Below, in pieces: positions 1 to 28,448 of a stretch of DNA of 28,448 nt (the first letter of the stretch is position 1; every line of letters starts with the position of its first letter). The position numbers were made by a program, and so were the translations under genes. Source of the stretch: a virus. The notes beneath the pieces were generated by a model, which saw nothing but the letters and a program-made list of their open reading frames with translations, was not told where the DNA came from and searched no databases. The stretch is taken from the IMG/VR virus record IMGVR_UViG_3300032087_002456, positions 1 through 28,448 of that record. The stretch is one strand, 5' to 3'.

Positions 1-1023
1 GAGATGCTGAAAGGATTCCAGCACAATACGATCGCTCGTGATCTGATCATGAAGCGTACCCTGAAGAACGGCAAATCTCTGCAGTTCATTTACACGGGTC
101 GCACCAAGAGCGAGTTCCATACTCCTGGCAACAGCATTCTTGGTAACTCCGATGGTTCTCCGCCAGTGGCTGAGAAGACCATCACGGTTGATGATCTCTT
201 GATCTCCAGCGCATTTGTCTACGACCTTGATGAGACCCTTTCTCATTACGACCTGCGTAGTGAAATTAGCCGCAAGATCGGCTATGCCCTGGCAGAAAAG
301 TATGACCGTCTTGCATTCCGTGCTATCGCACGCGGTGCACGTCAGGCATCTCCTGTCTCTGCTACCAACTTCGAAGAGCCCGGCGGTACTCAAATCCGCG
401 TTGGTTCTTCTACCAACGAATCTGATGCTTTCTCCTCTTCTGCACTAGTTAGCGCCTTCTACGACGCTGCTGCTGCTATGGACGAGAAGGGTGTGAGTGG
501 TGACGGACGTGTCGCCGTTCTTAACCCTCGTCAGTACTACGAGCTTATTCAAGCCGTAGGAAGCAACGGTCTTGTGAACCGCGATGCTCAGGGCACTGCT
601 CTGCAAAGCGGTAACGGCATCATCGACATTGCCGGAATCAAGATCTACAAGTCCATGAACATCCCATTCCTGGGTCGCTATGGCACCAAGTATGGCGGCA
701 CCACTGGTGTGACCGATCCCGGCAACACTGGTGACTTTGTCAACCCTGCTTTGGAAGATGCTGACGGTGCACAGACCGGCATCAACAACGATTACGGCAC
801 TGCTACTGAGTTCGGCTCCACTTCCTGTGGTCTGATCTTCCAGCGTGAAGCCGCCGGTATGGTCGAAGCCATCGGTCCCCAGGTCCAAGTGACCAGCGGT
901 GACGTGTCTGTGATCTACCAAGGTGACGTGCTCCTCGGACGCCTCGCCTGCGGTTGTGACTACATCAACCCTGCTGCAGCCGTTGAGCTGTATGTGGGCG
1001 GTACTGCACCTTCCGCTTTCTGA
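1..1023 (+). CDS. Major capsid protein, 5' end cut by the window
   Basis: This is the T7 gp10-like shell protein that builds the icosahedral head. The frame is open from base 1, so the start codon and roughly the first 30-40 residues lie outside the window; the ATG at 4 is probably internal. The visible part begins with GFQHNTIARDLIMKRTL, followed by a segment with FIYTGR and HTPGN, and it later has VAVLNPRQYYELIQ, all typical of podovirus capsid proteins of the cyanophage group. There is no sign of a gp10B-like frameshift extension: the frame stops at TGA 1021-1023 and a strong terminator follows. The expected upstream neighbours, portal and scaffold, are not in the window. The family call is from recognition, not a search. 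Confidence 0.93.
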   Translation, partial: EMLKGFQHNTIARDLIMKRTLKNGKSLQFIYTGRTKSEFHTPGNSILGNSDGSPPVAEKTITVDDLLISSAFVYDLDETLSHYDLRSEISRKIGYALAEKYDRLAFRAIARGARQASPVSATNFEEPGGTQIRVGSSTNESDAFSSSALVSAFYDAAAAMDEKGVSGDGRVAVLNPRQYYELIQAVGSNGLVNRDAQGTALQSGNGIIDIAGIKIYKSMNIPFLGRYGTKYGGTTGVTDPGNTGDFVNPALEDADGAQTGINNDYGTATEFGSTSCGLIFQREAAGMVEAIGPQVQVTSGDVSVIYQGDVLLGRLACGCDYINPAAAVELYVGGTAPSAF

Positions 1024-1040
1024 TATTTCTTATCTACACG

Positions 1041-1066
1041 GGGACTCTTCGGAGTCCCTTTTTTTT
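1041..1066 (+). terminator. Rho-independent type terminator behind the capsid gene
   Basis: GGGACTC (1041-1047) pairs perfectly with GAGTCCC (1052-1058) around a TTCG tetraloop, and eight T follow directly (1059-1066). It lies in the short gap between the capsid gene and tail tubular protein A. T7 also has its main late terminator just behind the capsid gene. It probably lowers transcription of the downstream tail genes relative to capsid (inference). Confidence 0.92.
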
Positions 1067-1077
1067 AACTTTTTAGA

Positions 1078-1701
1078 ATGACATTTCCTACCACTAACGC
1101 TACACAAGAACTAGCAGCTATTAACGAAATTCTGGCGTCAGTTGGTCAAGCGCCTGTCACCACCCTCGATCAAACCAACCCGGACGTTGCGATTGCATAT
1201 AACACACTCCTCCAAGTGTCACGAGAGGTGCAGGCAGAGGGATGGACATTCAATCAGGAATACAGTTACAAATTTACTCCTGATACTAATGATGAAATTC
1301 TGATTCCTAACAACGTACTCCATCTAGATGCCAGTGAAGTTTCTGCTAACGCAGAGATGGATACCGTTATCCGTAGTGGCAAACTGTATGACCGATTCCA
1401 CCACACTTTTAAATTTACTAATGGACCTGTTAAATGTGATGTGATCTGGCTCTTTGATTGGGTTGATGTTCCTAAACCTATTCAGGCTTTCATCACCGCA
1501 CGTGCTGCTGCAATCGTGTCCAGCAGGATCGTTGGTGACAACACTCAATACCAAATTCTTCAACAAAACGAGGCTTACACTCGTGCCTTGGCGATGGAAT
1601 ATGACACGACCCAGGCTGATCTGAGCTTCTTTGGTAAACCTGACGGTACTGCCAAGAGCAGTTATATCAGCTTCCAACCATTTAAAGCTCTTTATCGATA
1701 A
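1078..1701 (+). CDS. Tail tubular protein A (T7 gp11-like)
   Basis: At 207 residues it is close to T7 gp11 (196). The N-terminus, with LAAINEILASVGQAPVTTL and then an alternating VSREVQAEGWTFN segment, is the usual signature of gp11-type adaptor proteins, which form the ring joining the portal to the nozzle. The start ATG at 1078 follows the capsid terminator by 11 bases and has no clear Shine-Dalgarno sequence. The stop codon overlaps the start of the next gene by one base (TAATG), pointing to coupled translation of the two tail-tube proteins. Confidence 0.9.
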   Translation: MTFPTTNATQELAAINEILASVGQAPVTTLDQTNPDVAIAYNTLLQVSREVQAEGWTFNQEYSYKFTPDTNDEILIPNNVLHLDASEVSANAEMDTVIRSGKLYDRFHHTFKFTNGPVKCDVIWLFDWVDVPKPIQAFITARAAAIVSSRIVGDNTQYQILQQNEAYTRALAMEYDTTQADLSFFGKPDGTAKSSYISFQPFKALYR

Positions 1702-4130
1702 TGGCATCAGTAACACAACGCATCCCTAATCTTCTAGGTGGTGTTTCAAAACAACCAGACGATAAAAAATTACCTGGACAAGTTGTTGAATCTATCAATG
1801 CTTACCCCGATGTTGCGTTGGGACTGACTAAACGTCCAGGTATTCAACACATTAAAAACCTTGGTACTGGTACCACCTATGACAATGCTAAATGGTTTTA
1901 CATCCACAGAGATGATGATGAGCGTTATATCGGTTGCATTACTCCTGCCGCTGGAGGTAATACCGGTGAAATTTACATCTGGAATGCAGTAAGTGGTGTC
2001 GCTTGTACTGTTAATTATGGTACCGGTGCACAGGCTTATCTCACAGCAACACGTAATGACTATGACGTTCTTACGGTTCAAGATACTTCTATCATCACCA
2101 ACAAAACGGTTACGGTTGCAGCTCGTTCAGCCACTTCACACACTAATGATCTGAAGGCTACTATCATTTTACGTGATGTTGCTTATAGTGCTGAATACAA
2201 GGTTGTAATTGTAGTCGGTGGGACTACCTATACGGCTACCTATACCTCCCCGACTAATGCTTCTAACGCTGCTAACACTACTTTAGGTGTTACTTCAGGT
2301 GAAATTTTACAAGGCATTCAGACTGCTCTTACTAATCAGAATATACCGAATCTGACAATTAACAGACTTGATTCTGTGCTTGAGCTTACTAATACGTCAA
2401 CCATGAAAGTTACCGCTACTGGTGGTGCTGCCACTAACAAGCTTGATGCTGTTATGGAGACAGTTGACGATGTCAGTGAGCTTCCTAGTACTTCTGTCAA
2501 TGGACGAGTAGTTAAAGTAGTTAATACCATTAGTGCATTTGACACATACTTTGCCAGTTTTATTGCTTATGACGGTGTCTCTGGTAAGGGATATTGGGAA
2601 GAAGCTCTTGGTTTCAATGTTTCTCCTGGACTAGATAATGCAACAATGCCTCATGAGTTGATCAACACTGCGATCAACACATTCACTTTTAAGCAAGCTA
2701 CTTATACTGACCGGCTTGTGGGTGACGACGAAACTAATTCACATCCTAGTTTTGTTGGAAAAAAAATTCAGCAAGGATTCCTCCATGCAAATAGGTTGGG
2801 ATTCTTGACTGGTGACAACGTGTCTATGAGTCAAGCTGGTGAATTCTTCAATTTTTACCATGTATCTGCACGGACCACTATTGACTCTGACCCTGTAGAT
2901 ATCAGCTGTTCTGCAATTCGACCTGCAGTTCTTCATGGCATTGTCTCTACTGCTCAAGGTCTTGTCCTATTTAGTCGTGATCAGCAGTACATGTTAACTG
3001 CTATTGATAACATCATGACCCCACGCACAGCCAATATTAGGACCATCTCTTCTTACGAAATGGATACTGATATTGACCCTGTTGACGTTGGCTCAAGTAT
3101 CAATTTCATTAGTAAGACTAGCAGCTTTACACGTGTCTTCTCTATGCAAACGCGTGGACAGCAAGACAACCCCCAAGTGCTTGACGTTAGCAAAATTGTC
3201 AATGAGTACATTCCTAGCAACATTGATACTTTGATTGCTAGCCCTCAGAACCAATTCATTGCAATGAGTAGTCAAACATCTAACAAGATGTTTTTATATA
3301 GTTATTATAATGATGGTGAAAAAAATGTACTTGAATCTTGGTACAGCTGGCAGTTGCCTGGATTGGTTCAGGCGTGTGCTGTTGATCAAGACGATATGTA
3401 TGTCGTTACCAAACAAGCAAACCAATACACACTCGGTAAAGCAACAGTCAACCAAAGCCCTGACACTGCGATCATTGTTAACAGCAACGGTGCTCGTGTC
3501 AATCCAAGTGTTGACCTTTACGCCACTGCTAGCAGCGTTGTCTACGACTCTGCAAACGAACAGACCAAGTGTTACCTCCCATACAACGATGTGTCTGGTT
3601 TGAAGCCAGTCCTGTTGATTGCCGGTAGTACTGCTTCGGGTAGTTTCGTTGAATCTGGATTCACTATCTCCCCTGAGCGTGGAACGGATGGAACAGGTGA
3701 CTACTTTATTGTTCCCAAAAAAGACCTAACCTCACAGGCATCTGATGTCATTGTTGGATTCAAATACGACTTTAATGTTGAACTTCCTACCACATTCTAC
3801 GCACGTAGTGATGATGGAAAGATTGTTGACTTTACTGCACGACTGACAATTGCACGTTATGTGTTTTCACTAGGCTTGTCTGGTTTGATGTCGTTCAAGG
3901 TAAAAGCAAAAGGCAGCAGTGAATGGTACGAACTTTCACCTGTTGCTGATGCTAACTATTACCTAGCTAATGACATTCCACTTACTGACGAATCGTACGT
4001 GACACTTCCTATCCACCAAAATAACAAGAATTTTACACTTAAACTTTTCAATGATTCCCCATTTCCCGTATCGGTTGGGTCGATGATGTGGGAAGGAAAC
4101 TACTCACCTAGATATTACCGGAGGACTTAA
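1701..4130 (+). CDS. Tail tubular protein B (T7 gp12-like nozzle)
   Basis: The protein has 809 residues, near the 794 of T7 gp12. It starts with ASVTQRIPNLLGGVSKQPD and then NAYPDVALGLTKRPG, the hallmark N-terminus of this family, and ends with a segment on the fit of the nozzle (PFPVSVGSMMWEGNYSPRYYRR) that is also common in it. It forms the tail nozzle below the gp11 ring and carries the fibres. The ATG shares its A with the TAA of tail tubular protein A. Codon use is more AT-rich than in the capsid gene. Position and length both support the call. Confidence 0.93.
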   Translation: MASVTQRIPNLLGGVSKQPDDKKLPGQVVESINAYPDVALGLTKRPGIQHIKNLGTGTTYDNAKWFYIHRDDDERYIGCITPAAGGNTGEIYIWNAVSGVACTVNYGTGAQAYLTATRNDYDVLTVQDTSIITNKTVTVAARSATSHTNDLKATIILRDVAYSAEYKVVIVVGGTTYTATYTSPTNASNAANTTLGVTSGEILQGIQTALTNQNIPNLTINRLDSVLELTNTSTMKVTATGGAATNKLDAVMETVDDVSELPSTSVNGRVVKVVNTISAFDTYFASFIAYDGVSGKGYWEEALGFNVSPGLDNATMPHELINTAINTFTFKQATYTDRLVGDDETNSHPSFVGKKIQQGFLHANRLGFLTGDNVSMSQAGEFFNFYHVSARTTIDSDPVDISCSAIRPAVLHGIVSTAQGLVLFSRDQQYMLTAIDNIMTPRTANIRTISSYEMDTDIDPVDVGSSINFISKTSSFTRVFSMQTRGQQDNPQVLDVSKIVNEYIPSNIDTLIASPQNQFIAMSSQTSNKMFLYSYYNDGEKNVLESWYSWQLPGLVQACAVDQDDMYVVTKQANQYTLGKATVNQSPDTAIIVNSNGARVNPSVDLYATASSVVYDSANEQTKCYLPYNDVSGLKPVLLIAGSTASGSFVESGFTISPERGTDGTGDYFIVPKKDLTSQASDVIVGFKYDFNVELPTTFYARSDDGKIVDFTARLTIARYVFSLGLSGLMSFKVKAKGSSEWYELSPVADANYYLANDIPLTDESYVTLPIHQNNKNFTLKLFNDSPFPVSVGSMMWEGNYSPRYYRRT
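4120..4124 (+). promoter_or_regulatory. Ribosome binding site that fixes a TTG start
   Basis: GGAGG lies 8 bases before TTG 4133. No ATG exists nearby in that frame, and the frame opens directly into the hydrophobic N-terminus expected for a gp14-like protein, so the site supports TTG as the start. Confidence 0.7.
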
Positions 4131-4132
4131 AT

Positions 4133-4990
4133 TTGGCTGCTACAATTATTGCCGGTGTTGCCGCACTTGGATCAGCCGTTTTTGGCGCTGTGGGTCAAAG
4201 TGCATCAAACCGTCAGCAAAAGAAGGCTGTAGAGCAGAAATACGAGTACGACCTAGCAAACTGGAAAGCCGGCAAAAAACGAACAAAAAAAGACTATAAG
4301 TACTTAGTCAAAAAGATCCAAGCTGAAGAACGGAACTTCGATCGGCAACGTGCCTATAAAGACGCTATTGCTCAAGACACGTATAGGCGTGAGCTGCAGA
4401 TTGCGAACATTGAACGCCAAACCAATGCTCTTGCTTACACCAAGTCTGAGCTGGTCTATGCCAACTCTACAGCTTTAAGTGGTCTTGAACGTCGATACTC
4501 ACAAGAGGCGGCGTATCAACAACGCAAAGAGATCCACCAAGCTGCAGCCTTTGACAACGAACAAGCCATTATTGACAGTCTCCAAGCGCAGGGTGCTGCA
4601 CTAGCTAGAGGTCAAGCTGGACGTTCTGCAAAGAAAGCACAGCAGGTTGAGCGTATGAATTTCGGACGTGATCAAGCTGTTCTTGCAGCTTCTCTTTTAA
4701 GTGCTGACACTAACTTACATAGCACACTCCGTGATATCAATTTGGAGTACGACAATGCAATCCTGAACGCACAAGCTAACCGTATGCTCCCGCCACCTCC
4801 TGTGTTGGATCCGATTCCACCGCGTCCTACACCTGACATGGAGTTCCTGATGCCACGTGAGTTGGGAGACTATGACTTTGGCCCCAAACCTATTAAGGGT
4901 GTTGCGGCTACTACTAATCCCTGGCTGACATTTGCAAACACTGCTTTGAGTAGTGCTTCAAGCATTGCAACCGCAAAGATTAGTGGCTAA
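4133..4990 (+). CDS. Internal virion protein, gp14-like
   Basis: The protein has 285 residues and a TTG start, chosen because of GGAGG at 4120-4124. Residues 2-22 (AATIIAGVAALGSAVFGAVG) are a small-residue-rich hydrophobic helix, followed by a long charged, Gln/Ala-rich helical region with many Lys, Arg and Glu. This is the pattern of T7 gp14, the internal core protein that enters the outer membrane during DNA ejection. T7 gp14 is shorter (196). A Pro-rich stretch (MLPPPPVLDPIPPRPTPD) lies near residues 220-238. It is the first of three core protein genes, in the same order as T7 14-15-16. The call rests on order plus architecture more than on residue identity. Confidence 0.8.
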   Translation: MAATIIAGVAALGSAVFGAVGQSASNRQQKKAVEQKYEYDLANWKAGKKRTKKDYKYLVKKIQAEERNFDRQRAYKDAIAQDTYRRELQIANIERQTNALAYTKSELVYANSTALSGLERRYSQEAAYQQRKEIHQAAAFDNEQAIIDSLQAQGAALARGQAGRSAKKAQQVERMNFGRDQAVLAASLLSADTNLHSTLRDINLEYDNAILNAQANRMLPPPPVLDPIPPRPTPDMEFLMPRELGDYDFGPKPIKGVAATTNPWLTFANTALSSASSIATAKISG

Positions 4991-5011
4991 TAAAAACTAA
5001 CTAATTAACTA

Positions 5012-7738
5012 ATGGCAAGAAAATTTCAAGGGTACGCCCGTGGAAGAGGTTTTTCTGCACGTAACGCTGGCTCAGCTGCTGTAAGCCGAATTCAAGAACA
5101 AGGCAACAAGGTCACAAGTGGTCTTAAACAGCAGTTGTCCCGCAAACGTGCAATGGACCAACAATATGTTTCGGATCTTGATGCCAATTTCCGAAGAGGT
5201 CAACAAATTCAAGATGAGATCAAGCGCTTTGATGACAAAGTATTGGATCTCCAACAACGCAACATTGAGGTTAATCAGGCAACAGCTCTAGAGAATATTA
5301 AAACTGAAGGTGCTAACCAAGCCCGGATGTTTGAACAACTTTCTGGGCTTAGTGAGACACTTGGCAAGGCAGGTGTAGAAATTGCCAATGCAGTCGAAGA
5401 TGCTGCTACTAAAGGTGCATACGTTACTGATCTTCTAGATCTCAACAATCCTCCTACACCCGTCGAACTAGCTGGTCAAGAGCAGCTCTTTAAAGCTAAT
5501 GCTCAGACTGATTCAGCCTTAGCTAAGTCTGTTAATGAAGACGGACTTCCTGCAAATATTCATCAACAGCAGAAGAAGAACTCCGCTTACGCAGCTCTCA
5601 AAAATACTGACGCACGCATCAAACTTGCTACAGATGCGTATCTTGCTAGAGCAACGTATGACAATTACGGTAATGAACTAGTCCATGAGATCTTAGATGA
5701 ATTTAATCTCTATGGTGTTCGACCTTCTAGGCTTTATGAGTTTGCCACTCAGGTAGGACAAAAGAGAAGTAGCTTTGAAGCAGCTCAACGCCGCATCGAT
5801 GCTATCAATACTTCTACAGAAACTGTAAATAAGGCTCTGTCTCAACTTCTAAATAATCCGACAGCTGACAATTTCCGTCATTACGTTCAAACGGTGTCAA
5901 CTAGTACTGAAGATGGTAGAGGCACCATCACACGTACAAAGATGTTGGATACGGTATTTGCATCTCTTGAAAACCTAGGATTTACCAACGAACAGATCGA
6001 GTCCTTTATGGGTCTGGAGCTTTTCGATGATAATGGTGTAGGTATCGGAGAGACATTTGGACAACGCTTTGAAAAGACTCGATATCAGACCCTTCTCAAC
6101 AACCGACAGAAAGGTCGTATCGACAAGATCGATAACCAAAACAAGGTAATCAAAGCTGAGCAGCTTGATAACTTTATCAAGACAAGAGAAGAGATCATCA
6201 AGCTAGGTACTGGTGGAAATATTGATTATGACACTTACAGTCAGTCTTTGAATGATCTCGACGTTTCTGATGACCAACGTAAGCAGCTCTATGAGATGTT
6301 GTACGACATCAGTAATGACAGGGTAGATAACGATGCCTTGATCAAAGAGGCTGATTATCTGATCAACAATGGTATGGACGCATCACACGTCGTCAGTCGT
6401 ATGACTGGTAAACCATTGGCTACTTACACTGACAAAAACAATAAGCTTAAAAGAGCTGTAGAAGAATCAGGTGTAAGTGAAAAGGATAACAGGAAGCGTC
6501 TTTACAACGCTGGAAAAATCCGACTTGGTATCAGCAATGTAGGCACAGTCAACGATCCATCTCTTGACTTTGCTACTGATGATCGTCTTGCCAAAGTCCA
6601 GCTTAGGCGTGCAGAACTGATGCGGACAAAAGGGATGGACTACCAATCAGCTAACACGGCTGCTATGGGTGAGATCCTTGATTTGATTGCAACTTCTGAG
6701 CTACCTGAGTATGCAACTCAAGGTCTTGCAAAAGGTGGACCTCAGGGTAGAGGTACCCGTAAAAGTACTTCTAACTACTACGAATACTATTCTCCTGGTG
6801 GTACTTACTTTGAAAAGATAGTACAGGCTAATACACACCAAGCTTTGCAAGCTGTTAGGGCACGTCCTGATTCTCGTAAAGATGTATTCCTTGTACCTAC
6901 CGACAACCTGGCTAATATTTACAGCGCCATTGTGGGCAGAAAAGTTTATGAGTTGCCCAATACTATCAAACAACTGCAAAAGGCTTATCCCGACACACTG
7001 CAACTACAGCTGAATAAATACGCAGAAGAGTTTGGTAAGCCACTTATTACTGTTCCGCTTACTTTCCAACAGGTACTAAGTCAGCAGCAGCAAGACAAAC
7101 GAGCCCAACAATTTATGATGCAAGTAGACACTATTCAAGAAGAAAGAATTATACCTCTCGTTGCAGATGACTCTACACGGATGAGCTACATGTTCATGTC
7201 GCCATACGTGCAACAAAGACATTCCGAAATTAAATCGGTGCGACTCTATGAGCCATTGCTTTCCACTATTCGCAGTGGTGAAGGTGGCTGGACTTCAGCT
7301 AATAGGGGAAGAGCTGGTGATACTCCTGGTGGGATCCCTGGTCTAGACAATATGACCGCTGGTCAGTGGAAAGACCTTCAAAATAATCAGGGTTACTTTG
7401 CTCTTGGTGCATATCAATTTATCCCATCTACTTTTGCAGGTGCTCTCCAGCGGGCAGGCATGTCAGATGACACTGTCATGAATGCGGACAACCAATCCTT
7501 ACTTGCTATCGAGCTTATTTCAGGTGGTGTTAAACGTCCTGTGCTGTCTAGTTATTTAAATGGTGAACATGACGATGTTTATGCTGCAGCTAATGACCTT
7601 TCCAATGAATGGGCTGCTGTGAAGAATTCGCGAGGTGTCTCGGCTTATGAAGGTATTGCTGGAAACAGTGCCTCTATTTCACAGGACAGAATAATTCCAT
7701 TACTTATGCAACTTCGGGAGGCTAAACTGAGTGGATAA
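5012..7738 (+). CDS. Internal core protein, gp15-like, with C-terminal muramidase-type domain
   Basis: The protein has 908 residues, against 747 in T7 gp15. The first 700 or so residues are charged, helical and Gln-rich, as expected of the middle ejection protein. From about residue 750 it changes to a lysozyme-like fold: RSGEGG with a candidate catalytic Glu757, then GAYQFIPSTF from residue 799, which resembles the AGRYQF motif of lambda-R-type lytic transglycosylases, and then helices to the end. I infer that it cuts peptidoglycan during DNA ejection. In T7 this activity is at the N-terminus of gp16, so the domain appears to have changed genes. The next gene starts inside its last codons. 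It has an ATG at 5012 without a strong ribosome binding site. Confidence 0.85.
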   Translation: MARKFQGYARGRGFSARNAGSAAVSRIQEQGNKVTSGLKQQLSRKRAMDQQYVSDLDANFRRGQQIQDEIKRFDDKVLDLQQRNIEVNQATALENIKTEGANQARMFEQLSGLSETLGKAGVEIANAVEDAATKGAYVTDLLDLNNPPTPVELAGQEQLFKANAQTDSALAKSVNEDGLPANIHQQQKKNSAYAALKNTDARIKLATDAYLARATYDNYGNELVHEILDEFNLYGVRPSRLYEFATQVGQKRSSFEAAQRRIDAINTSTETVNKALSQLLNNPTADNFRHYVQTVSTSTEDGRGTITRTKMLDTVFASLENLGFTNEQIESFMGLELFDDNGVGIGETFGQRFEKTRYQTLLNNRQKGRIDKIDNQNKVIKAEQLDNFIKTREEIIKLGTGGNIDYDTYSQSLNDLDVSDDQRKQLYEMLYDISNDRVDNDALIKEADYLINNGMDASHVVSRMTGKPLATYTDKNNKLKRAVEESGVSEKDNRKRLYNAGKIRLGISNVGTVNDPSLDFATDDRLAKVQLRRAELMRTKGMDYQSANTAAMGEILDLIATSELPEYATQGLAKGGPQGRGTRKSTSNYYEYYSPGGTYFEKIVQANTHQALQAVRARPDSRKDVFLVPTDNLANIYSAIVGRKVYELPNTIKQLQKAYPDTLQLQLNKYAEEFGKPLITVPLTFQQVLSQQQQDKRAQQFMMQVDTIQEERIIPLVADDSTRMSYMFMSPYVQQRHSEIKSVRLYEPLLSTIRSGEGGWTSANRGRAGDTPGGIPGLDNMTAGQWKDLQNNQGYFALGAYQFIPSTFAGALQRAGMSDDTVMNADNQSLLAIELISGGVKRPVLSSYLNGEHDDVYAAANDLSNEWAAVKNSRGVSAYEGIAGNSASISQDRIIPLLMQLREAKLSG
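7716..7721 (+). promoter_or_regulatory. Ribosome binding site for the GTG start of the gp16-like gene
   Basis: GGGAGG lies 9 bases before GTG 7731, inside the end of the gp15-like gene. It supports the GTG start and the 8-base overlap of the two genes. Confidence 0.7.
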
Positions 7739-10700
7739 TCAACTTCCCGCTGACCCGTATTCCCAAGAGGAAGATCTCATCCCACAACAATCTTCGGAAG
7801 AGATCCTTGATCAAAGTATTAGAGAAGCTCTAGTAGAGCAGCAAGAGATTGAAAGACGACAACAGGCTCAGGCTGCACAAGAAGAAGAAATCCGCGCTGC
7901 AAACCCTGACCAACTGCAAAGTATTAGTACCGACCAAATGGCAGGTGTTGCTCCTGTTGATGAAAAGGCTGCTAACTGGCAGTCCTTTGAAGAGGCTAAA
8001 AACGCAGGTCCTGAAGAACTAGATGCTTGGTATGTACAGAACTATGGTCGTACCAAGGAAGAGTACATGCAGATGGTGTCTGAAAATAACGACTTTTCCG
8101 GTCTAATGAAGGCAGGTGAAGTGGCTGGCACGCTTGCACTTGCTGGCGGCTTAGGCGTTGTTGACACTGTCGTAGATGCTATGGCGCTTCCTGGTGTTGA
8201 CCGTGGTGGTCTTGGTGCAGAGTTCAACAAATGGTGGGACAAAAATACCGCCTTTAAGAACCCTGCTTATCAGGCTGCCCGTGACATTCTTGGTGCCATC
8301 ATTCCTGTTGCTGGCTTGTCAGGCGCTGCTACTAAAACTATCAACGCTGCTAAGGCACCTAGACTTTATAAAGCACTTGGTATTTTCGGTGCTGATGTAG
8401 GTATCGACGCTGCATTCATGGGTATCAGCGATCAAGGTAAAGAAGATAACCTATTCCGAACCTTGGATGATGCTTTCCCTTGGCTTGAGATTTCTGATGA
8501 TCTGAAGACCTTGGATGACGACAGCACTGCTGTACGTCGTATCAAGAATATCTACGCCAGTACTCCCTTTGCTGTTGTTGGTAACGTGCTTGGCTCAACC
8601 CTCGCACTTAGGAACAAGATCCCTTCTTTTGGATGGTTTAAACCGAAGGATGAACAAGCTGTAGCCGTAAAGAAAGCACTGCAACAAACAAATAACGATC
8701 CTGAGACCCTTATCAAACTTGCTGAGATTGATGAGGCTATTGCCTCTAAGTCACTTACTAAGGTAGAGGTCAAAGAGCTTGAGGATGCCAGGAAAATCCT
8801 TCAAGAGCAGCTCGAAACTAAAGGATTCAGTGATGTCACTTCTGAACCTTTGGAATCAGGTGTGACACGAGAAATGGAACTTGACCAGATTGAAATGGAT
8901 GAAGCCGCTATCCGCAAGCTAGAGGCTGATCCTTTCACTGTTCGATATGACCCTGTGATCACACCTGCCCTGGCTAAGCCTGGCACGGTAGGACGCCCTG
9001 GTATCAAGCCTGGCGCTGCTATCCGTAACGCTGGTGACTTCACTGCAATCAACAAAGGTGTCGTGTCTGGTGACCCTGCACCGATGGTCAGTGAAGGCAT
9101 GTTGTCTAAGTTCCTTAAGGCGGGCGGTCGTTCCCGTAACGCCGTATTGGGTCTTATGGAAGCGGCTCGTGATGCTGGTGACTACGACGTTGTTGTCGAT
9201 AAGTTCCGCTTCACCAAGTCCCAGATGGATGAGGATGCATTCAAGTGGTATACCCAAATCATTGGCGCTAACGACGTAGATGACCTTCGTAGATCCTTTA
9301 CTCGTGATGTTAAAAGCATCAAAGGTGGTTCTGTTGAATACCTGAGTGAGGATGCAGCGCTTGGTGCTGCTTTCGCCATGCGTGATCTGACTGACCGTTA
9401 TTTGGGTCGTCCGGTTGCTGCACAGTCTGCACGTGTCATGGGCACACTGGGTGCTGAGGTCCGTACGTTGTCTGAGTCTGCTCAGATGTTTGAAGGCATT
9501 GTTGACGAAAATGTCGTTGCCGAAAAGGTTATCGACAAGCTCAGCATGCTTACTGAAGAGTTTGCTTTGAGTAAGTATGTTGCCGGTTGGCAGCTTCAAA
9601 ACCAAAACTTTATGCCCAACTGGCTTGGAGGAAAAACTGGTGACGATGTTGTCGAAATGACTCTTGCTGAGTTTGACGAAGCCAGCAGTAAGGCACACCA
9701 GCAGGCAATGAACCTGCGTCAGATGCTTACTGAGCTGAAAGACACTGACCCGCAAATGATGAAACCGTTGATGGATGCCTTTGTGCTTTCCAACGGTAAC
9801 GTTGATACTATCGATAAGTTGACGAAGTGGGCTTACAGCAATATTGATCCGACTAACTTCATTGCTAACAAAGATGGCATGAACCTTTGGACTAAGAGTC
9901 TTACTTCAATTGTCTTGAACAACGTTCTTAGTGGTCTTTCTGCTGCACGTGCGTTAGTTGCTAACTCAGCTGCACTTGTCCAGAAACCCATTAACAGTTT
10001 CCTGGGCACTGGTGTTACTTCCTTCTTTACCAAAGACGCTGACGAGATGCGTCGTTTCTCTTATATCAATAGTGGTATTGTAGAAACCAATCGTCGTGCA
10101 TTGAATAACGCTTGGCAAACGCTTAAAGCAGTCAATGCAGATCCTACAGCTAACATCGATCTTATTCGTAAGGATCTTCGTCTGTTTGACAGCAAGACTT
10201 GGGATACTGTCGATGACGTTGCTGAAAAGGTTTGGAAAGAAAAGAATAAAGGTGCTTATGCAATGTACACCTGGGCAAAGCTTAATAAGCATGTAGCTGA
10301 ATGGCCAGCTATGCGGTGGGGTACTACAGCTATGGCTGGTGCTGACGGTTACGTAAACACCTCTATGGCAAGCATGGTCGCCCGTATCCGTGCTTATGAC
10401 AACCTTGCTCAACAGGGTATTGAACCTACTGCTAAAGCACTTCGTGCTGCAGAAAAAGAAGTCTACGCAACCATGTTTGACGAGTCTGGTCGTATGACCG
10501 ACTGGGCTGCATCACACATGAGTGGTGAGATTGCTTTGAACCTGGATAACGAAGCCGCTAACTTCATCTCTGGTGCGATTGAACATTTCCCTATCCTCCG
10601 TCACCTGATTATGTTCCCACGTACGGGACTTAATGCTTTGCAGGTTGCGGGTTCATACACACTACTTGCTGGTGAAACTGCATTTGCAGTAGCACTGCGT

Positions 10701-11978
10701 AAACAAGGTGTAAGTAGATATGCAAAGGTATTGACCGCTAAGTCAAAAGAAGAAATTGCAGAAGCATTGGGAATGCATGGTCTGAAAAATATGGACCAAG
10801 ATCCCAACGCTATGGCGATCTTTGAATACCTTAAGCGTGAATATCGTGGTCGTCTTGCATTCAGCAGCTTGCTTGTCGCTTCCCTTGGCGCTTATGCCAT
10901 GGCAGGTAACATTCGAGGTAATGGTGCTGTCAACCCTAACGAGCGTAAACTGCATCGTGACAGCCTTGGTTGGCGTCCTAAAGAGATCAAGATTGCTGGT
11001 AAGTGGGTGTCCTTTGCCGGACTCGACACTATTGAACCTATCCTCACTTTGATGGGTGACTATGCCTTCCACGCACGTGATATCAGTCCTGAAAAATCAG
11101 GTGAGATGATGGACCAACTCACTTGGACCATTGCTGCAACCTTCCTTGATAAGACATACTTAAAAGGTCTTGAACCTCTTATCAAGATTGTCAATGGTGA
11201 CGAGACTGCACTCAACAGGTTTGTTGCTAACACTGCACGCGGCTATATTCCTGCTGCAGGTGCTATGGGTGTCCTTGCTAACGCTATTAGCTCTAGTCAA
11301 AAGGATATCTATAACGACTTCATGGGTTACATCAAAAACCGTCTCCCTGGTTTCAACGCAACCCTACCTGAGCAGATTGATTTCTGGACCGGTAAACCTC
11401 TGAACGATATCGACAACCCGATCCTTCGTGCTCTTAATGCACTCAGTCCTATTAAGATCAGCGATGATCAAGAGGATTGGCGTAAGTGGTTGTTTGAGTC
11501 TGGATGGGATGGTCACGCAATGATCCGTCGCGACAGCACTGGTAAGCACGAGTACACACCTGAACAACGTGAGATTATCTATCGGTTCATGGCTGAAGAT
11601 AACCTTGCTGCTGAGATCGCTTCTGAGCGCTTTATGGGCAACAGAGCTTTCAACGATATTCTTGGTAAGGTCCGTGACCTGAAAAAGAACAAAGAGCAAG
11701 TTACGGATAAAGATGGTAACCCCATCGAGTACAACGTACAACTCACTCCTGTTCACAAGGCTATCAACAACCTTATTCGTGAATCTAAGAAACGTGCCGA
11801 AGCACGCCTGTTGGCTGATGCTAGGTATGCAGACCTCGCTGCAGGTATCTACACACAGCAAGCTGTGGATGCTGCAATGAGTGAAGGTGATATTGAAGGT
11901 GCCTTTGGTATTACACAACAACGTAAACAACAACTCTCTAAACAACAACAGATTAAACAATTCTCCCAATACCGGTAA
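7731..11978 (+). CDS. Internal core protein, gp16-like ejection protein
   Basis: This is the longest gene in the window: 1415 residues, against 1318 in T7 gp16. It follows the gp15-like gene with an 8-base overlap, starts with GTG and has a good ribosome binding site. The N-terminus is acidic and Gln/Glu-rich and shows no transglycosylase motif, unlike T7 gp16. Gly/Ala-rich hydrophobic stretches lie near residues 130-160 and 185-230, and more are found in the C-terminal half (around AFSSLLVASLGAYAMAG), suiting a protein that crosses or lines the host membrane. The C-terminus is basic and Gln-rich. The role, forming the trans-envelope channel for DNA, is taken from T7. Confidence 0.87.
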   Translation: MDNQLPADPYSQEEDLIPQQSSEEILDQSIREALVEQQEIERRQQAQAAQEEEIRAANPDQLQSISTDQMAGVAPVDEKAANWQSFEEAKNAGPEELDAWYVQNYGRTKEEYMQMVSENNDFSGLMKAGEVAGTLALAGGLGVVDTVVDAMALPGVDRGGLGAEFNKWWDKNTAFKNPAYQAARDILGAIIPVAGLSGAATKTINAAKAPRLYKALGIFGADVGIDAAFMGISDQGKEDNLFRTLDDAFPWLEISDDLKTLDDDSTAVRRIKNIYASTPFAVVGNVLGSTLALRNKIPSFGWFKPKDEQAVAVKKALQQTNNDPETLIKLAEIDEAIASKSLTKVEVKELEDARKILQEQLETKGFSDVTSEPLESGVTREMELDQIEMDEAAIRKLEADPFTVRYDPVITPALAKPGTVGRPGIKPGAAIRNAGDFTAINKGVVSGDPAPMVSEGMLSKFLKAGGRSRNAVLGLMEAARDAGDYDVVVDKFRFTKSQMDEDAFKWYTQIIGANDVDDLRRSFTRDVKSIKGGSVEYLSEDAALGAAFAMRDLTDRYLGRPVAAQSARVMGTLGAEVRTLSESAQMFEGIVDENVVAEKVIDKLSMLTEEFALSKYVAGWQLQNQNFMPNWLGGKTGDDVVEMTLAEFDEASSKAHQQAMNLRQMLTELKDTDPQMMKPLMDAFVLSNGNVDTIDKLTKWAYSNIDPTNFIANKDGMNLWTKSLTSIVLNNVLSGLSAARALVANSAALVQKPINSFLGTGVTSFFTKDADEMRRFSYINSGIVETNRRALNNAWQTLKAVNADPTANIDLIRKDLRLFDSKTWDTVDDVAEKVWKEKNKGAYAMYTWAKLNKHVAEWPAMRWGTTAMAGADGYVNTSMASMVARIRAYDNLAQQGIEPTAKALRAAEKEVYATMFDESGRMTDWAASHMSGEIALNLDNEAANFISGAIEHFPILRHLIMFPRTGLNALQVAGSYTLLAGETAFAVALRKQGVSRYAKVLTAKSKEEIAEALGMHGLKNMDQDPNAMAIFEYLKREYRGRLAFSSLLVASLGAYAMAGNIRGNGAVNPNERKLHRDSLGWRPKEIKIAGKWVSFAGLDTIEPILTLMGDYAFHARDISPEKSGEMMDQLTWTIAATFLDKTYLKGLEPLIKIVNGDETALNRFVANTARGYIPAAGAMGVLANAISSSQKDIYNDFMGYIKNRLPGFNATLPEQIDFWTGKPLNDIDNPILRALNALSPIKISDDQEDWRKWLFESGWDGHAMIRRDSTGKHEYTPEQREIIYRFMAEDNLAAEIASERFMGNRAFNDILGKVRDLKKNKEQVTDKDGNPIEYNVQLTPVHKAINNLIRESKKRAEARLLADARYADLAAGIYTQQAVDAAMSEGDIEGAFGITQQRKQQLSKQQQIKQFSQYR

Positions 11979-11984
11979 CGCGTA

Positions 11985-13586
11985 ATGGCAATTACTCAGA
12001 ATACTTTTACAGGAGATGGTTCTACAACGAACTTCTCTTTTACATTTCAATATATCAAGCAAGCTGACGTTAAAGCCTCCCTTGACGGTACTGCTACAAC
12101 TGCATTTACTTTCGCCAACGCTACCACCCTTAGTTTCACTACTGCACCTGCTAACGGGGTCGCCATTCGTATCTATCGGGATACGGATGTCGATTCCCTG
12201 AAAGCAACGTTCTTCCCCGGTTCTGCTATCAAAGCTGAGGATTTGAACGACAACTTTACTCAGAACAACTTTGCTGTTCAAGAGACTGATTTTGACGTTG
12301 CTACAGCAAATACCACTGCTGATGCTGCAAAGACTGCAGCGGACTCTGCTGTATCTACGGCAAACACTGCAAGCACCAACGCTTCTGCTGCTGTATCTAC
12401 GGCAAACACAGCATCTACGAATGCTACTAATGCGGTAAATACGGCTAATACAGCTTCTACGAATGCTTCTAATGCAGTTAGTACTGCTAATACAGCATCG
12501 ACTAATGCTAGTAATGCTGTCACCACCGCTAACTCAGCAGAATCTACTGCTAACACTGCATCTACAAATGCAACGACCGCACTAAATAATAGCCGTGAAG
12601 ATGACGGTAATGGTGGATTTACGTCTGCTATTTCGAAAGCAAACACTGCAATCTCTACTGCTAATACTGCCTCTACTAATGCTAGTAATGCAGTTACTAC
12701 AGCTAACGCAGCATCTGCTGCTGTGTCTAATGCTGTTTTGTTTGACCTAATTTCAAACGTATCGTCTATCCCTGGAAGCCCCTCAGACAACGATTACATC
12801 GAAATTGGTGACTCTACAGGTATTGAGAATTTCACACCCCTTAGTGGTCTTCCTACTGGTTTTACAGGAGCCTCTGGTCTTACTGTTCGTCTTCGTTACG
12901 ACGGTACAAATACGACCTGGGCTTGGATGAACTATTTTGCTAACGATAGTGAGTCTAGGTATATTAAAGCTGTTGTTGATGACACCACACCACAGCTTGG
13001 TGGTGAGCTTGACGCCCAAACCAACAAAATTACTAACGTTGGTACACCTACTGCTGACAGCGATGCTGCTACTAAGAACTACGTTGATACTAATTCTACT
13101 AACACTAATTATGTAGCCGTTACTGGTGACACCATGTCAGGTAACCTGGCTATGGGTACTAACAAGGTTACGGGTGTTGGTGATCCAACTGACGCACAAG
13201 ATGCAGCTACTAAAACCTATGTAGACACTGCTAACTCAACACAAGATACTGCTATTGGTAATCGTGTTGTCCGTACTTCTGCTACGGGTTCTGCCGAGCT
13301 GCCTACTGGTACTACAGCACAGCGCGATGGTTCACCGTCTGCTGGTTACATCCGCTTTAACAGCACTGTAAGTCAGTTTGAAGGCTATAACGGTACTTCA
13401 TGGGCAAGTGTTGGTGGAGGTGCAACTGGTGGTGGTAGTGATCAGTGGGCTATTGAACATGACAATACCATTACTACTGACTACACGATTAGCACTGGTA
13501 AAAACGTACTTACTGCTGGACCGATCACGGTCAACTCCGGTGTAACTGTCACCGTACCTTCTGGATCTAACTGGACTATTGTTTAA
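11985..13586 (+). CDS. Tail fibre, gp17-like N-terminal domain with heptad repeats
   Basis: The protein has 533 residues. Residues 1-100 (TFTGDGSTTNFSFTFQYI, later FFPGSAIKAEDLNDNF) match the T7 gp17 N-terminal domain, which anchors the fibre to the tail nozzle. Residues 122-198 are an Ala/Asn/Thr/Ser-rich region built on a 14-residue unit (two heptads), which I read as a trimeric coiled-coil rod. Next comes a region around PQLGGELDAQTNKITNVG with DAATKNYVD motifs, seen twice and common in phage fibres, then a beta-rich end. It has no S74 domain of its own. Three fibre-like genes follow directly, so the adhesive tip is probably made by them (inference). Confidence 0.88.
   Translation: MAITQNTFTGDGSTTNFSFTFQYIKQADVKASLDGTATTAFTFANATTLSFTTAPANGVAIRIYRDTDVDSLKATFFPGSAIKAEDLNDNFTQNNFAVQETDFDVATANTTADAAKTAADSAVSTANTASTNASAAVSTANTASTNATNAVNTANTASTNASNAVSTANTASTNASNAVTTANSAESTANTASTNATTALNNSREDDGNGGFTSAISKANTAISTANTASTNASNAVTTANAASAAVSNAVLFDLISNVSSIPGSPSDNDYIEIGDSTGIENFTPLSGLPTGFTGASGLTVRLRYDGTNTTWAWMNYFANDSESRYIKAVVDDTTPQLGGELDAQTNKITNVGTPTADSDAATKNYVDTNSTNTNYVAVTGDTMSGNLAMGTNKVTGVGDPTDAQDAATKTYVDTANSTQDTAIGNRVVRTSATGSAELPTGTTAQRDGSPSAGYIRFNSTVSQFEGYNGTSWASVGGGATGGGSDQWAIEHDNTITTDYTISTGKNVLTAGPITVNSGVTVTVPSGSNWTIV
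12348..12578 (+). repeat. 42-base tandem repeats coding the fibre heptads
   Basis: Four successive 42-base units start at 12348, 12390, 12432 and 12474, followed by a 63-base variant (12516-12578). Each codes for AVSTANTASTNAS plus one residue, with small changes. A partial copy returns near 12652-12700. The DNA copies differ mostly at third codon positions, so the unit is old or kept by protein selection. Unequal crossing-over here would change rod length in steps of two heptads. Confidence 0.85.
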
Positions 13587-13588
13587 TT

Positions 13589-14788
13589 ATGGCTATTAAA
13601 ATTAATGGCGACAATTCAGTCGCAAACCCTGGGTTTACTGGGGACGATACGGATACTGGTTTGCAAGTTGGTACTGATGAACTGAATCTGGTAACTGGTG
13701 GTACTGCTAGGGCTACGGTTGATAGCTCGGGTCGTGTGGGCATTGCAACTACTACGCCGGGCAATTTTGACGCTGGAGCTGATGATTTAGTTGTCGGATC
13801 TGGGTCAGGAGATAGCGGAATTACTATTTATTCCGGCACTTCTAATTTGAGCAATCTTTACTTTGCTGATGGTACTTCTGGCAGCGCACAGTATGCCGGT
13901 GGAATGAATTACAGCCACTCAACAAATGCCCTGTCTTTCTTTACGAACGACGGGACAACGCGGATGAGCATCGACAGCTCGGGGCGAGTTGGCATCGGTG
14001 AAACAAGTATGGACGCATTGCTTGTTATCAAAGGCGACAGCGATGCTAATACAACTCCAAGTATTCGTCTGAAAGATGGTACGGATACCCGTGAAGCTTG
14101 GATTACCAATACTGCTGGCGATTTAATTTTAAACAATGGAGGCGATGACAATGTGCCTCATTGCTATTTAAAATTGTTTGACGGAAACGTCATGGCATTT
14201 GCAACCGCTAATACCGAGCGGATGCGAATCGACAGCTCGGGCAACGTTTTGGTAGGAAAAACCACTGCTTCTACTGGTACTGACGGTATCGCTTTGGGAG
14301 CTGGCGGTCTATTTACAGCAACTAGGAGTGATAGTTTTCCTGGTATTTTTAATAGAGAAGGTTCTACTGGCAGCGTCATTGAAATTAAAAGCAATGACAG
14401 TACTAAAGGAAACATTAGCGTTTCTGCTTCAGCTGTTCAATACAACACCACTTCTGACTATCGCTTAAAAGAAAACGTTGTTAACATTGCTGATGGGATT
14501 ACTCGCGTCAAGCAACTTGCACCCAAACGTTTTAACTTTATTGCTGACGCTGAGACGACGGTTGACGGTTTTCTCGCACACGAAGCTCAAGCTGTTGTAC
14601 CAGAAGCAATTACTGGTACACATAACGAAGTTGATGAAAACGGTGATCCCGTCTACCAAGGGATTGATCAAAGCAAGCTTGTGCCTTTGCTAACCGCTGC
14701 ACTGCAAGAAGCAATCGCCAAGATCGAAACATTAGAAACCCAAAACGCTGACTTGACAGCACGTATTACCGCTCTCGAAACTGCATAA
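13589..14788 (+). CDS. Tail fibre or tip protein 1 with S74 self-cleaving chaperone
   Basis: The protein has 399 residues. The N-terminus (MAIKINGDNSVANPGFTGDD) and the repeated DSSGRVGI / ERMRIDSSGN segments are typical cyanophage fibre modules. The C-terminal 110 residues form an S74 intramolecular chaperone: S289-D-Y-R-L-K294-E-N, then GFLAHEAQAVVPEAITG, then a final coiled coil. In endosialidase-type members cleavage occurs just before that Ser, and a Lys five residues on takes part; both are present here. The chaperone folds the trimer and is then released. The gene starts 2 bases after the gp17-like fibre stops and overlaps the next gene by one base (TAATG). Confidence 0.88.
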   Translation: MAIKINGDNSVANPGFTGDDTDTGLQVGTDELNLVTGGTARATVDSSGRVGIATTTPGNFDAGADDLVVGSGSGDSGITIYSGTSNLSNLYFADGTSGSAQYAGGMNYSHSTNALSFFTNDGTTRMSIDSSGRVGIGETSMDALLVIKGDSDANTTPSIRLKDGTDTREAWITNTAGDLILNNGGDDNVPHCYLKLFDGNVMAFATANTERMRIDSSGNVLVGKTTASTGTDGIALGAGGLFTATRSDSFPGIFNREGSTGSVIEIKSNDSTKGNISVSASAVQYNTTSDYRLKENVVNIADGITRVKQLAPKRFNFIADAETTVDGFLAHEAQAVVPEAITGTHNEVDENGDPVYQGIDQSKLVPLLTAALQEAIAKIETLETQNADLTARITALETA

Positions 14789-16472
14789 TGACTATTAAAT
14801 TAAAAGGATCAACAGACGGGAGCGTTAGTCTTACAGCTCCCGCTGACACCAGTCCAACAGGGACTGACATTACACTTACGCTACCTACTGATGCAGGTAG
14901 TGCAAATCAATTTTTAAAGAACAGTGGAACTGCTGGAACGCTTGATTATTCCAGTATGGTTGAGGATAGCTCTGGGAATGTTGGGATTGGAACAACGTCG
15001 CCTAGCAATATGCTTCACATTGAAGGCAGCAGTCCTTCAATCCGCCTCAAGGTAACAAGTGGTCCGCGCCACATGATTTCACCTTTTTCTGGTGATCTTT
15101 ACATTGAATCTGATCCAGATAATACCAGCGCATCAACAAACACTATTTTCACAGTTGATGGCTTTGAGCGGATGCGCATTGACAGCTCGGGCAATCTTCT
15201 AATCGGATCGGGTACAAGTTCTGCTCTTGGCGACCGGCTTTTACAAGTCGGCAAAACAGACCGAACTTCAACATATCTATCGATTGTAAACTCGACAACT
15301 GGCGTTGGCGGTTTACTCTTTGCCGATTCAACTGGCAGTGGCGATGGTGGTTATCGCGGACAAATTGACTATTTACATTCCACTGATGCAATGCGGTTTT
15401 ATACCGCAGCGACGGAGCGGATGCGCATCACTTCTACTGGTCGAATCCGCATGCCAAACGTTGTTGGTGTTGCTGGTAGTAACTTAGTTAATGTCTCGAT
15501 TGAACCGAATGGTAACTTGTGTACTACAACTTCTATCCGTGCAGCAAAAACAAACATCTCTTCACTAACAGACACTTCATGGTTGTTTGATCTAAATCCA
15601 GTAACATTTAACTGGAGGACCAAGACTGAAAATGAAGATGGAACACTTAATTGGGGTGAAGAAGCTGACGGCGGTACACAGTATGGTCTTGTTGCTGAAG
15701 AAGTAGAGGAAGTTAACACTGATTTCTGTTTCTACAATAATGAAGGCGAGTTGGCAGGTGTACATTACGACCGACTTGTTGCTCCTTTACTTAAAGTAGT
15801 GCAGCAGCAAAAAGTAGAAATTGATACTTTAAAAGCCAAAGTCGCAGCATTGGAGGCAGCATAATGAGTACACTTAAAACTAATAGAATTGAAAACCTGA
15901 CCACAACTGATGGTGGTATTTCGATTGATAATAGCGGTAATGTGGGTGTCGGCACGACGAGTCCTAGCTCTTTATTAACTCTTGGCGGAGCTGATACAAC
16001 CGGATCGTCTCAAAAAATAACCTATAAAGCAGGATCTGCAGATGCAGCGAGTATTGAATTTGTAACTGAAGAGGGTGGAGTAAATAGAGATGTAGGCATT
16101 AAATTAAACGTAATGCAGAACACCACTGCGTTTACTTTACTTTATGCAGAAGGAACTAACGGTGGTCGTGTCGGGATTGGAACGACGAGTCCTCAATCAA
16201 CGTTAGACGTACGAGGTGCATCTAGCACCCTTGATTCCACCCGCTTTAATCTACAAGTAATTGATACATCTTCGATTGCTGCTGGAGTTGGGGGTGGCAT
16301 CAACTTTGGATATGAATACAATTCTTCTGGTGACGTTATTAACAGGGCGGCTTCTATTGGTGTCAAGAAAGAAAACGCTACAGACGGCAATTATGCAAGC
16401 GCTTTAACATTCCACACGGCAGCAAATTCATCATCCACTGCGGAGCGGATGCGCATCGACAGCTCGGGCAAT
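13718..16472 (+). repeat. Dispersed GC-rich ERMRIDSSG repeat in the three fibre genes
   Basis: A block close to GAGCGGATGCGCATCGACAG followed by CTCGGGCAA occurs at 14216-14246, 15166-15195 and 16442-16472. Shorter or altered copies are at 13718-13740, 13959-13995 and 15414-15429. The copies are almost identical at DNA level, including third positions, and use GC-rich codons (AGC TCG GGC) unlike the AT-rich sequence around them. This looks like shared recombination linker sequence and not just protein conservation. Confidence 0.8.
14788..15864 (+). CDS. Tail fibre or tip protein 2 with divergent S74 domain
   Basis: The protein has 358 residues and the same design as its neighbours: a short N-terminal module, VEDSSGNVGIGTTSPSNMLHI, two copies of the ERMRI segment, and a C-terminal S74 domain. 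The S74 start is unusual (S249-I-R-A-A-K254) in place of the common SDYRLKEN, but Ser and Lys keep their spacing, so cleavage may still occur. GLVAEEVEEV follows, and the domain ends in a heptad helix (IDTLKAKVAALEAA). Both ends overlap neighbours through TAATG, consistent with coupled translation and perhaps a matched amount of each tip protein. Confidence 0.85.
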   Translation: MTIKLKGSTDGSVSLTAPADTSPTGTDITLTLPTDAGSANQFLKNSGTAGTLDYSSMVEDSSGNVGIGTTSPSNMLHIEGSSPSIRLKVTSGPRHMISPFSGDLYIESDPDNTSASTNTIFTVDGFERMRIDSSGNLLIGSGTSSALGDRLLQVGKTDRTSTYLSIVNSTTGVGGLLFADSTGSGDGGYRGQIDYLHSTDAMRFYTAATERMRITSTGRIRMPNVVGVAGSNLVNVSIEPNGNLCTTTSIRAAKTNISSLTDTSWLFDLNPVTFNWRTKTENEDGTLNWGEEADGGTQYGLVAEEVEEVNTDFCFYNNEGELAGVHYDRLVAPLLKVVQQQKVEIDTLKAKVAALEAA

Positions 16473-17078
16473 ATCACCCTTTATGCTGGTACGCCTGACT
16501 GGGTTATCAGGCCCGGAGGTATTTCAGATATTTATGGGCGTGTAGATATTGGTAAAGACGCTTCAGCCGTTTCCGGAACTGGCTTGTATGTCGTTTCAAG
16601 CGATGACAACAGTTATGGCGCCGCTGTTAATTTTAGAAACACCGGAACTGGTCCTTCAATTATTTCCAGGACTTCAGCAGGTGCTGATGCTTTTAGGGTT
16701 GAGAACAACGGTGACGTTAAGAGTGCCACTAACTCTTACGGAGCTGTTTCTGATGTCAAAATGAAGGAAAATATTGTAGATGCTTCGTCTCAATGGGATG
16801 ACGTAAAAGCAATTCGTGTGCGTAAGTTTAATTTTAAGGAAGATACCCTGTACGATACATCAACACAGATTGGTGTCATTGCCCAAGAAATTGAAGCTGT
16901 ATCTCCTGGACTTGTAACTTCTATGGTTGACTCTGATGAAGAGGGTAACGACCTTGGCACTGTCACTAAATCCGTCAAATATTCAGTCCTCTACATGAAG
17001 TCAGTTAAGGCTTTGCAAGAGGCTATGTCTCGTATTGAAACTCTTGAAGCTGAAGTTGCAGCTCTAAAATCTAACTAA
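15864..17078 (+). CDS. Tail fibre or tip protein 3 with S74 self-cleaving chaperone
   Basis: The protein has 404 residues. Residues 1-60 (NRIENLTTTDGGISIDNSGN, VGVGTTSPSSLL) and an ERMRIDSSGN segment link it to the two genes before it. The S74 domain starts at S296-D-V-K-M-K301-E-N, with Ser and Lys at the usual distance, followed by IGVIAQEIEAVSPGLV and a terminal coiled coil (MSRIETLEAEVAALKSN). It is the last of the three tandem fibre genes. The three proteins differ in their middle sections, where receptor contact is expected, and agree at the ends. Whether all three occupy one virion is not visible from sequence. Confidence 0.87.
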   Translation: MSTLKTNRIENLTTTDGGISIDNSGNVGVGTTSPSSLLTLGGADTTGSSQKITYKAGSADAASIEFVTEEGGVNRDVGIKLNVMQNTTAFTLLYAEGTNGGRVGIGTTSPQSTLDVRGASSTLDSTRFNLQVIDTSSIAAGVGGGINFGYEYNSSGDVINRAASIGVKKENATDGNYASALTFHTAANSSSTAERMRIDSSGNITLYAGTPDWVIRPGGISDIYGRVDIGKDASAVSGTGLYVVSSDDNSYGAAVNFRNTGTGPSIISRTSAGADAFRVENNGDVKSATNSYGAVSDVKMKENIVDASSQWDDVKAIRVRKFNFKEDTLYDTSTQIGVIAQEIEAVSPGLVTSMVDSDEEGNDLGTVTKSVKYSVLYMKSVKALQEAMSRIETLEAEVAALKSN

Positions 17079-17087
17079 TTACTTATT

Positions 17088-17255
17088 ATGATCACCCTTA
17101 TCCGTCCGATCCTTTTTTCATTCCTTAACTCTGAAAAGGTAAAGCGTCTTATCGTTGACCTTTTAAAGAAACTGGCTGAACAATCTGACAACACTGTGGA
17201 TGACGAAGCAGTGAAGTTCATCGAACGCGGACTGTTCGGTGCCAGCGTGGAATGA
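17088..17255 (+). CDS. Small conserved-type phage protein (55 aa), unknown function
   Basis: The ATG at 17088 opens a 55-residue protein beginning ITLIRPILFSFLNSEKVKRL, followed by a Leu/Lys-rich amphipathic helix, then DDEAVKFIERGLFG. Nothing in it indicates an enzyme. I recall similar short proteins next to fibre genes in cyanophages, but not a function. It begins 9 bases after the last fibre gene, and the next gene starts inside its last codons (17-base overlap). The tight packing supports it as real despite its size. Confidence 0.7.
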   Translation: MITLIRPILFSFLNSEKVKRLIVDLLKKLAEQSDNTVDDEAVKFIERGLFGASVE

Positions 17256-17679
17256 TCCGCCTCTTCTGCCTAATTTAACCCTTCCAGAAGCGCCTGTATT
17301 GCCTGATGCAGTGTTGGAGGTGCCTAGGGCTCAGTTACCTACTTACAAGCCCCTTGTAGCGCCTCCTAACACTCTCAGGCCGCCCCCTGGTATTGAAGGG
17401 ATAAATACAGAAGATGAGCCTCCACAGAGTGAGGCAACTAAACCAACCACACCTGCCTTACCTCCTGAGGCACAGATAGTAGAGATTCCGTTTACGGATA
17501 TTGAGGTTCCAATGCCTACAACTACTATCATGACAACTGCAGCTACAACAGCATTCATTTCTGTTGCCGCCACCCTTACTGCTACGTCTTTGTTCAAATA
17601 CATCGTGATGATACTTAAACCAGTATTCAAACAAACATGGAGCAAACTGACAAAAAAGAAGGAACAAAAAGTTTCTTAG
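17239..17679 (+). CDS. Proline-rich single-span membrane protein
   Basis: The protein has 146 residues from GTG 17239. Residues 1-80 are very Pro-rich and acidic (LPNLTLPEAPVLPDAVL, then PPPGIEGINTEDEPP). A hydrophobic segment follows at about 98-128 (TAATTAFISVAATLTATS and FKYIVMILKPVF), and the end is strongly basic (KLTKKKEQK). Basic residues after the span suggest that the Pro-rich part faces the periplasm, reaching through the cell wall as spanin-like proteins do; this is inference. It overlaps both neighbours (17 and 43 bases) and lies where T7 has its lysis genes. Function not recognised. Confidence 0.72.
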   Translation: MPAWNDPPLLPNLTLPEAPVLPDAVLEVPRAQLPTYKPLVAPPNTLRPPPGIEGINTEDEPPQSEATKPTTPALPPEAQIVEIPFTDIEVPMPTTTIMTTAATTAFISVAATLTATSLFKYIVMILKPVFKQTWSKLTKKKEQKVS

Positions 17680-17933
17680 ATAAAGTAAAGGAAAACACCG
17701 AGGATGAACTACAGATCCTTGGAACCTTTGTCCGTCTTGGTGTCGTCATCTGGAGTGGTTTCATTATTACTCTTAACTATGTTGATCTTCCTATGATTAA
17801 AAAAGGACAAAGTGGCGGTGATATTACCTTTGTAGCTTCTGTCTTTACAGGCGCACTTGCGACCTTTGGACTGACTACATCAAACACTAAAACGAATCCT
17901 AAAACTCCTGACCCTAAAAAGAAAGAAGAATGA
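17637..17933 (+). CDS. Small two-span membrane protein, holin candidate
   Basis: The protein has 98 residues. A charged start (EQTDKKEGTKSFLDKVKENTEDEL) is followed by a first membrane segment (TFVRLGVVIWSGFIITLNYV), a short polar turn, a second segment (ITFVASVFTGALATFGLTTS) and a highly charged tail (PKTPDPKKKEE). Two spans, a small size and a charged tail fit a class II holin, and T7 gene 17.5 (holin) holds the same place right after the fibre. No endolysin gene is nearby; T7-like phages often use the amidase from the early region. It overlaps the Pro-rich gene by 43 bases. The holin role is inferred from architecture and place. Confidence 0.7.
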   Translation: MEQTDKKEGTKSFLDKVKENTEDELQILGTFVRLGVVIWSGFIITLNYVDLPMIKKGQSGGDITFVASVFTGALATFGLTTSNTKTNPKTPDPKKKEE

Positions 17934-18280
17934 AGCGTCTTATTTTGCTGTTGATGTTGGCAAGTCCAGCAGCCGCACAACAAATTACCCCTAACTTTAC
18001 TCAGGGGTCTATGCAATCCACTACTACTACCACTGTTGATATTGACCGGACTATCGATACCAATATCTATGGTGGTGATTACACGTCATGGTCTGGAACA
18101 AACGTAACACCCAGCGGGGACATTGCGGACCCAGCAACAACTTATTCAGTAACCAACCCTGGAGAGCAATTTCAGCTCGAATTGGTAACGCGTGCAGCCG
18201 GTCTGATCGAAGACAGTCTGATCACCGAAACCATCCAGCAAATTACAAACACTACCTCCTTATCGGTCTTCTCTCAATAG
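17930..18280 (+). CDS. Secreted phage protein with signal peptide
   Basis: The protein has 116 residues. MKRLILLLMLASPAAAQ is a clean signal peptide with an A-x-A cleavage site near residue 16, and the mature part is Thr/Ser-rich (FTQGSMQSTTTTTVDIDR). A second hydrophobic helix is absent. Comparable small exported proteins occur near the lysis region of cyanophages as I recall them, with no known role. The ATG overlaps the stop of the holin candidate (ATGA). Its 3' half overlaps another long frame for 193 bases (see the next gene), which is unusual in length even for this phage. Confidence 0.72.
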   Translation: MKRLILLLMLASPAAAQQITPNFTQGSMQSTTTTTVDIDRTIDTNIYGGDYTSWSGTNVTPSGDIADPATTYSVTNPGEQFQLELVTRAAGLIEDSLITETIQQITNTTSLSVFSQ

Positions 18281-18738
18281 CAAGCCCTGCGTTTGCAGAA
18301 GATCCTAAGGTTCAAAATACATCCAATCCCGTGGCAGCAGCTACAGGCAATGTGACTAATCAGGCGGTGCAATTCCAAAACAATGGTGCACCGTCTCGTC
18401 AATACTTCGCAGGTAACAACAGCTGTAATGGTGCAACCATGCAGTTCTCGCCCTTTTATATGGGCAACGATACTATTCCTTATGAAAACACCGGTTACGT
18501 ACGCAGCAATAACTTCGGCGTACAACTCAACTTTTCAGTGCCGTTAGATCAAGGCATGATCGAAACCTGTAAGGCTATTGCACGCAAGCACGAAGAAAAA
18601 ATGCGTCTCGACTACGAACTTGTCCGTGCTCTCAAATGTACTGAGATTATGAAGACTGGTTTTATGTTTAGACCTGGATCTCGTGTTGAAGTTCTTTGTC
18701 ACGACATCGTACCCATTGTCTCTATAAATGATGACTGA
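18088..18738 (+). CDS. Exported Cys-containing protein with uncertain start
   Basis: The frame from ATG 18088 gives 216 residues, but the first 53 or so look like out-of-frame sequence of the previous gene. The convincing part starts with KHYLLIGLLSIASPAFA followed by EDPK (from about 18247), a normal signal peptide with an A-x-A site. The mature part is about 145 residues with four cysteines (SCNG, ETCKA, LKCTE, VLCHD) that may form disulfides. No ATG, GTG or TTG lies in frame between 18091 and the signal peptide. The start may therefore be 18088, a rare codon, or linked to the upstream gene by a shift. It ends inside the next gene (11-base overlap). Function unknown. Confidence 0.68.
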   Translation: MVWNKRNTQRGHCGPSNNLFSNQPWRAISARIGNACSRSDRRQSDHRNHPANYKHYLLIGLLSIASPAFAEDPKVQNTSNPVAAATGNVTNQAVQFQNNGAPSRQYFAGNNSCNGATMQFSPFYMGNDTIPYENTGYVRSNNFGVQLNFSVPLDQGMIETCKAIARKHEEKMRLDYELVRALKCTEIMKTGFMFRPGSRVEVLCHDIVPIVSINDD

Positions 18739-18985
18739 AGCTTTGGTGACTTCTGTTGTGGCAGTTGTCACAGCCGGAGCTGCTCTTAATAACCGCCTAC
18801 ACAATCGAATAAACAGTGTGCACGAACGTATCAGTGCATTGGATAGACGACTCGATGGTATTGAGCTGACTGTGGCTTCCGACTACGTCAAAAAAACAGA
18901 GTTAACCGAACTGCTCAGTCGTATGGAAGATCACATGGTACGCATCGAAAACAAACTTGACCAAATCGTTCTTAGGAATACATAA
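18728..18985 (+). CDS. Membrane-anchored coiled-coil protein, possible spanin
   Basis: The protein has 85 residues. Residues 4-22 (EALVTSVVAVVTAGAAL) form a short membrane helix, followed by a heptad-rich coiled coil (INSVHERISALDRRLDGIEL, then LLSRMEDHMVRIENKLDQIV). An N-terminal anchor plus coiled coil is the layout of inner-membrane spanins such as T7 18.5, which lies in the same part of the T7 genome. No lipobox partner is visible inside it. Similar proteins are common in cyanophages, also in myoviruses, as far as I recall. The spanin role is inference. Confidence 0.72.
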   Translation: MMTEALVTSVVAVVTAGAALNNRLHNRINSVHERISALDRRLDGIELTVASDYVKKTELTELLSRMEDHMVRIENKLDQIVLRNT

Positions 18986-18987
18986 AC

Positions 18988-19167
18988 ATGTCCTTTCAAA
19001 TTATTGATAACACCCGAGGAGTTGTTCTTCAGGAGTTTGAGACCAAAGACCAAGCTACAAAAGCATTGGAACGTTTTTCTTCTGAAGCTGACGTAACCCT
19101 TAAAGAACCTGTCAAAAAGGTAACTCGGAAACGGAAAACTGCCGATGTCAAAGAAGAAGGCAACTGA
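18988..19167 (+). CDS. Small Lys-rich protein (59 aa), unknown function
   Basis: ATG 18988 follows the previous stop after 2 bases. The protein starts SFQIIDNTRGVVLQEFETKD and continues with a short helix (QATKALERFSSEADV) and a strongly basic end (KKVTRKRKTADVKEEGN). The early part looks like a small beta-alpha unit. It overlaps the small terminase gene by 23 bases, so the two are probably translated together. No family recognised. Confidence 0.65.
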   Translation: MSFQIIDNTRGVVLQEFETKDQATKALERFSSEADVTLKEPVKKVTRKRKTADVKEEGN

Positions 19168-19390
19168 AGATCAATTCAACGAGCTACACAACCTTGTCAC
19201 ACAAGAATTCCTTACCCGAGTCAAATCTGGTGAGGCTTCTACTGCTGATTTAAAAGCAGCGTGTGATTGGCTGAAAACAAATGACATTAGTGGGATCGCT
19301 GTAGAGGGCAACCCATTGGCACAACTAGCCAACATCATGCCCCAGGTTGATCCAGAACTTGTACAAACTCGCCTATATGGAAAAAGGTAA
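19145..19390 (+). CDS. terS: Terminase small subunit (T7 gp18-like)
   Basis: The protein has 81 residues, near the 89 of T7 gp18. It is mostly helical, with FNELHNLVTQEFLTRVKSGE, then ASTADLKAACDWLKTNDISG, which reads like a small DNA-binding helical bundle, and then GNPLAQLANIMP. I recognise this pattern from cyanopodovirus small terminases, which select phage DNA and stimulate the large subunit. Its place fits, since the large subunit follows 2 kb later. In T7 only small genes separate 18 and 19; here a basic protein, an HNH nuclease and two more genes are inserted. Confidence 0.75.
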   Translation: MSKKKATEDQFNELHNLVTQEFLTRVKSGEASTADLKAACDWLKTNDISGIAVEGNPLAQLANIMPQVDPELVQTRLYGKR

Positions 19391-19634
19391 AACAGCTAAG
19401 TATTACGCCCAGAACCCTGGGGCACGGCGTAAGCGACTTAAACAACAGAAAAGGTACAACAAAACTACCGCTGGGCTCAAGATCAGAACACGAGCCAACA
19501 AACTAAATCGCAAGTTAGGTACTTACGGCAACCGTGATGGCAAAGATGCATCACATACAGGTCCAAACAAAGGAAAGCTAGAGAAACCCTCTTCTAACCG
19601 CAGACGACCTCGCCTGAAAATTAAGTACGCATGA
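19377..19634 (+). CDS. Small strongly basic protein
   Basis: From ATG 19377 it has 85 residues. An upstream in-frame ATG at 19347 would add ten residues lying wholly within terS, so I prefer 19377. More than a third of the residues are Lys or Arg, with KYYAQNPGARRKRLKQQKRY, then KIRTRANKLNRKLGTYGN and HTGPNKGKLEKPSSNRRRP. A basic, Tyr- and Asn-containing protein of this form is frequent in cyanophages as I recall. It could bind DNA or RNA during packaging, but no fold is evident. It overlaps terS by 14 bases and the HNH gene by 4 (ATGA). Confidence 0.72.
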   Translation: MEKGKTAKYYAQNPGARRKRLKQQKRYNKTTAGLKIRTRANKLNRKLGTYGNRDGKDASHTGPNKGKLEKPSSNRRRPRLKIKYA

Positions 19635-19960
19635 CGCCCCTACTTCCTACACCTGATCATTACCTCTACAACCTAATAACCATGACATCCTCTGAAGCAA
19701 AGCGCCTTTGGAGGCGCAGCATCAAAGAGCACTTTGGTTGCACATGTGTTTATTGCGGTTCTACTTACGAATTACATGAACTTACTCTTGATCACGTTCA
19801 TCCTCGCGTATTTGGCGGGGAGGACATTACCTCAAACATCGTTCCAGCTTGTTCCCGCTGTAATCAGGAAAAAGGAAGTACACACTGGCTCAACTTTATA
19901 AGAGCCGCACACGGTGAAAACCGACTCAGAGAACACGTGATCCTTTCGCATATCTCGTAA
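19631..19960 (+). CDS. HNH endonuclease
   Basis: The protein has 109 residues from ATG 19631, or 92 from ATG 19682 (TSSEAKRLWRRSIKE), which looks like the more usual N-terminus. The zinc-holding pairs are C39-x2-C42 and C74-x2-C77. The catalytic stretch is LTLDHVHPR with D54-H55, then N69, then CSRCNQEKG. This is a standard HNH fold that cuts DNA. It lies between the two terminase genes, and HNH proteins next to terminase help packaging in several phages, such as HK97 gp74; a homing nuclease is the alternative. A terminator follows. Confidence 0.85.
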   Translation: MTPLLPTPDHYLYNLITMTSSEAKRLWRRSIKEHFGCTCVYCGSTYELHELTLDHVHPRVFGGEDITSNIVPACSRCNQEKGSTHWLNFIRAAHGENRLREHVILSHIS

Positions 19961-19990
19961 ACAACATATCCACTTAAGTATCAATACATC

Positions 19991-20016
19991 GCCGTCCGCA
20001 AGGGCGGCTTTTTTTT
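19991..20016 (+). terminator. Terminator behind the HNH gene
   Basis: GCCGTCC (19991-19997) pairs with GGGCGGC (20002-20008), with one G-T wobble, around GCAA, followed by eight T (20009-20016). The next gene's GTG starts at the base after the T-run, so stop and start signals touch. Confidence 0.88.
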
Positions 20017-20913
20017 GTGTCAAAACCAAAATTACAGGGTCCAAGACCTTTACGCAAACATTTAACAGACCACATTCCTTTATCTAATCCACCACGTTCT
20101 GCAGCAGAAGCTCTTTCTATTGGTTCATCTAGATATATCAATAGGCGAGGACGTGTAGTTGGTCTTAGACAGATTGATAATCCACGACGGCATGGTCCTA
20201 CACCTTTGTCACATACGGGTACTGAGACACTTAGTAGCCGCAAAGGTAATCGTGGGGCTACACAACGAAATCAATCAACTGTTCAAGCCACTCTTCAAGA
20301 CTTTCAGGAATGGGGAAAACGAAACGGTTATTCTGAGAAACAAATTAAAGACACGTTTCAACGGTTTCAAAAACGTAATCGTAATCAAGCTGCCTCTGTT
20401 CCAACCGGTTATCACAACGATCACACACTCCCGCACAAATCAACTTACTATCAAGCTGGCGAAAATTATAGAAACAAAGGAATTCTTTCCGAAAAGGTTA
20501 ATGGCTATAAAACAGACAAAATGCCTACACCTCAGGAAATGCGATCCCTTAGGATTCCTACCTCTATAACTGAGCTTATACGGATGGAGTTTAATGATGT
20601 AAAACCTCCCAATCCTAAAAAAGTTCAAAAATTAGCCAGTCAAATAGCGGCAGATCCAACTCGCATACGTGCTCGTGACAACAACACACGACTCGATGCA
20701 GCAAAACTACGGTATATGCAAGAGCTAATTGACAAAGGTCTTTCTAAATCCCGTGAACCTAAGCCTAAACCCAATTCCAAACCGCGCTCAAATCTGCGTA
20801 TTGCAGGTGTGCTTTCAAATAACGGAAGTGGTTCAGAGATTGTTGATCACGTCAACGGAAAGATGCACCTTTTTGCACCTCACCTAGCTGAACTAGGTTT
20901 TGAACTTTTGTAG
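20017..20913 (+). CDS. Basic protein with possible HNH-like nuclease centre
   Basis: The protein has 298 residues from GTG 20017. Residues 1-85 are basic and Pro/Arg-rich and look unstructured. A helix-rich part follows, then H133-N-D-H136-TLPHKS, N150, GILSEKVNGYK and K168. This order of DH, Asn and a later Asn/Lys resembles a beta-beta-alpha-metal nuclease, but without the zinc cysteines; I call it tentative. Residues 195-260 are again basic (KPKPNSKPRSN). The start touches the terminator T-run and has no normal ribosome binding site, so an internal start, or an mRNA beginning inside the hairpin, is possible. Base composition is more AT-rich than in terL. Family not recognised with certainty. 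Confidence 0.65.
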   Translation: MSKPKLQGPRPLRKHLTDHIPLSNPPRSAAEALSIGSSRYINRRGRVVGLRQIDNPRRHGPTPLSHTGTETLSSRKGNRGATQRNQSTVQATLQDFQEWGKRNGYSEKQIKDTFQRFQKRNRNQAASVPTGYHNDHTLPHKSTYYQAGENYRNKGILSEKVNGYKTDKMPTPQEMRSLRIPTSITELIRMEFNDVKPPNPKKVQKLASQIAADPTRIRARDNNTRLDAAKLRYMQELIDKGLSKSREPKPKPNSKPRSNLRIAGVLSNNGSGSEIVDHVNGKMHLFAPHLAELGFELL

Positions 20914-20919
20914 TATCTT

Positions 20920-21468
20920 ATGCCCCACCCAATCTTCGTTACAGGACCACAAAGGAGTGGCACAACAATTGCAGCTCGTATCTTAGCTAACGATCTTGAT
21001 CGTACCTATGTAGACGAGTCTGAATACCACGCAGAGACGCTACCGTCTGATGCTGTTGTACAAGCTCCTTTCCTGTATAAGTTTGTACCTGAATTGTCAT
21101 TTAAACACCCAGGTGCACACTTTATTTTCATGCAGAGAGACAAGCTGCAGATAATTAAAAGTATGGAACGTATCGAGTGGTACAAAGACTACATCGACCA
21201 TCCAGACTTTTATTCCACCTACGTAGATACCGTATACAACACCTTAGATGCTTTTAAGTTGACGCTTACAGAAGATCGGTGGACAGACCTGCAATACGAC
21301 TCACTACGCACACATCCTTTATTTATAAATGACAGAAAGACGTTCACGGCGCGGCAGTGGGAAAAAGACAAGCCCATCGGTCCAACAACCTGGAGAAACG
21401 ACGACTGCGCTAAGTCTTATTCAATCAGACTTCAAGATTTTCCTTCAAGCTCTGTGGCAGCAACTTGA
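20920..21468 (+). CDS. Sulfotransferase-like protein
   Basis: The protein has 182 residues. The P-loop FVTGPQRSGTT (residues 6-16) is the 5'-phosphosulfate-binding motif of PAPS-dependent sulfotransferases. R73 and S81 in MQRDKLQIIKSMERIEWY match the spacing of the Arg/Ser pair that binds the 3'-phosphate. The rest is short for the family (often 250 residues or more), and a late substrate-binding part may be missing. It could transfer sulfate to a host or virion molecule; the substrate cannot be told. The last 140 bases overlap the start of terL in another frame, so its C-terminus and the N-terminus of terL constrain each other. Confidence 0.72.
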   Translation: MPHPIFVTGPQRSGTTIAARILANDLDRTYVDESEYHAETLPSDAVVQAPFLYKFVPELSFKHPGAHFIFMQRDKLQIIKSMERIEWYKDYIDHPDFYSTYVDTVYNTLDAFKLTLTEDRWTDLQYDSLRTHPLFINDRKTFTARQWEKDKPIGPTTWRNDDCAKSYSIRLQDFPSSSVAAT

Positions 21469-23128
21469 CCTGCCTTCCCCTACACGTGCTCAATATGCAA
21501 TTGCTGATTACCTCCAACACGGTCCGAAGCGTTTGCAGATCCAAGCGTTTCGGGGAGTTGGTAAGAGCTGGATTACTGGCGCTTTTGTTCTTTGGGTTCT
21601 ATTCAATAACCCCGAAAAGAAAATCATGATTATCTCTGCGTCTAAAGAACGTGCAGATAACATGTCCATCTTTTTACAGAAACTAATCATTGAAACACCT
21701 TGGCTTAGCCATCTGCGTCCTAAATCTGATGACGCCCGTTGGTCCCGTATATCTTTCGATGTTAATTGCAGTCCACACCAAGCTCCGTCTGTTAAATCAG
21801 TGGGAATCACTGGTCAACTTACTGGTAGCCGTGCTGACCTAATGATTCTTGACGACATTGAAGTTCCTGGTAACTCAATGACGGAAATGATGAGGGAAAA
21901 ACTCCTTCAACTGTGTACAGAAGCTGAATCTATTCTTACACCAAAAGATGATAGCCGCATTATGTACCTTGGTACTCCTCAAACAACTTTCACTATCTAT
22001 CGCAAGCTTGCCGAACGCAATTATCGACCCTTCGTTTGGCCTGCAAGAGTACCACGAAAGCTTAGTAATTACGAAGGACTTATTGCTCCCCAGTTGCAAG
22101 AAGATATCGACAATGGAGCAGAACCTTGGGAAGTAACAGATCCTGATCGCTTTTCTGCTGATGATTTGCTCGAACGTGAAGCTGCCATGGGTCGCAGCAA
22201 CTTCATGTTGCAGTTCATGCTTGACACCTCACTTAGTGATGCTGAAAAATTCCCACTCAAGATGGCTGACCTCGTGGTTACTTCTGTTAACCCTGAAACT
22301 TGCCCTGATTCCATCGTCTGGTGCTCAGACCCCAAAAACGTACTCAAAGAACTACCGACTGTTGGACTACCTGGAGATTATTTCTACAGTCCAATGCAAC
22401 AGCAGGGGGAATGGCTTCCTTACGCTGAAACAATCTGCTCTGTTGACCCGTCGGGTCGTGGAACAGATGAAACAGCTGCGGCTTATATCTCCCAACGCAA
22501 CGGTTTCTTGTACTTGCACGAAATGCGTGCTTATAGAGACGGATACTCAGACAACACACTCTTGGACATTCTGAGAGGGTGTAAAAAATTTGGTGTGACC
22601 AAGCTTGTCGTAGAAACTAACTTTGGAGACGGTATCGTTGCTGAACTATTTAAAAAACACCTTCAACAAACAAAACAAGGTATTGATGTCGAAGAGATCC
22701 GTGCCAATGTCCGAAAGGAAGACCGGATCATTGATACCCTTGAGCCTATACTTAATCAACACCGGCTTGTTGTAGATAAATCCGTCATTGAATGGGATTA
22801 CAATTCCAACAAAGACGAAGCACCTGAAAAACGTCTCATGTACATGCTCTTCTATCAGATGAGCCGTATGTGTCGGGAAAAGGGTGCCGTCAAACACGAT
22901 GACAGATTAGACGCACTAGCACAAGGTGTTAAATACTTTACAGATGCCTTTGGTATCTCAGCACAAGAGGAGATCAACTCACGTAAACGTGATGAGTGGA
23001 ATCAAATGCTTGCTGAGTTCCTAGATGACCCACAAGCAAGTGCTAATCACCTTGTTTTGGGTATGAATTTAGAACAAAGACAAGCTGCAAGCGGTAATCC
23101 CCAAACCACAGTCCCCACCTGGGTTTAG
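21329..23128 (+). CDS. terL: Terminase large subunit (T7 gp19-like)
   Basis: The protein has 599 residues, against 586 in T7 gp19. The ATPase part shows AFRGVGKS (73-80, Walker A) and LMILDDIE (171-178, Walker B with the catalytic Glu). The nuclease part shows D373 in CSVDPSGRGTDE, E429 in VVETNFGDG and D524/D525/D528 in KHDDRLDAL, the RNase H-like acidic set that cuts concatemers. It drives DNA into the prohead together with terS. The ATG at 21329 lies 140 bases inside the sulfotransferase-like gene. The first 28 residues are basic and Ser/Thr-rich, so a later start is conceivable, but no in-frame ATG lies between 21329 and the Walker A region. Confidence 0.95.
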   Translation: MTERRSRRGSGKKTSPSVQQPGETTTALSLIQSDFKIFLQALWQQLDLPSPTRAQYAIADYLQHGPKRLQIQAFRGVGKSWITGAFVLWVLFNNPEKKIMIISASKERADNMSIFLQKLIIETPWLSHLRPKSDDARWSRISFDVNCSPHQAPSVKSVGITGQLTGSRADLMILDDIEVPGNSMTEMMREKLLQLCTEAESILTPKDDSRIMYLGTPQTTFTIYRKLAERNYRPFVWPARVPRKLSNYEGLIAPQLQEDIDNGAEPWEVTDPDRFSADDLLEREAAMGRSNFMLQFMLDTSLSDAEKFPLKMADLVVTSVNPETCPDSIVWCSDPKNVLKELPTVGLPGDYFYSPMQQQGEWLPYAETICSVDPSGRGTDETAAAYISQRNGFLYLHEMRAYRDGYSDNTLLDILRGCKKFGVTKLVVETNFGDGIVAELFKKHLQQTKQGIDVEEIRANVRKEDRIIDTLEPILNQHRLVVDKSVIEWDYNSNKDEAPEKRLMYMLFYQMSRMCREKGAVKHDDRLDALAQGVKYFTDAFGISAQEEINSRKRDEWNQMLAEFLDDPQASANHLVLGMNLEQRQAASGNPQTTVPTWV

Positions 23129-23133
23129 GAGCG

Positions 23134-23226
23134 ATCCCCGCCTTATACAGGAGGAAGGGTGGACCTCCTGTGACTAAGGGAGACGTAACACTCTCCCTTT
23201 ATCTATTTAACCCGGGGATGTTAAAT
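23134..23226 (+). ncRNA. Three tandem hairpins with possible pseudoknot behind terL
   Basis: Hairpin 1: ACAGGAGG (23147-23154) pairs with CCTCCTGT (23164-23171), 9-base loop. Hairpin 2: AAGGGAGA (23176-23183) pairs with TCTCCCTT (23192-23199), 8-base loop. Hairpin 3: ATTTAAC (23205-23211) pairs with GTTAAAT (23220-23226), 8-base loop. All pairs are Watson-Crick. CGGGGAT (23213-23219), in the loop of hairpin 3, is complementary to ATCCCCG at 23134-23140, which would close a pseudoknot. It may be a structured RNA, a processing site, a weak terminator (T-rich stretch after hairpin 2) or a DNA packaging site. The pairing is seen; the role is open. Confidence 0.55.
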
Positions 23227-23301
23227 CCTCAAGTAACACCCAAACACAATCAAGTCTTTGACTTACTGAACTTGAACTAACTACCGTGATGATCAAGAAT
23301 C

Positions 23302-23331
23302 TTGTAATACATTGAATGTATTTACTTATAC
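23302..23331 (+). promoter_or_regulatory. Candidate promoter with inverted repeat ahead of thyX
   Basis: TTGTAA (23302-23307) and TTATAC (23326-23331) stand 18 bases apart, like a weak bacterial promoter. The spacer holds a perfect 7-base inverted repeat, AATACAT (23306-23312) and ATGTATT (23316-23322), separated by TGA, as expected of a repressor site. The region just before it (23227-23300) has smaller repeats only. The thyX ATG is at 23359. Confidence 0.4.
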
Positions 23332-23358
23332 ACTTATCATCATATATCCACCACCTAT

Positions 23359-24003
23359 ATGTCACCCGTTACCCTCGTACATTCCACACCTAATGGTGAT
23401 GACCTCGTAGCTTACATGGCACGTGTGTCTAACCCTGATAATCAAAACAACACTGAGACCAGTGATCGTTTGATTAAGTACCTTATTAAACATAAGCATT
23501 GGTCACCCTTTGAGATGGTTAATATGTGTGTAGAAATCAAAACTACACGTAGTATTGCTGCTCAGATCCTTCGTCACCGTAGCTTTAGCTTTCAAGAGTT
23601 CTCTCAACGGTATGCTCAGGTTCATGAACGACCTGTTGTACCTGATATTCGTAGACAAGATGTGTTCAATCGTCAGAATAGTACTGATGATATGGACCCG
23701 TTTGTTACGCAAGAGTTCCAACTTAAAGCTAATCAACTGTTTGATCAGGCGTTGTACCTGTATAACGAGATGCTTTGTGCCGGTGTAGCTAAAGAGTGTG
23801 CACGTGAAGTGTTACCTCTGTCTACTCCGTCAACCTTGTACATGAATGGTACGTTACGTTCGTGGATTCATTACACAGATCTACGTTGTGGTAACGGTAC
23901 ACAATTGGAGCACAAGATCATTGCTGATGAATGTCGTAAATTGATTGAGCAGTGTTTTCCGAAGGTGTTTTCAGCCTTGGAGTCCCTTCAAAAAACGGCA
24001 TAA
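23359..24003 (+). CDS. thyX: FAD-dependent thymidylate synthase ThyX
   Basis: The protein has 214 residues, a normal length for ThyX. The signature R72-H-R74-x7-S82 is present (RHRSFSFQEFSQRYA). Later, LRSWIHYTDLR and TQLEHKIIADECRKL match the flavin and dUMP-binding end of the family. The enzyme makes dTMP from dUMP with FAD, methylene-tetrahydrofolate and NADPH, supplying thymidine for phage DNA. It stands alone behind the late genes, with its own promoter-like region and a long noncoding stretch after it, away from any nucleotide metabolism cluster visible here. This suggests separate, perhaps early, expression. Confidence 0.96.
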   Translation: MSPVTLVHSTPNGDDLVAYMARVSNPDNQNNTETSDRLIKYLIKHKHWSPFEMVNMCVEIKTTRSIAAQILRHRSFSFQEFSQRYAQVHERPVVPDIRRQDVFNRQNSTDDMDPFVTQEFQLKANQLFDQALYLYNEMLCAGVAKECAREVLPLSTPSTLYMNGTLRSWIHYTDLRCGNGTQLEHKIIADECRKLIEQCFPKVFSALESLQKTA

Positions 24004-24059
24004 ATTTCTGAAGGGGAGTAACGACTAGCCGTGACGCAGTTTCCCCCATAGGGGGTGCC

Positions 24060-24114
24060 GCCTTGGCGCGTGTGTGCCCGCGCTAGACATGCGATCTAGC
24101 CATCGCGCCTAGGC
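24060..24114 (+). other. Two-part stem-loop in the noncoding stretch
   Basis: GCCT (24060-24063) and GGCGCG (24065-24070) pair with CGCGCC (24104-24109) and AGGC (24111-24114), giving ten pairs with one T-T mismatch. Inside, GCTAGA (24082-24087) pairs with TCTAGC (24095-24100) around seven bases. It is directly preceded by the CCCCC/GGGGG hairpin at 24043-24055. Confidence 0.5.
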
Positions 24115-24186
24115 ATAGCGTGGTTCCAACTACCGCGCCCCTGCATATGGTGTGCGCGTGAGGTGCATGTGGTGCGATCTGTCGGC

Positions 24187-24212
24187 GACCAGTTCGACAA
24201 CTGTCTTTCTTT
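24187..24212 (+). terminator. Possible weak terminator in the noncoding stretch
   Basis: CAGTT (24190-24194) pairs with AACTG (24199-24203) around CGAC, with two further pairs past a bulged C, followed by the T-rich TCTTTCTTT. The stem is short, so this is uncertain. Confidence 0.35.
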
Positions 24213-24354
24213 AGTCATACCAATAGATCTCAGCTGATAAGTAGAACTGATTGGACCATAAGCCAAACTGATAACCACTGCTACCACTGGCTTGTCATCC
24301 ACTACGGTACAGGTTGATACAGATCACCACCGATCCACAGCGGTATAGTAAATC

Positions 24355-24436
24355 CAGATGTCTGATTTGAAGGTCTTGATCTCGACTCTCCCTGTTAAGG
24401 GGGAGGAGAGTCTCGATCTTCAACCATCAGACACTG
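24355..24436 (+). other. Long imperfect hairpin in the noncoding stretch
   Basis: Outer stem: TGTCTGAT (24359-24366) with ATCAGACA (24426-24433), extended by CAG/CTG past a bulged A. Next, TTGAAG (24367-24372) with CTTCAA (24418-24423), then GATC with GATC. Inner stem: GACTCTCC (24384-24391) with GGAGAGTC (24405-24412), closing a 13-base loop. The loop holds a G-run that could pair with CTCCC instead, giving a second inner fold. Over 24 pairs in 82 bases is far more than chance expects locally. It could be an RNase III site, a regulatory RNA or a replication or packaging signal. Confidence 0.55.
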
Positions 24437-24523
24437 CCTCACCGAACCTCGACAACTTCATAACCCGTTGCGACCTCGGCAGCCACAGCTAACTGTCGGC
24501 CATGAGGTAGGGCTGAGCGGTGC

Positions 24524-24553
24524 TTGACCAGTTGACCGGCTCAGATGTATACA
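24524..24553 (+). promoter_or_regulatory. Candidate host-type promoter for the small early genes
   Basis: TTGACC (24524-24529) and TATACA (24548-24553) stand 18 bases apart. It lies 140 bases before the first small gene and overlaps the CTGAGC/GCTCAG stem-loop. T7-like phages start infection from host-type promoters at this end of the genome. The match is ordinary, so confidence is modest. Confidence 0.35.
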
Positions 24554-24690
24554 CTCAAGTATGGCGGAGCCACACGCCTAATTGCTCATGGCTACCAGCA
24601 CGGTGCACCGACGCCCTGCCCGTTTGAGTCGGGCTGCTTGGTCTTGCGTCAACATGGACGCAACTAGTTCAACTGTACTACTATTCACCT

Positions 24691-24969
24691 ATGTTCATCT
24701 CCATTCCTGCTCGCACCTCTGACTGTGTCGAGCGTATCGTCGTCGATCCACTGCGTGCTGTGGTTCAGGTTGCCTACCGCAAGGGCAGCATCTATGAGTA
24801 CACTCACGTATCACGACGTGCCATTGCGAACCTGCTGCTCAACCGCAACATGTCGCTGGGCTTCTGGGTCAATGACGCACTGCTTCCGTTCAACAGCAAG
24901 ACGCGGTTGATCGGTGAGTGCACATTGCTCAATGCACTGCATGCCAGCGACATGCCAATCGCTGCCTGA
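24691..24969 (+). CDS. KTSC domain protein
   Basis: The protein has 92 residues. VERIVVDPLRAVVQVAYRKG, then SIYEYTHVSRRAIANLL and SLGFWVNDALL, follow the KTSC domain pattern: beta strands with a G-x-x-Y-x-Y turn and a helix ending in a small-residue contact. The domain is found alone and next to lysyl-tRNA synthetase domains, and its function is not settled. The ATG at 24691 has no ribosome binding site and lies 27 bases after a perfect 7-base hairpin. It opens the run of small genes after the noncoding stretch, where T7-like phages keep host-takeover genes. Confidence 0.72.
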   Translation: MFISIPARTSDCVERIVVDPLRAVVQVAYRKGSIYEYTHVSRRAIANLLLNRNMSLGFWVNDALLPFNSKTRLIGECTLLNALHASDMPIAA

Positions 24970-24984
24970 TCCGTTCAAGCGGGT

Positions 24985-25005
24985 GGCAAGGTGCGAACCC
25001 TTGCC
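24985..25005 (+). other. Intergenic hairpin with TGCGAAC loop
   Basis: GGCAAGG (24985-24991) pairs perfectly with CCTTGCC (24999-25005) around the 7-base loop TGCGAAC. A small CCG/CGG hairpin around TTCAAG (24971-24982) precedes it. A sister hairpin with another stem but nearly the same loop lies at 25393-25413. Confidence 0.6.
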
Positions 25006-25011
25006 CAGGTC

Positions 25012-25027
25012 TGACACTTATGTGTCA
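25012..25027 (+). promoter_or_regulatory. Perfect inverted repeat TGACAC-TTAT-GTGTCA
   Basis: TGACAC (25012-25017) and GTGTCA (25022-25027) form a 16-base dyad 22 bases before the next ATG. Such a dyad could be bound by a dimeric regulator, for example the MarR-like protein encoded in this window. There is no direct proof. Confidence 0.35.
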
Positions 25028-25049
25028 CTTGTTCACTTACGTATCACAC

Positions 25050-25358
25050 ATGACTGCACTTAACGACGCACTCGATCGTCGCTTCGATGACATGGCTGAG
25101 ATCATGGACGTGGCTAAGTATGGCTGCGCTGCTGGCGTCTCAGGTTTCATCTACTCAACTGAACTCTGTGAGTTCTTCAATGAGCATGAGACTGACATCG
25201 AAGAAGTTCTTGATCACATGGACGTGAAACTTCACGACCTTGTGTCTGATCCTGAGTACTACTCATTCCAAGAACTCAAAGAGAAAGCTGTCTGGTTTGT
25301 GGTTGAGAACTATTGCGCTGAGCGTGTTCTCGAACATGAGACCTTGACGGTTGCTTGA
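25050..25358 (+). CDS. Small acidic protein (102 aa), unknown function
   Basis: I place the start at ATG 25050, giving TALNDALDRRFDDMAEIMDV. In-frame starts farther upstream (ATG 25020, ATG 24918) would run through the inverted repeat and hairpin and into the previous gene. The protein is acidic and helical, with AKYGCAAGVSGFIYSTELCE, then HETDIEEVLDHMDV and a Tyr/Trp-containing end (KAVWFVVENYCAERVLEHE). I know similar sequences from cyanophages as uncharacterised proteins. GC content is above that of the late genes. Nothing in it indicates an enzyme. Confidence 0.7.
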   Translation: MTALNDALDRRFDDMAEIMDVAKYGCAAGVSGFIYSTELCEFFNEHETDIEEVLDHMDVKLHDLVSDPEYYSFQELKEKAVWFVVENYCAERVLEHETLTVA

Positions 25359-25378
25359 TCTATCCACTCAGGTACATA
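25359..25378 (+). repeat. Repeat TCTATCCACT-type, copy 1
   Basis: The 20 bases starting TCTATCCACT and continuing CAGGTACATA agree at 16 positions with 27051-27070. TTGCTT (25351-25356) stands 16 bases before TACATA (25373-25378), a possible promoter for the following small genes. Confidence 0.4.
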
Positions 25379-25419
25379 CGTAAACGCGTTCAAGGCAGGT
25401 GCGATGCCTGCCTGTACCT
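25370..25419 (+). other. Nested intergenic hairpin with TGCGATG loop
   Basis: AGGCAGG (25393-25399) pairs perfectly with CCTGCCT (25407-25413) around TGCGATG. Outside it, AGGTAC (25370-25375) pairs with GTACCT (25414-25419). Stem length, loop length and the loop start TGCGA equal those of the hairpin at 24985-25005, while the stem bases differ. Confidence 0.6.
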
Positions 25420-25456
25420 ATTGCCCACGCATTGAGCGGGGCACACATACAACAAC

Positions 25457-25768
25457 ATGAACGCACCGGACATCATTTATGAGTTCTACATCAAGGACGC
25501 ACATGCTCGCTGGTCGATTCATACCGATGGCATTTGCATCACTGAATGCGATAACGAGTCAGGTGTAACTGTCAACGGTGTAACTGCTGACAAGATGTTC
25601 ATGATGTGCCGCAATGCTCTCGCTTGTAAGCGTGAGTATTCGGTCTTCAAAGAACTGAGCACTCAGCCGTACAACATCAACGCAGCCAAAGAAATGATTG
25701 CTGCTTTGCAATCGTACGTTGATGACAACACCAAGGACGCAGACAACAACACGGAGGAATCCAAATGA
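25457..25768 (+). CDS. Small protein (103 aa), unknown function
   Basis: ATG 25457 follows a 98-base gap holding the TGCGATG hairpin. The protein begins NAPDIIYEFYIKDAHARWSI, then continues with TDGICITECDNESG, a beta-rich pattern, and ends with a helix and an acidic Asn/Asp tail (DDNTKDADNNTEESK). No motif recognised. It is the first of a chain of coupled small genes: its stop overlaps the next ATG (ATGA), and GGAGG lies near its end for the next gene. Confidence 0.68.
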   Translation: MNAPDIIYEFYIKDAHARWSIHTDGICITECDNESGVTVNGVTADKMFMMCRNALACKREYSVFKELSTQPYNINAAKEMIAALQSYVDDNTKDADNNTEESK

Positions 25769-25887
25769 TTATCTACAACAACATTCCACCACATCAGTGG
25801 TACTTGTTCAGCAATTCACTGGCTTGTGATATGTGGACATCTGACTTCTATGACTTCCTTTCAAAACTAGACGGAGAATACGAATGA
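25765..25887 (+). CDS. Very small protein (40 aa)
   Basis: ATG 25765 overlaps the previous stop (ATGA) and has GGAGG at 25753-25757, 7 bases upstream, the best ribosome binding site in this part. The protein is IIYNNIPPHQWYLFSNSL, then CDMWTSDFYDFLSKLDGEYE, rich in aromatic and acidic residues. Its size and coupling fit an early phage peptide that binds a host protein, but no target can be named. It ends with another ATGA overlap. Confidence 0.62.
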   Translation: MIIYNNIPPHQWYLFSNSLACDMWTSDFYDFLSKLDGEYE

Positions 25888-26045
25888 TCCAACCATGGAC
25901 TCAAAGCCTTGTTAATCACAAGGAAGAGTTGTATCAAAGCATCTACACAACCTTGTTGATGTCTGGTGAATATCGTGAGCAAGACATTGATGCTCAAGTC
26001 CACGAAATCATGGACAACCCCTCAATCTACAAAGAGTATTTTTAG
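25884..26045 (+). CDS. Very small protein (53 aa)
   Basis: ATG 25884 overlaps the previous stop (ATGA), with GGAG at 25873-25876. The sequence (IQPWTQSLVNHKEELYQSIY, later REQDIDAQVHEIMDNPSIYK) is helical and acidic and looks like a small helical hairpin. No family recognised. It belongs to the coupled chain 25457-26174. Confidence 0.6.
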   Translation: MIQPWTQSLVNHKEELYQSIYTTLLMSGEYREQDIDAQVHEIMDNPSIYKEYF

Positions 26046-26054
26046 CTCATAGCT

Positions 26055-26174
26055 ATGAACGAAACAAACATCATCCTCGCAGTCATCGGAAGTGTTGGCT
26101 TACTTGCCACGCTCTCGGTGTACTCACGCGCAAACAAAGTAGTTAACAGGTATGAACGCAAAATCTCTCGATGA
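26055..26174 (+). CDS. Very small single-span membrane protein (39 aa)
   Basis: ATG 26055 lies 9 bases after the previous stop. Residues 5-23 (NIILAVIGSVGLLATLSVYS) form one membrane helix, followed by a basic tail (RANKVVNRYERKISR), so the C-terminus should face the cytoplasm. It overlaps the next gene by 23 bases. Its size leaves some doubt, but the clean membrane segment and the packing support it. Confidence 0.55.
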   Translation: MNETNIILAVIGSVGLLATLSVYSRANKVVNRYERKISR

Positions 26175-26352
26175 TACTTTCTTCATCAAAAATGCAATCG
26201 CATGTTGGTTGCATCACTTTCCCGAACACAAGTGGACTCCTATCTATGAGGAGATGGTGAAAAGGGATTCATTTAATACACAACCACAACCCGAACCCCC
26301 GCGACCACGTGCAGCAAGACGACGCAAATCAACCACCAAGGACGCAGCTTGA
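26152..26352 (+). CDS. Small protein with basic tail (66 aa)
   Basis: ATG 26152. The first part (SLDDTFFIKNAIACWLHHFP, then WTPIYEEMVKRDSF) is a compact helical unit with Trp and His. The second part is Pro-rich and ends in a strongly basic stretch (RPRAARRRKSTTKD) that could bind nucleic acid. Unknown function. It overlaps the gene before by 23 bases and the gene after by 44, in different frames. Confidence 0.62.
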   Translation: MNAKSLDDTFFIKNAIACWLHHFPEHKWTPIYEEMVKRDSFNTQPQPEPPRPRAARRRKSTTKDAA

Positions 26353-26536
26353 TCTTTCACACTCATCAAAGGCGCGGCTAGCGCCGCCGCTGCGTGAGTA
26401 CAACGTGACACTATCTAGTGGGGAAACTATCTATATCCTCGCTCGAAACTCTGAGGAGGCTGCATGGCACGCCTTGGAATTGGCCGGAGATAGGTCACTA
26501 AAACTAGTAGATGTGAGACTCACTGATGAATGGTAA
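26309..26536 (+). CDS. Small cyanophage-type protein (75 aa)
   Basis: I start it at GTG 26309, which overlaps the previous gene by 44 bases; the first 28 residues are polar and may not all belong. The core, REYNVTLSSGETIYILARNS, then EEAAWHALELAGDRSLKL and VRLTDEW, reads as a small beta-alpha-beta fold. I know close relatives from cyanophages as uncharacterised proteins. The stop overlaps the next ATG by 11 bases. Confidence 0.68.
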   Translation: MQQDDANQPPRTQLDLSHSSKARLAPPLREYNVTLSSGETIYILARNSEEAAWHALELAGDRSLKLVDVRLTDEW

Positions 26537-26846
26537 AAAGCCATACTTCCCAAACAATTGGAAGCTATTCAAGGACGCACCTTCAGAAGCCTTTGAACCT
26601 CATCCCTTTATTGAGGTCATGGAATGGAAGGTTGCCGGATGGGAACTACCAGCGGACGTGTCCTGTCTAATTCGTACAACACATTTAGAAACCAAAAAGA
26701 TCAAAGAGTATGTCTACAAACGTAGGCACGCAGCAGAGAACAAGGTGCGTCAACTCATGTCAAACGAAATGCATGAGTTCATCGTGTGCACCCACGAAGC
26801 AATCCACCACGTACACCCCAACCACCGCATTGACGACGATGAGTGA
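26526..26846 (+). CDS. Small cyanophage-type protein (106 aa)
   Basis: ATG 26526 lies inside the previous gene's last codons. The sequence has YFPNNWKLFKDAPSEAFEPH, then EVMEWKVAGWELPADVSCLI, EYVYKRRHAAENKV and a His-rich end (HEAIHHVHPNHRIDDDE). The pattern of Trp and Pro residues is one I recall in uncharacterised proteins of marine cyanophages, both podo- and myoviruses. The His/Asp cluster at the end could hold a metal, though this is speculation. Function unknown. Confidence 0.72.
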   Translation: MNGKKPYFPNNWKLFKDAPSEAFEPHPFIEVMEWKVAGWELPADVSCLIRTTHLETKKIKEYVYKRRHAAENKVRQLMSNEMHEFIVCTHEAIHHVHPNHRIDDDE

Positions 26847-26958
26847 AGCCACTTTCAACTTTAGACTCGACACTCTCATCCATGAGATTGAGATGCATGC
26901 ATATCGTGAGGAACTAATTGAGCTAATCCGTGAACAGGTACAGGACGATACAAACTGA
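26839..26958 (+). CDS. Very small acidic helical protein (39 aa)
   Basis: ATG 26839 overlaps the previous stop by 8 bases. The protein (SEATFNFRLDTLIHEIEMHA, then YREELIELIREQVQDD) is an amphipathic acidic helix. The same frame is open back to ATG 26710, but that part lies wholly in the 106-residue gene and has biased, Thr/Ser-rich shadow composition, so I prefer the short form. It ends the run of small genes. Confidence 0.55.
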   Translation: MSEATFNFRLDTLIHEIEMHAYREELIELIREQVQDDTN

Positions 26959-27042
26959 CCTAGTTCGGCTAGATACCTTCAGTCCGTTGCAACCCACCCA
27001 TGTTTCCTGATCTTTACATCACGATCGATAAGGAATTCTTCT

Positions 27043-27070
27043 TTGACTTGTCTATCCACTTGGGTAGATT
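27043..27070 (+). promoter_or_regulatory. Promoter and operator candidate before the MarR-like gene
   Basis: TTGACT (27043-27048) and TAGATT (27065-27070) are 16 bases apart; TATAGA at 27074-27079 is an alternative -10. TCTATCC (27051-27057) and GGGTAGA (27062-27068) form an inverted repeat with one wobble between the two boxes, where a MarR-type repressor would block its own promoter. Copy 2 of the TCTATCCACT repeat is the same stretch. The transcript leader to GTG 27085 would be at most about 10 bases. Confidence 0.45.
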
Positions 27071-27084
27071 GCGTATAGAATGCA

Positions 27085-27453
27085 GTGGTAAACGCCCACC
27101 TAGTTGTGGATCCACTTGCCAACCAGTGCACGGACGCACGCATCGAGAAGGTCCACCAAGCCTTTGATCTGCTGCTCCTGCTGCAGCGTGAGATCCCTGG
27201 TCAATTGGTCAGCACCTTCCTGTACATCGCCTCACACGACGGCTGTCACAAGCAAGCGTTGGAACAGGAGCTGAACATGACCACTGCATCATCCAGCCGC
27301 AACACCGATTGGTTAAGTGATGGACGCATGGGTATCAAGCATGCCGGGTTAGGGCTCATCACAAAGGAGCAAGACGGACGGCGACAAAGACTTCGCCTCA
27401 CACCAAAAGGCAAGCAACTTGCCAAACAAATGAAAACCATCATTTATGGCTAA
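27085..27453 (+). CDS. MarR-like winged-helix regulator
   Basis: The protein has 122 residues from GTG 27085. FDLLLLLQREIPGQLVSTFL begins a helical part, then the helix-turn-helix ALEQELNMTTASSSRNTDWL, then the wing and final helix LGLITKEQDGRRQRLRLTPK. LTPKGK is a common MarR ending. I recall a MarR-like gene beside the integrase in P-SSP7 and relatives. It overlaps the integrase by 8 bases, so both are co-expressed; it may set the choice or timing of integration or early transcription (inference). An inverted repeat in its own promoter suggests self-control. Confidence 0.78.
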   Translation: MVNAHLVVDPLANQCTDARIEKVHQAFDLLLLLQREIPGQLVSTFLYIASHDGCHKQALEQELNMTTASSSRNTDWLSDGRMGIKHAGLGLITKEQDGRRQRLRLTPKGKQLAKQMKTIIYG

Positions 27454-28306
27454 GCAATTCACCTGGGGTGAAGCCGTAGAGACAACGTTGCGAACACGTC
27501 CAACGTGGCGTAACGGATCAGGTCGCAAGCCAGCGATCATCAACTGCGGTCACTTCACCCGACTCCAAGGACTCAGCTTTCCTTGCAACCGCATCAACGT
27601 CACCGTCATGGAAGACATTGGTGTTGAGCTGGAAGAGGAAGGCAAGTCAGACGCCACGATCAACCGTGTCACGTCTGCTGTGTCCACTGTGCTCAACCAC
27701 TGCCATCGGCGTGAGTTGTGCAACAAACCTCCGATGTTCACCAAACGCAAGGAGGATGAAGTGCGCCTCACTTGGTTCTCCAAGGCTGAGGTAGATCAGC
27801 TCATCCACGCAGCGATTGACCCGTTCGATCGCAAGGACGTGGCAGACATCGTTGCTGTTGCTGCTTACACAGGCATGCGACAGGGTGAGCTACTGAAGAT
27901 CAAGGCACGTGACATTGACTTAGGCGCAGGTCTGATTCATGTCGGTGGACGCCCTGATCAAAAGACCAAGGCAGCCAACTACCGTGCCATTCCTGTCCAC
28001 GAACGTATATCAGGGCTGCTCTCTGAGCGTCTTGAGTACCTCTCACCCAACGTGAAGGTGTTCGGTGACGAATGGAATGACAAGGACCAATTGCTGAGGT
28101 CATTCAAGCGAGTACGTAAGTACGCAGGCTTGGATCCGTCCCTTGTGTTTCACAGCTTGCGGCATTCATTTGCCACATGGCATGCAGAAGCAGGGACACC
28201 CATGCGAACACTCATGACGCTCATGGGACACAAGCGCATCGAGACCACCCTTCGTTACGCAAAGACCACGGACTCAGCCTTAAACGAGGCTATGGCTGCG
28301 ATCTAA
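27446..28306 (+). CDS. int: Tyrosine integrase
   Basis: The protein has 286 residues. The catalytic set is visible: R145 in YTGMRQGEL, H236-x-x-R239 in HSLRHSFATWH, H262 in LMGHKRIETTLRYA and the nucleophile Y271. The N-terminal 100 residues form the core-binding domain (DATINRVTSAVSTVLNHCHR); a long arm-binding domain is absent or very short. It would join phage and host DNA at a tRNA-Leu site, as a matching attP core lies 84 bases behind it. The ATG at 27446 overlaps the MarR-like gene by 8 bases. Integration by marine cyanopodoviruses has been proposed from such genes, but lysogens are rarely seen. Confidence 0.95.
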   Translation: MAKQFTWGEAVETTLRTRPTWRNGSGRKPAIINCGHFTRLQGLSFPCNRINVTVMEDIGVELEEEGKSDATINRVTSAVSTVLNHCHRRELCNKPPMFTKRKEDEVRLTWFSKAEVDQLIHAAIDPFDRKDVADIVAVAAYTGMRQGELLKIKARDIDLGAGLIHVGGRPDQKTKAANYRAIPVHERISGLLSERLEYLSPNVKVFGDEWNDKDQLLRSFKRVRKYAGLDPSLVFHSLRHSFATWHAEAGTPMRTLMTLMGHKRIETTLRYAKTTDSALNEAMAAI

Positions 28307-28342
28307 GCGTGTCTACCGGGTGCGCTGTGCTACCTTTTCTCG

Positions 28343-28379
28343 GTCGGAACGCCGACGTTCTCAGCGAGTCTCATCGCTG
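28343..28379 (+). other. Two small hairpins between int and attP
   Basis: GTCGG (28343-28347) pairs with CCGAC (28352-28356) around AACG. CAGCGA (28362-28367) pairs with TCGCTG (28374-28379) around GTCTCA. No T-run follows, so a terminator is unlikely. They may be protein-binding dyads beside the attachment site. Confidence 0.4.
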
Positions 28380-28389
28380 GAATCCCCAC

Positions 28390-28441
28390 GCGGATGTGGC
28401 GGAATTGGTAGACGCGCTAGTTTCAGGTTCCTGAGCGTCTA
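28390..28441 (+). other. Putative attP core: 5' part of tRNA-Leu(CAG)
   Basis: 28390-28428 reads as the first 39 bases of a cyanobacterial tRNA-Leu: acceptor strand GCGGATG, TG, D arm with GCG/CGC and the AATTGGTAGA loop, anticodon strand CTAGT, and the loop TTCAGGT with anticodon CAG. The following bases (TCCTG) cannot pair with CTAGT, so the tRNA is broken exactly after the anticodon loop. TAGACGC (28409-28415) and GCGTCTA (28435-28441) form a perfect inverted repeat centred on that 7-base loop. A tRNA-Leu fragment behind int is known from cyanophage P-SSP7. I call it an attachment site, not a tRNA gene. Confidence 0.8.
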
Positions 28442-28448
28442 AAATACG

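Follow-up and report, generated by a model that had tools for sequence, protein, structure and literature searches.

In bacteriophage T7, the promoter phiOR for the phage RNA polymerase (RNAP) is situated close to the right end of the genome, 99 bp past gene 19, the large-terminase gene. The promoter of the RNAP of phage Syn5 is ATTGGGCACCCGTAA, and in vitro initiation at this promoter by the cognate enzyme has been reported (PMC3950665). In the Syn5 genome, this block starts 6 nt past the last base of the large-terminase gene (terL) and is followed by two hairpins, and a second copy of the promoter is present inside the RNAP gene. Two other systems are comparable in single respects: phi29 pRNA as a small structured phage RNA, and bacterial intrinsic terminators as GC-rich stems followed by T residues. 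The locus that we compare with these systems lies directly behind terL in a 28.4-kb virus record of a marine T7-like cyanophage (28,448 nucleotides; this whole stretch is referred to as the window), in which the structural genes are followed by terL and a thyX-like gene. Its features are as follows.

21329–23128, + strand: terL, open reading frame for a T7 gp19-like terminase large subunit; the element adjoins its 3' end.
23132–23146, + strand: predicted phage RNAP promoter, positions −15 to −1, CGATCCCCGCCTTAT; aligns with the Syn5 promoter ATTGGGCACCCGTAA.
23147–23171, + strand: hairpin H1 (arms 23147–23154 and 23164–23171), 8 bp, loop of 9 nt AAGGGTGGA; predicted 5' hairpin of the transcript.
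23176–23199, + strand: hairpin H2 (arms 23176–23183 and 23192–23199), 8 bp, loop of 8 nt; intrinsic-terminator-like, tail TATCTATTTA.
23205–23226, + strand: hairpin H3 (arms 23205–23211 and 23220–23226), 7 bp, loop of 8 nt CCGGGGAT; AT-rich.
23359–24003, right of terL: thyX-like gene.
27085, further right in the window: MarR-like gene.
27446–28306, further right in the window: integrase.

The terL relatives in viral contigs are 83–94% identical, and phage records label them as terminase or DNA maturase B. The names of the genes besides terL and thyX were obtained by reading the translations and from synteny with P-SSP7 and S-CBP1, without family searches. The RNAP gene lies outside the contig, and the promoter block of the window is known from the terL copy alone. 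Past thyX, positions 24000–24200 resemble by eye the terminal-repeat region at the right end of P-SSP7 and of S-TIP37, and the contig likely runs across a genome end into the early region. The end of the contig behind the integrase (28390–28448) resembles the 5' part of a tRNA-Leu-like sequence and is probably an attachment site; ARAGORN detected no complete tRNA at the contig end, and the tRNA/tmRNA search found none.

A preliminary description of this DNA had reported three successive perfect hairpins and a stretch of the third loop complementary to the strand before the first hairpin. On recheck of the window, all pairs, loops and spacers (GACT between H1 and H2, TATCT between H2 and H3) proved exact, as did the 7-base complementarity of ATCCCCG (23134–23140) to CGGGGAT in the H3 loop (23213–23219). 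The hairpin trio exceeds chance: among 60 first-order Markov copies, not one held three successive perfect hairpins (at least 7 bp, spacing at most 8 nt). Lone hairpins of such size are by no means rare, as 19 occur in the window versus about 15 expected. For the 58-nt stretch spanning H1 and H2, the folding energy was −25.5 kcal/mol (z −3.2), and none of 200 shuffles was equally stable.

The strand before H1 is very probably a promoter of the phage's own RNAP, as judged from genome comparison. The sequence of the block behind terL varies among the 15 reference genomes, yet all of them (15/15) have their own version a second time within the RNAP gene, in the same orientation and near codon 272 (about residue 272 in the P-SSP7 protein). 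Positions 23128–23151 of the window match the copy inside the S-SBP1 RNAP gene at every base. The identity of the two sites was 10.9/12 for own pairs versus 3.9/12 for cross pairs, with 0/100,000 permutations reaching the own-pair value, a figure that is only descriptive because the 12-nt blocks were chosen and aligned by hand after the matches had been seen. The genome-wide scan is cleaner evidence, since the search was not confined to the RNAP gene: the RNAP-gene copy ranked first among the other matches in 13 genomes and second in S-B28 and MedDCM-S45-C4. Low two-site identities were found in MedDCM-S45-C4 (9/12) and NATL1A-7 (8/12). The RNAP residues coded by the block (about 268–272 of P-SSP7) are hypervariable and stand just ahead of a conserved QG, a pattern to be expected where the DNA is preserved for its promoter and the protein sequence yields. 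In S-B28 and MedDCM-S45-C4 (loci L216 and L217), the promoter block occurs a third time, elsewhere in the genome (reverse-complement coordinates 3070 and 11459, respectively). The search behind terL of Pelagiphage HTVC019P and of Mesorhizobium phage Lo5R7ANS gave neither a convincing promoter repeat nor a convincing H1.

In the codon alignment of the RNAP genes, Syn5 reads CGT AAG CAA GGA and S-SBP1 reads CTT ATA CAG GGA. The Syn5 start site was deduced from the published template, in which a tRNA begins with G directly past the promoter (PMC3950665). Since this G aligns with A23147, the predicted +1 is the first base of H1; A23147 would thus be the exact start, and a shift by one or two bases would leave the picture unchanged. 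Biochemical support comes from the single case of the Syn5 promoter, and the promoters of the other genomes are assigned by comparison. The block of the window (CGATCCCCGCCTTAT) differs from that of Syn5 (ATTGGGCACCCGTAA), and the two share the place directly behind terL, a further copy in the RNAP gene (seen for the window block in S-SBP1) and the H1- and H2-like hairpins that come next. With phiOR, the promoter predicted here by comparison shares the position just past the large-terminase gene and close to the right end of the genome; it differs in its specificity bases and in that it nearly adjoins the terL stop codon. By eye, no hairpin pair with the H1 loop follows phiOR, and model R1 gave no match there.

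R1 matched the site behind terL in the window and 13/15 reference genomes (the exceptions being Syn5 and P60), with one off-site match, in L220. R1 derives from the longer form of H1, which explains the weak match in the window (20.1 bits, E 0.22). For the comparison of H1, we fetched the post-terL regions of 80 relatives with the TerL protein; most had the same layout, and the one-by-one inspection covered contigs that did not end near terL. The set was widened with pattern-found loci and reference phages to 95 copies, and thinning of near-identical sequences gave 61 distinct versions of H1. The stems differ among these relatives, and the 8-base loop (A)AGGGTGGA is almost unchanging. This constancy is partly built into the 95-copy set, since copies were gathered by the loop core GGGTGGA and some loci with an H1-like stem pattern. 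The TerL-fetched list is free of the loop-selection bias, and nearly all of its members have the same loop (visible exceptions: L063 and L071); the stems, unlike the loop, were no criterion for choosing the TerL-fetched loci.

The arms of H1 pair around the loop in 61/61 distinct versions, with about 5–13 pairs and often a 2x2 internal loop. Own arms paired at a mean of −12.5 kcal/mol versus −7.6 kcal/mol for arms swapped among the 61 relatives (z −17). Pairs were counted in the ungapped alignment A2 (27 sequences, 29 columns), which holds one form of H1, since a plain MAFFT alignment of both forms misplaces the loop. All 8 tested pairs (8/8) showed two-sided changes, and 98.6% of the cells were paired. 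The two-sided changes amounted to 33 cells versus 8.1 in shuffles, none of 500 shuffles matched this value, and sliding the alignment register sharply lowered it. H1 permits G-U pairs, like an RNA helix. For H2, a stem with a T-rich tail was present in 94/95 copies, and the arm swap gave z −20; the automatic picking of H2 was not strict, which leaves a few of the assignments in doubt (e.g., L112 and L046). The scan for intrinsic terminators recognized H2 by its GC-rich stem and the T-rich tail, and H2 looks like a terminator hairpin. The controls for H1 and H2 leave the shared ancestry of the sequences in, and ancestry alone is an unlikely cause of the H1 covariation because the stem types are so varied. 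The compensatory changes that the preliminary description had named as the check on its proposal were thus found in relatives for both H1 and H2, and the reading of the element as a conserved structured RNA, beyond a simple terminator, is supported.

We consider it probable that the element is a promoter with a hairpin transcript and forms a transcription unit at the right end of this marine T7-like cyanophage genome. The single-subunit RNAP of the phage would initiate directly behind terL, at a promoter positioned like phiOR. Nucleotides 1–25 of the transcript would fold into H1 and display the near-constant loop (A)AGGGUGGA, and H2 would then act as a terminator or strong pause, leaving a stable RNA with both ends protected; with the predicted start at the first base of H1, its length would be about 55 nt. 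As predictions from sequence, the promoter, H1 and H2 are strongly supported, and a discrete short H1-H2 RNA is likely. Termination by the phage enzyme at H2 is presumed, and the main caution concerns this step: H2 may not stop the phage enzyme, because the T7 class I terminator caused no visible termination by Syn5 RNAP in vitro (PMC3950665). What the transcript would do is proposed more tentatively. The position suggests a phiOR-like role, and the fixed loop sequence suggests a binding partner; it is conceivable, at somewhat less than even chances, that right-end transcription serves replication priming and/or concatemer packaging and that the H1 loop docks a conserved phage or host protein. 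In a more speculative version, which we regard as rather improbable, the phage polymerase would make a small RNA from a promoter dedicated to it at the right end; the near-constant loop of this RNA would draw the machinery of packaging or replication, or else a host factor, to the end of the genome, and transcription would thereby mark new concatemers for packaging.

The same locus can be explained without such a transcript. It might simply hold an intrinsic terminator of the usual kind at the end of the late operon, H1 and H3 being incidental; this would agree with the terminator score of H2 and with the TTCG loops in several relatives. Such an explanation is nevertheless very unlikely, since H1 equals H2 in conservation, keeps a fixed loop sequence and coincides with the start predicted for a matched promoter; bacterial terminators, which share the GC-rich stem and the following T residues with H2, leave H1, its constant loop and the promoter match unexplained. 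The pairing of the H3 loop with the strand before H1 into an RNA pseudoknot, proposed in the preliminary description, did not hold up in relatives. The 7 complementary bases are present in the window and in relative L195, but the longest complement is only 2–6 nt in the remaining relatives with H3. Moreover, own loops and strands paired no better than swapped ones (−6.2 versus −5.9 kcal/mol, z −0.9; 19% of permutations were as good). H3 itself is limited to a subset of 25 distinct relatives, whose stems fall into six types (AATGTCC/GGACATT, ATTTAAC/GTTAAAT, ATTCAAC/GTTGAAT, AATATCC/GGATATT, GATGTCC/GGACATC and a shorter form), and many relatives lack it. As the upstream strand precedes the predicted transcript start, it is better read as promoter DNA, and we give the pseudoknot hardly any credence. 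Pairing of the H1 loop with an upstream CCACCC strand was rejected by inspection, without a formal test: the loop is constant and the upstream strand varies between genomes, so this is not a kept helix. The element had also been considered as a terminase cleavage site or concatemer junction, that is, as a genome end. Its place directly behind terL and the transcription-linked signals that T7 has near its right end would speak for this. Exact terminal repeats were found in Syn5 (237 bp), P-SSP7 (206 bp), S-TIP37 (150 bp) and S-SBP1 (180 bp), and in these four reference genomes the element lies 1,006–1,417 bp from the right genome end, off the terminal-repeat boundary. With the ends 1.0–1.4 kb further to the right, the cleavage site is contradicted in these four, and we practically dismiss it. 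Terminase recognition, a link to packaging and RNA processing, which the preliminary description also listed, are conceivable roles.

Two further explanations accept the promoter and differ in what follows it. The element might be the promoter, leader and leaky terminator of a small operon behind terL, where H1 just stabilizes the 5' end and H2 tunes read-through, without a separate RNA function. A same-strand gene does begin 130–230 nt past terL (thyX in the window; PSSP7_052 and talC in P-SSP7), and H2 is terminator-shaped and may be read through by the phage RNAP (PMC3950665). However, the downstream gene varies between phages while the H1 loop is constant, and a plain 5' clamp needs no fixed loop sequence; we hold this explanation possible but unlikely. 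Alternatively, the product might be a small RNA that acts in trans, either by base pairing of the H1 loop with an RNA of the phage or host or by titration of an RNA-binding host protein. An unpaired loop on top of a stable hairpin, near-invariant while stem and promoter vary, would suit such a function, but no conserved complement of the loop was found: TCCACCC was not enriched in 13 genomes (10 occurrences versus 14 expected), and TCCACC stood 90–193 nt downstream of the loop in only 20/95 copies. This makes a trans-acting RNA distinctly doubtful. GTCCACC, the complement of the loop part GGTGGAC, occurred 34 times versus 18 expected on the sense strand of 13 reference genomes, with no conserved site.

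The promoter with a short hairpin transcript, which remains our preferred reading, was compared with known RNAs. In Rfam 15, the window and five relatives had no match at the gathering score, and a permissive search gave chance-level hits only. The phi29 pRNA offers a loose analogy as a small structured phage RNA, the present one being encoded beside a packaging gene; phi29 belongs to another phage family, and pRNA differs from the window element in that the latter has no Rfam match. In the literature, mainly open-access, the hairpin RNA was undescribed, and promoters at two sites were described only for Syn5. The promoter part therefore appears to extend the known Syn5 case and the hairpin RNA with its constant loop appears to be the new part, a provisional statement because the search excluded most subscription papers, among them the main paper on Syn5 RNAP (PMC3561573).

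The cyanophages concerned are abundant marine viruses. A genome-specific promoter at two matching places means that the promoter of a cyanopodovirus could be read from its sequence alone, and a defined RNA element near the right end could bear on the start of replication and on the marking of concatemers for packaging. Since genetics has been published for S-TIP37 (PMC8776855), changes of the loop and of the promoter are directly approachable in this phage.

The viruses carrying the element are ocean viruses of Synechococcus and Prochlorococcus. The Syn5/P60 clade differs from the other relatives in having the loop AGTGGTG and an extra near-constant spacer of about GTGTGGATATGCGGTGA between the two hairpins; loci of this clade with both traits are L331, L359, L361, L369 and L375. 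In a scan of bacterial and archaeal genomes, most pattern matches were due to chance. The element was present in two Prochlorococcus assemblies, one Synechococcus assembly and one metagenome bin (L274, L300, L286 and L280), which are most likely cases of phage DNA within cellular assemblies.

Follow-up and report, generated by a model that had tools for sequence, protein, structure and literature searches.

The virus record IMGVR_UViG_3300032087_002456 (IMG/VR) is linear and consists of 28,448 bases, all of which were analysed here as the window. The gene content of the window is T7-like, with head, tail, internal virion and terminase genes. At 20920-21468, just before the terminase gene, lies a phage gene whose product matches a Pfam sulfotransferase domain (Sulfotransfer_3, E = 1.8e-12). 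At the right end of the window, a pair of genes for a regulator and an integrase (int) is followed by a block derived from a tRNA gene (Table 1). The block has the sequence GCGGATGTGGCGGAATTGGTAGACGCGCTAGTTTCAGGT, begins 83 bp beyond the stop codon of int, so that the putative attP is intergenic and lies after int, and is followed by TCCTGAGCGTCTAAAATACG up to the end of the contig at 28448. No tRNA was identified by ARAGORN in the 28,448 bases.

Table 1. Features at the right end of the window.
Feature	Position	Strand	Basis
Small transcriptional regulator (gp0.7/MarR-type position), upstream neighbour of int	27085..27453	+	PHROG 9665, E = 3e-35
Tyrosine integrase, 286 aa, core-binding and catalytic domains	27446..28306	+	Pfam PF00589 at residues 110-276, E = 2e-25
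Conserved phage leader just 5' of the block, around TCTCATCGCTGGAATCCCCAC	28368..28389	+	Conserved columns in 63 attP clusters
attP identity block, first 39 nt of host tRNA-Leu(CAG)	28390..28428	+	Identity to host genes
Left arm of perfect 7-bp inverted repeat, TAGACGC	28409..28415	+	Window sequence
Left core half-site TAGACGCGCTAGT, common to host attB	28409..28421	+	Best inverted partner of right-arm profile
Proposed 7-bp overlap (crossover), anticodon loop TTCAGGT	28422..28428	+	End of identity and dyad centre
Right, phage-specific core half-site TCCTGAGCGTCTA (P')	28429..28441	+	9 of 13 positions mirror left half-site
Right arm of perfect 7-bp inverted repeat, GCGTCTA	28435..28441	+	Window sequence

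The leader, TCCAATCGCTGGAATCCCCAC, occupies columns at about -57 to -37, which are conserved in divergent phages (63 attP clusters), and could be a promoter, a processing signal or a protein-binding sequence. A promoter search on the leader returned a single weak sigma-70-like match that is positioned downstream of attP and is uninformative, and the attP region had no match in Rfam.

End of the tRNA-Leu block in hosts and related phages

In cyanobacterial tRNA-Leu(CAG) genes, the identical 39 nt are followed by ACTAGTGG, and these genes diverge from the window at 28429. Position 28428 is the final base of the 7-nt anticodon loop, and an earlier reading made from the sequence only, according to which identity to tRNA-Leu stops exactly at the end of this loop, was thus borne out; host tRNA-Leu(CAG) genes with an identity block ending at 28428, which were to be sought as a check, do exist. 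Assignment of a host from the block was rejected, as a 30-mer is also present in tRNA-Leu genes of many phyla.

A pattern scan of viral contigs with the block as the query identified 120 stretches carrying it, and in none of these was the block followed by the tRNA 3' half, phage DNA being present instead. Given that searching with the block itself is a source of bias, a second set of relatives was chosen by integrase similarity alone (n = 47). The block was found downstream of int, at a varying spacing, in 44 of the 47 and ended at the same final loop base in all 44 carriers, while the remaining three (L145, L149 and L150) had no block within 700 bp downstream of int. Among the non-redundant right arms, 49 of 63 depart from the host sequence at the very next base, and the rest continue for 1-5 bases.

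As the window contig ends 20 nt after the block, relatives were used for the right side, and what lies beyond these 20 nt is known only from near-identical phages. In L122-L127 and L029, whose integrases are 93-98% identical to that of the window, the sequence beyond the position equivalent to 28448 is phage DNA with a terminator-like hairpin. Hence, the further check of whether a tRNA is completed beyond 28448 revealed phage DNA and no tRNA 3' half in these near-identical phages.

In three other relatives (L135, L136 and L164; integrase 75-78% identical), the block is derived from tRNA-Leu(UAG), and here too the anticodon loop marks its exact end. As judged by sequence comparison, this is a natural target switch between isoacceptors. 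In the CAG and UAG blocks alike, it is the loop boundary that is kept, and not a particular sequence.

Inverted repeat centred on the anticodon loop

The inverted repeat TAGACGC/GCGTCTA had been described as perfect, centred on the loop and spanning 33 bases, and it is exact in the window sequence, with its centre at 28425 in the middle of the loop. For arms of 13 bp around one fixed centre, seven consecutive perfect matches would arise by chance with a probability of about 7 x 4^-7 = 4e-4. The dyad was assessed further in a set of 63 right arms that are <75% identical to each other (non-redundant clusters); the tRNA-side arm is nearly fixed among the relatives, and the quantity tested was the mirroring on the phage side.

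At the loop centre, the mean mirror match in the 63 clusters was 5.44/13, as compared with 3.25 for shuffled arms (maximum of 1000 shuffles, 3.92), and at other dyad centres within 4 bp it was no higher than 4.02/13. The excess was present for positions +10 to +16 alone and for +6 to +16 but gone at +17 to +20. The match is thus confined to +4..+16 around the loop centre, and the arms end at +/-16. The majority consensus of the phage arm mirrors the left arm at 10 of 13 positions and then at 0 of the next 4. When 13-mers from 28250-28428 were scanned in both orientations, the inverted 28409-28421 ranked first of 334 as a partner of the phage-arm profile, and permutation of the left arm, which keeps phage relatedness, gave p = 5.6e-4 overall and 8e-5 for +6 to +16.

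The right arm of the window (9/13; 7/7 in the outer part) lies at the extreme of this distribution, so its perfect repeat is partly luck superimposed on a real, degenerate half-site. As judged from the 63 clusters, the comparative dyad supports the 13+7+13 core layout of tyrosine recombinases that had been proposed, ending as it does at +/-16. The related claim that the phage-specific right arm completes the dyad is true of the window, but among relatives the completion is imperfect (mean 5.4/13). Similarly, the locus is best read as an attP core whose overlap coincides with the loop, but the description of this core as predicted to the base was too strong, because most relatives have a degenerate right arm and the cleavage positions are putative.

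If the inverted repeat were mainly an RNA hairpin, regulatory or terminating, in the int transcript, its centring on the loop would be incidental. A predicted RNA fold of L122 does pair UAGACGC with GCGUCUA. However, the z-score of this fold is only -1.46, and a separate terminator-like hairpin is located directly after the repeat. Moreover, the arm of the relatives keeps only ~40% of the pairs, so that a stable stem is not to be expected, and the match is nonetheless confined to +4..+16. An RNA hairpin is therefore an improbable explanation of the repeat.

Some relatives (e.g. L058, L018 and L005) have a palindrome, CAYTNNTG, at about +22 to +29 from the loop centre, beyond attP and ahead of the terminator-like hairpin. 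The strict pattern occurs in 13 of the 63 clusters against 0.4 expected, and is real in this subset. An initial interpretation of the palindrome as a duplicate of the host 3' stem was dropped, as only those 13 clusters include the strict pattern.

Predicted integration products and natural junctions

Taken together, 28390-28441 very probably represents the attP core of a T7-like cyanophage that integrates in tRNA-Leu(CAG) and has its overlap at the anticodon loop; both the exact points of cleavage and integration by the window phage itself are inferred. The integrase encoded upstream would bind two inverted half-sites of ~13 bp around the 7-bp anticodon-loop sequence, and strand exchange would occur with the identical loop in the host tRNA-Leu(CAG) gene. 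The product on the int side would be a complete tRNA, with its 5' half and upstream DNA from the phage and its 3' half from the host, and on the far side the host promoter and 5' half would be joined to phage DNA, with the terminator-like hairpin soon after. After integration, the sequence upstream of the host tRNA would thus be that of the phage, opposite to what is usual.

The predicted int-side junction consists of the phage leader, the block and ACTAGTGG, and the predicted far junction of host upstream DNA, the block and TCCTGAGCG. When the window up to 28428 was joined to the host 3' half, ARAGORN identified a complete 84-nt tRNA-Leu(cag), and it identified no tRNA in attP or in the predicted attL.

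Natural counterparts of both junctions were found on one contig (C12) of a Synechococcus-like genome, G284, in which the block occurs twice, 45.5 kb apart. The segment at 2571-48107 (L314-L316; also L285 and L301-L303) corresponds to IMGVR_UViG_2716884610_000003. Between the two block copies there are 48 ORFs (94% coding), which include genes for an integrase, a T7-type RNA polymerase, a DNA polymerase, a primase/helicase, capsid-, tail- and portal-like proteins, thyX and a terminase, in an order that runs from RNA polymerase through terminase to integrase. The terminase shares 81% identity with its counterpart in phage S-CBP42. At attL, phage DNA directly follows a 5' half of the host type, GGAATTGG, and at attR int is followed by a phage-type 5' half, GGAATCTGG, which has an extra base, and by the host 3' half, giving a complete tRNA. 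The different 5' halves at the two ends place the crossover within roughly 27 bp containing the loop. Thus, the complete tRNA expected at the int-side junction, with its 5' half and upstream sequence supplied by the phage, was obtained in the predicted joint and is seen in this natural prophage. The left flank is host DNA that matches the same neighbourhood in other Synechococcus genomes, and no match was found for the 2.5 kb of right flank. C12 therefore apparently includes a complete T7-like prophage in tRNA-Leu(CAG). In 400 genomes sampled from the family of G284, the 22-bp core was present in 224, and two copies on one contig were found only in G284.

Two further junctions are of the attL type. 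Positions 1-54 of L092 (IMGVR_UViG_3300033058_000047) comprise 15 nt of DNA found upstream of the host tRNA-Leu gene, the block and the phage right side, and a T7-like RNA polymerase gene follows. The start of this record is a probable natural attL junction, a reading that depends on 15 bases, and it could be chimeric. In genome G069, the 5' half of tRNA-Leu(CAG) is joined to unrelated DNA exactly after the loop (contig C30, L341), and a complete copy of tRNA-Leu(CAG) is present on a separate contig (C17, L339), as would be expected of another element at the same site.

Integrase matches in the host genomes G040, G128 and G211 were set aside, as none of them adjoins tRNA-Leu(CAG) or a fragment of this gene. 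Terminases 82-85% identical to that of the window are encoded in G072 (C5, 67734-69461) and G366 (C25, 10481-12271), small (1.2 Mb) picocyanobacterial genomes without a copy of the tRNA-Leu(CAG) block; these may represent infected cells, binned phage or other insertions.

The block would have no role in integration if it were a broken phage-carried tRNA-Leu gene or a captured host fragment, a view that fits with the presence of only half a tRNA and with the carriage of tRNAs by many cyanophages. It is, on the other hand, very unlikely given that deletion of attP abolishes integration of phage S-TIP37 (PMC8776855). In dozens of divergent phages, moreover, the block always lies a short distance after int and ends at the same loop base, and natural prophages are located exactly at the block point. 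Only 20 nt of the contig remain beyond the block, and the group I intron known in cyanobacterial tRNA-Leu genes sits in the anticodon loop, but the chance that the tRNA continues past the contig as such a gene is negligible, since the near-identical phages have a hairpin and phage DNA next, the gene after int in reference phages encodes RNA polymerase, L122 has no Rfam match at 2300-3000, and the known intron is in the gene with the UAA anticodon and that of the window is CAG. Such a gene would have its 3' exon, ACTAGTGG...CATCCGCA, further downstream.

With 28390-28441 read as an attP core, the likely crossover of a widespread ocean cyanophage group is narrowed to seven bases, and the half-site model is open to trial on short DNA. 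The G284 prophage is direct material for studies of stable integration, and it matters because intact prophages are said to be absent from these hosts, marine picocyanobacteria (PMC8776855).

An apparently arm-less integrase and relation to known systems

All catalytic residues (R145, K175, H236, R239, H262 and Y271) are present in the window integrase and are invariant in 17 relatives. In an AlphaFold2 model (pLDDT 86.7; 17 sequences), a four-helix core-binding bundle starts at residue 7. Given the 286 aa, the catalytic domain from residue 110 and this model, no N-terminal arm-binding domain or beta domain is visible. The protein thus differs from lambda-type complex integrases, which have such a domain, and consists, like the Brujita integrase, of core-binding and catalytic domains only. 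Its structural matches included XerA, the arm-less Brujita integrase (5vfz) and a Tn1549 Int that lacks the arm domain. The annotated int genes of S-TIP37 (849 bp) and P-SSP7 (873 bp) are similar in length to that of the window.

Direct repeats near the core were absent from three of four attPs and limited in the fourth to one pair ~150 bp downstream, though degenerate sites could escape such a search. No excisionase family was found among the small ORFs tested in the window, which is part of a genome only. In a survey, 'simple' recombinases were rare in phages (27, against 410 with an arm-binding domain), and excisionases were found only alongside arm-binding types (PMC8138268).

These features suggest a core-only, possibly reversible integration system. 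It may be, though this is put forward tentatively, that T7-like cyanophages with an arm-less integrase, a core-only attP of ~33 bp and no excisionase can integrate and excise with equal possibility, which would explain integration without lysogens, and that G284-like lineages have been stabilised. If so, reversibility, beyond the mere lack of a repressor, would account for integration that is frequent enough to be observed without recovered lysogens, and occasional lineages such as the G284 prophage nevertheless became stable. The arm-less integrase is thus a mechanistic lead on integration without lysogens.

The kind of integration site described here is already known, and the system of the window is not new, because P-SSP7 and S-TIP37 integrate in tRNA-Leu via sites made of the same 39-bp first half (Sullivan 2005, cited in Shitrit et al. 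2021; PMC8776855). The latter paper also states that deletion of int abolished integration of S-TIP37, as did deletion of attP, and that lysogens of these phages were not obtained; the text consulted reports integration and does not describe a crossover on the anticodon loop or the dyad. As in these phages, 39 bp directly downstream of int in the window match the first half of a cyanobacterial tRNA-Leu perfectly, but its integrase, though homologous, is only 40-43% identical to theirs. The order regulator-int-attP-RNA polymerase is shared by P-SSP7 and S-CBP1, and the window includes the regulator-int-attP part; in S-TIP37, the gene before int is annotated as 'hypothetical protein, DNA-binding domain'. 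What is added here is the comparative evidence for the phage half-site, the arm-less integrase, the variant block from tRNA-Leu(UAG) and a T7-like prophage that is apparently intact; the half-site comparison, the arm-less reading and the G284 prophage were not found in the open-access literature searched. The site is distinct from that of tRNA-dependent lysogeny (PMC10865867), in which a short core does not rebuild the tRNA and the phage carries a tRNA gene, since the 39-bp block rebuilds the tRNA and the window has no tRNA gene.

At anticodon-loop sites, the overlap lies on the 7-nt loop and is flanked by symmetric half-sites, and the window resembles them in the end of its block, in the proposed overlap and in the inverted half-sites on either side. 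Such sites of tyrosine integrases were reportedly designated 'A' by Williams in 2002. They form a textbook class (PMC8371274; Islander, PMC4383910), and the overlap of SSV1 Int is the anticodon loop (archaeal review, PMC8371274). The window phage differs in carrying the tRNA 5' half, an arrangement that is in the minority among Islander islands (5' fragment in 159 of 3919; PMC4383910), and its phage-side half-site mirrors DNA of the D-arm and anticodon stem and not the host 3' stem.

The Brujita integrase is arm-less and directionless (Lunt & Hatfull 2016, as described in PMC8138268 and PMC7194413). The attP of Brujita-type systems lies inside the repressor gene, whereas that of the window lies in the intergenic region after int, and the two integrases share only 20% identity. 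Finally, pTN3-like archaeal integrases (PMC8371274) also have attB in the 5' half of a tRNA gene, as proposed for the window, though in an unrelated element and host.
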